Assembly (NCBI GenBank): GCA_022340665.1
Contig: JAJDNM010000046.1
Coordinates: 1 to 49,269 of the forward strand
DNA from: Acidobacteriota bacterium
GTDB taxonomy: Bacteria > Acidobacteriota > Thermoanaerobaculia > Thermoanaerobaculales > Sulfomarinibacteraceae
Length of the DNA: 49,269 bases
Direction of reading: 5' to 3'
Part shown: piece by piece, positions 1-49,269 of the stretch
How positions within the stretch are numbered: position 1 is the stretch's first letter
How the letters are laid out: every line of letters begins with the position of its first letter
The notes under the pieces: generated by a model
Database searches by the model: none
What the model saw: the letters and a program-made list of their open reading frames with translations, nothing else
What the model was told of the DNA's origin: nothing
Program-made: the position numbers and the translations under genes

Positions 1-633
1 AACGGCGAGACCTACGATTCCGGGCCCGTGCCGGGAAGCTTCTTCAACTACCAGGAGTACAAGGAGGCGTCGTGGAACGTACCGAACGGGTACCTCGGGG
101 TTGATCAGACCCACAAGTTCCAGGCCTGGGTTGTTTGGGACGCCATCGCCACCTCGCACCACAACCTGTCGCTGAGCCTCCTGCAGACCTTCTTCTCCGG
201 ATCCCCGTACAGCGCCTCCGGGAGTGTTGATGTGGTCGATTACGTCGGCGATCCCGCTGACCTGGGCTATTACGGCTGGCCAGGGACTCCAAATTACTTC
301 TTCTCTGACCGTGGCGCCTTCCGGACGGATGACGTCACCCGCACCGATATCTCCCTCAACTACTCCTTTTTCATCAACATCGGCGGGAGCCAGCTCGAGA
401 TCTTCCTCCAGCCTGAGGTGGTCAACCTGTTCAACGAGCACGCCGTGGTCGATCCCAACAACACCACCCTGACCTACCGCAACGACTCCAGCCTCGAGTC
501 CTTCGATCCCTTCACCGAAACGCCCGTCGAGGGTGTCAACTGGCGCAAGGGCTCCTCGTGGGGTGAGGCGCAAAGTGAGGGTGATTATCAGCAGGCGCGG
601 ACAGTCCGCTTCTCGGTCGGCCTGCGCTTCTGA
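1..633 (+). CDS. TonB-dependent receptor, C-terminal part (5' end outside window)
   Basis: The reading frame is open from base 1, so this is the last 210 residues of a longer protein. The visible part alternates aromatic and hydrophobic residues as expected for outer-membrane beta strands (for example SLSLLQTFFSGSPYSASG and LEIFLQPEVVNLFNEHAV) and ends in ...VRFSVGLRF. A terminal Phe preceded by alternating hydrophobic residues is the usual beta-signal for outer-membrane insertion. The NLFN segment near the end is typical of the last strands of TonB-dependent receptors, including Oar-like receptors with an N-terminal carboxypeptidase regulatory domain. Substrate cannot be told from this fragment. 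A strong terminator follows, so the next gene is probably a separate unit. Family call is good; subtype is inference. Confidence 0.8.
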   Translation, partial: NGETYDSGPVPGSFFNYQEYKEASWNVPNGYLGVDQTHKFQAWVVWDAIATSHHNLSLSLLQTFFSGSPYSASGSVDVVDYVGDPADLGYYGWPGTPNYFFSDRGAFRTDDVTRTDISLNYSFFINIGGSQLEIFLQPEVVNLFNEHAVVDPNNTTLTYRNDSSLESFDPFTETPVEGVNWRKGSSWGEAQSEGDYQQARTVRFSVGLRF

Positions 634-655
634 CCTTCCATCGAATTATTTCTCC

Positions 656-690
656 GGCCCCGGTGCTGTGCGGCGCCGGGGCCTTTTTTT
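656..690 (+). terminator. Rho-independent terminator after the TonB-dependent receptor
   Basis: Perfect 8-bp stem GGCCCCGG (656-663) / CCGGGGCC (676-683) with a 12-nt loop, followed at once by seven T (684-690). It starts 23 bp after the receptor stop codon. Confidence 0.9.
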
Positions 691-753
691 GCCAGCGATC
701 GGTGGTGTGATTCTGTTACCATGACCGGGCATTTTCGGCCTGGAGGAGGTGTC

Positions 754-2025
754 ATGAGACTCGTTTCAAAAATTATGGTTGCGACCCTGGTGGTCGGGTC
801 ACTCGTTCTCATCGTGCCCGACACCGAGGCGCAAATGGCGCGCATTTCCGGCAAAGTCGTTGATCCGGAAGGAAATCCGATTCCCGGCGTGACCGTCACG
901 GTCACCACGCCGGACTCGGAGAAGTTCGAAGTAGTGAAGAAGACCAACAAGAAGGGCGCCTTGACGCTGTCCTTCGGCAACATAGAGTGGCGGTACGAGA
1001 TTCGCCTAGAGAAGGATGGCTACCAGACGAAGGTCGAGCAACCCCGGCTCACTGCCGGCGGTACGATCATGGCGCAGTGGATATTGGCGCCGAATTCCGC
1101 TGCTCAGGCCGAGGCGGACGCCGAGGCTACGGGCGGCGGAAGTGGCGGCGACAAGGTGGTACGGACATTCAACGAGGGTGTCGAAGCGCAGCGTCTCGGA
1201 GATCTCGACCTGGCGGAGCAGAAGTACCGCGCGGCCGCCGAAATGAAGCCCGAAATGGCTGCGCCGCACACCGCACTGGCAGCGGTAGCGGCCCTGCGCG
1301 AAGACTGGGCGACGTCGGCCGCCGAGGCCGAAGCTGCGATCGCCCTCGACCCGGAGGATGTCCGCGCGATGCAGATACGTTTCGACGCTTATCGAAACCT
1401 CGGCGACGAGGCCAAGGCGGATGAGGCCGCAGCGGCGCTACGCGAGGTGGGAAATCTCGATGCGGCCGCGAAACGGATCTTCAACGAGGGAGTCGATGCC
1501 TACACGGCCGGCGATGTCTCGACCGCGCAATCGAAGTTTCAACAGGTGATCGACCTCTCTCCGGAATTGGTGGCCGCTTACATCGCGCTGGCTCAGATCA
1601 GTCTGACCCAGGGCAGTCCGGCTGAAAGTCTGGCCATGGCGAAGTCCGCCCTCGAACTCGAGCCGGACGATGTTCGTGCCCTCCGGATCGGGTTCGACGC
1701 TGCGCGGCTTGCCGGGGACACCACCACCTCGGGGCAGATGCTCAGCCGTCTGGTCGAGCTCGATCCCGAGTGGGTGACGACGGTGGTCTACGACCACGCG
1801 GTTCAGCTCTTCGACAATAACCAGCTAGAGGCGGCTGTTTTCGAGTTGAACTACGTCCTGCAGGCCGACCCCGACATGGCTCGTGCGCATTTCATGCTCG
1901 GAGTGGCGCTCTACAACTCGGGCAACGTCGAGGAGGGTGGATCGCACCTGCGGAAATTCATCGAACTCGCGCCCGATGATCCGGACGTCGAGATCGCGAA
2001 GGGCCTGCTCAGCTATCAGCAATAG
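754..2025 (+). CDS. Secreted CarboxypepD_reg-like/TPR protein
   Basis: 423 residues. The ATG at 754 is preferred to the in-frame ATG at 721 because GGAGGAGG ends 4-5 bp upstream of it and the protein then begins with a clean signal peptide (MRLVSKIMVATLVVGSLVLIVPDTEA, cut after TEA). Residues about 30-100 resemble a carboxypeptidase-regulatory-like beta-sandwich (ISGKVVDPEGNPIPGVTVTV, then YEIRLEKDGYQ). A Gly/Ala-rich linker (about 115-133) leads into TPR-type helix pairs up to the C-terminus (FNEGVEAQRLGDLDLAEQKY, FNEGVDAYTAGDVSTAQSKF, AHFMLGVALYNSGNVEEG). It is probably periplasmic and used for protein contacts. The next gene, a sulfatase-fold/TPR lipoprotein, starts 29 bp downstream, so the two are likely co-transcribed. 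Exact role unknown. Confidence 0.8.
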   Translation: MRLVSKIMVATLVVGSLVLIVPDTEAQMARISGKVVDPEGNPIPGVTVTVTTPDSEKFEVVKKTNKKGALTLSFGNIEWRYEIRLEKDGYQTKVEQPRLTAGGTIMAQWILAPNSAAQAEADAEATGGGSGGDKVVRTFNEGVEAQRLGDLDLAEQKYRAAAEMKPEMAAPHTALAAVAALREDWATSAAEAEAAIALDPEDVRAMQIRFDAYRNLGDEAKADEAAAALREVGNLDAAAKRIFNEGVDAYTAGDVSTAQSKFQQVIDLSPELVAAYIALAQISLTQGSPAESLAMAKSALELEPDDVRALRIGFDAARLAGDTTTSGQMLSRLVELDPEWVTTVVYDHAVQLFDNNQLEAAVFELNYVLQADPDMARAHFMLGVALYNSGNVEEGGSHLRKFIELAPDDPDVEIAKGLLSYQQ

Positions 2026-2054
2026 GGCTTCAGGCAATCCGGAGGACCGCCGCC

Positions 2055-4457
2055 TTGCGAAGCAGTGCAACACGATGCATCACGGCATTAGTCGTGATAA
2101 TTCTGCCGATTATCGGCTGTTCGCGAAATGGTAACCCCGGGTTGAGGGTGGCCGGAAAAACCTCACTCGTCGTGATTTCGGTAGATACCCTGCGATCCGA
2201 TCATTTGCCTGCCTACGGCTATCGCGGTGTAGAAACTCCGGCGGTTGACACACTGCGCTCCGATGGGATCCTTTTCGAACGTGCCTACACCCACGTCCCT
2301 CTGACCCTGCCTGCCCACGTCTCGTTGCTGACCGGGACACTGCCGCCGACTCACGGGGTGCGGGATAATCTCGGCTACCCGCTGGATACAACCAACACCC
2401 CTCTCCTCCAAAGGACGCTGAAGGTGGCGGGCTATGCGACAGGCGCAGGCGTGTCAGCTTTCGTCCTCCGGCGGGCCACAGGGATCAGTGAAGGCTTCGA
2501 TTTCTACGACGACGGCATCGAGCTCATCCCGGATCCGAGCAAGCCGGGGATCCAGTCGGCCCAGCGCCCCGGAACCGAGACCCTCGAGGCGGTGCTGCCA
2601 TGGCTGCGATCGGTTGCCGACCGACCATTCTTCCTCTTTTTCCACATCTTCGAACCCCACACCCCTTATGACCCTCCTCCCAAGTTCGCGGTTCGCTATG
2701 AATCTCCCTACGACGGTGAGGTGGCGGCGGCAGATGCAGTGGTCGGCCAGTTGATCGATGAGCTGCGTGCACTCGGTGCGTACGACGAGACCTTGATCGT
2801 CTTTCTCTCCGATCACGGCGAAGGCCTCGGCGATCACGGCGAAGACGAGCACGGAGTGTTTCTCTATCGCTCGACGCTGCAAGTGCCGCTGATCCTCAAG
2901 ATGCCGGATTCGGAACGAGCCGGTGACACGATCAGCCACCCGGTGCAATTGATCGACCTGTATCCGACGCTGACCGGAATTCTCGGATTGCCGGACGATG
3001 CCCGGCTCGAGGGCGCTTCGCTGTTCTCCGAGGAGAGAGCTGGTCTTCCGCAACCTTCGATCTATGCCGAGACGCTCTACCCTCGCCTCCATTTCGGGTG
3101 GAGTGATCTCAAGGCACTCGTCGTCGGCAGCCACCATTTCATTGACGCGCCGCGGCCGGAGCTCTATGACCTCCTCTCGGATCCTGACGAAAGGCTGAAC
3201 CTCGTGCAATCGAAGCCCGAAATGGTGGCGGATCTCCGGGCAACGATGAGCGCTTATGACCGGGAGGTGGCAGCGCCCCAGTCGACCGACGCCCAGACTC
3301 AACGACGGCTCCAGGCGCTCGGGTATATCGGCGAAACGACGCTGATCACCGACAACGAAACGCTCCCAGACCCGAAAGACCGGATCACTGTACTCGCGGA
3401 AATTCGTCACGCGCACCGCCTCTTCGCTGATGGGAACCTCGTGTCGGCGGTGCCGGCGTTTCGTCGTATCGTCGACAGAGAGCCGGGAATCGAGGACGCG
3501 TGGGAATATCTCGCGCTTGCACAACTCGGTCAGGGCCTTGCAGAAGACGCGGCAGCGACCTATCGCGACGCTCTCGACAAGGTGCCGTACTCGAAGAGAC
3601 TGTCGTTGAGTGCGGCGGCACTTTTCTACCGCCTAGGTCGTGTCGACGAGGCGGCAGCTCTCGCCCGACATTCCCTGTCGTATGACCCCTCGGCCGCCCA
3701 CTCGCTGCTCGCCCAGATCGCGCTGTTGCACGGTGATCTCGATCAAGCCGAGAGCGAAGCACGCGCCGCCCTAGCGGTTCCCGGGGATCGGCGTCCAGAA
3801 TCACGACTCGTCATGGCCGACATTCTAATTGCACAGGGCGAGCCGCGAGAGGCTGCAGATTTCCTCTCACAAGCGTTGCACGAGGGGATCAAAAGTGACT
3901 CGCTGTGCTCGAAGCTCGCCATGGTCTATTTGAGGCTCGGTGAGCCTGACCGAGCGGAACAGGTCCTCAGAGGATTCGAGGATTCGAATGACCCGGGAAT
4001 ACTGCTGGCGATCGGCAAGGCGGCGATGTCGCGCCGGAACTGGAGCGAGGCGCGGCTGTGGGTGGAGCGCGCCCTCCTCGAGGCGCCGAACGACGCGGTG
4101 TTGAAGCTCAACCTCGGCATCATCGCCATGGCCCAGGGGCAGCTGCCCGAGGCAAAGACATGCCTTGAAGAGTCGGTTGCCGGCAGACCCGCCTCTTTTG
4201 ATGCCTGGAACGCGCTGGGCTCGGTCAACGCGCGCCTCGGCGATTACGATCAGGCGATTGCGGCCTGGGAGCGCGCACAGGAGCTCGATCCCGAGGTCCT
4301 CGATGTGCTGTACAACCTCGGCGTCGCCCACGCCCAAGCCGGTCGGCCCTTGCAGGCAAACAGTTTTCTCGACGACTACGTCGCCCGTGCACAGCCGGGA
4401 TCGCAGCGTGATCGCGCGATCGCCCTGGCGCAGCAGCTCCGCAGCCAAGCCCGATAG
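2055..4457 (+). CDS. Sulfatase-fold (alkaline phosphatase superfamily) lipoprotein with TPR tail, copy 1
   Basis: 800 residues. TTG start at 2055 is supported by GGAGGA at 2041-2046. Residues 1-22 form a lipoprotein signal ending in LPIIGC, so Cys22 is the likely lipidated residue. The sulfatase-fold domain spans about 36-430: metal-site Asp in VISVDTLRSDHL (D44), the nucleophile region VPLTLPAHVSLLTG, FEPHTPYDPP, and the second metal site SDHGEGLGDHGE (D253, H254). The position that is Cys or Ser in formylglycine sulfatases is Thr84, so classical sulfatase activity is doubtful; Thr is the nucleophile in phospho-transferring relatives such as LtaS. From about 450 onward there are TPR repeats (AWEYLALAQLGQGLAEDAAATYRDAL and others). 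It converges on copy 2 with 28 bp between stops. Substrate unknown. Confidence 0.85.
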   Translation: MRSSATRCITALVVIILPIIGCSRNGNPGLRVAGKTSLVVISVDTLRSDHLPAYGYRGVETPAVDTLRSDGILFERAYTHVPLTLPAHVSLLTGTLPPTHGVRDNLGYPLDTTNTPLLQRTLKVAGYATGAGVSAFVLRRATGISEGFDFYDDGIELIPDPSKPGIQSAQRPGTETLEAVLPWLRSVADRPFFLFFHIFEPHTPYDPPPKFAVRYESPYDGEVAAADAVVGQLIDELRALGAYDETLIVFLSDHGEGLGDHGEDEHGVFLYRSTLQVPLILKMPDSERAGDTISHPVQLIDLYPTLTGILGLPDDARLEGASLFSEERAGLPQPSIYAETLYPRLHFGWSDLKALVVGSHHFIDAPRPELYDLLSDPDERLNLVQSKPEMVADLRATMSAYDREVAAPQSTDAQTQRRLQALGYIGETTLITDNETLPDPKDRITVLAEIRHAHRLFADGNLVSAVPAFRRIVDREPGIEDAWEYLALAQLGQGLAEDAAATYRDALDKVPYSKRLSLSAAALFYRLGRVDEAAALARHSLSYDPSAAHSLLAQIALLHGDLDQAESEARAALAVPGDRRPESRLVMADILIAQGEPREAADFLSQALHEGIKSDSLCSKLAMVYLRLGEPDRAEQVLRGFEDSNDPGILLAIGKAAMSRRNWSEARLWVERALLEAPNDAVLKLNLGIIAMAQGQLPEAKTCLEESVAGRPASFDAWNALGSVNARLGDYDQAIAAWERAQELDPEVLDVLYNLGVAHAQAGRPLQANSFLDDYVARAQPGSQRDRAIALAQQLRSQAR

Positions 4458-4485
4458 CACCATGAATTCCGGGGGCTGACGCAGG

Positions 4486-7260
4486 TCATTGGAGCTGGTC
4501 AAGGACGATGCGTGCCTGCCGCGCCCTCGGATGATTGGGGTCGGCGGCGATCGTCGCCCGCAGATGTACTTTCGCCTGCTCGGGATCTCCGAGGGGACCG
4601 GCGTAGAGGATGCCGAGCTCGAAGTGTGCGCCGGCGTGCTTCGGATTTCGAGCCAACACCTCCCGTTGGACCGACGCCGCTTCTTCATAACGGGCGTTCT
4701 TGCGGTAATAAATCCCGAGGTTGAAGAGAGCTCGCCAATCTCTGCTGTCGATCTCGGCGGAGCGACGATAAGCACTCTCCGCCTCGTTTCCGCGACCGAG
4801 CTCCTCGAGCGCGATGGCGAGACTGTTCCATGCTCCAGCGGACCTCGGCTCCTTATCGATAGCGGACCGTGCGAAACGCTCGGCCTCCGCCCACGATTGG
4901 AGTTGGATCGCGAGCGTTGCCAGGTTGAGCCACGCACGCCCGAACTCGGGGTGGTCCCGGATCAACTCGCGCCAGATAGCTTCCGCTTCGTGCGGTCGTC
5001 CGAGCTGCAACAGAGCTACCGCCGTCGAGTTGCGGGTACCAACGGAGAGGGGTGGCGCATCCGCCGCGAGCTGGAACTGTTGCCTTGCTTCCTGATTACG
5101 ACCCTGCGTGGCCAACAGCTCGCCGAGAGCGACATGCAGATCGGCCCGCACTACCGGGTTCGAGTCAATTGCAGCATGGAGGGCCGACTCGGCTTCTGGA
5201 TCGGAGCGTTCTGCAAGCAGTAGGGCGAGGCGGGTCATGATTTCTGAGCGAGTGGCGCCATTGTCGATCGCTTCGCGATAGACCGCGATCGCTGCAGAGG
5301 TCCGTCCAGTTCGAGCGTAGGTCGTGCCGAGCAGCAGCCAGGCCTCTGTGAATTTCGGGTTCCGGTTGAGGATTTCCCGCAGCCGCTTTTCCGCGGCCTC
5401 GAGGTTCCCCTCCGCGACCTCGACGATCTCCGCGTAGCGAAACTCGACCCAGCTGTTATCGGGATACTCCGCCAGCAGCCGTTCGAGCTCTGCTGACGCC
5501 TCTGCGGTTCTACCAAGGGCGGCGAGGTAGCGAGTTCGGTCCAGGCGCGCCTCCACGAAGCGCTCATCGAGCTCGAGGGCGCGATCGATGATCTCGAGCG
5601 CTCGTAGGTATCGGCCGCGTTGGAACTCGACATCCGCCTCGACCATTGCGGCCTGGGCGCTCCAAGGCGCCACGGCGCTGGCTTTCGCGGCCACCTCGGC
5701 GGCCTCGTCGAGGCGCCCCAGCAGGGCGAATCCGCGACTCAGATCTTGCAGCGCGGCGAGGTTCTCGGGATCTATGGTGAGAGCGCCTTGCGCACGGCTG
5801 ACGGCCTCTCGAGGTTGGCCGGACACCAACAGCTCGCGGACTCTCTGCAACTCATCGTGAACCGGCATCAGCTCGACGGGGTTGCCGCGACCCTCACCCT
5901 CCGGGCGCCCTGGATCGCCGGCGGAGTATCCGAGAGCTCGGAGCATTTCAGCAGTCTCAAGGTCGACACTGACTGTGCTGCCGGTATCGTCGCGCCGCTC
6001 TGTCCAGGCTTCGGCCTCGGCGGCCAATCGTTGGACGTCACGGCTGCGCTCGGCGGCCAGATTGGACAATTCCGCGGGATCTCGCTCGAGGTCGTAAAGT
6101 TCCGGAACCGGCGCGTCGATAAACTTGACGGCGCCCTCGCGCACGCTTCGAAGAGGCGACCATCCGTAGGCGAAAAACGGCACCTCGGTCTCGGCAAAGA
6201 GGAGCCGCCGACGTGACAGATCGTGGCCTCGGAACAGCGGCACCAGGCTTTGCCCGTCGAGTGCCTCGAGCTTTGATTTCGTGTCAAGGGCCGCCAGCTC
6301 GACGATTGTCGGCACCATGTCGACCTGGCTGATCGGTGACTCTATGTGAAGACCACCGGGTAAGCCCGGAATTCGTAGGATCCAAGGCACGCGGATCGTC
6401 GATTCGTAGACCAAGAGGCCGTGGGTCTTTTCGCCGTGCTCGCCAAGGCTCTCGCCGTGGTCGCCGATCGCCATCACGATGACGTCGTCGGTCATGGCTC
6501 GGGGGTGTTGTAGCAGACGGGCGATCTGCGAGTCCGTGTAGGCGATCTCACCGTCGTAGCCCCGGTTCGGGTATCGTTCGGCCCACGGCGAGGGCGGCGA
6601 GTATGGGATGTGTGGGTCGTAATAGTGGACCCATAGAAAGAACGACTCGTTGCTGCCGAGTGTATCGAGCCAGGCGAGGGCGCGATCCGTCGTCGCCCCG
6701 GCCGGGCGCTCGACTGTCATCCGCCGTTCATCGCCGGCGACCGCGGATCGGATTTCGTCGTCGTACACCCCGAATCCCTGATCGAGGCCGTAGCGAGCCT
6801 CCAATATGACGGTCGACACGAAGGCGGCAGTTCGATAGCCGGCCTCGGAGAGCCACTCGGCAAGCGTTGGAATCTCTTCAGGCAGATAATGCGTGGAGTT
6901 GTTACGGACGCCGTGGTGTGGGGGATACAGGCCGGTGAGCAGCGAAGCGTGAGCCGGCGCCGTCACCGGAGAGGTCGCCATTGCGTGCTCGAAGACGACC
7001 CCTTCCGCAGCGAGCCGTGAAAGCGCAGGAGTTTCAACGTCTTCTACTCCATACGGTTCGAGATGGTCCGCCCGGGTCGTGTCGAGCGTAATGAGCAGTA
7101 CAGAGGGGCGATTCGTGGCGTCGAAATCAAGAGCGAGCTCCGGCCGCTCGGCATCACGAGGCGAACACGCCACCCAACAGATGAGGTACAGCACGGCCGC
7201 CGCCGCCACCCATGGCCGTCGCCTTCGTCTCCTACGAGCGGACTCCGGAAATGAATACAT
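4486..7260 (-). CDS. Sulfatase-fold lipoprotein with TPR tail, copy 2
   Basis: 924 residues, the longest of the three paralogues. The N-terminus has a run of seven Arg and a hydrophobic stretch ending in CWVAC, so it is probably a lipoprotein (Cys32), though the lipobox is not ideal. Sulfatase-fold domain about 52-430: LLITLDTTRADHLEPYG, SPVTAPAHASLLTG with Thr100 at the usual Cys/Ser nucleophile position, YDPHIPYSPP, and GDHGESLGEHGE. A long series of TPR units fills roughly 470-915 (AWLLLGTTYARTGRTSAAI, AWNSLAIALEELGRGNEA). Its start follows the stop of copy 3 by only 3 bp on the same strand, so it is the last gene of an operon with the POT transporter, the DUF2231 protein and copy 3. Function as enzyme is inferred from the fold only. 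Confidence 0.85.
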   Translation of the reverse strand: MYSFPESARRRRRRRPWVAAAAVLYLICWVACSPRDAERPELALDFDATNRPSVLLITLDTTRADHLEPYGVEDVETPALSRLAAEGVVFEHAMATSPVTAPAHASLLTGLYPPHHGVRNNSTHYLPEEIPTLAEWLSEAGYRTAAFVSTVILEARYGLDQGFGVYDDEIRSAVAGDERRMTVERPAGATTDRALAWLDTLGSNESFFLWVHYYDPHIPYSPPSPWAERYPNRGYDGEIAYTDSQIARLLQHPRAMTDDVIVMAIGDHGESLGEHGEKTHGLLVYESTIRVPWILRIPGLPGGLHIESPISQVDMVPTIVELAALDTKSKLEALDGQSLVPLFRGHDLSRRRLLFAETEVPFFAYGWSPLRSVREGAVKFIDAPVPELYDLERDPAELSNLAAERSRDVQRLAAEAEAWTERRDDTGSTVSVDLETAEMLRALGYSAGDPGRPEGEGRGNPVELMPVHDELQRVRELLVSGQPREAVSRAQGALTIDPENLAALQDLSRGFALLGRLDEAAEVAAKASAVAPWSAQAAMVEADVEFQRGRYLRALEIIDRALELDERFVEARLDRTRYLAALGRTAEASAELERLLAEYPDNSWVEFRYAEIVEVAEGNLEAAEKRLREILNRNPKFTEAWLLLGTTYARTGRTSAAIAVYREAIDNGATRSEIMTRLALLLAERSDPEAESALHAAIDSNPVVRADLHVALGELLATQGRNQEARQQFQLAADAPPLSVGTRNSTAVALLQLGRPHEAEAIWRELIRDHPEFGRAWLNLATLAIQLQSWAEAERFARSAIDKEPRSAGAWNSLAIALEELGRGNEAESAYRRSAEIDSRDWRALFNLGIYYRKNARYEEAASVQREVLARNPKHAGAHFELGILYAGPLGDPEQAKVHLRATIAADPNHPRARQARIVLDQLQ

Positions 7261-7263
7261 AGT

Positions 7264-9588
7264 CTACCCACCCTGGCCCTTGGCGGCGTCGGCGGCGAGG
7301 CGAGCATACTCGGATGCTCGCTCACCGTCACCGAGTCGATTGTGGAGGTTGGCGAGTAGAACGTAAGCCATCTGCAGCTCCTGGCCCTTTGGTCCCTGCT
7401 GCAAACCGAGCTCGGCGAGTTCGACTGCCTCTTCATAGCGTTCTCCGCGCTGAAGAAATGTCAGCGCGAGCACCAAATATGGGCCGGGCGACTTCGGGTT
7501 TTCCTGGATCGCATCGCGAAGTACCCGCTCCTGCTCAGCCGAGCGGCCGAGTCGGCCTTCGAGGCGGCTCAAGGCGATCGCCGCCGGAAGGCTGTTCGGT
7601 GAGGAGCTGAGCTCTTTTCGATAGGCTTGCGCAGCTTCCTCGAAACGATTCTGACGCTCCAGAAGCTGGCCCCTCACCAGGCTCGCTTCGGCGACTCGTG
7701 GGTCGAGTCGCAACGCCGTGTCCACTTCAACGCCGGCCGAGACGAGGTCGCCCCGACGCAGGGCGAGCGAGGCCAGTCGGACGTGGGAGGGTGCCGATCG
7801 CGGGTCGAGGGTCAGGACCCTTCGAAACATCGCTTCCGATTCGGCAAAACGGCCGCTGGCCTCCAACATTCTAGCGAGGGCGAAGACGATGTACGGGTCC
7901 TCGGGGTGCTTCTCCCGCGCGGCCGTCAGCAGTTGTTCTGCTTGCGTGAACTGGTGACTCGATATCAGCGCATTCGCGAGCTTTGACACGAGGGAGGGAT
8001 CGAGGGGTCTCTCGGCGTGTGCACGGCGCAGGGCTGAGAGGGACTCGGCCAATCTGCCCTGACGCCGGTAGAGCCTTCCGAGCTCCACCCAGGCGTCGAC
8101 GAGCGAGTCGTCGACGCCGAGAATCTCGAGGAGCTTCTGCTCCCCCTCGGCGTCGTCACCAGCGGAGACTGCGCTGCTCGCCTCCATGAGGCTGTTATAC
8201 AACCACAGCATGCTTCGTGGGCTCGGGAGGTCCTCGGTGGACTGTTCGTCACCAGGCTCTATCTTGCCCGCCACGTATCCGAGCGCCGCCAGCTTGGCGA
8301 TGGTCTCGGCGTCAGGCGCGCTCGAGGCGTCCAGCGCTCCCTGTCCGAGACCGACAGTCAGCGCCTCCAGCTCGCGAGCCATACGCTCTGCGACATCGGA
8401 GTGGACGTCGAAGAGGTTGTGTTCCTGCAAGGGATCGCGCTCGAGGTTATACAGCTCCGGATCCGATGATTGGATGAGTTGAAAACGTCGATCCTGAAGC
8501 GCCGTCAGCGGACTCCAGCCGAAGTGGAGCTTCGGGTAACGGGTTTCGGCATACGCCGGTTTTTCCTCGAACACACCGCCGCCGCCAATCAGCGGCCATA
8601 GGCTCTGACCCTGGACGCTCTCGGGGAGCGGGAAGCCCACTGCGTCGGCGACCGTGGGCAGGATGTCGACCAGCGACACCACCTCTGGTCTCCTGACGCC
8701 GCCCGACCTCATCGACGGGTGGACGATGACCAGAGGAACTCGGGTGGTGGTCTGGTAGAGAAGCAGCCCATGGTCGAACTCCCCATGGTCGCCGAGTCCC
8801 TCACCGTGGTCTCCGGCAAAAACGATCAGGGTCCGAGCAGCGAGTTTCGACGATTCAAGAAACGCCCGAAGACGCCCGAGCTGCGAATCGGCGAAGGCCA
8901 CCTCGCCCAAATAGGGATCGCCGGCATATTCCCTCGCGAACTCCGGCGGAGGGTCGTACGGGAGGTGGGGATCGTAGAGATGGACCCAGGCGAAGAACGG
9001 TTGCTCCGAGTCTGTGCGGAGCCACTCGATCGCGTCGTCCACGACTTCATTAGCGGGCCGTTGGATCTGCGCGAAAGAGACCAACGCGGGATCGTATCCA
9101 CCCGTGGGTTCGGTGTAGCTGGCGAAGCCCTGATCGAGACCCCACCGTGAGGAGAGAACGAAGGCACCGACGAAGGCACCGGTGCGGTAGCCCGCGGTGT
9201 GCGCGAGCTCCGCCATCGTCGTCAGCTCTTCCGGAACTACGTAGTTGCCGTTGTCGCGAACACCGTGCCAGACGGGATATGTGCCGGTAAAGAGCGAGGT
9301 GTGCGACGGGAGTGTCAGCGGTGTCGGCGCGACGCAGCTTTCGAAGAGGACGCCCTTTTCGGCGAGTTCGTCGATGAAATCGGTTCGGACGCGCGTGTTT
9401 CCGTAGGCTCCGAGTCGGTCCGCCCGGATTGTGTCGAGGGTAATCACGAGCAGGTTGAGGCTTCGATCACGAGCTGTCAAGGGTTCCTTATTGGTGCACG
9501 CAACAAAACCGATAGTAGTGACGATTGCGATCCACACGCAGAGTAGTCTTGGTTTCGCGAAACGGCGCTCAGGATTCAGAGCGTTCAT
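7264..9588 (-). CDS. Sulfatase-fold lipoprotein with TPR tail, copy 3
   Basis: 774 residues from the ATG at 9588; an in-frame TTG at 9720 would add 44 residues without signal character and overlap the upstream gene. The N-terminus has a hydrophobic stretch ending in TIGFVAC, so Cys31 is a plausible lipidation site. Sulfatase-fold domain: LLVITLDTIRADRLGAYG, TPLTLPSHTSLFTG with Thr92 in place of the formylglycine Cys/Ser, YDPHLPYDPP, and GDHGEGLGDHGEFDHG. TPR units follow from about residue 420 to the end (AWVELGRLYRRQGRLAES, AYVLLANLHNRLGDGERA). The upstream DUF2231 gene ends 85 bp before it and copy 2 begins 3 bp after it. Copies 1-3 share order of motifs and TPR tails, so they look like an expanded local family. 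Substrate unknown. Confidence 0.85.
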   Translation of the reverse strand: MNALNPERRFAKPRLLCVWIAIVTTIGFVACTNKEPLTARDRSLNLLVITLDTIRADRLGAYGNTRVRTDFIDELAEKGVLFESCVAPTPLTLPSHTSLFTGTYPVWHGVRDNGNYVVPEELTTMAELAHTAGYRTGAFVGAFVLSSRWGLDQGFASYTEPTGGYDPALVSFAQIQRPANEVVDDAIEWLRTDSEQPFFAWVHLYDPHLPYDPPPEFAREYAGDPYLGEVAFADSQLGRLRAFLESSKLAARTLIVFAGDHGEGLGDHGEFDHGLLLYQTTTRVPLVIVHPSMRSGGVRRPEVVSLVDILPTVADAVGFPLPESVQGQSLWPLIGGGGVFEEKPAYAETRYPKLHFGWSPLTALQDRRFQLIQSSDPELYNLERDPLQEHNLFDVHSDVAERMARELEALTVGLGQGALDASSAPDAETIAKLAALGYVAGKIEPGDEQSTEDLPSPRSMLWLYNSLMEASSAVSAGDDAEGEQKLLEILGVDDSLVDAWVELGRLYRRQGRLAESLSALRRAHAERPLDPSLVSKLANALISSHQFTQAEQLLTAAREKHPEDPYIVFALARMLEASGRFAESEAMFRRVLTLDPRSAPSHVRLASLALRRGDLVSAGVEVDTALRLDPRVAEASLVRGQLLERQNRFEEAAQAYRKELSSSPNSLPAAIALSRLEGRLGRSAEQERVLRDAIQENPKSPGPYLVLALTFLQRGERYEEAVELAELGLQQGPKGQELQMAYVLLANLHNRLGDGERASEYARLAADAAKGQGG

Positions 9589-9673
9589 CGCTGATGATGA
9601 TAATAGATCGATGAAGATAGATCTCGATCGTCGCTGCGGTGCCTGTGTGTCGTGCTGTTTTTCGGCTGCGCTG

Positions 9674-10192
9674 TCACGGCGTACGGCTTGATGACTCAGT
9701 GTGCTCTGTTTGCACGCCAAGGCCGTGCTCGTAGACGAGTGCGCCGCCGTGTTCGGCGGTGAGGGCGACGAGAATCAATCCCGCCAATGCCAGCGGGAGG
9801 GCGATCAGACGGAAGAAGCCGACGCTGATGCGGCGGTCGTTGCGACCGAGCCAGCTCACCAACAGCCGCACGAACGAAACGATAGCGAGTGCGGCCAGCG
9901 TCAAACCTGCGAGACTTTCGTGGTCGGCGAGGGTCGGTTCGGCGGCCGCGGGTATGATCGCCAGCCCCTCGGCGGCGCGTTCGCCCGTCAGGTAGGCGGT
10001 CCCTGCGCCGATTGTGCCCGCGACGTACAGCAGGGTCGCTGCCCGATCCAACCACGCCGTGCCGCGGAGGACCAGGCACGCGAGGTCGAGGCACGGTGCG
10101 AGCAGGATGAATGCGATTGGCAGGTGAACCACAACCACGTGGAGGCTGGGGAAGCTGGGATTGGTGAAAAGAGCCTGGATGTTTTCAATCAT
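9674..10192 (-). CDS. DUF2231 membrane protein
   Basis: 172 residues from the ATG at 10192; a GTG directly before it (10195) is an alternative. The first segment carries the DUF2231 hallmark HVVVVHLPIAFILLAP, and the last membrane segment is followed by AEHGGALVYEHGLGVQ, also typical of that family. Four hydrophobic segments are visible. Start lies 9 bp after the stop of the POT-type transporter gene, with GAGGG overlapping that stop, so it is the second gene of the minus-strand operon. Function of the family is not established; some members sit near electron-transfer or copper genes, but nothing here shows that role. Confidence 0.75.
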   Translation of the reverse strand: MIENIQALFTNPSFPSLHVVVVHLPIAFILLAPCLDLACLVLRGTAWLDRAATLLYVAGTIGAGTAYLTGERAAEGLAIIPAAAEPTLADHESLAGLTLAALAIVSFVRLLVSWLGRNDRRISVGFFRLIALPLALAGLILVALTAEHGGALVYEHGLGVQTEHTESSSRTP

Positions 10193-10201
10193 CACGCACC
10201 C

Positions 10202-11503
10202 TCATTCGGTTCGGCTCTTCTCGGGGTCGACGAAAAACCCGTACAGAGTGAGACCCGCGATAGAAAAGGCACCCATCAACATGACCCCACCGAAAAAGGC
10301 CCACGGCTGAGTGGCAACGCCGGCCTCATGGGGAATTCGGATGAAACGCTCGTACAGCCAGCCCGCCCACGGACCAGAATATATGTTGCCGATGAAGATG
10401 GCGAAGAAGGAGTAACCCAGGTACAACGCCACCTGGTCCTTTGGCGCGACCGTTCCGCAATACTCGAAGAACCTGGGCGAGCAGATCATCTCGCCGATTG
10501 ACCAGACGAGAATTCCGAGAGAGATGAAAGTCGCAGTCGGCGACATCCCCGGGAAGACCCAGGAAACGGTTGCAATCGAGGTGCCGACCAGCATCGTTCT
10601 CAGAGTCGGCCAGCGGCGCGTGAGATAGGCGATGAGGGCCTGGAATAGGACGATCAGCAATGCGTCGAGCGAGATCAGCACCTCGGGGTTGAGCCAGTGG
10701 CCCGCCACCTTTGTGAGCGGCACGATCGAGTCGATGGCGGCCTCGGCGGCGTAGAGATCGGTGAAAGTCTCCACGTACAGGGGCATGAAGCCGAACAGAA
10801 CGTTGATCATGCCCCAAAACCCGGAAAAGATCACCAGAAGCAGGACGAAGCGCCAGTTGGCGAGCACCCTGAGGATTTCGCGGACAATGTCGCCGAGGGT
10901 CTTCCCGGAGGCCCTCTCTTCAGCCGGAACCGGCTCCCGATAGGCCACAATCGCCTGCACCAACATCAGCGCACAGGCTGCTGCAGAGACCCAGAAGACG
11001 TAGCGGAACTCGGTACGGTTGCGAACCTGGGCTGCGACCACCGGGCCGATGAGACCGCCGGCGTTGATCATCATGTAGTAGAGGCCGAACCCGACTGGTC
11101 GGGTACTGCCCTCCTCGGTGGTCCTGGTGACGGTGCCAGAAATCGTGGGTTTGATGATCGAGCCGCCGATGGCGATGAGGCCGAGGGCGGCGCAGATGAT
11201 CGTGAAATCGGTGGTAGAGCCGAGGAGGAAATAACCCCCGGTAAGGGTCGCGAAAGCGACGGTGAGGGCGGGTTTGTACCCGAACCGATCGGCGAGAGCG
11301 CCGGCAAGCACGGGCAGGAAGTAGAGGGCGCCGGTGAAGAGGCCGTAGACCACACCGTAGGTGTCTGCCGGCACGCCGAGCCGATCGACGACATAGATGC
11401 CGAGCACCATCACCATGCCGTAGTAGGCGAGACGCTCGAAGAGCTCCATCACGACTGCGGAATAGAGTGTGCCCGGAAGCTGACGGAGGAATTTGAATTC
11501 CAT
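10202..11503 (-). CDS. MFS transporter, POT/PTR2 (proton-dependent peptide transporter) type
   Basis: 433 residues, almost all in hydrophobic segments. The N-terminal helix has ELFERLAYYG, the ExxER..YYG signature of proton-coupled oligopeptide transporters. GGSIIKPTISG and GLYYMMINAGGLIGP match the fifth-helix region of that family. At 433 residues it is shorter than many bacterial POT proteins (about 480-500), which have two extra helices, so it may be a 12-helix variant. It heads the minus-strand operon leading to the DUF2231 and two sulfatase-fold genes, hinting that uptake of small peptides or a similar substrate goes with the surface lipoproteins; this is inference. Its leader carries a G-tract motif (11519-11533). 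Confidence 0.8.
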   Translation of the reverse strand: MEFKFLRQLPGTLYSAVVMELFERLAYYGMVMVLGIYVVDRLGVPADTYGVVYGLFTGALYFLPVLAGALADRFGYKPALTVAFATLTGGYFLLGSTTDFTIICAALGLIAIGGSIIKPTISGTVTRTTEEGSTRPVGFGLYYMMINAGGLIGPVVAAQVRNRTEFRYVFWVSAAACALMLVQAIVAYREPVPAEERASGKTLGDIVREILRVLANWRFVLLLVIFSGFWGMINVLFGFMPLYVETFTDLYAAEAAIDSIVPLTKVAGHWLNPEVLISLDALLIVLFQALIAYLTRRWPTLRTMLVGTSIATVSWVFPGMSPTATFISLGILVWSIGEMICSPRFFEYCGTVAPKDQVALYLGYSFFAIFIGNIYSGPWAGWLYERFIRIPHEAGVATQPWAFFGGVMLMGAFSIAGLTLYGFFVDPEKSRTE

Positions 11504-11518
11504 GGGCGGAGATTCTAT

Positions 11519-11533
11519 CCCACCCGCCCACCC
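11519..11533 (-). other. G-quadruplex-pattern motif upstream of the POT-type transporter
   Basis: CCCACCCGCCCACCC on the plus strand, that is four G3 tracts with 1-nt loops on the minus strand. It ends 16 bp upstream of the transporter start codon and would be in the non-template (RNA-like) strand of its leader if transcription starts upstream. It is the outer edge of the repeat element that follows. Confidence 0.6.
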
Positions 11534-11536
11534 GCA

Positions 11537-11641
11537 CGATACTGGATACTAGATCCTGGATTCTTGATCCGCCGACAGCTCAGAGAGCGGGATCAAGGAA
11601 TTGTCGCATCGAGCATCCAGCATCCAGCATCCAGCATCCAG
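11537..11641. repeat. Heptamer repeat element, ATCNAGN type
   Basis: The left arm (11537-11570) read on the minus strand gives 7-bp units AATCCAG, GATCTAG, TATCCAG. The right arm (11607-11641) on the plus strand is CATCGAG followed by four CATCCAG. GGATCAAG occurs inverted at the inner ends of both arms. The array stops 1 bp before the A-run of the tolC-like terminator. No protein is encoded. Confidence 0.85.
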
Positions 11642-11642
11642 C

Positions 11643-11672
11643 AAAAACGCCCTCCCGGCAAGGGGAGGGCGT
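11643..11672 (-). terminator. Rho-independent terminator of the TolC-family gene
   Basis: Perfect 10-bp stem ACGCCCTCCC (11647-11656) / GGGAGGGCGT (11663-11672) with a 6-nt loop. On the minus strand it is followed by TTTTT (11643-11647), 26 bp downstream of the TolC-family stop codon. Confidence 0.9.
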
Positions 11673-11697
11673 CGTATCTGAATCGGCTCCGCTGGCG

Positions 11698-13407
11698 TCA
11701 GTTCGCTTCCATTTCAGACGGTGAGAGCGGCATCGGCACCTCTTCCTCCCCTTTGAAGTCGGTGAACTGAAGCCACTCGACATCCTCCCAGTAATCGTGC
11801 ACGGATTCCGACGCCTCGTCGTCGGTTATCACGACATTCTTTGCCTCGAGGAAGGTTCCGGTGGAGGCGAAATAGGTAGCCATCGCCTTGCGGTATCCGA
11901 CCCTCGCCTGGATCTCGGCAAACCGGGCAGAGGCTAACGCGTCCTGAATCTCTGATACCTGAAAGTTGGTCGAAAGGCCATTGGCGAACTTGGTCTGTTC
12001 GGCCTCGAGATTCCGGACCGCGAGGCGGCTCGATGCGACGGCGGCATCGATGGCGGCGGCTCCGTCCTCGAGCGCGCGTACCGCGAACCTGACCTGGCGG
12101 GTGATCTCCTGCTTGAGGGCGGCGAGCTGAGCGCCCGAGCGGTCACGTTGATAGCGTGCCGCCGCGAGCTGCTCCTTGGCCCGGTGATTACCCATCGGTA
12201 CCGAGAAATTCAGACCGAGGGTCCACCTCGGGAAATCGAAGTCGAAGACCTGGCTCGCGGCATCGCCCCAACCCTCGCGAATGGTGATCGGCTCTCCGGT
12301 GTCGGGATCCTCGACCGTCCCCGTGCCGCTGACGCCCCCCCAACCGTAGGATCCGGTCAGGTCGAGGCGCGCGAGGGCTCGGTTCCGCGCGACCTTGACG
12401 TTCGTGTTGAGGCGCTCCATCTCGAGCTCCTGCCGGATGATGGCTGGACGCTTCTGGAGGGCGATCTCGATCGACTCCTCGAGTTCGGGGCGGATCGGTT
12501 CGACGTTGTAGGAATCGGTGGTCTCGATCCGAACCTGCCACTCGTGTGGCAGGTCGAAGCCGAGCAGACCCTTGAGGTTGTCTTCGGCGTTTGAGGCCGC
12601 ATTCTCGGCGTAGATGAGCTCCTGCCGGCGGGTCGCGACCGTGGCCTCGGACTGGACCATGTCGATCGGAGCCGAAGTGCCGACCTCGACTCGTTGCCGA
12701 GTTTCCTCCAGGAGGCGTTCGGCGAGTTCGAGTGACTGCTCGGTGACCGCGATTGCCTGCCGGGTGGCCACCAGCTCCCAGTATGCGAGCTCGACGTCGG
12801 CCAGGAGTTGAATGATGTCGACCTCGAAAGCAACCGCGGTCTGGTCGCGAAGATTCTCCTCGATGATGATCTGGTAACGGGTGGCGGTGGTACCGAATCC
12901 GTTGAGCAGGGGCTGGGTCAACGAGAAATTGAGCCGAGCATCCCAGCGTGGATTGAGGAAGTAGAACTCCGAGTTGGTCTTGCCGCGATTGGACAACCAC
13001 GATGCCTCGAGCTCGGTGCCGCTGGGAAGGAGCTGATTGACGCCGATACCGAAACCCATGTTGTCGCTTACTGCGACGTTTGCACCCTCGAGAATGGTTG
13101 ACGTCGGCGCCTTGGTCGAATCGAATCCGAGGTCGGCCCACAAGGTCGGATCGAATATCCCGCCCGAACCGCGCACGTTGGCGTTGGCGATGGCCATGTC
13201 GTACCGCCCCACGTGGAGGTTCAGATTGCGAGCAAGGGCAAGCTGGTAGGCGCCTATGAGATCGAGCTTGAGGACGTCTCCCTCGGTCACCGGCAGGCTT
13301 TCGACCTGCGCCGGCAACGCGGAGACTTCGAGTTCGGCGGCGGTGACCAACCCGACGGATGCGGCAAGCAGTATGGCAGTGAGAAGAGCTGTTTTCCTGG
13401 TGTTCAC
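11698..13407 (-). CDS. TolC-family outer-membrane channel protein
   Basis: 569 residues from a GTG at 13407 with AGGAGG 8 bp upstream. Residues 1-23 are a signal peptide (MNTRKTALLTAILLAASVGLVTA). Two repeated outer-membrane-efflux halves follow, with long helices rich in Ala, Glu and Arg (AYWELVATRQAIAVTEQSLELAERLLEETRQRVEVGTSAPIDMVQSEA; then LAAARYQRDRSGAQLAALKQEITRQVRFAVRAL). LTQPLLNGFG and a strand of the type LNFSVPMGNHRAKEQ are characteristic of the family. It is longer than E. coli TolC (about 490) through insertions. No inner-membrane pump or adaptor gene is adjacent, so its partner is unknown; the ABC exporter pair at 21.9-25.5 kb is on the other strand. It has its own terminator. 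Confidence 0.88.
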   Translation of the reverse strand: MNTRKTALLTAILLAASVGLVTAAELEVSALPAQVESLPVTEGDVLKLDLIGAYQLALARNLNLHVGRYDMAIANANVRGSGGIFDPTLWADLGFDSTKAPTSTILEGANVAVSDNMGFGIGVNQLLPSGTELEASWLSNRGKTNSEFYFLNPRWDARLNFSLTQPLLNGFGTTATRYQIIIEENLRDQTAVAFEVDIIQLLADVELAYWELVATRQAIAVTEQSLELAERLLEETRQRVEVGTSAPIDMVQSEATVATRRQELIYAENAASNAEDNLKGLLGFDLPHEWQVRIETTDSYNVEPIRPELEESIEIALQKRPAIIRQELEMERLNTNVKVARNRALARLDLTGSYGWGGVSGTGTVEDPDTGEPITIREGWGDAASQVFDFDFPRWTLGLNFSVPMGNHRAKEQLAAARYQRDRSGAQLAALKQEITRQVRFAVRALEDGAAAIDAAVASSRLAVRNLEAEQTKFANGLSTNFQVSEIQDALASARFAEIQARVGYRKAMATYFASTGTFLEAKNVVITDDEASESVHDYWEDVEWLQFTDFKGEEEVPMPLSPSEMEAN

Positions 13408-13757
13408 GATGAGGCCTCCTTCGATCTCGGTACGCTCATGTTCTACGCACCAAAAGATGAAAAGTTCGCCGAATGCGTGCGACTGTCAACATCAAAACGG
13501 ACTTCTTCAAGATTCCTTACGAAGTTCTGACCCTGCTATTCACCGGGCATGCCTGCATCGCTGGATCGACCTTTGCTCCCGACCCTTGGGTGTTGGACAT
13601 CGACAGCATGCGAAATCCTCTCGAGTGGGGCCGAGGAAAAGGATATCAGACGGTCGGGCGTTCACATCGGCCTGCTGGGCTCCGACCTTGCGCCTCCAGA
13701 TGTCGTCGAACCACTACCGCCTCGCGTCGCGCTGCCGCGGAATAGGTGGGTCTGTGC
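13408..13757. other. Intergenic region between priA and the TolC-family gene
   Basis: 350 bp. I see no convincing gene: an open frame of 90 codons (13473-13745, plus) has no ribosome site and no recognisable content. On the minus strand TTGACA (13489-13484) lies about 77 bp upstream of the TolC-family start with a poor -10 match at the right spacing, so it is only a weak promoter candidate. Confidence 0.35.
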
Positions 13758-16175
13758 TTACAGCGTTGATGCCGGATCAACGTCGATCACCCGCCGCACA
13801 TTCCTCGGCACCTTCAGAGTCTCGGTCTTCTCCAGAACTCCGCGCAGCAGCTCTCGGTTGGCGGCGGAGATCAGGAGCTGCCAGCGCCACTGGTTTCGGA
13901 TGCGTTCCAGAGGGGCGGGAGCAGGCCCGCGGAGCCGTACGCGGTCAGGGAGCGGTGAGATGACTGCTGCTGCGGCCTCCGCCGCGGTCCTGCAGAGGCG
14001 TTCATTGGCGGCTTCGAACCGCACCAGTGCGAGACGGGTCACGGGTGGGTAGTCGAACCCGCGTCTGAAGAGGATTTCTTCCTCCAGAAACGTCGTCACA
14101 TCGTGTTGGCAGGCGAGGCGAACTGCAGGATGATCCGGGTAGTAGGTCTGGATCACGACTCTCCCGGGCCGATCACCACGGCCCGAACGGCCCGCGACCT
14201 GGGTGAGGAGCTGAAACGTGCGTTCGCCGGCGCGAAAATCCGGCAGCCCGAGCATGGCGTCGGCCGAAATGACACCAGTCAGGGTGACATTTGGAAAGTG
14301 ATGACCCTTGGCGACCATCTGGGTGCCGATGAGGACTTGAACCGCTCCCGAAGCGAACGCGCCAAGCGTCTCCTGGAGCCCGGACCGACGTCGCACCGTG
14401 TCCCGGTCGAGGATCGCACTGGTCACTCCGGGAAAGAGGCGATCAAGGTGGTGGGCGACCTTTTCGGTGCCGGCCCCGACCGCGTCCAGGAGCTTTCCTG
14501 CGCACGACGGGCATTGGTGTGGCGACGCGGCTTGGTGATCACAATAATGACATCGGAGGTCGCCCGACCGACGATGGACCACGAGCGACACCGAACACGA
14601 AGGGCATTCGATACGATGGCCGCAATCGCGGCAGAGCAGAATCGGCGCCCAGCCACGGCGCTGCATCAACAGGATTGCCTGCTCGCCTCGCTCGACAGTT
14701 TCCTCGAGCAGCTCGCGCAGTCGGCGTGAAAACAGCGTGCGGCCCTGTTCTCCAGGCTCCGGAGGCTCGCCTCGAAGGTCCACCAGTTCGACCTCTGGGA
14801 GCTGGCCGCCCGCCACCCGCCGGGTCAATCTGAGGTGTCGGGCAAGGCCTCTCTCGACCAGTGCCGAAGACTCGACGGACGGCGTGGCCGAGCACAGAAT
14901 CACCGGCACGCCGAGATGTTGTGCGGTCACCAGCGAAAGGTCGCGCGCGTGGTAGCGAGGTGTTTCCTGTTGTTTGTAGGCGGCGTCGTGCTCCTCGTCG
15001 ACAACGATCAGACCGAGGTTGTCGAACGGGGCGAAGATGGCGGACCGCGGGCCGACCACGATCCTGGCCCGCCCGTCCCTGATCCTCTTCCACTCCCTCC
15101 ACCTCTCGCCCTCCGAGAGCGCAGAGTGAAGGATCGCGGCTTGTGAGCCGAATCGCCGTTCGACCGCGCCCGACGCAGCCGGGGTCAGGCCAATCTCCGG
15201 TACCAGAACGAGGCCGCTCTGGCCGCGTTCCAAAACCTGTTCGAGGCACCGCAGATAAACCTCTGTCTTACCCGATCCGGTAATTCCTTCGAGGAGAAAC
15301 GGTGCGTACTCTCCGGCATTCACGGTCGCGCCCACCGCGTCGACGACGAGCTGTTGCTCAGCAGTCAAGCGATGGCGCGTGTCCGTGGGTTTGAGAACCC
15401 AGCGCGGTTTTCTCGGAGCCGGCTGCCGGAAACGAAGAAGGAGGCCCGCGGAGTCCATCGCACGCAGGGTCGAAGGTGAACAACCGACCGCGCCGCAGAC
15501 CTCGGAAGCAAGCGCAGGACGGCCCTGCTCGGCCAGCCACTCGAGAATTTCGCGGCGGCGTGGCGCCCTACTGCATCGCTCGAGCAGCTCTTCGATAGGC
15601 GTGTCGGGCAGTTTGACGGCGGTGACTTCCGCTTCGGGTGACCGATCCCGACGGCTGCTTCGGACGGTCGCGAGACCAGCCTCGACCAGAGCATCGAGGG
15701 GGCCGCGGCTCACGGCTCCGGCGCGTGCGAGAAGGGCCGGGACGCCGATCTTGGCGGTCGATTGGAGCACGGAGAGGACCTTGCCTCTCTTGCCCGAAAG
15801 GGCCTCCGGGTCCGTCCCGGCGCCGGCTGGCGTCAGCCTGGCGATCTCCCCGTCTGACCGCAGCAGGCCGGCGGGGAGCATTGCGGCGAGGGTGTCGCCG
15901 AGAGGGCTGCGATAGTAGCTGGAGATGAAGTCGGCGACGTGGAACAGATGGCCCGGCAGCAACGATTGCTGGTCGACGACCTCGTGCAGTGGTCGTACGA
16001 TATCCGAAGCTATGTCCGCGGTAGGTGAGACCTCGACCAGCACTCCAGTGACGATCTTCTTTCGCAGAGGTACCCGAACCCTCACGCCGGGCACCGCAAA
16101 TGGCACGAGATCGTCCGGGATGGAGTAGGTGAGCGCATCCGGAGCGCTCTTCGGGATGGCGACCTTGGCGAACAC
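13758..16175 (-). CDS. priA: Primosomal protein N' (PriA helicase)
   Basis: 805 residues from the GTG at 16175. A longer in-frame version from 16286 would run through a simple repeat and lacks family similarity, while VFAKVAIPKSAPDALTYSIPD is the usual PriA N-terminus. The 3'-DNA-binding domain is followed by the helicase core: Walker A GITGSGKTEVYL at about 300, DEEH with KQQETPRYHARDLSL at about 400, then two zinc clusters LCRDCGHRIECPSCSVSL and CHYCDHQAASPHQCPSC (eight Cys). The C-terminal part has GTQMVAKGHHFPNVTL and QVAGRSGRGDRPG. PriA restarts stalled replication forks by loading the primosome. It is longer than E. coli PriA (732), with extra sequence around residues 120-250. Nothing suggests loss of function. 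Confidence 0.95.
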   Translation of the reverse strand: MFAKVAIPKSAPDALTYSIPDDLVPFAVPGVRVRVPLRKKIVTGVLVEVSPTADIASDIVRPLHEVVDQQSLLPGHLFHVADFISSYYRSPLGDTLAAMLPAGLLRSDGEIARLTPAGAGTDPEALSGKRGKVLSVLQSTAKIGVPALLARAGAVSRGPLDALVEAGLATVRSSRRDRSPEAEVTAVKLPDTPIEELLERCSRAPRRREILEWLAEQGRPALASEVCGAVGCSPSTLRAMDSAGLLLRFRQPAPRKPRWVLKPTDTRHRLTAEQQLVVDAVGATVNAGEYAPFLLEGITGSGKTEVYLRCLEQVLERGQSGLVLVPEIGLTPAASGAVERRFGSQAAILHSALSEGERWREWKRIRDGRARIVVGPRSAIFAPFDNLGLIVVDEEHDAAYKQQETPRYHARDLSLVTAQHLGVPVILCSATPSVESSALVERGLARHLRLTRRVAGGQLPEVELVDLRGEPPEPGEQGRTLFSRRLRELLEETVERGEQAILLMQRRGWAPILLCRDCGHRIECPSCSVSLVVHRRSGDLRCHYCDHQAASPHQCPSCAGKLLDAVGAGTEKVAHHLDRLFPGVTSAILDRDTVRRRSGLQETLGAFASGAVQVLIGTQMVAKGHHFPNVTLTGVISADAMLGLPDFRAGERTFQLLTQVAGRSGRGDRPGRVVIQTYYPDHPAVRLACQHDVTTFLEEEILFRRGFDYPPVTRLALVRFEAANERLCRTAAEAAAAVISPLPDRVRLRGPAPAPLERIRNQWRWQLLISAANRELLRGVLEKTETLKVPRNVRRVIDVDPASTL

Positions 16176-16219
16176 CCGGCCATGGTAGCGCGGAGCATCC
16201 GGCCATTGGCCGGAGTGTA

Positions 16220-16311
16220 GAGTTTTGAATAATGGGTTTTGAGTTTTTCGAGGGTCGTCCGGAGGTCGCGGTAACTCAACACTCAAAACTCAGAACTCAA
16301 AACTCAAAACT
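16220..16311. repeat. Heptamer repeat element, AACTCAA type
   Basis: The right arm (16273-16311) is five and a half 7-bp units: AACTCAA, CACTCAA, AACTCAG, AACTCAA, AACTCAA, AACT. The left arm (16220-16251) on the minus strand carries AAACTCAAAAC and TCAAAACT, the same unit in reverse orientation but more decayed. The two arms are about 20 bp apart. The element lies just upstream of priA, between its GTG and the atl-like gene. Confidence 0.85.
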
Positions 16312-16326
16312 GATGGAGGCTGAGAT

Positions 16327-16352
16327 GGGGGTGGTAGGGTTGGGTGGATGGG
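16327..16352 (+). other. G-quadruplex-pattern motif overlapping the alkyltransferase-like start
   Basis: G tracts at 16327-16331, 16337-16339, 16342-16344 and 16350-16352 with loops of 2-5 nt on the plus strand. The last tract is the G of the ATG at 16348 plus the next codon. Such a structure in RNA would overlap the ribosome site. Confidence 0.5.
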
Positions 16353-16713
16353 TGTGAAAAGAGTCCACGGCGACATCGAGGGCGAGCGCCTGAATTCTCA
16401 GCAGGAAGTCTTCGAGCTGGTGCGACGCATCCCCCGCGGGCGGGTCATGACCTACGGACAGATCTCGGAGGTGATGGCGAGCCGGTTGTCGCCGCGTGCG
16501 GTCGGTTGGATGATGCACCGCTGCCCCGACGGCATCCCCTGGCAGCGAGTCGTGAACGCCTCCGGTGGCTGCTCCACCGATCGATTGGCGGACTTCCCCA
16601 AGGGACTGCAGCGGTCGCTGCTGGAGGAGGAAGGAGTCGAGTTTCGCGCCAACGGCACCCTCGACCTCGAAGTTTACCGCTGGTGGCCAGCCCGTTCGGG
16701 TGATGACGAATAA
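16348..16713 (+). CDS. Alkyltransferase-like protein (MGMT-fold, active Cys replaced)
   Basis: 121 residues; the ATG at 16348 is the first sensible start, although the upstream region is a G-rich repeat border rather than a clear ribosome site. The protein matches the C-terminal DNA-binding domain of O6-alkylguanine-DNA alkyltransferase: VFELVRRIPRGRVMTYGQISEVMASRLSPRAVGWMMHRCP then GIPWQRVVNASGG. In true alkyltransferases the motif is PCHRV; here it reads PWQRV, with Trp in place of the acceptor Cys. That is the mark of alkyltransferase-like (ATL) proteins, which bind alkylated guanine and hand it to nucleotide excision repair. Gln in place of the motif His is less usual. The stop overlaps the start of the next gene by 11 bp. 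Confidence 0.88.
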   Translation: MGVKRVHGDIEGERLNSQQEVFELVRRIPRGRVMTYGQISEVMASRLSPRAVGWMMHRCPDGIPWQRVVNASGGCSTDRLADFPKGLQRSLLEEEGVEFRANGTLDLEVYRWWPARSGDDE

Positions 16714-18175
16714 CGGTCTATCCGTTTCGGTCGTGGGCCGGGTCGTCGGTCCGCTCGTGTTCCTGATCCTGATGCTGACCTCCGGCGGCGATCTCTCGAG
16801 CGACGGGAAACGGGTCGTCGCGGTCGTTCTCTGGATGGCCGTGTGGTGGATGACCGAGGCCGCGCCGCTGGCGGTGACCGCGATGTTACCTCTGGTGCTG
16901 TTTCCGCTGCTCGGCGTTCGCGGCGTTCGCGATGTGGCGCCGAACTACTCCGATCAAATGGTCTTCCTCTTCCTGGGGGGGTTCATCCTCGCTCTGGCTG
17001 TCGAAAGCTCCGGGCTTCATCGGAGGTTTGCCCTAGCGATTCTGGACACCGTCGGTGCGTCGCCGAGGCGGCTGGTGTGGGGATTCCTGCTCGCTACGGC
17101 CCTGCTTTCGATGTGGCTTTCGAACACTGCGACGACGCTGATGATGCTGCCGATCGCGGCTGGGGTGGCCTCGAGGCTGGATAGTGAAAAAGCGCCGATT
17201 CGGCTCATGCTGGCGGTCGCCTACGGCGCCTCGATCGGTGGCATCGGGACCCTGGTCGGCACGCCGCCGAACCTGGTGTTGGCGGGCATGGCGCCGAATT
17301 TGTCACCAGACCTCCAACCGTTGACCTTCGGCGGCTGGATGCTCTTCGGTGTGCCGTTTGTCATGCTCTTCCTGCCGGTTGTCGGCCTTCAACTCGGACG
17401 TGGTTTGGCTGGGGGCGGCGGCCGCGATCCCAACTTGGCCGCCGAACGTGCGGCTCTCGGCCCGATATCCACGGTCGAGCGCCGCGTCGCCGTACTGTTC
17501 GGGGTCACGGCATTTTCGTGGGTGACGCGCGCAGGCCTGGACTTCGGCTTCGTCTCGATCCCGGGCTGGAGCGACGTGCTGGAGGGCTGGGGCGTGATCC
17601 CCGATGCCGGTCTTCTGACCGATGCCGTGCCGGCAATTGCTGCGGCCATACTGGCGACTCTGTTGCCGTCAGGGGCGGGCAACGGAAAGCGAATGCTGAC
17701 CTGGGACGATATTCAGAAGGGCGTGCCGTGGGGGGTACTGCTGCTCTTTGGTGGTGGTTTCGCGATTGCCGATGCAGTGCGCGCGGCCGAGGTCGACCAG
17801 TGGCTCGCCGGCAGGCTGCAGGATCTGTCGGTCTTTCCGCTCCCTCTGGTGATCCTCGCCGTCTGTCTGATCACCACCAGCGCCACCGAGCTCACCTCGA
17901 ACACGGCGACCGCCACCCTCCTGATGCCGGTCATGGCGGCCCTGGCCAGCGTCCTCGGGGTCCATCCCTATCTGCTGATGGTTCCGGCGACGGTGTCTGC
18001 TTCGTGCGCCTTCATGCTGCCGGTCGCGACCCCCCCCAACGCCATCGTCATCGGCTCGGGCATGGTGTCCGCGCGCGATTTCTTCCGCGAGGGGATCTGG
18101 CTCAACCTCGCTGGAGCGATTCTCACCACGCTGGCCGTCCTGACTCTTGGCCGATTCGTCCTGCCGCTTGGATAG
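16703..18175 (+). CDS. DASS-family (SLC13-type) anion/dicarboxylate symporter
   Basis: 490 residues from the ATG at 16703, which lies inside the end of the preceding gene and keeps the N-terminal membrane segment intact. About 12 hydrophobic segments. Two Ser-Asn-Thr signatures, one in each half (WLSNTATTLMMLPIA and TSNTATATLLMPVMAAL), are the substrate and sodium site motifs of the divalent anion:sodium symporters. WWMTEAAPLAVTAMLPLVLFP in the second helix is also typical. Likely substrates are C4-dicarboxylates, citrate or sulfate; sequence alone does not decide. Overlap with the alkyltransferase-like gene implies translational coupling, but the two functions have no evident link. Confidence 0.9.
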   Translation: MTNNGLSVSVVGRVVGPLVFLILMLTSGGDLSSDGKRVVAVVLWMAVWWMTEAAPLAVTAMLPLVLFPLLGVRGVRDVAPNYSDQMVFLFLGGFILALAVESSGLHRRFALAILDTVGASPRRLVWGFLLATALLSMWLSNTATTLMMLPIAAGVASRLDSEKAPIRLMLAVAYGASIGGIGTLVGTPPNLVLAGMAPNLSPDLQPLTFGGWMLFGVPFVMLFLPVVGLQLGRGLAGGGGRDPNLAAERAALGPISTVERRVAVLFGVTAFSWVTRAGLDFGFVSIPGWSDVLEGWGVIPDAGLLTDAVPAIAAAILATLLPSGAGNGKRMLTWDDIQKGVPWGVLLLFGGGFAIADAVRAAEVDQWLAGRLQDLSVFPLPLVILAVCLITTSATELTSNTATATLLMPVMAALASVLGVHPYLLMVPATVSASCAFMLPVATPPNAIVIGSGMVSARDFFREGIWLNLAGAILTTLAVLTLGRFVLPLG

Positions 18176-18182
18176 GCGAGGA

Positions 18183-18290
18183 TATCGATTCTCAATTCTC
18201 GGTTTTCAATTTTGAATTCCCGGTCGTCCACCCCGAGAACGGCACGGGCGGCGGGGAACTGAGGATCGAGAATTCAGAATTGCGAATTGT
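18183..18290. repeat. Heptamer repeat element, GAATTNN type, running into mqnA
   Basis: The left arm (18183-18220), read on the minus strand, gives GAATTCA, AAATTGA, AAACCGA, GAATTGA, GAATCGA. The right arm (18256-18290) on the plus strand gives GAACTGA, GGATCGA, GAATTCA, GAATTGC, GAATTGT. Five units per arm, in opposite orientation, around a GC-rich centre. The right arm overlaps the last codons and stop of mqnA. Confidence 0.8.
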
Positions 18291-19089
18291 CGTAAAGACT
18301 GAGCGGGCGCAGGCGATCCGTTAGACCGAGTTCGTGACAGCGCCGCCAAAAGAGCTCGATCGCCGCGAACTCGCGTGGTCCGAGATCGTATTGGAGGATG
18401 CTGCACAGATACTCGACAGCGAGCTGCTCGGACCAGCCGGACTCCAGTGCATGAGACGCGGCGATCTCGTCGATGCGGCTTCGGTTGCGATCTCGACATC
18501 GGACGAGCACTTCGGGGTGATTTCCGAGGTCGTTGCCGGCGCGGGCGAGCCAACAGGCAAAGACGAACGGCAGCCCGGTGATCTGCTTCCATGCCGCCCC
18601 GAGGTCGAGCTCGAAGGGGTACAGCTCTGGGTTTGGCCGGTTTCGGACCACCTTGTCGCCGATCAACAGGACGGTTTCGGGCGGCGACGCCGAGCCGTTG
18701 ACATCGGTTGATACGAGGGTGTCTACGGACGGAAATCGTTGGTACATCTCATCGAAAACAACCTTCAGCAGGGCAACCGAAGTGTGGCTGTCACCGTCGG
18801 TCTGGACGTGCGCGACCTCGTCCATCGGCACCCGGCTGAAGACCCTGACGGTCAGAGTCGGACCATCGGAGCCGATAGCTCCCGCCGGAACGATCGAGAG
18901 CTCGGTCGGTGAGAGCTGGAAATCGATCACCGGGCAGAGGGCGACTGACGCGCGATCCTCGAGCAGGGTCTCGAGAAGGCGGCTCGGTACGTCGGTAAAG
19001 AGGCGAATCCCGGGCTCTTCGTCAAGACCTTCGATCAACGGCCTCGCATTGAGGAAGCTCACAGCTGCAATCGTGAACCTGGACGGCAC
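18274..19089 (-). CDS. mqnA: Chorismate dehydratase MqnA (futalosine menaquinone pathway)
   Basis: 271 residues from the GTG at 19089; the longer open frame upstream is Arg-rich shadow sequence of the preceding gene. GAGG overlaps the upstream stop at the right distance. The N-terminus FTIAAVSFLNARPLIEGL and the segment LLEDRASVALCPVIDFQLS match MqnA/MqnD-type periplasmic-binding folds, and GDKVVRNRPNPELYPFELDLGAAWKQITGLPFVFACWLAR is the MqnA family core. It would convert chorismate to 3-enolpyruvylbenzoate, the first step toward menaquinone by the futalosine route. No other mqn gene is in the window. The final residues (YDNSQF) and the stop are encoded by a heptamer repeat, so the C-terminus has been extended or replaced by repeat DNA. 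Confidence 0.88.
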   Translation of the reverse strand: MPSRFTIAAVSFLNARPLIEGLDEEPGIRLFTDVPSRLLETLLEDRASVALCPVIDFQLSPTELSIVPAGAIGSDGPTLTVRVFSRVPMDEVAHVQTDGDSHTSVALLKVVFDEMYQRFPSVDTLVSTDVNGSASPPETVLLIGDKVVRNRPNPELYPFELDLGAAWKQITGLPFVFACWLARAGNDLGNHPEVLVRCRDRNRSRIDEIAASHALESGWSEQLAVEYLCSILQYDLGPREFAAIELFWRRCHELGLTDRLRPLSLYDNSQF

Positions 19090-19097
19090 CTGGGACC

Positions 19098-20540
19098 TCA
19101 GCTCCGGGGATCGTGGGGCATGGAGCCGCGCCGGCTCCTCAGATAGGCGAAAGGTGTGGCAAAAAGGAAGTTGGAAACCCTCGACGTGTAGACGTCGGCC
19201 GAACCTTCGATCTGGCGCGAAAGGTGGCTCTTGTCGTTGCCGGCGCGCAAGAGGCCGCCCCAGCTCGGGTTCTCGAGCTCGGCCGCCTCGCGCGCGAGCG
19301 GCGCGATGCGTTCGTCGAGTTCTAGAGTTGCGGCCCGCAGGCGGGCGATTTCGGCTTCGAGCTCTTTGGCGGATGCCTCCGGCTGCTCTCCATAACCCTG
19401 GTTGAGGCGCTGCAACGCGAGCCGGCACCGGCTATGGGCGGTTTCGAGATCGACCTTGGCCGCCATCATGACAACCAGCTCCTTTTCGGTGTCGCGGAAG
19501 CCTTCCACTGCAGCCAGCTCCTCCTCGAGCTCACGCAGGATCAGGGCGGTGCGCCAGCGAAGCCTCGATTTTGACATCTTGACATCGGCGAAAATGTGGT
19601 CGCCGACATAGAGGATGGCCGCGCCTGAAAGCCCCAGGTATTCTTCGACCTTGGTCGCATCGCCGCCGAGATAGGCACCCGGGCCGGGAATCGGTCCGGC
19701 CACCGGCTGGAGCAATCCTGCCTCCTCGTCAGCGATCGAGAAGAGAGGAAGGTTGTAGCTGAAGAACCCCGGCTTGCGTGCGCCGACGATGACCAGCTCG
19801 AAGAGATCCCGCCAGGTGTAATCAGGTTTCAGAAATCGATCATAGGCGTAGGACATGATCCTCTCGGCGTAGGGCCACTCCGAGTTCGAGATCAACATCA
19901 AGCGTTTGCCGGCCTTGACCTGATCGAGCAGCGCTATCGGTGCTTGCGGGTCGAGGAGGATGTACGGCTCGGGGTCGGCCATGATGTCGGCCTTGAGTGA
20001 ACCCTCGATGTGAGTCATGTCGAGCCGTGAGGAAACCTCACGGTAGAGGTCCTCGTAGCCGTGAACGTCCGGCAGCAATCGTTCGTCGTAGAGATCAACC
20101 AGCTGAGCGTAGAAGCAGCTCGCAGAGAGCGAAAAGAGGGTGTTGAGAAAGACGAAACGCGGTTCCGAGAGATCGACCGGAGTGTGGCGGTAAACGGCCC
20201 GTTGTTGGTCGAAGCTCATCGAGTGGGTGCCGTGCGCGGCGCGCATGACATAGCCGAAGCGATTGGCCTTGACGATATTGCCGAGTTCGGTGTCGATGAC
20301 GAGGCCGCGGATGACCAGATGAGGGTCGAATTTCAAGTCTTCGATAGGCCACCCATCCTCGACAAACAACTCCTTGAGCCGGTCGTAGACGCGCTGTTCC
20401 CAGACCTCGGCGTGGTAGTGAACCAGCGTGTAGTCCATGTCGTAGCCGATGGCCCCGATAGTGCGCAGATTGAGCGTACGGTTGGAGTAGATTTGCCGTC
20501 CCGGCGGCACTCGTTCGAGACCCATTGTCGATTCCATCAT
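19098..20540 (-). CDS. HAD-family 5'-nucleotidase (IMP/GMP-specific, cN-II-like)
   Basis: 480 residues from the ATG at 20540; ATGs at 20537 and 20525 are alternatives and no strong ribosome site decides. IGAIGYDMDYTLVHY near the N-terminus holds the HAD nucleophile motif DxDxT. LMLISNSEWPYAERIMSYAYD is motif II, and AAILYVGDHIFADVKMSKSRLRWRTALILRELE is motif IV, both as in the PF05761 purine 5'-nucleotidases. It probably removes phosphate from IMP or GMP in the cytoplasm. The stop lies 8 bp before the mqnA start, so they form an operon. The hpt gene for the opposite purine salvage step is upstream on the same strand, separated by a long repeat-rich stretch. Confidence 0.88.
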   Translation of the reverse strand: MMESTMGLERVPPGRQIYSNRTLNLRTIGAIGYDMDYTLVHYHAEVWEQRVYDRLKELFVEDGWPIEDLKFDPHLVIRGLVIDTELGNIVKANRFGYVMRAAHGTHSMSFDQQRAVYRHTPVDLSEPRFVFLNTLFSLSASCFYAQLVDLYDERLLPDVHGYEDLYREVSSRLDMTHIEGSLKADIMADPEPYILLDPQAPIALLDQVKAGKRLMLISNSEWPYAERIMSYAYDRFLKPDYTWRDLFELVIVGARKPGFFSYNLPLFSIADEEAGLLQPVAGPIPGPGAYLGGDATKVEEYLGLSGAAILYVGDHIFADVKMSKSRLRWRTALILRELEEELAAVEGFRDTEKELVVMMAAKVDLETAHSRCRLALQRLNQGYGEQPEASAKELEAEIARLRAATLELDERIAPLAREAAELENPSWGGLLRAGNDKSHLSRQIEGSADVYTSRVSNFLFATPFAYLRSRRGSMPHDPRS

Positions 20541-20717
20541 TACGCAGAGTCTAGCAGCGTTCTGCATCTCCGCTTGAACTTGTTCCCGGCGGCCCGCCCG
20601 ATGCGACCCTGTGTGGTGTTCGCGCCGATTCCGGACCTGAGGCCGCGTTTCGCTCATCGGCTTCGTCGGGATGATCACGACGATGCGGGTTGATCGTTGC
20701 TTTGAACGGGACATCAG

Positions 20718-20897
20718 GTCGCACGGTTTTGGGCAACATCGTCACGAAGAGCGCGAGGCGGTGCCAGATGCCGGTTTCGCCGCCGGCCCGCGGCCGGAGG
20801 CGTAGTGGAGCTACGTTGAGGACCGCGGGACAAGGCGGGGACGGCAGATGGCGCCGTATCGTGTTCTGCAATAGATGTTCGCCCAAAACCGTGTGAC
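20718..20897. repeat. Long imperfect foldback element (about 180 bp)
   Basis: Outer arms GTCGCACGGTTTTGGGCAAC... (20719-20740) and its near-complement ending at about 20896 agree over 22-23 bp except one mismatch and one extra base. Inward, 20770-20793 and 20823-20845 can also pair, CCGCGG occurs on both sides, and the centre is the small hairpin CGTAG-TGGAG-CTACG (20801-20815). So almost the whole element can fold into one long hairpin. It could be a structured RNA or a short non-autonomous mobile element. Strand and function are unknown. Confidence 0.7.
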
Positions 20898-20901
20898 CAA
20901 C

Positions 20902-20928
20902 AAAAAAGCAAGCCCGCGAACGGGCTTG
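20902..20928 (-). terminator. Rho-independent terminator downstream of hpt
   Basis: Stem CAAGCCCG (20909-20916) / CGGGCTTG (20921-20928), loop CGAA; on the minus strand it is followed, one base on, by TTTTTT (20902-20907). It is about 190 bp beyond the hpt stop, with a repeat array in between. Confidence 0.8.
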
Positions 20929-21004
20929 TAAAGGAGGAGATTGTCCGGTGCGTCCAATAACATCGTAGGTTCCGTCGCACCTCGAGGCCGTGAGCATGGT
21001 CACA

Positions 21005-21022
21005 CCCGTCCCCTCCCCACCC
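21005..21022 (-). other. G-quadruplex-pattern motif downstream of hpt
   Basis: C tracts at 21005-21007, 21010-21013, 21015-21018 and 21020-21022, giving four G3-4 tracts with loops of 1-2 nt on the minus strand, within the presumed 3' untranslated part of the hpt transcript. Confidence 0.55.
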
Positions 21023-21066
21023 GAAGATTTCACCCACCTGGTACCTTCCCCCCTGTCGCGGTCGGG

Positions 21067-21101
21067 ATTCCGAATTCAGAATTCCTCATTCCGAATTCGG
21101 T
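21067..21101. repeat. Heptamer repeat array, ATTCNNN type
   Basis: Five exact-period 7-bp units: ATTCCGA, ATTCAGA, ATTCCTC, ATTCCGA, ATTCGGT, ending 15 bp before the hpt stop codon. It is followed by a G-rich run (21100-21115). A 17-bp stretch (TCCGAATTCAGAATTCC) is shared exactly with the array at 47168-47202. Confidence 0.8.
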
Positions 21102-21116
21102 GGGTGGTTGGGGGGA

Positions 21117-21650
21117 TTATTCCTCCGGCTTCACCACGCCGATATATGGCAGCGTCCGGTACTTCTCCGCCCAGTCGAGACCGCAGCCGACGACCCACTC
21201 GTCGGGGATCTCGAAGCCGAGGTAATCAATCTGCGCGTAGACCTCGCGACGGTCGGGCTTGTGCACCAGAACGCAGGTCTTGAGCGATGCGGGTTGGCGC
21301 GCGGCCAGAGTGCGGACGAGATAGGCGAGGGTGTAACCGGTATCGACAATATCTTCGACGATGAGAACGTGCTGGCCGGCGATATTCCTCCGGAGATCCA
21401 TGATCATGCGGACCGCCCCGTCGGTCTCCGTGTGGTCGCCGTAGGTCGAAAGGGCCATGAAATCGACGCTTCTCGGGATCGTCAGATGGCGGGCCAGGTC
21501 GGCGAGAAAAATGAACGACCCTTTGAGGACCCCGACCAGAATCAGGTCATCCACGTCTCGATAGTCAGCCGAAATCCGCCGCGCGAGCTCTTCGACCTTC
21601 TGGTGGATTTCATCCTCGCTAATGAGGACTTCAGGCATTTCTTCGGGCAT
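21117..21650 (-). CDS. hpt: Hypoxanthine phosphoribosyltransferase
   Basis: 177 residues from the ATG at 21650, preceded by AAAAGGGG at 6-7 bp; a longer open frame crosses a repeat and is rejected. VLIVEDIVDTGYTLAYLV is the PRPP-binding motif of type I phosphoribosyltransferases, and DLILVGVLKGSFIFLADLARHL plus VDFMALSTYGDHTETDGAVRM match bacterial Hpt. DEWVVGCGLDWAEKYRTLPYIGVV near the end holds the purine-binding loop. It salvages hypoxanthine or guanine into IMP or GMP. Length is normal. Both flanks are repeat elements with C/G tracts; the upstream one would be part of its leader. Confidence 0.95.
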   Translation of the reverse strand: MPEEMPEVLISEDEIHQKVEELARRISADYRDVDDLILVGVLKGSFIFLADLARHLTIPRSVDFMALSTYGDHTETDGAVRMIMDLRRNIAGQHVLIVEDIVDTGYTLAYLVRTLAARQPASLKTCVLVHKPDRREVYAQIDYLGFEIPDEWVVGCGLDWAEKYRTLPYIGVVKPEE

Positions 21651-21716
21651 CGCATCCCCTTTTCTCGACGGCTGGAAGAAGCCTAGCGCGATCGGGTATC
21701 CAGGTCCACTCGCCTG

Positions 21717-21913
21717 CCACCCACCCATTTCGGATTTCGGATTTCGAATTTTCCGCCCACCCACCCCTCGACAATTCAACTCAACCATTCAGCGATTCGT
21801 TGAATCAAACATCCAACATCCAACATCGAGTATCCAGCATCCAGCATCCAGCATCCAGCATCGAGCATCCAGCATCGAGCATCCAGCATCCAGCATCTGT
21901 CTGGGCGGGTGGG
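21717..21913. repeat. Composite repeat element: ATTTCGG units, C tracts and a 13-unit ATCNAGN array
   Basis: From left: C tracts (21717-21726), four units ATTTCGG, ATTTCGG, ATTTCGA, ATTTTCC (21727-21754), C tracts CCC A CCC A CCCC (21756-21767), a short palindromic AATTCAA/TTGAATC part, then thirteen 7-bp units (21810-21900: two CATCCAA, then CATCGAG, TATCCAG, mainly CATCCAG) and GGGCGGGTGGG (21903-21913). It fills the divergent gap between hpt and the ABC exporter pair, so promoters of both must lie in or beside it. Confidence 0.85.
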
Positions 21914-21938
21914 AGGAAACATGCGAGGATAGACGACG

Positions 21939-23744
21939 GTGAAACGGAGCTTGGTGTTGAGCGAAGTTGTAACAGAGAATCCTGAAAAGACCGAAAGGCC
22001 GGTGATGCGGCTCCTGCGGGAGTATGCCTGGCCCTACAGGTGGAGCTACCTCGCGGGCGCCATTTTTCTGTGGATCACCAATTACCTGGCGGTCAGTATT
22101 CCAGGACAGATCGGCCACGCGATCGATGCCCTTCGCGCGGAGCAACCTATGGCCCGCTACATCGTGGCTATCGCGCTCATGGGCGTGGCGGTGATCGTGG
22201 TCCGGAGCCTGTCGAGAGTTCTCATCTTCAATCCCGGGCGCCACATCGAGTACAACCTGCGGAAAGATCTTTTCGCCCATCTCTTGAGGCTGCAGCCGTC
22301 ATTTTACGCGACCCAGAAGAGGGGGGATATCGTCAGCCGGGCCGCCAACGACATCAGCTGGGTTCGTACGCTGGTCGGGTTCGGTGGGTTGCAGGTGATC
22401 AACGTGACCCTCGCTGTAGCCCTCACCGGGTGGAAGATGATGTCGCTGTCGCCGAGGCTCACATTTGTGGTTCTGGTGCCGATCGCTCTCGGCGCTGGTC
22501 TCGTTCAGTGGGGCATCCGACGCCTCTTCCTGCTTGCGCGTAGGAGCCAGGAACAGCTCGGCGAGATCTCCGAACACGTTCTCGGCAGCTTGCAGGGCAT
22601 GGCGGCGATCCAGGGTTTCGTGGCAGAGGAGTCGTTCATCGAGCGTTTCGAGACGAGAAACATCGCGTGGCTCAGCACCGGAATGCGCCTTGCCCTTATT
22701 CGCTCGATCGCTCTACCACTGCTCGTCCTCTCGGGCGGCGTGGCCATGTTCGCCCTGATCGCAGTGGGTGGAAGGATGGCTCTCTCCGGCACCCTGACCG
22801 TCGGAGAGCTCGCTGCCTTCACCGCGCTGTTGACCGTCTTTCTGCCTCCCCTTCGATCGATGGGGTGGATGATGTCGGTGATCCAGCGGGGGAGGGCCGC
22901 TCTCGAACGGATTTTCGAGCTCATGGATGCACCAATCGAGCGACCAGAGGGCTCAACCGGTGTGATTCTGGACGCAGGACGCGGCCCGAGGATCGATATT
23001 CGAGATCTCCATTTTGCCTACCCGGACGAACCGGGACGCGAGGTGCTCAGCGGCCTGACCGCGACCATCCCGGCTGGTGGCGTAGTCGGACTCTTCGGGC
23101 GGACCGGAAGCGGCAAGAGCACACTGTTGCATCTTCTCATCCGGCTCTACAATCCGCCGGCAGATTCAGTCTACGTCGATGACGTCGATATTCTGACGCT
23201 CGATCTCGAGAGCTGGCGCCAGCGGCTGACGGTCGTACCTCAGCGACCGTTCCTCTTTTCCGACGCGATTTCCGCCAACGTCTCTCTCGAAGAGAAGCCG
23301 AATGTATCGCGGATTCGGGACGCGGTTGACATGGCGGCGCTGGGTGCCGATCTCGAGGCCCTCCCGGACGGCCTTCAAACAGTGGTCGGTGAGCGCGGTA
23401 TCATGCTTTCCGGTGGTCAGCGACAGCGGGTCGCGCTTGCCCGAGGCCTCTACCGGAGTGGTGATGTGTTGATCCTGGACGACGTGCTGTCGGCAGTCGA
23501 TCACCAGACGGAATCGCAGCTGGTGGATACGGTCGCTCACCTCGCGCGCCGACCGGAAGCACCAACGGTCCTGATCTCGAGCCACCGTCTCTCGGCCCTG
23601 CGACATTGCGACACGGTGTTGGTGCTCGACAGCGGCAGGTTGGTCGATGAAGGCCCGCACAGCGAGCTGATACGAAGGCCGGGGGTTTACCGGGATACCT
23701 GGCTCGTGCAGAGCCAGAGTGCGGCGGACGAGGTGGCGTCGTGA
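21939..23744 (+). CDS. ABC exporter half-transporter, non-canonical Walker B subunit (MdlA-like)
   Basis: 601 residues from a GTG at 21939. Six membrane segments (about 30-320) are followed by a nucleotide-binding domain: Walker A GLFGRTGSGKST at about 385, signature LSGGQRQRVALARGL at about 490, Walker B VLILDDVLSAVD at about 510, and the H-loop SSHRLSAL. The catalytic Glu after Walker B is Asp here, as in the degenerate half of heterodimeric type IV exporters such as TM287/288 or MdlA. The next gene starts inside its stop (GTGA overlap) and supplies the other half. Likely exports lipids or drugs; the cargo cannot be told. Upstream is a repeat element. Confidence 0.9.
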   Translation: MKRSLVLSEVVTENPEKTERPVMRLLREYAWPYRWSYLAGAIFLWITNYLAVSIPGQIGHAIDALRAEQPMARYIVAIALMGVAVIVVRSLSRVLIFNPGRHIEYNLRKDLFAHLLRLQPSFYATQKRGDIVSRAANDISWVRTLVGFGGLQVINVTLAVALTGWKMMSLSPRLTFVVLVPIALGAGLVQWGIRRLFLLARRSQEQLGEISEHVLGSLQGMAAIQGFVAEESFIERFETRNIAWLSTGMRLALIRSIALPLLVLSGGVAMFALIAVGGRMALSGTLTVGELAAFTALLTVFLPPLRSMGWMMSVIQRGRAALERIFELMDAPIERPEGSTGVILDAGRGPRIDIRDLHFAYPDEPGREVLSGLTATIPAGGVVGLFGRTGSGKSTLLHLLIRLYNPPADSVYVDDVDILTLDLESWRQRLTVVPQRPFLFSDAISANVSLEEKPNVSRIRDAVDMAALGADLEALPDGLQTVVGERGIMLSGGQRQRVALARGLYRSGDVLILDDVLSAVDHQTESQLVDTVAHLARRPEAPTVLISSHRLSALRHCDTVLVLDSGRLVDEGPHSELIRRPGVYRDTWLVQSQSAADEVAS

Positions 23745-25495
23745 GGGATCGCTCGATGCTGCGCCACCTGTGGCCGTTTCTCAGGCCCGATTCATGGGCC
23801 TTCGCTCTCGCTCTGATTCTGACGCCGGTCACCGCGGGCCTCAGCCTGGTTCAGCCTTGGATCCTGAAGAAGGTCATCGACGACCACATCGTGGCGGGGG
23901 TGAGCGAGGGATTGATGACCCTCGCGCTGCTCTATCTCGGTGCGGTTGGCGTCGCGTATGTGCTCGAGGGTGGATACGTGATGTCACTCGCGTGGGGTGG
24001 CCAGCGCACCATCGTGCGGCTGCGCTCGGGTGTCTATCGGAAGCTTCTGAGTCTGCGTCAGAGCTATCTCGACCGGCAGCCCGCAGGTCGCCTGTTGACC
24101 CGGGCGACCTCGGATATCGACGCCCTCGGAGAAGCGTTCTCTTCCGGCCTTATCAACATCGTTCTCGACCTCCTGATGATCACCGGCACCCTGATTGCAA
24201 TGTTCCTGCTCGATTGGAAGCTGACCCTCGTCTTGATGCTGTTGGCGCCGCCGATTCTCGCCGTACTCGAGATCATTCGTCGCCGCCTCAGGGTTCTCTT
24301 TCTGGAGGTGCGAGAGGCGTTGGCGTCGGTCAATGCCTTTCTCGCCGAAAGGGTGGACGGCGTCGAGGTTGTCCAGCTCTTTGGCAACGAGGACCATTCG
24401 GAGCGCCTGTTCGACCTCAGGAACGATCGATTCCGTCGCGCTACGACACGCTCGAATGTTTACGACTCGTTCATGTACGCGCTGGTCGACGGCACTGCAG
24501 CCATCTGCGTGGCAGTGATGCTGTGGTACGGGTCTGGGTTGGCCACTCAAATGGGATTTCCCCTGCCGCTGAGCGAGCCGGTCAGCGCGGGCGTGCTGGT
24601 TGCCTTCATCGAGTACCTGGACCGCCTCTTCCGGCCGCTCCGGGAGCTCTCGTCTCGGGTCGCGGTGCTGCAACGGGGCGCAGCCGCACTCGAGAAGGTC
24701 CTCGGTCTTCTCGACGTCACGGAAACCGTGTCCGAAGACGGAGTCAGCCACCCGGAGGTCGCGGGCGAGATCAAGATGCGTGAGGTGTTCTTCAGATACA
24801 GGCCAGACACCGAGGACGTCCTGAGCGGAATCGACCTGGACGTGAATCCCGGTGAAGTGGTAGCGGTGGTCGGTTCGACCGGTTCTGGCAAAACCACGCT
24901 GACCCGAATCCTCGACACTTCGTACACGGGCTATAGGGGGAGCATCACGCTTGACGGGAAGGAGCTGTCGGGCCTGCGATCGAAAGACGTGCGTCGCCGG
25001 ATCGCGGGTGTGCGGCAGGATCCGCAGCTGTTTTCGGAGACGGTGCGCTTCAACATCGATCTGGGGAACGAAAACATCGATGCAGCCGAGACCGAGGCTG
25101 CGGCGGAGCTGGTCCATGCCGATCGGGTGATCGATCGCGTCGGGTGGGACCATGTGCTGCGTGAACGAGGTGCCGATCTGTCGGTGGGGGAAGGGCAACT
25201 GCTGACCTTCGCGCGCGCGATGGCGCACGATCTTTCGGTGGTTGTGCTCGACGAAGCCACTGCGTCCGTTGACTCGATCACGGAGCAGCTGATTCAGGAT
25301 GCGATTGCCAAGATCTTCGAGCGCAAGACGGTGCTCGTGATCGCACACCGGCTTTCGACGGTGGAGCGTGCCGACCGGATCGTGATGATGGACCATGGGC
25401 GTATCGTCGAGCAGGGCACCCACCACGAGCTGCTCGCTGCCGGCGGCGCCTACGCCAAGCTCGTCCGTGCCGGCGAAGACCTCCTGGTCGCGTGA
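23741..25495 (+). CDS. ABC exporter half-transporter, catalytic subunit (MdlB-like)
   Basis: 584 residues from the GTG at 23741, overlapping the previous stop by 4 bp; an ATG at 23756 is an alternative. Six membrane segments, then Walker A VVGSTGSGKTTL at about 376, signature region LSVGEGQLLTFARAM at about 479, Walker B VVVLDEATASVDS at about 501 and H-loop IAHRLSTVERAD. Walker B has the catalytic Glu, but the signature is LSVGE rather than LSGGQ. Combined with the Asp in the partner, the two deviations fall in the same composite ATP site, as expected for a heterodimeric exporter with one degenerate site. Its stop directly abuts the C-tract edge of the next repeat element. Confidence 0.92.
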   Translation: MRDRSMLRHLWPFLRPDSWAFALALILTPVTAGLSLVQPWILKKVIDDHIVAGVSEGLMTLALLYLGAVGVAYVLEGGYVMSLAWGGQRTIVRLRSGVYRKLLSLRQSYLDRQPAGRLLTRATSDIDALGEAFSSGLINIVLDLLMITGTLIAMFLLDWKLTLVLMLLAPPILAVLEIIRRRLRVLFLEVREALASVNAFLAERVDGVEVVQLFGNEDHSERLFDLRNDRFRRATTRSNVYDSFMYALVDGTAAICVAVMLWYGSGLATQMGFPLPLSEPVSAGVLVAFIEYLDRLFRPLRELSSRVAVLQRGAAALEKVLGLLDVTETVSEDGVSHPEVAGEIKMREVFFRYRPDTEDVLSGIDLDVNPGEVVAVVGSTGSGKTTLTRILDTSYTGYRGSITLDGKELSGLRSKDVRRRIAGVRQDPQLFSETVRFNIDLGNENIDAAETEAAAELVHADRVIDRVGWDHVLRERGADLSVGEGQLLTFARAMAHDLSVVVLDEATASVDSITEQLIQDAIAKIFERKTVLVIAHRLSTVERADRIVMMDHGRIVEQGTHHELLAAGGAYAKLVRAGEDLLVA

Positions 25496-25668
25496 CCCGC
25501 CCACCCGCCCGATACTCGATGCTGGATGTTGGATCCTGGTCTCACCCAACCAGCCCTTGGCACTCATGAATCAGGATTCAACCGTTTGTAGAATCCAAAA
25601 ATCCAACATCAAGCATCAAGCATCAAGCATCGAGTATCGAGTATCCGAGGTATGTGTGGGTGGGCGGG
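25496..25668. repeat. Heptamer foldback element with complementary G/C-tract ends
   Basis: The clearest copy. Outer ends are CCCGCCCACCC (25496-25506, extended by GCCC to 25510) and the exact complement GGGTGGGCGGG (25658-25668). Inside, the left arm (25511-25539) read on the minus strand gives GATCCAA, CATCCAG, CATCGAG, TATC; the right arm (25592-25649) gives AATCCAA, CATCAAG three times, CATCGAG, TATCGAG, TATCCGA. The loop of about 50 bp is unique. The left end, four C3 tracts with 1-nt loops, fits a G-quadruplex on the minus strand. Confidence 0.88.
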
Positions 25669-25815
25669 AAATCCCAAATCCGCATTACGTGGGTGGGTGA
25701 GTTACCATGGTGCCCCGCTTCTTGCGAGGTGACAGATATGGCGTCTCAAATGAGTCGAGATCCTGCGCGGGCCCCGGACCGGGTGGACGTGCGTGCAGTG
25801 AGGAAGGAGGATGCG
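25669..25815. other. Leader region of the PhoD-like gene
   Basis: About 150 bp between the repeat element and the phosphatase start. It contains another GTGGGTGGG (25689-25697). The frame of the phosphatase is open through it, but no upstream start has a ribosome site. Confidence 0.4.
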
Positions 25816-27945
25816 ATGCGTGGTTTTCTTCGTTCGGCGGGTTTGATCGTTGTCCTGTGTGTCGTGGCTGGCGTGGCCGCCGCAAATGACTATTTTCCGC
25901 AGTCTGTGGCTTCGGGTGATCCGACGCCGACGAGTGTCGTGCTGTGGACCCGAGCGATCGACGGTGATGGCGGGATTCCTTCCGGTGTCATTCTCAGTGT
26001 CGCCACCGATCAGGCCTTTACGAATGTGGTGATGAAGCGGTCGATTGAGATTGACAAAGAATACGACGGCGTCGTCAAGGTCAAGGTCGACGGGCTGATG
26101 CCGTACACCGACTACTACTACCAGTTCGCGGTCGACGAAAACCTATCGCAAATCGGCCGCACGCGGACTGCGCCGACCCCCGACATGGACGTCGATGTCA
26201 GATTTGCGGTGGTTTATTGCCAGGATTACATCGGTCGCTACTACAACGCCTATCTCAAATTGTTGCTCGATCACGACGAAGATATCGATTTCATCGTCCA
26301 CCTTGGCGATTACGTCTACGAGACGACCGGAGACCCTCAGTTCCAGGATCCGGAGAGTGAACGAAAGATGGTCTTCGAGGACACCGAGGGTGCGATTCAG
26401 CTCGGCACGGAAGAGAACCCCAACTATGCCGCCGCCAGCCTGGCCAATTACCGAACCCTCTATCGCACCTACCGTTCGGACGAAGTGCTGCAGGAAGTCC
26501 ACGAACGGTGGCCAATGCTCGTGGTCTGGGACGATCACGAGTATGCCAACGACGCTTGGGGTGCCACGGCGACCTACTACAACGGCCGTCGAGACGAGTA
26601 CGACGTCGAGCGCAAGCAGAACTCGGAACGAGCTTTCTACGAGTGGGTGCCGATCGATGCCGGCCTCAACCAGGAGGGCGAGCTCGAGATCACCGCTGCC
26701 GATCTCTATCCGAACGCGAAGATCTATCGCGATCTGATCTACGGCTCGAACCTCCACCTTGTGCTGACCGATCTGCGGTCATTCCGGCCTGACCATTTGA
26801 TCCCGGAAGACGCGTTCCCCGGCGAGATCGCGGTCGACGAGGAAACCCTTGCCGCCATGGTGGGTGAGGCGTGGCCGGCGGTCAGGGAGAGTTTCGACCC
26901 TTACGTCGATATGGACCTTCTCGGCGGTTATTTGCCGATCCTGCGGCAGACCACGAGCCTGATCGCCGCCAATCTCTACATGATGGAAAACCCCGAACTC
27001 GATTTCTTCACCGCGGTTGATCTGGGCGAGGCTGCGATGTCGGGGAATGTGAGCGCCACCTTCATCAATCTCCTGTTTACAGAGGCTGGGCTGCAAGCGC
27101 CGTTCTCTGCGGAAGTCCTGGCCATGCTACCGCGGGGGATCTCGTTCCTGGTGATGGGCAAGACCGCGATTTACTCTTCAGGCGGATCGCGGACGCAGGT
27201 CATCAAGGATACCTTCGACCTCTACGCCGCCGCCCGCTACCTCGAGACAGAGGGCGCGGCGCAGGAGGTGTATGGAGCGCAGCAGAACGCCTGGCTCCAG
27301 GGGACGTTGCTCGCCAGTCCGACGACCTGGAGGGTTCTGGGCCACTCGTTCATGATGACGCCGATGGTGATCGATTTCACCAACCCGGCGATCGCCGATA
27401 TGCTGCCCGTTGAATTCCCGGATTTCCTCCGCACAAAACTGGTGATCAACGCCGAGGACTTCAACGGCCTGCCGCAAAAGACCATGGAGGTGCTGGGACT
27501 CCTCGGTCTGGTCCCGAACACGGTAGTGATTTCGGGTGACATCCACTCGACATTCGTGACCGACCACAAGAACGGAATTTACGAGATCACACCGCCGGCC
27601 ATCTCCTCGGCGACGAACGCCGAGATCGTGATCAGGGTCGTCGCTTCCGACCCGATACTCGGGCAGATACCGGGCATCGAGGAGATTCTCCAAAACTACG
27701 CCCTCCTCCTCCAGGTATCGGCGATGAGCCCGGCTGTGTCGCAGTCCGATATCCTGTACGCCAATACCTTTTCCCACGGTTACGGCATCTTCGACGTCGC
27801 CGACAGCGTGATGAAGATCCTCATCCAGCAGATGCCTTCGGACGAGGTTGGTAACAGCTACTACGACGATCCGGAGGCGTTGGAAGCCCTGTTTACTCCG
27901 CTCAGATTCACGATTCGGGATGGGGTGCTGACTCCTGCGCCCTGA
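25816..27945 (+). CDS. PhoD-like metallophosphatase (alkaline phosphatase D family), secreted
   Basis: 709 residues from the ATG at 25816, with AAGGAGG 5 bp upstream and a clean signal peptide MRGFLRSAGLIVVLCVVAGVAAA. An N-terminal fibronectin-like domain (FPQSVASGDPTPTSVVLWTRA ... YYYQFAVDENLSQIGRTRTAP) precedes the metallophosphatase core: FIVHLGDYVYE, MLVVWDDHEYANDAWG, RAFYEWVPID, and VVISGDIHSTFVTDHKNG. These fit the metal-binding Asp/His motifs of PhoD. It would release phosphate from phosphodiesters outside the cytoplasm. It is longer than Bacillus PhoD (583), with an insertion after the DHEYAND motif region (about 300-450). Follows a repeat element and ends at a strong terminator. Confidence 0.9.
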   Translation: MRGFLRSAGLIVVLCVVAGVAAANDYFPQSVASGDPTPTSVVLWTRAIDGDGGIPSGVILSVATDQAFTNVVMKRSIEIDKEYDGVVKVKVDGLMPYTDYYYQFAVDENLSQIGRTRTAPTPDMDVDVRFAVVYCQDYIGRYYNAYLKLLLDHDEDIDFIVHLGDYVYETTGDPQFQDPESERKMVFEDTEGAIQLGTEENPNYAAASLANYRTLYRTYRSDEVLQEVHERWPMLVVWDDHEYANDAWGATATYYNGRRDEYDVERKQNSERAFYEWVPIDAGLNQEGELEITAADLYPNAKIYRDLIYGSNLHLVLTDLRSFRPDHLIPEDAFPGEIAVDEETLAAMVGEAWPAVRESFDPYVDMDLLGGYLPILRQTTSLIAANLYMMENPELDFFTAVDLGEAAMSGNVSATFINLLFTEAGLQAPFSAEVLAMLPRGISFLVMGKTAIYSSGGSRTQVIKDTFDLYAAARYLETEGAAQEVYGAQQNAWLQGTLLASPTTWRVLGHSFMMTPMVIDFTNPAIADMLPVEFPDFLRTKLVINAEDFNGLPQKTMEVLGLLGLVPNTVVISGDIHSTFVTDHKNGIYEITPPAISSATNAEIVIRVVASDPILGQIPGIEEILQNYALLLQVSAMSPAVSQSDILYANTFSHGYGIFDVADSVMKILIQQMPSDEVGNSYYDDPEALEALFTPLRFTIRDGVLTPAP

Positions 27946-27970
27946 TGAATCCGGTCCATCTGGCAAATCG

Positions 27971-27998
27971 AGGGCCCGCTCGACGGGCCCTCTTTCTC
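27971..27998 (+). terminator. Rho-independent terminator after the PhoD-like gene
   Basis: Stem AGGGCCCG (27971-27978) / CGGGCCCT (27984-27991), 5-nt loop, then a T-rich tail CTTTCTC. It begins 25 bp after the stop codon. Confidence 0.85.
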
Positions 27999-28027
27999 AT
28001 TTTGCGATGATCGTGGACACTTGAGAC

Positions 28028-29083
28028 ATGAACAACACCATTGACCAGCCGGTCGCGGCTCGCCCCGGAGAAACACTAGATACCGTGAGCTTGGCTCCTT
28101 TCCTAGCAACCGCGCTCGGACTCGAGGGCGATATCGAAGTTCTGCAATATCCTTCGGGATATTCGAACCTCACGTACATGCTGCGGGTCGGAGATTCGGA
28201 GCTAGTGCTCCGGCGGCCACCATTCGGCAGCAAGCCGAAGACCGGCCACGATATGCGGCGCGAGTTTGATGTGTTGACCGCCCTTCAAAACGACTTTCCC
28301 TACTGCCCGAAACCGTTGGCGCACTGCGACGATGAAGGCATCATCGGCGCACCCTTCTACGTGATGGAGCGCATCGAGGGCATCATCGTCAGAAGGGATT
28401 TTCCACCGGAGATGTCACTGTCTCCCGAGGACATCAGAGGCCTCTTCGAAAACGTCGTCGACGTGCATATCGAGCTGCACTCGGTTGACCATCGGTCCGT
28501 TGGCCTCGAGACATTCGGCAAGTCAAAAGGGTACGTCGAGCGGCAGATAGCCGGATGGTCCGACCGGTATCGCAGGGTGCGTACACCCGACGTGCCCGAC
28601 TGTGAAGGCGTCATGACTTGGCTGGAGGCAAATCGACCACCGGACACCGGCACCGGATGCATCGTCCACAACGATTTCCGCCTCGACAATCTGGTCCTCG
28701 ACCCGCACGAACCACGGCGGATCATCGGTGTCCTCGACTGGGAGATGGCGACAATCGGTGACCCTCTAATGGATCTCGGGGCGTCACTCGCGTACTGGGT
28801 GGAGCAGAGCGACCCTCCCGCCATGCAGGCGATGCGGATGATGCCCACAAACGTGGTTGGAGCGCCCTCGAGGGCGGAGGTGATCGCCCGATATGCGGAT
28901 AAGAGCGGCATCGAAGTCGGAGATTTTGGCTTCTATTACTGCTACGGTCTTTTCCGTCTCGCGGTGATCGTCCAGCAGATCTACTACCGTGCGTACCACG
29001 GCCAGACGAAGGATCCCCGTTTCCTGAATCTCAATCTGTGGGTTTCGGTGCTTGCTGACGCAGCCGAGGCAGTGACGAGGTAG
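28028..29083 (+). CDS. Aminoglycoside-phosphotransferase-fold (ACAD10/11-like) kinase family protein
   Basis: 351 residues from the ATG at 28028. PSGYSNLTYMLRVGDSELVLRRPPFG is the glycine-loop/lysine-type N-lobe found in ACAD10-like APH proteins. The catalytic loop is CIVHNDFRLDNLVLDP (HxDxxxxN) and the metal-binding segment is VLDWEMATIGDPLMDLG. The family phosphorylates small hydroxylated molecules; members fused to or near acyl-CoA dehydrogenases act on hydroxy-acyl-CoA, but no such gene is adjacent. Asn replaces the more common Gly in the HGD of the catalytic loop. It lies tail to tail with the thioesterase gene, 47 bp apart, with no terminator seen. Substrate unknown. Confidence 0.82.
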   Translation: MNNTIDQPVAARPGETLDTVSLAPFLATALGLEGDIEVLQYPSGYSNLTYMLRVGDSELVLRRPPFGSKPKTGHDMRREFDVLTALQNDFPYCPKPLAHCDDEGIIGAPFYVMERIEGIIVRRDFPPEMSLSPEDIRGLFENVVDVHIELHSVDHRSVGLETFGKSKGYVERQIAGWSDRYRRVRTPDVPDCEGVMTWLEANRPPDTGTGCIVHNDFRLDNLVLDPHEPRRIIGVLDWEMATIGDPLMDLGASLAYWVEQSDPPAMQAMRMMPTNVVGAPSRAEVIARYADKSGIEVGDFGFYYCYGLFRLAVIVQQIYYRAYHGQTKDPRFLNLNLWVSVLADAAEAVTR

Positions 29084-29130
29084 AAACGCGTTGCGCGCCC
29101 GTCCCGACGAAAATCAAGCTGGCCCAGATT

Positions 29131-29880
29131 TCAACGAGGGCGCCACGAGGTGCGCGCACGCGCGACGTCTGTGTCGTCGTCCGGTCGCATTAACTGATGG
29201 CGCACCTCGATTCCCTCTTCGCGGTCAATCAGCTGGCTGCGCGACATGACGGTCTGGCCGTGGTGGCATTCGGAGAGGAACTTGATCTCGAGCGAGGCGA
29301 GCTCGTGAATGTCCCAGATCTCGTCCGGCACGGCTTCGACCGCCCATTCCACATAGCTCGTGTTGTTGACGTGCCCGGCGAGGTCGAGATCTGAACGGCG
29401 AACAGTGAACGGGATTTCGTGGTCGATCGGATCCGGTGGCGAAAGGTCTCCACCTCTTGTGGGTGTGTGATCGAGGCCCAGCGCGGTCAAGCGTTCCACC
29501 ACCCGTGCCGGAAGACGGATGGGGCGCCGCCGTCCCAGATCGAGAACCAGCCACAGGGTGGTCGCGGTTCCGATCCGACGGTCAGATACGTCGAAGATCA
29601 AGAACTTTCGCTCGGTGAAAAGTCGGTTCAAAGCATCCGGCCAGGTCTCGATGACGATCTCCTCGTCCGCTCCAGGCCATCTCTCCATCTCGAGCTGGAG
29701 TCTGGAGAGGACCCACGCGAAACCACTGTCGATGAGCACCTCCACCGCGACGCCGAGAATGGCGGCATGCGTGGTTGCGGCCTCCTGTAGGAATTGGCAG
29801 AGGATCGGAATCCGAAGCCGGTCCTGTGGATCGGTCTCGTAGGACCGCACGCGGAACCGGCTGCGGTGAGGGTTTTTCAT
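29131..29880 (-). CDS. Acyl-ACP thioesterase
   Basis: 249 residues from the ATG at 29880. Two hotdog domains are visible. The first has RVRSYETDPQDRLRIPILCQFLQEAATTHAAILG; the second has RRSDLDLAGHVNNTSYVEWAVEAVP, holding the conserved Asn and His of the FatA/FatB-type family (PF01643). WVLSRLQLEMERWPGADEEIVIETWP between them is also typical. It would release free fatty acids from acyl carrier protein in the cytoplasm. Length is close to bacterial members (about 240-250). It is divergent from the YkgJ-like gene with about 80 bp between them. Confidence 0.88.
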   Translation of the reverse strand: MKNPHRSRFRVRSYETDPQDRLRIPILCQFLQEAATTHAAILGVAVEVLIDSGFAWVLSRLQLEMERWPGADEEIVIETWPDALNRLFTERKFLIFDVSDRRIGTATTLWLVLDLGRRRPIRLPARVVERLTALGLDHTPTRGGDLSPPDPIDHEIPFTVRRSDLDLAGHVNNTSYVEWAVEAVPDEIWDIHELASLEIKFLSECHHGQTVMSRSQLIDREEGIEVRHQLMRPDDDTDVARARTSWRPR

Positions 29881-29959
29881 TTCGGTGTTCGCCGAATGCT
29901 AGCACGCGCTGCTCCAACCGATCGGTCGATTTCCGGGCAGGGTGGAGGCACAATGTGGC

Positions 29960-30358
29960 ATGGGCCGCCGGAACCCGTGCTTCGATCACGACTGCCACAT
30001 CTGTTGCGTGAATACTCGCATGACACTGACCGAGGCGGACGTTTCTCGACTGCAATCGGCGGGCCAAAACGCGTTCTGTTTCGTCAACGATGATGACGAC
30101 CTTCAGCTCGTGAATGTTGATGGGCAGTGCATCTTTCTCGCCAACGGCCGGTGCTCGGTTCACCAGGACCGGCCCGAGGGCTGCCGCCTCTACCCGATGA
30201 TTCTCGATCTGTCCGTGGATCGGGTGGTCCTCGATGCATTCTGCCCGTGGGCGTGCGAGTTCGGGTTTACCCGGGAGGACGAGGTGCAACTGCGCCGATC
30301 GGTTGTCGATGAGGCGAGGGAAAGCCGGATCAGAGGATCCAGAAGGCGATCAGGCTGA
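29960..30358 (+). CDS. YkgJ-like Cys-cluster protein
   Basis: 132 residues from the ATG at 29960, with GGAGG about 11 bp upstream; a GTG at 29942 is an alternative. The Cys pattern is CFDHDCHICC near the N-terminus and CIFLANGRCSVHQDRPEGCRLYP in the middle, the CxxxCxxCC / C..C..RP..CR.YP arrangement of the zinc- or iron-binding YkgJ family (PF03692). A further FCPWAC follows at about residue 95. Biochemical role of the family is mostly unknown. Its 3' end overlaps the convergent MgtC-like gene by 29 bp. Confidence 0.8.
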   Translation: MGRRNPCFDHDCHICCVNTRMTLTEADVSRLQSAGQNAFCFVNDDDDLQLVNVDGQCIFLANGRCSVHQDRPEGCRLYPMILDLSVDRVVLDAFCPWACEFGFTREDEVQLRRSVVDEARESRIRGSRRRSG

Positions 30359-31592
30359 TCACGCCGAGGCCGCCGAGCAGGGCGAGGCTGAGCCCCCCGG
30401 TGCGCTTGGATCCGAAGATTACCGCGTAGATCCCCTTCATCAGGTTGTTGACTGCGGCGGCGATGACCACCGCCAGGGCGGCGGTCTCGATCGAGAGTGT
30501 CGAGCCGACGGTCTGGGTCAAACCGAGGATGAATGGGTCGACGTCAGCGGCACCCATGACGGCGGCCATAACGAGAACCCCGGTGTCGCCGAACCTGTGT
30601 GTTACCACTTTTGTGGCGATCAGAATCACCAGGAAGATTGCCGCGAACGTGAAAGCGGAGGTCAGCTCAAGAGGGTTGCGATCGCGTCGATCGGCCGACG
30701 GATCGAAGCTGCAGTCCTTGGCCATGCCGGTGAAGTGCGTCAACAGTATGCCGATCACGATGGCCGCGATCCCCAGTCCCCAGAACAGCGCGGTGAGCTG
30801 GCTGGCGAGAGTCGCGGCGAAGAGAAGCAGCAGGATCCACAGACGGATGTACATCATTCCGGTGGCTGAGAGGATGGCGCCGGCGTAGGCGACCGAGCAC
30901 GGCTCTCTCGTTTTCGATTGCCGCGCGAGGACCACGGTCGTAACGGTCGAGGAATAGGCGCCTCCAAGGAGGCCGGCGATGATCAGCCCCCGATCCTCAC
31001 CCCACCACATCTGTAACAGGTAGCTCACGTAGGAGATAGCCGAAACCGCCACCACGACGAGCCAGATATTGAACGGATTGATCTCAAACGGGGTGAATTC
31101 CTCGTTCGGGACGACCGGCAGGATGACCGCGGTCAGGAGGAGAAATCGCAGAAGGGTGCGCATCTCGTGCCGCGGGAGGGCGGTTGCCAGACCTTCGAGG
31201 AACCGTTTCTCGTGCAGCAAGATGACCGCGACCACTCCGGTGGCTATTGCGATCCAGTACAAGCCCATGGCGGCGCAGCCACCGATGGAGTAGGTGAGCA
31301 GGGCGGCCGTCTCGGTGGTGATACCGGCCTCTCCCTCCTTCAAGGAGTACCAATGCGACATGCCGACCAAGCCGCCCATCACCACCAGTCCGAGGGAGAA
31401 GGGAAGTGTGGTCGTCGGAAAGGCCACGACCAGCAGAAAACCGACGAGGCCAATGATCGGAAAGGTGCGAACGCCGCCGATCCCGTCCGGTTCATGCTCC
31501 TCGCGCTCGAAACCGATCAGCAGGGAAAGGCCGAGCGTGAGGACGAAACCGAAGAACTCGGGCGGAAGATGGGAGAAGAAGGCGTCCACCAA
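30330..31592 (-). CDS. MgtC/SapB-family membrane protein with DUF4010 domain
   Basis: About 420 residues. The start is uncertain: TTG at 31592 or GTG at 31589, neither with a good ribosome site. The N-terminal third has the MgtC core GLSLLIGFEREEHEPDGIGGVRTFPIIGLVGFLL with the invariant Arg/Glu pair. The rest is a second multi-helix domain like DUF4010 (GLIIAGLLGGAYSSTVTTVVLARQSK, GDTGVLVMAAVMGAADVDPFILGL). About 12 membrane segments in total. Members of this fused family are predicted inner-membrane proteins; MgtC itself affects magnesium limitation and ATP synthase, but that should not be carried over. The 3' end overlaps the YkgJ-like gene. Confidence 0.8.
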   Translation of the reverse strand: MVDAFFSHLPPEFFGFVLTLGLSLLIGFEREEHEPDGIGGVRTFPIIGLVGFLLVVAFPTTTLPFSLGLVVMGGLVGMSHWYSLKEGEAGITTETAALLTYSIGGCAAMGLYWIAIATGVVAVILLHEKRFLEGLATALPRHEMRTLLRFLLLTAVILPVVPNEEFTPFEINPFNIWLVVVAVSAISYVSYLLQMWWGEDRGLIIAGLLGGAYSSTVTTVVLARQSKTREPCSVAYAGAILSATGMMYIRLWILLLLFAATLASQLTALFWGLGIAAIVIGILLTHFTGMAKDCSFDPSADRRDRNPLELTSAFTFAAIFLVILIATKVVTHRFGDTGVLVMAAVMGAADVDPFILGLTQTVGSTLSIETAALAVVIAAAVNNLMKGIYAVIFGSKRTGGLSLALLGGLGVISLIAFWIL

Positions 31593-31655
31593 GCCATTTT
31601 AGCGTTTGTGAGCACCTAGCGTCGAAAAACTGGGAAGGTAATCATCAATTCGGCA

Positions 31656-31821
31656 GATTCTGGATGTTGGATACTGGATGCTGGATCCGCCCGCCCACCC
31701 CTGGACATTCACGGGAGAGGATTGAAGTTTTTGTTGCATCCAGCATCCAGCATCCAGCATCTATCTAGCATCTAGCATCCAGCATCTATCTAGCATCTAG
31801 CATCTAGCATCGAGGTTCGAG
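31656..31821. repeat. Heptamer repeat element, ATCNAGN type, with 11-bp units
   Basis: The left arm (31656-31687) on the minus strand reads GATCCAG, CATCCAG, TATCCAA, CATCCAG. It is followed by CCCGCCCACCCC (31689-31700). The right array (31737-31821) is three CATCCAG, CATCTATCTAG (11 bp), CATCTAG, CATCCAG, CATCTATCTAG again, CATCTAG twice, CATCGAG, GTTCGAG. The 11-bp units look like a 4-bp slip (ATCT doubled) within a heptamer, then copied with its neighbours. The array ends 2 bp before the hutU stop codon. Confidence 0.85.
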
Positions 31822-31823
31822 GA

Positions 31824-33824
31824 TCAATCGTCCTCAACCAGCTGATCGAGGAGATCCGGGTCTGCTGCCCGCGGCACGGTGACGTGCCCCCGGCCTGCGT
31901 TGGCGCGATTCCAGGTATCGACCGTTTCGACGGCGTTTTCGTTGCGAGCCCAGGCTCGGCGGGCGACACCGCCCATGGCATCCCACTCGAGCGCGGTGTC
32001 GAGAACACGATCCACCCGTTCAGACCCGTCGAGCACGAGGCCGAAGCCACCATTGATCGCCTTGCCGGTGCCAACCCCTCCGCCGTTCGAGAGAACCGCC
32101 ATGGTCATGCCGCGGGCGGCGTTACCGGCCCAGCACTGGTGCGACATGTCGGCGACCGTATTCGAGCCGTCGTAAATGTTGGCGGTTTCGCGGAAGGGCG
32201 AATCCGTGCCGCCGGTATCGTGGTGGTCGCGGCCCATCATCACCGGACCGATTTCGCCTTCACGTACCATACGGTTGAACTCCCGGGCGATTGAGGTCCG
32301 CCCCTCTGCATCTGCATAGAGAATTCGAGCCTGGGTGCCGACAACCAGGGCATTCGATTCGGCGTCTCGAATCCACTGCCAGTTGTCACGGTCCTGGCCG
32401 CGGCGGGCGGGGTCGATACAGCCCATCGCCGCGGCATCAGTCTTGGCGAGATCCTTTGCTTTGCCCGACAGGCAGACCCAGCGGAACGGGCCGTAGCCGT
32501 AGTCAAAGCACATCGGGCCCATGATGTCTTCGACGTACGAGGGCCAGATGAAGCCCTCGGAGGTGTCGACACCGTTCTTCGCAATTTCTGTCGCACCAGC
32601 ATCGAAGACCGCCTTCATGAAGGCATTGCCATAGTCCCAGAAATGGGCGCCTTTCTCGGTCAACCTTCGCAGCACCTCGAAGTGTCGAACCAGGCTTAAA
32701 TCCACCAGGGCGGCGAATCGATCACGGTCTGAAGCGAGCAGCTCTCGGCCTTCCTCGAAGCCAACACCCGCCGGCGTGTATCCACCGCCGTAGGGGACGT
32801 GGCACGAAGTCTGATCGGAATAGAGGTCGACCTCGATATCATTCGCGTCGAGATACTCGAGGAGATCGACGACGTTTCCGAGGTAGGCAATGGAGATCGG
32901 TTCGCCGGCATCCGCTGCCTCGAGCATCCAGCGGACCGAGGTCTCCAAATCGTCGCTGACCCTCGAGACCCAGCCCTGCGAGTGCCGGGTCTCGACCCTG
33001 GATGGGTCGACCTCTGCAACGATGCCGGCACCGCCCGCGATCTCGAGTGCTTTCGGCTGGGCGCCGGACATGCCGCCGAGGCCCGAGGTCACGAATGTCT
33101 TGCCCGCGAGATTGCCGTTGTCGGGCACCCCGAGGTAGAGACGCCCGGCGTTGAGAAGGGTGATGTAGGTGCCGTGAACGATCCCCTGTGGGCCGATGTA
33201 CATCCATCCGCCGGCAGTCATCTGGCCGTAGTTGACGCAGCCGAGGGCGGCGAGGCGGTGGAAATCCTCCGGGGTATCGAACATCCCCACCATCAACCCG
33301 TTGGTGATGATGGTCCGCGGCGCCTCCGGGCGGGATGGAAAGAGGCCGAGCGGGTGGCCCGAGCTGACCACCAGGGTCTGGCTGTCATCCATGATCTCGA
33401 GGTATCGCTTGATCAGCAGGTACTGCATCCAGTTCTGGCAGACCTGTCCCGATTCACCGTAGGTCACCAACTCGTAGGGATAGAGCGCGACGTCGAAATC
33501 GAGGTTATTGTCGATCATCACCTGCATCGCCTTCGCCTCGGTGATGCGCCCGGTGTAGGAATCAATCGGACGGCCGCTGATATTGCCGTCGGGTCGGTAG
33601 CGGTAGCCGTAGATCCGGCCGCGCGTCATCAGCTCCTCGAGGAACTCCGGTGCGATGATCTCGTGGTGCTCCAGCGGCACGTAGCGAAGGGCGTTTGCCA
33701 ACGCCACCTTCGTGTCATGAGGGTTGAGGGTGCAGCCTCGATCGGGCGCCCGGCGGATCCCGGGCTTGAATTCCGTGACCTCCGGCAGTTCAGTCAGCTC
33801 GACGGTCAGTGCGGGTTCGCTCAT
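31824..33824 (-). CDS. hutU: Urocanate hydratase
   Basis: 666 residues from the ATG at 33824, with GGAGG 5 bp upstream. Long stretches match the urocanase family: LGLFPSRPEAPRTIITNGLMVG, GGWMYIGPQGIVHGTYITLLNAG, the NAD-binding GLGGMSGAQPKALEIAGG, TSCHVPYGGGYTPAG, and GYGPFRWVCLSG with the catalytic-site Cys at about residue 451. The enzyme hydrates urocanate to imidazolone propionate in histidine breakdown. It is longer than the common 557-residue bacterial form (for example Pseudomonas) and resembles the longer type. No hutH, hutI or hutG is in the window. Its stop abuts a repeat array and its upstream region carries a G-tract motif. Confidence 0.96.
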   Translation of the reverse strand: MSEPALTVELTELPEVTEFKPGIRRAPDRGCTLNPHDTKVALANALRYVPLEHHEIIAPEFLEELMTRGRIYGYRYRPDGNISGRPIDSYTGRITEAKAMQVMIDNNLDFDVALYPYELVTYGESGQVCQNWMQYLLIKRYLEIMDDSQTLVVSSGHPLGLFPSRPEAPRTIITNGLMVGMFDTPEDFHRLAALGCVNYGQMTAGGWMYIGPQGIVHGTYITLLNAGRLYLGVPDNGNLAGKTFVTSGLGGMSGAQPKALEIAGGAGIVAEVDPSRVETRHSQGWVSRVSDDLETSVRWMLEAADAGEPISIAYLGNVVDLLEYLDANDIEVDLYSDQTSCHVPYGGGYTPAGVGFEEGRELLASDRDRFAALVDLSLVRHFEVLRRLTEKGAHFWDYGNAFMKAVFDAGATEIAKNGVDTSEGFIWPSYVEDIMGPMCFDYGYGPFRWVCLSGKAKDLAKTDAAAMGCIDPARRGQDRDNWQWIRDAESNALVVGTQARILYADAEGRTSIAREFNRMVREGEIGPVMMGRDHHDTGGTDSPFRETANIYDGSNTVADMSHQCWAGNAARGMTMAVLSNGGGVGTGKAINGGFGLVLDGSERVDRVLDTALEWDAMGGVARRAWARNENAVETVDTWNRANAGRGHVTVPRAADPDLLDQLVEDD

Positions 33825-33900
33825 CTCGTCCTCCGGTGGGGCATTGTATCTTCCACCTCGCGCCCGTGCCCGTATCCGTGCCAAACCTGGGAAGACGACA

Positions 33901-34013
33901 ATACGGTTTCCCCGCCCACCCGCCCACGGCCCGACGGCAGGTGGTTCTTGTATTTTTCGCACGAGGATTCATTATTCGGCCGTTTTGCCGTATGGCCGTT
34001 AAACCGTATGGCC
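33901..34013. repeat. Octamer inverted-arm element with C tracts
   Basis: The left end ATACGGTTT (33901-33909) is inverted as AAACCGTAT (34001-34009). The right arm (33978-34013) has CCGT every 8 bp: GGCCGTTT, TGCCGTAT, GGCCGTTA, AACCGTAT, GGCC. Directly after the left end come CCCC G CCC A CCC G CCC (33910-33925). The layout resembles the heptamer elements but with a different unit and period. It lies between hutU and the beta-propeller gene, ending about 18 bp before the latter's stop. Confidence 0.65.
33910..33925 (-). other. G-quadruplex-pattern motif upstream of hutU
   Basis: Four C3-4 tracts with 1-nt loops on the plus strand, so G tracts on the minus strand, 85 bp upstream of the hutU start and in RNA sense if the leader extends that far. 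Confidence 0.55.
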
Positions 34014-34031
34014 TGGGGGGCCTGGTGGTGG

Positions 34032-36041
34032 CTACTCCTCGAACGGCACCCTGGCGATTTCGACCTCGGGATGGAAGAGATCATTCACCTTGACCCCGGC
34101 CGACGACAGCGAATAGACCACGTCCTCGATATAGACGCTGCGCCGGATCCAGGCGTGCTGCCCCGACGAGCCCAGCTCCTCGTGGTCGATCCTGCCGATC
34201 TCGCGGATCCCTTCCTCCGGGTCGGCCGCCAGCACCAGCAATCCGCTGAAGCGTCCTTCGGCGCCGTCGATGTAGGCCGGGATAGAGAGAACGCCGCGGT
34301 GGTAGGTGAACGCGTGGTGATCGTGCATCGCCTCGGACCATGACCAGGTGTCTTGGTTGCTCTCGACCAGGTGTCGCTGCGCGAGCGTCGGGGCCGACGG
34401 GTCGCGGACGTCGAAGATGCTCACTGCCAAGCCGATCACCCGACCGTCTTCGTCCGCTTCCTGTCCAACTGCGAGCAGCCAGTCGTTGCCGATCGGGTGG
34501 AGGTAGGACGAGAATCCGGTCACTTCGAGCTCACCGACGACCTTCGGGAAGAACGGGTCGGAGAGATCCAAAGTGAAGAGCGGATCGATCTGTTCGAAGG
34601 TGACGACGTATCCCGTGTCACCCATGAATCGAACCGCGAAGATCCGCTCGTTGGGGCCGAGACCGCCGACCAGCCCCACCTCTCGGAGATGCCCGTTGCC
34701 GTCGTCGGACAGAATCGACACGGAACTCGCCTGTTCCCGCTCTGGCGTCGTGTTCCACCACCAGTCGAACTCGGTGGCGGCCACGCGCAGGAATCCCTGG
34801 TGTTCGGAGAGCGCGAATTGATCGAGGATCCAGCCGTCGACCTCTCCGGAGGCGGAATACCGAACAGGGCTGTCCTGCGAAGGATCGAGTTCGAATTTGT
34901 GGATCGCAGTCGTCATCTCTGTCGGAGCCCACATCCACCCCCACCACCACCAATCGCTCGTCTGCGCCACGTAGAGGTTCTTCCTCGAGGCGTAGACCGT
35001 CCAACCATCCGCGATCAGACCGGTGGCGCTGACCGGTCCGTTCTCGTCGAGGTCGAGATGGACGATCGAGAGAATAGCCCAGGTCGACGCGTGAACGGGT
35101 CTGAAGAGCGAGCCGCAATCGAGCAGCGGTTCAGCGATGGGTGCCGATTCTCTCTCCGAGACGTCGCGCATCCGGGGAAGCATGTCCTGGACCTCGTACT
35201 TGGCCAGGATTTCCGTCACCAGCGGCGCGAAGATCGTGCGGGCCTCGGCGAGGATGCTCTCGCGTTCGTCCTCGGTGGCATCCCAGGGTAGGTCGGGAAG
35301 CCCGAGATCATCGCGCCATGCCAGAACCCAGAGCTCTGGCGGCAGTTCGATGTACGAACGAACCACGGCGTATAGGTCTCCGTCGATCAGACGTGCGTCG
35401 ACCAGCCACCCCTCGATGTCGACGACGCGCAGAACACCGGGTGAGGCCGGGTCCGCCACGTCGAGAAGTGTGAAGCGGGTTCCTCCGGTGAAACCGTCGG
35501 AATCTTCCTCCGAGTTCCACACATCGGATACGATCAGGGCGCGTCCGCCGCGCAAGAACAGGCCGCGGCCATATCCGGGAAGTTCTTCGACAGCCAGCTC
35601 AGCGGTGGCGGTGGCGGGCCAGGATTGCATGATGTGAAGGTCTTTGCCTTCAACGGCATACAGGTGTGTGCCGTCGGTTTTGACGATGTCGATCTCGTCG
35701 ACTCCGGCCTCCTGGTTGTTGGTTGTCGTGAAGTCGCTGGGCACATCCGAGGATCCTCGGACATCCTCGGGACCTCCAGACCAGGGCAGCATGAACCATC
35801 GTTGATAACGGTACTCGAGTACCCGCTCCACGGCCACCTCGATCAGGTAGTCGCGCGCCTCGGCGCAGTCGTGCAGTGCTTTGAGAGCGACCGATGACGA
35901 CGGTGGCTTGGTCGCCCTCACCCGGCGCCCTGCTGAACGGCGGGTTTGTGGCTCACGCAGGAACTCGTCGGTCCACGCCGCCTGGGACAGGACGGCGAGG
36001 AGGAGCGAGGTGAGCATCGCAATTGCCCGAATCGGTTTCAT
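34032..36041 (-). CDS. Secreted beta-propeller domain protein (PF09826-like)
   Basis: 669 residues from the ATG at 36041, with GGGAG 5-8 bp upstream. The start gives a signal peptide MKPIRAIAMLTSLLLAVLSQA. After a basic linker comes TNNQEAGVDEIDIVKTDGTHLYAVEGKDLHIM, the characteristic opening of the beta-propeller family PF09826. Repeated blade-like segments follow (GGRALIVSDVWNSEE, LIDGDLYAVVRSYIEL, RKNLYVAQTSDWWWWGWMWAP, GPNERIFAVRFMGDTGYVVTF, YVEDV-type ending). Role unknown; many members are surface or periplasmic. The run WWWWGWMW in one blade is unusual. It is transcribed away from feoAB, with TATATA at about 36086-36091 as a possible -10 upstream. Confidence 0.78.
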   Translation of the reverse strand: MKPIRAIAMLTSLLLAVLSQAAWTDEFLREPQTRRSAGRRVRATKPPSSSVALKALHDCAEARDYLIEVAVERVLEYRYQRWFMLPWSGGPEDVRGSSDVPSDFTTTNNQEAGVDEIDIVKTDGTHLYAVEGKDLHIMQSWPATATAELAVEELPGYGRGLFLRGGRALIVSDVWNSEEDSDGFTGGTRFTLLDVADPASPGVLRVVDIEGWLVDARLIDGDLYAVVRSYIELPPELWVLAWRDDLGLPDLPWDATEDERESILAEARTIFAPLVTEILAKYEVQDMLPRMRDVSERESAPIAEPLLDCGSLFRPVHASTWAILSIVHLDLDENGPVSATGLIADGWTVYASRKNLYVAQTSDWWWWGWMWAPTEMTTAIHKFELDPSQDSPVRYSASGEVDGWILDQFALSEHQGFLRVAATEFDWWWNTTPEREQASSVSILSDDGNGHLREVGLVGGLGPNERIFAVRFMGDTGYVVTFEQIDPLFTLDLSDPFFPKVVGELEVTGFSSYLHPIGNDWLLAVGQEADEDGRVIGLAVSIFDVRDPSAPTLAQRHLVESNQDTWSWSEAMHDHHAFTYHRGVLSIPAYIDGAEGRFSGLLVLAADPEEGIREIGRIDHEELGSSGQHAWIRRSVYIEDVVYSLSSAGVKVNDLFHPEVEIARVPFEE

Positions 36042-36457
36042 CACCACTCCCACTTCATGCCACAAACCGTAAGCACACTGACCAATATATATCGCGCATC
36101 CGGATGATGCCCGAAGTGTCGTGTCGCCGTCCATGAGGGCGGAGACCGGGGCGATGGGTTGAAGGTTGAAGACCCCCGTAGGGTCGTGCAGACGGTTGAT
36201 TGACCGGTCGATTCAGGACGCCCGAACCACGACGGAATTCTGCCGTAGCAACTTGGATGCGGCGAATTCGGCCCGGGTCGAAAAACGACCCCGGATCTCA
36301 TTTTTGGTATCTGTCCTGACACGACCGAGGCATGGATTGGCCCTCCGGGGAGAGATCTAAAGTACTCATGGCACTAAATTAATCTCCTTGTTGATTTTTA
36401 TTCGCAATTTTTTTCACAATCGGATAAGATCTTCGGTCTGGAGGGTTCTCGGCCCCG
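36042..36457. other. Divergent intergenic region upstream of feoA and the beta-propeller gene
   Basis: 416 bp. No gene seen. A hairpin CCGGGTCG / CGACCCCGG (36274-36293, loop AAAAA, one bulged C) is followed by TTTTT at 36301-36305. An AT-rich stretch (36370-36425) lies before feoA. I found no sequence that I could call a Fur, DtxR or IdeR box with confidence. Confidence 0.45.
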
Positions 36458-36739
36458 ATGATGGCTCTCGACACGGTGGATGTGAAACGACGGGTGCGGG
36501 TGATGATGATCGATGGAGGCCATCGTGTTCGTGCCCACCTCAACACTCTCGGCATCCACATCGGCGACTGGCTGACCGTTGTCGAACGGGCGCCATTCAG
36601 AGGTCCTGTTCTGGTCGAAGTGAACGGTACCAGGCTTGCCCTCGGTCGAGGCATCGCGGCCAAGATCCGGGTTGATCTGGATGGGAAGCTCGAGCCTCTG
36701 ATCGGCCACCCGGCCGATCCGGAGGCAGGCCAGAAATGA
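36458..36739 (+). CDS. feoA: FeoA, accessory protein of ferrous iron uptake
   Basis: 93 residues from the ATG at 36458 (or the next codon, also ATG). The SH3-like FeoA domain is visible: GHRVRAHLNTLGIHIGDWLTVVERAPFRGPVLVEVNGTRLALGRGIAAKIRV. FeoA is a small cytoplasmic partner of FeoB. A GGAGG lies about 13 bp before the start, farther than usual. Its stop overlaps the feoB start (ATGA), so translation is coupled. Confidence 0.92.
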   Translation: MMALDTVDVKRRVRVMMIDGGHRVRAHLNTLGIHIGDWLTVVERAPFRGPVLVEVNGTRLALGRGIAAKIRVDLDGKLEPLIGHPADPEAGQK

Positions 36740-38655
36740 GGTTCGTCCTCGCTGGACAACCGAACTCGGGAAAAAGCACCATCTTCAATTCGGTGGCGGG
36801 ATACCGGGCGGCGACCGCCAACTTTCCGGGGTCCTCGGCTACGTTCACCGTGAGCAAGGCAATGATCCACGGTCATGAAGTGGAGGTCGTGGATCTGCCG
36901 GGCATCTACTCGCTGACCTCGTCAAGAGCGGATGCGGGAAAGTCGGAAGGATACCTCCTCGAAGATCCTTATGACCTGATCATCAACGTTGTGGACGCGA
37001 GCCGACTCGGCCGTTCGCTCGAGCTGACCATGCAGCTCCTCGAGCTTGAACGACCCATGATCATCGCTCTCAACATGATGGATGAGGCTGCTCGCGGTGG
37101 GATGGTGGTCGATCCCGACGAGCTGTCGCGGCAGATCGGCGTGCCGGTGGTGGCGACCGTCGGCAGGAGGGGTTCGGGTGTGAACGAGCTCTTCCGCCGA
37201 GCGCTGCAACACGTCCATACGGGCGACGACGCTGTCGCTCTGACCTATGACCGGGAGGTCGAAGAGGCCATCGAGGAGGTCACCGGATTGATCGATGCCG
37301 CCGACGTCGGGGACGGAGTGCCCGGGCGGTTGGTGGCGGAAAAGCTGCTCGAACGAGACCCGCACTTCGAGCGGCAAGTTTACGGCCAGCGGCCGGAACT
37401 CAAAAAGCCGGTGCGGGGCGTTGCGGCCGTGTTGCAGAAGGCGCACGGATGGAGTGCCGACCAGGTGATCTCCGGCTCTCGCCACGCGGTTGCACACTGT
37501 ATCGAAGAGGAAGTCGTGGCCCATGAGCGACCGGAGATCGGCTGGCGCGAATGGGCAGATCGGGTGTTCCTTCACCCCTGGACCGGCGGACCAGTGATGA
37601 TCGCGATTCTCGGTCTTCTGTTCTGGGTCGTGTTTCGGGTCGGACAGAGGATCGAGGTGCCGTTGGTCGAGATGACCGATCGGATGGGTGCGGTCCTCGC
37701 TGCACGGCTCCCACCCGATACGCTCCTGGGAACGCTTGCCGCCGGGGCCCTCACGGGAATCGCCGGCGGAGTTGCCATCGTCCTACCGTATCTGCTGCCC
37801 TTTCTGATCGGACTCGCGATCCTCGAAGACAGCGGATATTTGCCTCGGATGGCGTACGTCCTCGACGGATTCATGCACCGCATCGGCCTGCACGGTAAAT
37901 CGGTGCTGCCACTGATTCTTGGTTACGGATGCTCGGTACCCGCGATCATGTCAGCGCGGATACTCCAATCCCAACGAGACCGGCGGATTACTGCTGTTCT
38001 CGCCTCGTTCATACCCTGTTCGGCACGGACAATCGTCATCTTCGGGTTGGTTGCAGCTTACATGGGTCCCTGGTGGGCGCTCGGCATCTACCTTTTCAAC
38101 CTCACCGTGGTGGTTTCGCTCGGCAATGTTCTCGCGCGCACTGTCGATGGTGCTTCACCAGGCTTGATTCTCGAGATCCCCGAGTTGCAGCTTCCACAAC
38201 TGAAGACGCTCGCGGCCAAGACGTGGCTGACCCTCAAGGAGTTCATCACGATCGCCTGGCCGCTGCTGGTCGTATCGTCGGTGATTCTCGGCCTCCTCGA
38301 ATGGGCGGAAGCGGCCGACACGATTAACGCCCTGTTGTCGCCGCTCACCGTGCTGGCGCTCGGCCTGCCGGCGGCGGTCGGGATGACGCTGATCTTCGGC
38401 ATACTCCGCAAGGAACTGACCTTGGTGATGCTCGTTCAGGCGCTTGGCACGACACATCTGTCGACCGTTCTGACCAATGGCCAGATGCTGACCTTTACGC
38501 TCTTTGTTGTCTTCTACGTGCCCTGCGTTGCGACGGTAGCAGTCATGGCGAAGGAGCTAGGCTGGCGCGACACCGCTGCGATCTCGGCCTTTTCGGTGGT
38601 TCTCGCACTCGTGATCGCAGTCGTCGGCCGTTTCGGTTACGCGCTTTTCGTCTAG
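36736..38655 (+). CDS. feoB: FeoB, ferrous iron transporter with N-terminal GTPase
   Basis: 639 residues. GTPase motifs: G1 GQPNSGKST at residue 7-15, G3 DLPG, G4 NMMD (as in other FeoB). Core membrane region from about 290 to the end, with ILEDSGYLPRMAYVLDGFMHRIGLHGKSVLPLILGYGCSVPAIMSARIL, the Gate motif typical of FeoB including the conserved Cys. About eight membrane segments. It imports Fe(II) across the inner membrane. Shorter than E. coli FeoB (773) mostly in the cytoplasmic helical part and the C-terminal tail, which is within the bacterial range. No FeoC gene follows; the next gene converges 21 bp downstream. Confidence 0.96.
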   Translation: MRFVLAGQPNSGKSTIFNSVAGYRAATANFPGSSATFTVSKAMIHGHEVEVVDLPGIYSLTSSRADAGKSEGYLLEDPYDLIINVVDASRLGRSLELTMQLLELERPMIIALNMMDEAARGGMVVDPDELSRQIGVPVVATVGRRGSGVNELFRRALQHVHTGDDAVALTYDREVEEAIEEVTGLIDAADVGDGVPGRLVAEKLLERDPHFERQVYGQRPELKKPVRGVAAVLQKAHGWSADQVISGSRHAVAHCIEEEVVAHERPEIGWREWADRVFLHPWTGGPVMIAILGLLFWVVFRVGQRIEVPLVEMTDRMGAVLAARLPPDTLLGTLAAGALTGIAGGVAIVLPYLLPFLIGLAILEDSGYLPRMAYVLDGFMHRIGLHGKSVLPLILGYGCSVPAIMSARILQSQRDRRITAVLASFIPCSARTIVIFGLVAAYMGPWWALGIYLFNLTVVVSLGNVLARTVDGASPGLILEIPELQLPQLKTLAAKTWLTLKEFITIAWPLLVVSSVILGLLEWAEAADTINALLSPLTVLALGLPAAVGMTLIFGILRKELTLVMLVQALGTTHLSTVLTNGQMLTFTLFVVFYVPCVATVAVMAKELGWRDTAAISAFSVVLALVIAVVGRFGYALFV

Positions 38656-38676
38656 ACTCGACTGGTCCTGGGGCCT

Positions 38677-40671
38677 CTACTGTCGATGGCGTTCCGTTTC
38701 CGCCTGACGTTCGGCCTCCTCGGCGCGCTTTCGAGCGCGGTCCGACAGTTCCCGCAATCGCTCGGCGTCGAGGCGATTCGCCTCGAGCGCCCTCCTGCGG
38801 GCGTCGGCTTCGAGAGCCTCAGCGCGCTCGCGGAGCCGCTCCCGTTCGACATCGTTCATGCGCTCGATCTCTGCGGCCCTCGATGCGAACTCTCTCTGTC
38901 GCTCGGCCTGCTCACGAGCCAGCTCCCGGGCAACCCTCGCCTGTTCACGCGCCTCGGCCTCTGTATGCCGCGACAACTCTCGAGCTTCGGCGCGGAACTT
39001 TTCACGGTCGGCATCTGTCATACGCTCGAGTTGAGCGGCCTTCAACGCAAGCTCTCTCTGTCGCTCGGCGGCCTCACGAGCTTGTTCCCGAGCGATCTGC
39101 GCCCGCTCACGCGCAAGGGCTTCTGCCCGCCTCGACATCTCTCGAGCCTCGTCACGGAGCTTTTCCCGCTCGGCATCCGTCAGACGTTGTTGTTCGGAGG
39201 CTTCTCGCGCCAGCTCCCGAGCCCGCTCGGCCGTCTCTCGTGAGTCTGCCCTGCGAGCCAGTGCCGCCTCATGAGCTCGTACTCGAGCTTCGCTTCTCGC
39301 GCGCTCGGCCTCGGGCGAGCTGCTTTCCGTCGATTGGCCGGGTGAAGCCGCCTCTTTCGACGGCGGTTCAGGTGCGGCGGGTTGGGACGGCGGAACGGGT
39401 TCCACACCGGTGGCAGGGACGGACACGGGGGAGGGAGCTTCGGCGGCAACAGGCGCCGACACCGGTGCTGGAGCGATTCCGGTGGACGGGTGCGGCGGAG
39501 CCGGCTCCGCTGGAGCCGAAACAGGCTCCGGTACGGGGGCGGCTGCGATCGGCGGCGAAGGCGCGGTCGGCGCAGGCGGTGCCTCTTCCGCCGGCGCCTT
39601 GTCAGCCGATGACCAGGTCTTGGTTGGATTCGTCGCGGACCGATCGATCGCGCTCCCTGCGTGCACGGGCGACGGCGCTATCGCGGGCATGAGGATCGCC
39701 GAACAGACAACCGCCGCGATGACGAGGGAGAGGGCCCATAGCGAATGGCCGCGATGCCCCAGATTCCCGGAAATGAGGTGCTGAACCCGGCGGTCGAGGC
39801 GCGGACCGGACGCGAAGGCCGTCACCGGGAGGCCGGGTGAGATCCCCCAGTGGGCGACGACTACCAGACACCTGGCAAGACCCAGGCGGTCACCGGTACA
39901 CGCAACGGCCCTCTCGTCGGTGAGGTGCTCGGCGATTTCTTCCAGGCGGCGCCGGACGAGCCGGTTGAGCGGTTGCAGAAAAAAAAGGGCTTCTCCGAGG
40001 CGGTAGAGCAGCTGCCACGCCGGGTCACGGCGCGCCAGGTGGGCCAGCTCATGGGCGAAGAGGCTCTTTTTGTGCTCGATGGCGAGATCGTCGACCCGTT
40101 CAGGGCAACACACCTCTGGCCTCTGGACACCGGTGGCGAAGGGTACCGCGATCGCGGGCGAGGTGCTCAGGCGGACCTTGCGGCGCATGCCCATAGCGAC
40201 GGCCAATCGGTTGAGAAGTTGATCCCCGGAGCGGAGAGTCCTCGTCTTCAGCAGGCGTCGGAGATCGAGCGCCGACCGGCCGAGAGTCAGCATCGCCAAA
40301 AGCGAGCCAATGGCCCAGAGTGAAACGAAAGCGACTGGCCAGATTGAGTCGCGTCCAATCCGGGTGAACCGGCTGGATGACGCCGGGTTAGCGACCAGAG
40401 AAGTGTTGACTGCGGTCTGATCGATCGTGGTGGAAGGGCATGCAGCTGAGAGACCTTCAATGGCAACGATTCCGCCGACGGGCTCGAAACCGAGTCCGGC
40501 CTGCGCTGTTGCGGTCAGCAGACCGCCGATCAGGGCGACTCGCAAGAGAGTCTCCTGCAACGGCATCAGTCGTTCACCAAGAGCGCGAGAGAAGAGCCAA
40601 GCAGCGCAGAGGAGAAGCGTACTGTGAATCAGGTAGGTGAGGAGCCAAGAGGCGACTGTCGCTGTGTTCAT
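38677..40671 (-). CDS. M56 (BlaR1/MecR1-type) membrane metallopeptidase with long coiled-coil tail
   Basis: 664 residues. Four hydrophobic segments in the first 335 residues enclose the M56 zinc site FAHELAHLARRDPAW (H207, E208, H211), with a second Glu in EIAEHLTDERAVAC. After the last membrane helix (about 312-332) comes a Pro/Ala-rich linker (about 355-450), then 200 residues of Glu/Arg/Ala-rich coiled coil with about three imperfect repeats (LTDAEREKLRDEAREMSRR, MTDADREKFRAEARELSRH, MNDVERERLRERAEALEAD). There is no penicillin-binding sensor domain as in BlaR1, so it senses something else. Its ATG overlaps the stop of the BlaI-like gene by 4 bp, giving the usual sensor-repressor pair. Signal unknown. 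Confidence 0.85.
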   Translation of the reverse strand: MNTATVASWLLTYLIHSTLLLCAAWLFSRALGERLMPLQETLLRVALIGGLLTATAQAGLGFEPVGGIVAIEGLSAACPSTTIDQTAVNTSLVANPASSSRFTRIGRDSIWPVAFVSLWAIGSLLAMLTLGRSALDLRRLLKTRTLRSGDQLLNRLAVAMGMRRKVRLSTSPAIAVPFATGVQRPEVCCPERVDDLAIEHKKSLFAHELAHLARRDPAWQLLYRLGEALFFLQPLNRLVRRRLEEIAEHLTDERAVACTGDRLGLARCLVVVAHWGISPGLPVTAFASGPRLDRRVQHLISGNLGHRGHSLWALSLVIAAVVCSAILMPAIAPSPVHAGSAIDRSATNPTKTWSSADKAPAEEAPPAPTAPSPPIAAAPVPEPVSAPAEPAPPHPSTGIAPAPVSAPVAAEAPSPVSVPATGVEPVPPSQPAAPEPPSKEAASPGQSTESSSPEAERARSEARVRAHEAALARRADSRETAERARELAREASEQQRLTDAEREKLRDEAREMSRRAEALARERAQIAREQAREAAERQRELALKAAQLERMTDADREKFRAEARELSRHTEAEAREQARVARELAREQAERQREFASRAAEIERMNDVERERLRERAEALEADARRRALEANRLDAERLRELSDRARKRAEEAERQAETERHRQ

Positions 40672-41057
40672 CGATCTTCCCCATTTCCGGCATCGAGTCC
40701 GTCGAGGAGACTTCGGAGCTTCTCGATTTCCGCCTCGTCCATATCGTGGTCGACGACCAGGTGCGAGACCAGCGCCGCCGGATCTCCGGCAAACAGGCGG
40801 TTTAACAGCTCCGAAACCATCGTCAACCGAACCTCATCTTCGCTGACAGTGGGTCGGTAGACGAAGTGTCGATCTTCGACCCGGTGGGCGACGACACCCT
40901 TGTCTTCCATTTTACGGAGCATGGTGGCGATGGTTGTGGGTGCGAGGCCACGATCGTCCTGCAACGCCCTGTGGACCTCGGCCACCGTTGCCTCGGTGCG
41001 TGCCCACAAGACCTGCATGATGGCGTGTTGCAGCTCTCCGAGTGTGTGCTTGCCCAT
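40668..41057 (-). CDS. BlaI/MecI/CopY-family transcriptional repressor
   Basis: 129 residues from the ATG at 41057, with GGAGG 4 bp upstream. The winged-helix domain LGELQHAIMQVLWARTEATVAEVHRALQDDRGLAPTTIATMLRKMEDKGVVAHRVEDRHFVYRPTVS is typical of the family, followed by the dimerisation tail SELLNRLFAGDPAALVSHLV. It should repress its own operon until cleaved or released through the adjacent M56 peptidase. The promoter region has two near-palindromic CTACCAAGGTAG boxes that are good operator candidates. Confidence 0.92.
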   Translation of the reverse strand: MGKHTLGELQHAIMQVLWARTEATVAEVHRALQDDRGLAPTTIATMLRKMEDKGVVAHRVEDRHFVYRPTVSEDEVRLTMVSELLNRLFAGDPAALVSHLVVDHDMDEAEIEKLRSLLDGLDAGNGEDR

Positions 41058-41079
41058 GAGTCCTCCGAATCGTTTACGA

Positions 41080-41113
41080 CTACCAAGGTAATACTACCAA
41101 GGTAGTTTGTCAA
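41080..41113 (-). promoter_or_regulatory. Promoter with two operator boxes for the BlaI/M56 operon
   Basis: On the minus strand: TTGACA (41113-41108), 17-bp spacer, TACCTT (41090-41085) as -10. Two copies of the dyad CTACC-AA-GGTA(G), at 41094-41105 and 41080-41090, lie 14 bp apart start to start. The first fills the spacer and the second covers the -10, so bound repressor would block RNA polymerase. Family operators are usually TACA-NN-TGTA; here the half-site is TACC. Confidence 0.75.
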
Positions 41114-41354
41114 GACCAAGCCGTCCAGAAGGGATCCTTGCGGTCACTGGGAGGCTGTGGACTGCTCGGCCTCCTTCAAGATCATGCGAACCGCCAGGAC
41201 GCAAAGAACGCGAAGAATGTTGAAGGCAGTTCGACGGCCTGACGGAATCATCTCTTGGCGCTCTTTGCGTCTTTACAGTTCGAACCACTCATGAAAAGGA
41301 TTGGGCGTCAGTGAGGTGAGATGATCTTCGAACGCGACGTGCGGCATCGGCCGT
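41106..41354. other. Intergenic region between queC and the BlaI promoter
   Basis: 249 bp without a gene. It holds an inverted repeat with GACGCAAAGA-type arms, described separately. Confidence 0.5.
41198..41271. repeat. Inverted-arm element, GACGCAAAGA type
   Basis: Left arm GACGCAAAGAACGCGAAGA (41198-41216). The right arm (41251-41271) on the minus strand reads GACGCAAAGAGCGCCAAGA, 17 of 19 bases identical. Each arm is two near-copies of an 8-10-bp unit. The centre is 34 bp. No C tracts are next to it. Confidence 0.7.
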
Positions 41355-42044
41355 TCAAGGCGCGTAGGTAATCGTATCGTCGACTCCGGCCTCCTCGAAT
41401 CCGCGCTGGCGCAGGGTACAGGAGTCGCAGCGACCGCAGGCGAGGCCTTCAGGGATTGGGTCATAACACGACCAGGTGAGGCCGTAATCGACGCCGAGCG
41501 AGAGCCCGCGGCGGATGATGTCGGCCTTGGAGAGGTCCAGCAGAGGAGCGCGGACCCGGTACTGCACATCTTGTTCGGCGCCGGCGACGGTCGCCAGAGA
41601 AGCCAGTTTTTCGAAGGCTTGCAGGAAGTCCGGCCGGCAGTCAGGGTAACCCGAGTAGTCGACCGCGTTGGCGCCGATAAAGAGCTGGTTGGCTCCGACC
41701 ACCTCGGCCAGGCCGAGGAGCAGGGAAAGGAGCACGGTGTTTCGGGCGGGTACGTACGTGATCGGTACCTCGCCGGATTCCGGGTCCCGGTCCTTGGGTA
41801 CGTCGATGTCGTCAGTCAGTGCCGAGCCGCCGATCGCTCGAAGGTCGAGGGTAATCACGCGGTGAGAGGCGGCGCCGAGGGCTTCGGCCACCCGTCGCGC
41901 CGCCTCGAGTTCGATTCGATGTCGCTGACCGTAGTCGACTGTCAGACAGTGGCACACGAGGCCCTCCTCCCTGGCGATGGCCAGAACGGTCGTCGAGTCC
42001 AGACCACCGGAAAGCAGCACCACGGCAGGAGCGCATTCGGTCAT
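41355..42044 (-). CDS. queC: 7-cyano-7-deazaguanine synthase
   Basis: 229 residues. [17 protein letters not shown] near the N-terminus is the PP-loop ATP site. [39 protein letters not shown] and [20 protein letters not shown] are QueC signatures. The C-terminal zinc site is [25 protein letters not shown] (four Cys). It makes preQ0 from 7-carboxy-7-deazaguanine in queuosine synthesis. Length is normal. No queD, queE or queF is nearby. Confidence 0.96.
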
Positions 42045-42080
42045 GAAGATATTGTGCCGCCATCAAAGGAGATTCGGAAG

Positions 42081-42180
42081 TGTTGAGTTTTGAGTTATCA
42101 GTTTTGAGTTGCCGCCACCCTCCCCGATCCCGGGCGGGTTGGGGGAACTCAAAACTCAAAACTAAGAACTCAAAACTGAG
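42081..42180. repeat. Heptamer foldback element, AACTCAA type
   Basis: The left arm (42083-42112) on the minus strand reads AACTCAA, AACTGAT, AACTCAA, AACTCAA. The right arm (42146-42180) on the plus strand reads AACTCAA, AACTCAA, AACTAAG, AACTCAA, AACTGAG. The loop has CACCCTCCCC and GGGCGGGTTGGGGG, which can also pair in part. It lies between queC and nagZ, ending 8 bp before the nagZ stop. Confidence 0.88.
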
Positions 42181-42188
42181 CGGTGGCG

Positions 42189-43229
42189 CTAGCTCGCCGC
42201 CTCTCGGCGCGCCGATTCCCAGAGCTGCTCGACGGTTTCGTCGTCGGGTGCCGGCACGGCGGCGGCTCGTTGCTGCAGGTCGCGACCGAGCGTTCCCATG
42301 CGCGCGGTCATCTCGGACAGCCGGGTTGTAACGGTCTTGTCTTCGGCAGCCACGGCTTCCAGGTGATGCACGATTTCCTCTATCCGATCGCATGCGTTGC
42401 AGATCAGCACGCCGTGATTGCGGGCGTGGACGGCCTTGATCACCCTCTCCGGCAGATCTCCCCATTCCTGGAGAGCGCCCATCTCGATGTCGTCGGCCAG
42501 CACCACCGGCGAACCACGGAGATTCGTTGCTTTCTCGACGACCGGTCGCGACAGAGAAGCGGGACGCTCGCTGTCGCCCAAACCAGGCACCACTACATGA
42601 GCGACCATGACGGCGGGGTAGTCGGCGCCGAGCTCTTCGAATACCGATATCTGGCGTGCCATTTCGTCGGCTCCCGGATCGAGGATGGGAAGCTCCTCGT
42701 GCGTGTCTGCGGCCACAGACCCGATTCCCGGGAAGTGCTTCGTGCAGCCGGAGACCCCCCAAGTGCCGAGGCCCTCGTTGAAGAGCTTGGCCAAAGCGAC
42801 GACCCGCTCGGGATCGTGCCCGAAGCACCGGTTCTGTCCACTCAGGCAGCCGCCAGGACAGTCGATATCGACCACCGGGGCGAGATCAAGGTGGATGCCG
42901 AGGCTGCGGCAGGCGGCGCCGGCAGCCTCGCCGAGGGCACGGACGGCGCGTCTGCCCGCGGCCGACGCTTCGGCTGCGGAAGGCAGATCGCCCCACAGGC
43001 CTGTGAGCCGATTGACCACGCCTCCCTCGAGGTCGGCAGAAACAAACGGCCTCGGTTCGATGTCGTCGAGGCCTGCGACCAGATTCCGTACCTGATCTGG
43101 GTCCTCGACGTTGCGCGCGAACAGAATAATTCCGGCTGGACGCGTCTTGTCGAGAAGCGCCCGGTCCTCATCTGTGATCGAAGTGCCGGGCAGCCCAATT
43201 ACGAGGGGCAAGGAATCAGTTCTGTTCAT
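42189..43229 (-). CDS. nagZ: Beta-N-acetylhexosaminidase (GH3, NagZ-like)
   Basis: 346 residues from the ATG at 43229. The GH3 core is clear: LVIGLPGTSITDEDRALL, PAGIILFARNVEDPDQVRNL, FVSADLEGGVVNRL, the substrate-binding KHFPGIGSVAADTHEELP with the Asp-Thr-His dyad that acts as acid/base in NagZ, and VVLADDIEMGAL with the nucleophile Asp. It would cut GlcNAc from anhydromuropeptides in peptidoglycan recycling. No signal peptide is visible, so it is likely cytoplasmic. The start overlaps the end of mutS by 14 bp. It is the last gene of that operon and ends in a repeat element. Confidence 0.9.
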   Translation of the reverse strand: MNRTDSLPLVIGLPGTSITDEDRALLDKTRPAGIILFARNVEDPDQVRNLVAGLDDIEPRPFVSADLEGGVVNRLTGLWGDLPSAAEASAAGRRAVRALGEAAGAACRSLGIHLDLAPVVDIDCPGGCLSGQNRCFGHDPERVVALAKLFNEGLGTWGVSGCTKHFPGIGSVAADTHEELPILDPGADEMARQISVFEELGADYPAVMVAHVVVPGLGDSERPASLSRPVVEKATNLRGSPVVLADDIEMGALQEWGDLPERVIKAVHARNHGVLICNACDRIEEIVHHLEAVAAEDKTVTTRLSEMTARMGTLGRDLQQRAAAVPAPDDETVEQLWESARREAAS

Positions 43230-45822
43230 GCACCTTTCCGTGGAGTTCCGCGAGCAACTCGAGGGCCTCCCGAGGAGTGATTCCGTCGACGTCGAGACGA
43301 CGCAGGCGATCCGATATCTCGTCCACCGGCGCACGGAAGAGATCGAGTTGGTTGATGCGTTCTGCATTGGCCGTCCGCGGGGTCTGCATCACCGGATCGC
43401 CGGAGATCTTGAGCTCGTGCCTTTCAATATTGGCCAGGACCTCCTCGGCGCGTGCACAAACGGTGTTCGGGACGCCCGCGAGGCGGGCGACATGGATTCC
43501 GTAGCTGTTGTCAGCAGGGCCTTCGACGACTCGGTGGAGGAAGAGGATCGAGCCGCGCCACTCTTTGACCGCCATCGATCGATTGACCAACCTCGGCAGC
43601 ATGCGCCCGAGATCGGTCAGCTCGTGGTAATGGGTCGCAAAGAGCACCAACCCGGCATGCTCCTCCTGGTCGTGCAGAAACTCGACGATTGCCCAGGCCA
43701 GGGACAGGCCGTCGAAGGTCGCAGTGCCACGTCCCACCTCGTCGAGAATCACCAGAGAGCGCGGAGTTGCATGGTGGAGGATGTTGGCGGTTTCCGTCAT
43801 CTCCACCATGAAAGTGGATTCACCCCTGGCCAGCATGTCCGAAGCGCCGACCCTGGTGAAAATTCGATCGGTGAGGCCGATCTCCGCCTCCCTTGCCGGT
43901 ACGAACGAGCCGGCATGGGCCATCAGCGTTATCAGGGCGCACTGTCTGAGATAGGTCGATTTGCCTCCCATGTTCGGGCCGGTAAGAAGGACGATTTGAC
44001 TGGTCTGGGGGTGGAGGCGGCAGTCGTTTGGAATGAAGTGCGGATCTCGCTGGACGTCTTCGAGCACCGGATGGCGGCCCTCGCGGATGACGATGCCGGC
44101 GTCGTCCACCATCACTGGTCGGCAGTAATTCGAGCGTCGAGCCCGGTCGGCAAAGGCGCACAGCACGTCAAGCTGGGCGAGAATCTCGGCAGAAACCGCG
44201 ATCCGTTGGGCATGATGCGACAATGATTCCACCAGCTCGGCATACAGCTGGCGGTCGAGCGCAGTGGCCTGTTCCTCGGCGGACAGAATACGAGACTCGA
44301 GCTCCTTCAGCTCGGGCGTGATGTACCTCTCCGCGTTAGTCAGAGTTTGACGCCGTTCGTAGTCGTCCGGGACGCGGTCGAGGTTCGCCTTGCTGATCTC
44401 GATGAAGTAACCGAAGACCTTGTTGTACTTGACCTTGAGAGAGCCGATTCCAGTTCTGGTCCGTTCCTGGGATTCGATGCCGGCCAGCATCTCCTTGCCG
44501 CCGCGCGCGAGGCTTCGCTGCTCGTCCAGCTCATGGTTCCAGCCTCCGGCGATCACGCCCGCACCGGCGATCTGCGCGGGTTCCTCGGCGAGGCGCTGGT
44601 GGAGGATTTCCGCGAGATCAGGCATCGGGTCAAAGGTTTCGCCGAGCCCGCGAAGCCTCGACGAGGTAGCCTGCTCGATCGTGTCGGCGACCGCCGGCAG
44701 GCGATCGAGACCTGCCCTCAGGCCGTGCAGTTCCCGCGGCGTGGCGAGGCCGAGGCCAATGCGTGCGGCGAGGCGCTCGAGATCGGGTAGGCCGTCAAGA
44801 GCAGATTGAAGATCTCGCAGCAACTCTGCTCCATCCACGAGTTCGGCGACGGCACGGTGACGTTCTCCGATTTCCTCGAGGTCGTTGCTCGGTCGCACCA
44901 GCCAGTCACGGAGCAACCGCGAACCCATCCTGGTCTCGGTATGGTCGAGGATATCGATCAGCGATCCCTTGCGCGTTCCGTCGGCCGAGCGCTCAATCTC
45001 CAAGTTGCGAAGGCTGGCGCGGTCGAGAATCAGCGCATCTCCCGTCTGGTGGCAGGTGAAACCGCGAAGATGGCTGAGGGCGCCTTTCTGTGTATTTTCG
45101 ACATAACCGAGAAGAGCGCCAGCCATTCCGACCAGTGGCTCCCCGGAGTCGAGCCCGTAGCCACGAACCGAGCTGACGCCGAGCACGCGGCGCAAGCGTT
45201 GCTCGCCGGCCGATGGCGAGAAGGTCTCGGGCGGCACCGGCGTGACGGTCGGCCTGGGGATTTCCACTGGCCACAGGTCTTTCCAACCATCCCAGTCCTC
45301 AGTTACCAAAACCTCGCGCGGCCGAAGACGAGCGAGCTGCTCGGTAAGGGACTCCCGGTCACTGCTTCTCATGCCTTCGAACGTGCCGGTGCTGATCTCA
45401 ATCCACGCCAGGGCCGAGGCTTCGCTGTCTCCGCCGAAAGCGGCGAGGTAACAGTGCTCAGAACCCTCGAGGAGTCCGGTGTCGGAAATCGTCCCAGGCG
45501 TATGCGTGCGTATGATTTTGCGGCGAACGAGCCCCTTCGCCGTGGCCGGATCCTCGACCTGTTCGGCCACTGCAACCCTGAATCCGGCATCGAGGAGCTT
45601 TCCCAGATAGCCGTCGAACGCGTGGTGCGGAACACCGCACATCGGTGCATCCACAGAGTCGTTTTGGCGGCGCCTCGTCAAGGTGATTCCCAGCACCGGT
45701 GCGGCGACCTGCGCATCTTCGAAAAAGAGCTCGTAAAAATCTCCCATTCGGTAGAGCAGAAGTGCCGAGCCAGCTTGTTCCTTGAGCTCCAGGTACTGTC
45801 GCAACATGGGAGTCATCTTCAC
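43216..45822 (-). CDS. mutS: DNA mismatch repair protein MutS
   Basis: 868 residues from the GTG at 45822, which has GGAGGAGG about 9 bp upstream; the ATG at 45816 is nearly equivalent. The mismatch-binding domain has YRMGDFYELFFEDA with the Phe-X-Glu motif. The ATPase has Walker A LTGPNMGGKSTYLRQ at about 614, then STFMVEMTETANILHHAT and SLVILDEVGRGTATFDGLSLAWA. All MutS1 domains are present and length is typical (E. coli 853). No mutL is in the window. Overlap with nagZ indicates an operon, with the DUF4136 lipoprotein gene just upstream. Confidence 0.97.
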   Translation of the reverse strand: MKMTPMLRQYLELKEQAGSALLLYRMGDFYELFFEDAQVAAPVLGITLTRRRQNDSVDAPMCGVPHHAFDGYLGKLLDAGFRVAVAEQVEDPATAKGLVRRKIIRTHTPGTISDTGLLEGSEHCYLAAFGGDSEASALAWIEISTGTFEGMRSSDRESLTEQLARLRPREVLVTEDWDGWKDLWPVEIPRPTVTPVPPETFSPSAGEQRLRRVLGVSSVRGYGLDSGEPLVGMAGALLGYVENTQKGALSHLRGFTCHQTGDALILDRASLRNLEIERSADGTRKGSLIDILDHTETRMGSRLLRDWLVRPSNDLEEIGERHRAVAELVDGAELLRDLQSALDGLPDLERLAARIGLGLATPRELHGLRAGLDRLPAVADTIEQATSSRLRGLGETFDPMPDLAEILHQRLAEEPAQIAGAGVIAGGWNHELDEQRSLARGGKEMLAGIESQERTRTGIGSLKVKYNKVFGYFIEISKANLDRVPDDYERRQTLTNAERYITPELKELESRILSAEEQATALDRQLYAELVESLSHHAQRIAVSAEILAQLDVLCAFADRARRSNYCRPVMVDDAGIVIREGRHPVLEDVQRDPHFIPNDCRLHPQTSQIVLLTGPNMGGKSTYLRQCALITLMAHAGSFVPAREAEIGLTDRIFTRVGASDMLARGESTFMVEMTETANILHHATPRSLVILDEVGRGTATFDGLSLAWAIVEFLHDQEEHAGLVLFATHYHELTDLGRMLPRLVNRSMAVKEWRGSILFLHRVVEGPADNSYGIHVARLAGVPNTVCARAEEVLANIERHELKISGDPVMQTPRTANAERINQLDLFRAPVDEISDRLRRLDVDGITPREALELLAELHGKVHEQN

Positions 45823-45847
45823 CGCAGGGTGCCTCCTCCGATCCACG

Positions 45848-46369
45848 TCATCCGGTGATTGGCGGGAATTCCGCCAGGATCCTCCACACCGCCTGGCCGA
45901 GGTCTTTTTGCGGTTCCAGGGAGGTCATCGTGATTTCCGATATCTGGCCGGTCCACAGGATTTTTCCCGATGCCGGATCCAACATCTTGATCGTCACCGC
46001 ACCTCTCTGGCGAGGACTCGGTTGTGTTTGCACACTCGGTTCGGCGCCACCTCCCTGTGGTGCCACAACGGGTGGTTTCGAGCCGCGAAACACGAGATCG
46101 AAGGCAACACGAAAATCCGGTGTCCCGTCTTCGATGCGGGAGTAGCCGCGCGCGACGAGTTCCTTTTCCAGAGCTTCCTGGACCATCTTCTCGAACGCGG
46201 GGTAACGGGTGTGGTCGGAGCCGCCGCTCTCCGAAGCGAAGCGAAAGTTCTCCCAATCGTGGAAATCGGTCGCCCTGTCGTATTCGGTTCGCACGGGCAG
46301 TTCTGCCGTGGTCGAGTTGCAGCCTGCCAACAGCAGGATGGCAACGCACACGACCGGCAATTTCGCCAT
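45848..46369 (-). CDS. DUF4136-like lipoprotein
   Basis: 173 residues from the ATG at 46369, preceded by GGAGGAGG at 9 bp; an upstream in-frame ATG is less well placed. MAKLPVVCVAILLLAGC is a lipoprotein signal with a good lipobox (LAGC). The rest matches DUF4136: DHTRYPAFEKMVQEALEKELVARGYSRIEDGTPDFRVAFDLVF, then GAVTIKMLDPASGKILWTGQISEITMTSLEPQKDLGQAVWRILAEFPP. Probably anchored in the outer membrane or periplasmic face; function unknown. It ends just before mutS and may share its transcript. Confidence 0.85.
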   Translation of the reverse strand: MAKLPVVCVAILLLAGCNSTTAELPVRTEYDRATDFHDWENFRFASESGGSDHTRYPAFEKMVQEALEKELVARGYSRIEDGTPDFRVAFDLVFRGSKPPVVAPQGGGAEPSVQTQPSPRQRGAVTIKMLDPASGKILWTGQISEITMTSLEPQKDLGQAVWRILAEFPPITG

Positions 46370-46458
46370 TTCGACCATCCTCCTCCACCTCTGCGACGCC
46401 AAGGGGGCCCGGAAATCGAGAATCGATCATTCCGGCCGGAGAGTCAAGCTCCACGAGG

Positions 46459-47034
46459 TTATCCCTTTCCGCCTCGGACCCACCAGTCGGAGTCTTTGTC
46501 GAACCACCACGAAGACGCGTCACCCTCGACGATTTTCCTGCCGAGGGCTTTGGCGACGTCGGTCCGGAGCCGCCGGAGGGTGAACGGTATCCAGTTGCCG
46601 GCATCCTCGCATCCCGTGTCGAGTCTCTCCTTGAGTTCGAGCAACATCTCGAGCTGGTCGGCGTCGTGCGCCAAAATAGCTTCCGCGGTGACCTCATTGC
46701 GGTACTCGGCAATCAATTCGACGAGCTCCTCACCGAAGGGCAGACCGTGACCCATGTCTGCAGCTGCTCGCGCTTCGTCGGCGACCACGTATTTCTGATT
46801 GACATAGTTCAGGTCACCTGTCCGTGCTTCCGGGAAATCGTGGACCAGAGCAAGCCGCAGGGTTTTGTCGGTATTTACCTTTCCGTCCATTCGAGCAAGA
46901 ACGAACGCGAGCACCGTGGTCCGAAAAACGTGCTCTGCAACTGTTTCCGATCCGCCGTCCAGGAATTGCCAGCCGGACCTCGGCGTCCGCTTGAGCATTC
47001 CTACTTCAAAAAGAAACTCGACAATTCGATCCAC
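46459..47034 (-). CDS. HD-domain phosphohydrolase (HDDC2/YfbR-like)
   Basis: 191 residues from the GTG at 47034, with GGGGAGG 4 bp upstream. A longer frame would begin inside a repeat array and is rejected. The HD residues are visible: SETVAEHVFRT (first His), LALVHDFPEARTGD (His-Asp) and ILAHDADQLEMLLE (last Asp). This is the PF13023-type HD domain, whose members include 5'-deoxynucleotidases that dephosphorylate dNMPs. Short and single-domain, likely cytoplasmic. The mtaB gene ends 142 bp upstream on the same strand. Confidence 0.85.
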   Translation of the reverse strand: MDRIVEFLFEVGMLKRTPRSGWQFLDGGSETVAEHVFRTTVLAFVLARMDGKVNTDKTLRLALVHDFPEARTGDLNYVNQKYVVADEARAAADMGHGLPFGEELVELIAEYRNEVTAEAILAHDADQLEMLLELKERLDTGCEDAGNWIPFTLRRLRTDVAKALGRKIVEGDASSWWFDKDSDWWVRGGKG

Positions 47035-47167
47035 TGAGCCTCCCCTCGAGGCCAGTGTATCGCCTCCCAGGAATCCACGACGTCGGCGAGGATGGCCGTT
47101 TCGAGAAATCCTGACAAGGTGGGATACCTCTCTGTAATGTCTCGTCGCCGACCAACTGTGGGCCGGA

Positions 47168-47202
47168 ACTCCGAATTCAGAATTCCGAATTCCGAATTCT
47201 GC
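47168..47202. repeat. Heptamer repeat array, ATTCNNN type, forming the end of mtaB
   Basis: Five 7-bp units on the plus strand: ACTCCGA, ATTCAGA, ATTCCGA, ATTCCGA, ATTCTGC. On the minus strand these encode the last residues of mtaB (RIRNSEF) and its TGA stop. A 17-bp stretch is identical to the array at 21067-21101. No opposite arm is seen nearby. Confidence 0.82.
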
Positions 47203-48472
47203 CGACAACGCCCCCCGGTACGACCTCGACGATTTCCGTCGATGTGATCCTGTTCAACAGGTCCTCGTCGGGTGGGGTGATCACACTCACGCGAACGTAG
47301 TTCGGCGTTAACCCGCTCCAGCGCAGTGTTTCCCCGTGGTGTTCAGCCGTTTCCCAGAGAACCTCGGCGATGCTGCCGACCAGCCCGGAGTTGAAGCGAT
47401 GTTCGAGGTCGGCCGCGAGCCTGTGCATTTTGCGGCTGCGTTCCTGGGTAATTGATCCAGGAACCTGCGCCGGCATACGGGACGCTGGGGTGCCCTCGCG
47501 CCGCGAGTAACGGAAGATGTGGAGGCGCGAGAAGGCCAGATCCTCCACCAGGGCCGTGGATTGATCGAACTCCTTGTCCGTCTCGCCGGGGAAGCCGACG
47601 ATGATATCGCTCGAGATGGCGATGTTCGGCACCGCCCGCCGGGCCGCTCGACACAGATCCGCGAATTCTCCTCGGCTCGTACGCCGCGCCATCCGTCTGA
47701 GGGTTTCGTCACAGCCGCTCTGCAGGGGGAGGTGGAGGTGTGGCAGGAGCCGCGGGTCCGAAAAAATCCCGAAGAACTCGGCGTCGAGGTCCCACGGTTC
47801 GAGCGAAGAAAGCCGCAGGCGTTCCACATCGGACTCGGAGAGGATTCGCTGGATCAAATGCTCGAGACCACTTCGATTACCGAGGTCGTGGCCATAGGAC
47901 CCGAGGTGCACACCGCTCAGGACCACCTCTCGGTAGCCCGTATCGACGAGACTGCGCACCTGTTCCACGACCGTGTCCACCGGCACGCTTCGGCCCGCGC
48001 CCCTGACCACGGTAATGACACAGAAGGTGCAGGAGTTGTCACAGCCGTCCTGAACCTTCAGAAAGGCCCGGGTGCGAGCCAAGCGGCTTGGTGCGAAAAG
48101 GGTATGCTCGTCGGGATCCACGGTCGTCGAGTCGAGGACTCCCGCCATCTCGGCGAGCTCGAGCAGCCGGTCCTTGTTCGCGTTGTCGACCACGAGGTCG
48201 ACGCCGATCTCGTTCATCGCCGCCGGAGCCATTTCCGCGTCGCAGCCAGTGACGATGATCGCGGCCGAGGGATTGGCGCGCTTGATTTGCCGAATGAGCT
48301 GACGGGATTTCCGCGAAGCGATCGCGGTCACCGTGCAGGTGTTGAGGATGCAGAGATCGGCCTCGTCACCCGGAGCAGCGACGCGATGCCCGGCCGCGGC
48401 GAGTTTACGGGCCATCGCCTCGATCTCACCGATGTTGAGACGGCAACCGACGGACTCGAGACGAACCTGCAC
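47177..48472 (-). CDS. mtaB: tRNA ms2t6A methylthiotransferase MtaB
   Basis: 431 residues from the GTG at 48472 with GAGGG 5 bp upstream. N-terminal UPF0004 domain Cys are in ESVGCRLNIGE, LNTCTVTA and VTGCDAEM. The radical-SAM cluster is KVQDGCDNSCTFCVITVVRG (CxxxCxxC) at about 145. LRLSSLEPWDLDAEF, LHLPLQSGCDETLRRMARRTSRGEF and DIIVGFPGETDKEFDQS are MtaB signatures, and a TRAM-like domain closes the protein. It adds a methylthio group to t6A37 in tRNA. The last seven residues come from a heptamer repeat, so the C-terminus was probably modified by the repeat. Confidence 0.95.
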   Translation of the reverse strand: MQVRLESVGCRLNIGEIEAMARKLAAAGHRVAAPGDEADLCILNTCTVTAIASRKSRQLIRQIKRANPSAAIIVTGCDAEMAPAAMNEIGVDLVVDNANKDRLLELAEMAGVLDSTTVDPDEHTLFAPSRLARTRAFLKVQDGCDNSCTFCVITVVRGAGRSVPVDTVVEQVRSLVDTGYREVVLSGVHLGSYGHDLGNRSGLEHLIQRILSESDVERLRLSSLEPWDLDAEFFGIFSDPRLLPHLHLPLQSGCDETLRRMARRTSRGEFADLCRAARRAVPNIAISSDIIVGFPGETDKEFDQSTALVEDLAFSRLHIFRYSRREGTPASRMPAQVPGSITQERSRKMHRLAADLEHRFNSGLVGSIAEVLWETAEHHGETLRWSGLTPNYVRVSVITPPDEDLLNRITSTEIVEVVPGGVVGRIRNSEF

Positions 48473-48524
48473 CGTTCCCTCTTCGTTTCAGACGATCAGC
48501 TTGGCGGACCGAGCTCGATGGCCA

Positions 48525-49269
48525 TCATCCCTTGAGAAGATCCTTGATCCTCTCTCTGATCTTGGCCTTCTCCTCTTCGATGTAGCGCTCGTAGTTGAGG
48601 ACCCGCCCGTCCTTGACGATGAACATAATCGGATTGTGGTGGACGTCGCCGTAGTCGTTGAACTGGATGATCCCGGTAACACCAGGAAACTCCTTGACGC
48701 CGAAAGCCAGGACTTTGCGAATTTCCGTAGCAGTGAAATTGTTGGTTTCCCCGCACACGAAGATCGCCACCCGCATCGCGTCGAACGCGTGAGCGGCATA
48801 AATGTCCGGTTCATCCTGGTACTTCTGTTGGTAGGTGTCGACGAAGTCCTGTGTCAGCTGCGCTTCGGACTGGATGTCGAACGCCGGCTGCGGGAAGTAC
48901 ACACCCTCCACCAGGTCTGGGTGATCCTCGACGATCTGGCCGGTGTAGAAGGCCGACGTGGCGCAGATGACACCGTCGTAGCCCTTTTCCCTGAGGTGAC
49001 GAAGTACCTCGATCGTTTTGTCGCCGTAGCCGATGATGTAGACCGATGCCGGCTGGTTGGCGGCGAGCAGATCAACCGAAATCGTCTGCCAGCCTTCTTC
49101 ATCGATCGCGACCCGGCCAACGACCTCACCACCCATCGCCTGCTCGAAGACGAGCCGGAAGGGGGGCTCGATTCCGCGTGCCTGGGCGGAATCCTCGGCG
49201 TAGATCAGCGTCGTGCCCTTGTCTTGGTCGTCATACAGGAATCGGCCCGCCCGCCGGCCCTCGAGCTCG
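48525..49269 (-). CDS. Periplasmic branched-chain amino-acid-type binding protein (ABC), 5' end outside window
   Basis: The frame is open to the window end; 248 residues of the C-terminal part are present. LYDDQDKGTTLIYAEDSAQARG, EQAMGGEVVGRVAIDEEG, ASVYIIGYGDKTIEVLRHLREKGYDG, QKYQDEPDIYAAHAFDAMRVA and GVTGIIQFNDYGDVHHNPIMFIVKDG follow the second half of LivK-type (Peripla_BP_6) proteins. It would deliver an amino acid, amide or similar ligand to an ABC importer. Ligand cannot be told. It lies 52 bp upstream of mtaB on the same strand. Confidence 0.85.
   Translation of the reverse strand, partial: ELEGRRAGRFLYDDQDKGTTLIYAEDSAQARGIEPPFRLVFEQAMGGEVVGRVAIDEEGWQTISVDLLAANQPASVYIIGYGDKTIEVLRHLREKGYDGVICATSAFYTGQIVEDHPDLVEGVYFPQPAFDIQSEAQLTQDFVDTYQQKYQDEPDIYAAHAFDAMRVAIFVCGETNNFTATEIRKVLAFGVKEFPGVTGIIQFNDYGDVHHNPIMFIVKDGRVLNYERYIEEEKAKIRERIKDLLKG

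Follow-up and report, generated by a model that had tools for sequence, protein, structure and literature searches.

A dispersed hairpin element with heptad-repeat arms and its probable kinship with elements carrying IVP (PF05635) genes

A 173-bp sequence at positions 25496-25668 of the window (the whole stretch of DNA analysed, 49,269 nucleotides) is probably an ORF-less, MITE-like member of a family of hairpin elements whose full form carries an IVP gene. Our results suggest that this hairpin element, which is scattered in about a hundred copies and has arms made of repeated seven-base words, represents a widespread, largely undescribed kind of selfish DNA.

Anatomy of the element and its family

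The element lies between protein genes, not inside an rRNA gene. The features of the region, followed by the other family copies in the window, are as follows.

23741-25495, forward strand: ABC exporter half-transporter gene (ORF list; Pfam ABC_membrane and ABC_tran), stop codon TGA at 25493-25495
25496-25510, forward strand: 5' C-tract CCCGCCCACCCGCCC with four C3 tracts, read directly; a 5' C-tract is common among other copies
25511-25534, forward strand: left heptad arm GATACTCGATGCTGGATGTTGGAT, read directly and matched by the family model
25535-25600, forward strand: diverged family core with the second C-tract region (...CAGCCCTTGGCA...), running to GTTTGTAGAATCC; the family model R1 matches 25511-25598
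25601-25645, forward strand: right heptad array ATCCAAC(ATCAAGC)3(ATCGAGT)2ATC, which pairs with the left arm
25658-25668, forward strand: 3' G-tract GGGTGGGCGGG, also found without ATC arms in the sister genome G001
25669-25698, forward strand: one-armed heptad unit AAATCCCAAATCC ... GTGGGTGGG, adjoining the element; related units lie beside G-tracts in the sister genomes G001, G002 and G004
25783-27945, forward strand: PhoD-like phosphatase gene, downstream of the element
11522-11643, forward strand: family copy (R1, 45.9 bits, E 2e-13)
21745-21911, forward strand: family copy matched by R1, with more than 30 further matches dispersed through the genome
31652-31822, forward strand: family copy, the best R1 match in the window (75.6 bits, E 9e-23)

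Direct reading bore out several points of the original prediction. The 11-nt left end CCCGCCCACCC (25496-25506) has its exact reverse complement in GGGTGGGCGGG, with a gap of 151 nt between the two; the inverted ATCNAGN arms lie inside these ends; and the element starts at the first base after the stop codon of the ABC exporter gene. The left end together with the next GCCC, that is CCCGCCCACCCGCCC, also contains the predicted pattern of a putative four-tract G-quadruplex. When folded as DNA, the element reached -43.5 kcal/mol, compared with a mean of -22.4 kcal/mol for dinucleotide shuffles (z -6.4), and its RNA fold gave a z of -6.5, with 0 of 200 shuffles equally stable. Within the family, the left and right arms of one element pair no better than the arms of different elements. 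Since there is no element-by-element covariation of the arms, the case for a hairpin is one of family-level complementarity and fold energy.

To define the family, we used R1, a sequence-only model whose 12 source copies are dispersed in the genome outside the window. In the window search, R1 matched the element over 25511-25598 with 35.9 bits (E 2.3e-10) and gave three further matches. Across the whole genome it gave 139 matches, some of which are heptad-only fragments, and in four congeners 20, 10, 8 and 35; genomes outside the genus gave 0-2. In a DNA search with the window, the related element at 21752-21897 had more than 30 matches in other parts of the genome, many of them running past the heptads. 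The motif formed by three ATCNAGN words followed by ATC occurs 362 times in the genome, overlapping occurrences included, and its reversed control 0 times.

The 22 copies that we read share a common plan: a C-tract; some four heptads on the left, ending GATACTCGATCC; a second C-tract GCCCGCCCACCCC; 3' of this, a core TTGACAATTCAGCGAGACGATTTATCGATTCGTTGMATC of about 50 nt; and then the right array (ATCCAGC)n. In 10 of 17 copies, exactly 51 nt separate the arms. In the element at 25496-25668 this distance is 66 nt, as against the modal 51, and the element has all the family parts: C-tract, left heptads, core and right heptads. What had been taken for a unique loop is a diverged form of the core common to other copies. 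The right arrays are near-perfect, and their heptad number varies among copies, which is consistent with slippage. The many homologous copies, the conserved core, the 51-nt spacing and the heptad-free sites in sister species (described below) uphold the earlier reading of a dispersed element rather than random simple repeats. In many copies the core (for example at window 31697-31740) contains a conserved TTGACA and, about 16 nt later, TATCGA. These motifs resemble a sigma-70 promoter, and transcription of the right array could be a role for them.

The array statistics were taken from a 375-kb sample of the genome, other loci being read as targeted stretches. The sample contains 38 period-7 arrays, versus at most three for any other period below 11; periods 14 and 21 reflect the identical period-7 arrays. 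All except one of these arrays (37/38) are intergenic. Triple C/G tracts lay within 60 bp of a period-7 array in 24 of 48 cases, and the arrays with their margins make up 2.7% of the sample. A C-tract followed by a G-tract within 300 bp was found six times and the reverse order 0 times, with 0-1 cases in shuffled sequence. In gaps between tandem genes, the median distance of an element from the preceding stop was 7.5 bp and that from the next start 58.5 bp (Wilcoxon p 0.012), a stop-side bias that could also be explained by constraint on the start side.

Other repeats occur in the same DNA. Families with the heptads AACTCAA and GAATTCC are present at window positions 42079-42177, 18190-18289, 16216-16311, 47158-47199 and 21060-21098; the two-armed members (for example 42079-42177) are reversed in plan, the heptad arms being outermost and enclosing the C-tract and G-tract. 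In this draft genome we found no IVP partner for the AACTCAA, GAATTCC or AAATTCG families. A purine/pyrimidine rule for the heptads, YYNRR, fits this genome by eye and was rejected, as it fails at other IVP loci. Finally, the coding region at 38677-40671 (minus strand) contains two head-to-tail repeats of 162 bp at 38829-39152, 73% identical, which correspond to a 54-residue protein repeat.

IVP genes between heptad arms

The element itself does not encode an IVP gene: a length of 173 bp cannot accommodate the PF05635 domain of about 106 positions, and we class the element as an ORF-less relative. One copy in the same genome, at contig 1 11145-11922, is of the gene-bearing kind. Its ATCNAGN arms enclose a PF05635 gene (23S-rRNA-IVP/S23, an Avd-fold four-helix protein) whose match at 11448-11774 scores 96.3 bits against a cut-off of 33.8, and its left (5') end matches R1 positions 5-57 (E 8e-8). 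It is the one IVP gene with ATCNAGN arms that we found in this genome, and the copy may be inactive. The predicted structure of the protein (pLDDT 94) matches 2GSC (XCC0516) with a TM score of 0.84, and the predicted fold also matches 2RLD, of the S23 family, and Avd 4DWL (TM 0.75). Structures of PF05635 proteins have been available since 2006, and an assigned function is still lacking. We know of no activity for IVP, and to our knowledge no transposase or nuclease site has been recognised in its fold.

Among relatives, most full-length PF05635 genes also lie between inverted heptad arrays, and each locus has a heptad of its own. A scan of GTDB genomes yielded 80 PF05635 loci, spread over more than 15 phyla. 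Of their upstream flanks, 35/80 had arrays of period 7 or 14 (Fisher p 3e-9 versus controls), as did 34/80 downstream flanks (p 9e-9), compared with 12/138 control segments. Furthermore, at 47 of 73 loci the complementarity of the two flanks was higher than the 99th percentile for cross-locus pairs, versus 0 of 60 for distal flanks (Mann-Whitney p 6e-32). Complementary heptad arms were found at plasmid IVP loci of Nostoc, Trichormus, Pseudanabaena and Calothrix, and arms of 8-mers on a Gemmatirosa plasmid. When we examined arrays within 260 bp of 143 distinct IVP ORFs, the period was 7 for 87 of them and 8, 9 or 6 for 22 together (13, 3 and 6, respectively); 34 had no detectable array within that distance. 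Repeat period clusters moderately on the IVP tree (16 changes, versus a mean of 20.4 with shuffled labels; 2 of 300 shuffles were as low). These data demonstrate that the linkage between IVP genes and heptad arms extends across phyla.

Two other genomes contain dispersed heptads cognate to an IVP locus. The arm heptad of a betaproteobacterial IVP locus occurs 34 times in its own genome, and that of an acidobacterial locus 222 times; each occurs 0 times in seven other genomes. Most of the heptad stretches that we read from these two genomes consist of a short inverted pair or a single array; the stretches contain no IVP motif, and several of them lie directly after apparent stop codons. The presence of ORF-less cognate heptads in both genomes indicates that elements with and without an IVP gene occur together in independent cases. 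An IVP search of phages gave zero matches, and we found no open-access paper connecting IVP genes with dispersed heptads.

Three IVP loci had unusual features. On a Pseudanabaena galeata plasmid (L165, 1237-1955), an IVP gene sits between cas6 and cas4 and has long heptad arrays of AAAGCTA / AAAGCCA. The figure legend of a CRISPR-mining paper names 23S rRNA IVP (PMC10910872); together with this cas context, the legend indicates that heptad arrays might be mistaken for CRISPR repeats. At a second locus (L075), the frame of an IVP ORF on the minus strand continues into the heptad array, so that SSIQHPA-like seven-residue repeats form the C-terminal tail. At a third (L182, G038 contig 68), two adjacent IVP genes have arms of 9-base rather than 7-base repeats.

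Borders, sister sites and movement

The original prediction took the complementary G/C ends for the borders of a mobile or replicating unit. The mobile-element reading largely stood, on the strength of the dispersed copies, the core and the heptad-free sites; the part that concerned the borders did not. A strict 5' C-tract is present in 8 of 22 copies and a 3' G-tract in 3 of 22, and at the orthologous site in G001 the ATC arms are absent, GGGTGGGTGGGCGG being kept and followed by AAATTCGAAATCCG. As most copies have no 3' G-tract and G001 keeps the G-tract armless, the complementary ends are not general borders. A search of the genome for the exact paired ends at gaps of 120-150 returned 0 pairs, a range that excludes the element's own gap of 151. 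Given that G001 keeps the G-tract without ATC arms, the right G-tract GGGTGGGCGGG probably belongs to the adjoining AAATCC unit as much as to the element.

We compared orthologous sites in sister species. At the site of the element, the 150 bp that follow the stop codon in G003 contain zero heptads; in G002 there is a different gene together with an ATTCCTA array; and in G004, repeats of another kind come after the tail of an ABC exporter gene, with an ATCCGGT array upstream of PhoD. At the 21727 site, G001 is heptad-free, G003 has one arm of ATCCGAA type and G004 has a 6-mer hairpin, while the 31656 site is heptad-free in G004. The anticipated contrast of filled and empty sites was therefore found between species, with diverged flanks. 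There was no clear case of a target-site duplication at the orthologous sites, where sister flanks are diverged to ~70-80% identity, and we observed no excision intermediate. From sister sites that are heptad-free or carry different repeats, we conclude that turnover is high. This pattern, as read from the sequences, is that of a mobility-like history.

The sister genomes also contain repeats of other kinds. The hairpin at the G004 orthologue of the 21727 site (L212, ~3440-3770) is made of the 6-base repeats TATCGC / GCGATA. In contig 93 of the same genome (L213), a palindromic dispersed repeat CCCTTGACATTGTTTGC...GCAAACAATGTCAAAA is present in two copies. A further palindromic repeat, GGCACGCC..ATGACGTTGAGGACAACGTCAT..GATGCCAGGCACCTC, occurs both there and in G001 contig 51 (L224); it looks like a classical REP and may be a partner of Y1 transposases.

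The family plan runs from the 5' C-tract through some four left-arm heptads, the second C-tract and the core of about 50 nt to a complementary right arm of variable length and, occasionally, a 3' G-tract; in the most likely reading, the full form of this class carries the gene for the PF05635 four-helix protein in the hairpin loop. We propose the following working for the family. A single-stranded copy, either RNA or lagging-strand DNA, would fold into the heptad hairpin and serve as the moving form. A ring of IVP protein would bind the folded hairpin through its arms, and the hairpin copy would be pasted into tolerated intergenic sites, with a putative preference for positions just after stop codons. 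After insertion, the right array would lengthen or shorten by slippage. We infer that IVP is needed for movement. We hold more tentatively, as somewhat short of probable, the wider proposal of a phylum-spanning mobile hairpin DNA with heptad arms that spreads with the aid of IVP/S23 and has no transposase or reverse transcriptase of its own. If true, it would give one explanation for the intergenic heptamer repeats of many bacteria and an origin for rRNA intervening sequences.

The alternative that survives best, which we nevertheless regard as unlikely, is that a REP-associated tyrosine (Y1) transposase mobilises a REPIN-like element and that the linkage to IVP is incidental. REPINs are dispersed intergenic inverted-repeat hairpins with a division of labour between non-autonomous copies and a transposase (PMC3116915), and this genome has five Y1_Tnp genes. 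However, eight Y1_Tnp loci of this genome and its congeners are not embedded in family copies, and the sole ATC-type array seen at such loci is ~1 kb distant. Moreover, REPs are not heptad arrays, and across phyla the gene inside the arms is that for IVP. A little less probable again is a retroelement driven by a reverse transcriptase, with IVP as an Avd-like accessory protein. The shared fold favours it, as the similarity of PF05635 to Avd has been noted and Avd is essential to DGR retrohoming (PMC10053308). In contrast, RVT_1 matches number 0 in this genome, which is 96.9% complete and the richest in copies, and occur in merely 6 of 20 relatives; a reverse transcriptase may formerly have been present or may be plasmid-borne.

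We give less credence still to local slippage and template switching, by which heptads would grow in place and inverted arms would arise through quasipalindrome correction with no mobile element. The near-perfect, length-variable right arrays, the over-representation of heptamers as simple repeats in many bacteria (PMC4692102) and the different heptads of sister species at one orthologous site would all suit it. Yet slippage cannot produce a non-repeat core and an exact 51-nt spacing common to unrelated loci, and in many phyla heptads stand as inverted pairs around IVP genes. Equally improbable is a host regulatory element (a terminator, an mRNA 3'-end stabiliser or a G-quadruplex switch), which the strong hairpin, the four-C-tract end and the closeness to stops in tandem gaps would favour, and against which stand the similar occupancy of divergent (7/35), tandem (18/86) and convergent (8/28) gaps, the lack of conservation at orthologous sites and an Rfam search of the element with zero matches; a secondary effect on the host may exist.

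Relation to known systems

It has long been noticed that cyanobacteria, xanthomonads and other groups have an excess of intergenic heptamers, and we know of no agreed cause for it. The linkage of IVP genes with heptads joins these repeats to the PF05635 proteins, which still lack an assigned function, and opens both to test: the heptamers would form the arms of selfish hairpin elements, with IVP as the protein that partners them. A further caution is that heptad arrays can be misread as CRISPR-like repeats or as simple repeats with a regulatory role. Heptameric repeats have been described in Xanthomonas (GGGAATC) and Nostoc (GGGGA(C/T)T; PMC4692102) and in Beggiatoaceae (TAACTGA; PMC4679880). 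Like those of the present family, they are abundant intergenic 7-mers, some of them inverted, and some of the described repeats form G-quadruplexes; those papers, however, tie them to G-quadruplexes or regulation and not to IVP genes. IVP genes are present in both Xanthomonas (2GSC is from Xanthomonas campestris) and Nostoc, and the Nostoc plasmid IVP genes have heptad arms.

By analogy of function, REPINs and the REP-RAYT system (PMC3116915) appear to be the closest relatives in kind: they too are miniature, non-autonomous intergenic hairpins of inverted pairs, with a proposed single-stranded DNA intermediate and dependence on a gene elsewhere. The present arms differ in being tandem heptads that vary by genome, and the linked gene encodes the IVP four-helix protein rather than a Y1 transposase. 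The elements resemble MITEs in being dispersed, short and ORF-less, with inverted arms and a full-length ORF-bearing relative, but the family has no transposase and no demonstrated target-site duplication, and its arms are of variable length. With diversity-generating retroelements (DGRs) the likeness is the predicted Avd fold of IVP, whereas this genome has no reverse transcriptase.

In Coxiella burnetii, the rRNA intervening sequence is a hairpin that includes an S23p ORF together with variable GACAGAT heptamers, and it has been described as a selfish element (PMC4990558). It sits inside rRNA, and its heptamers are regarded in that paper as a local feature; in contrast, the present family is intergenic among protein genes and has many copies, and the element at 25496-25668 is ORF-less. 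The Coxiella sequence fits a member of the IVP element class that landed in rRNA, and the linkage of IVP genes with heptads would provide a parent class for rRNA intervening sequences.
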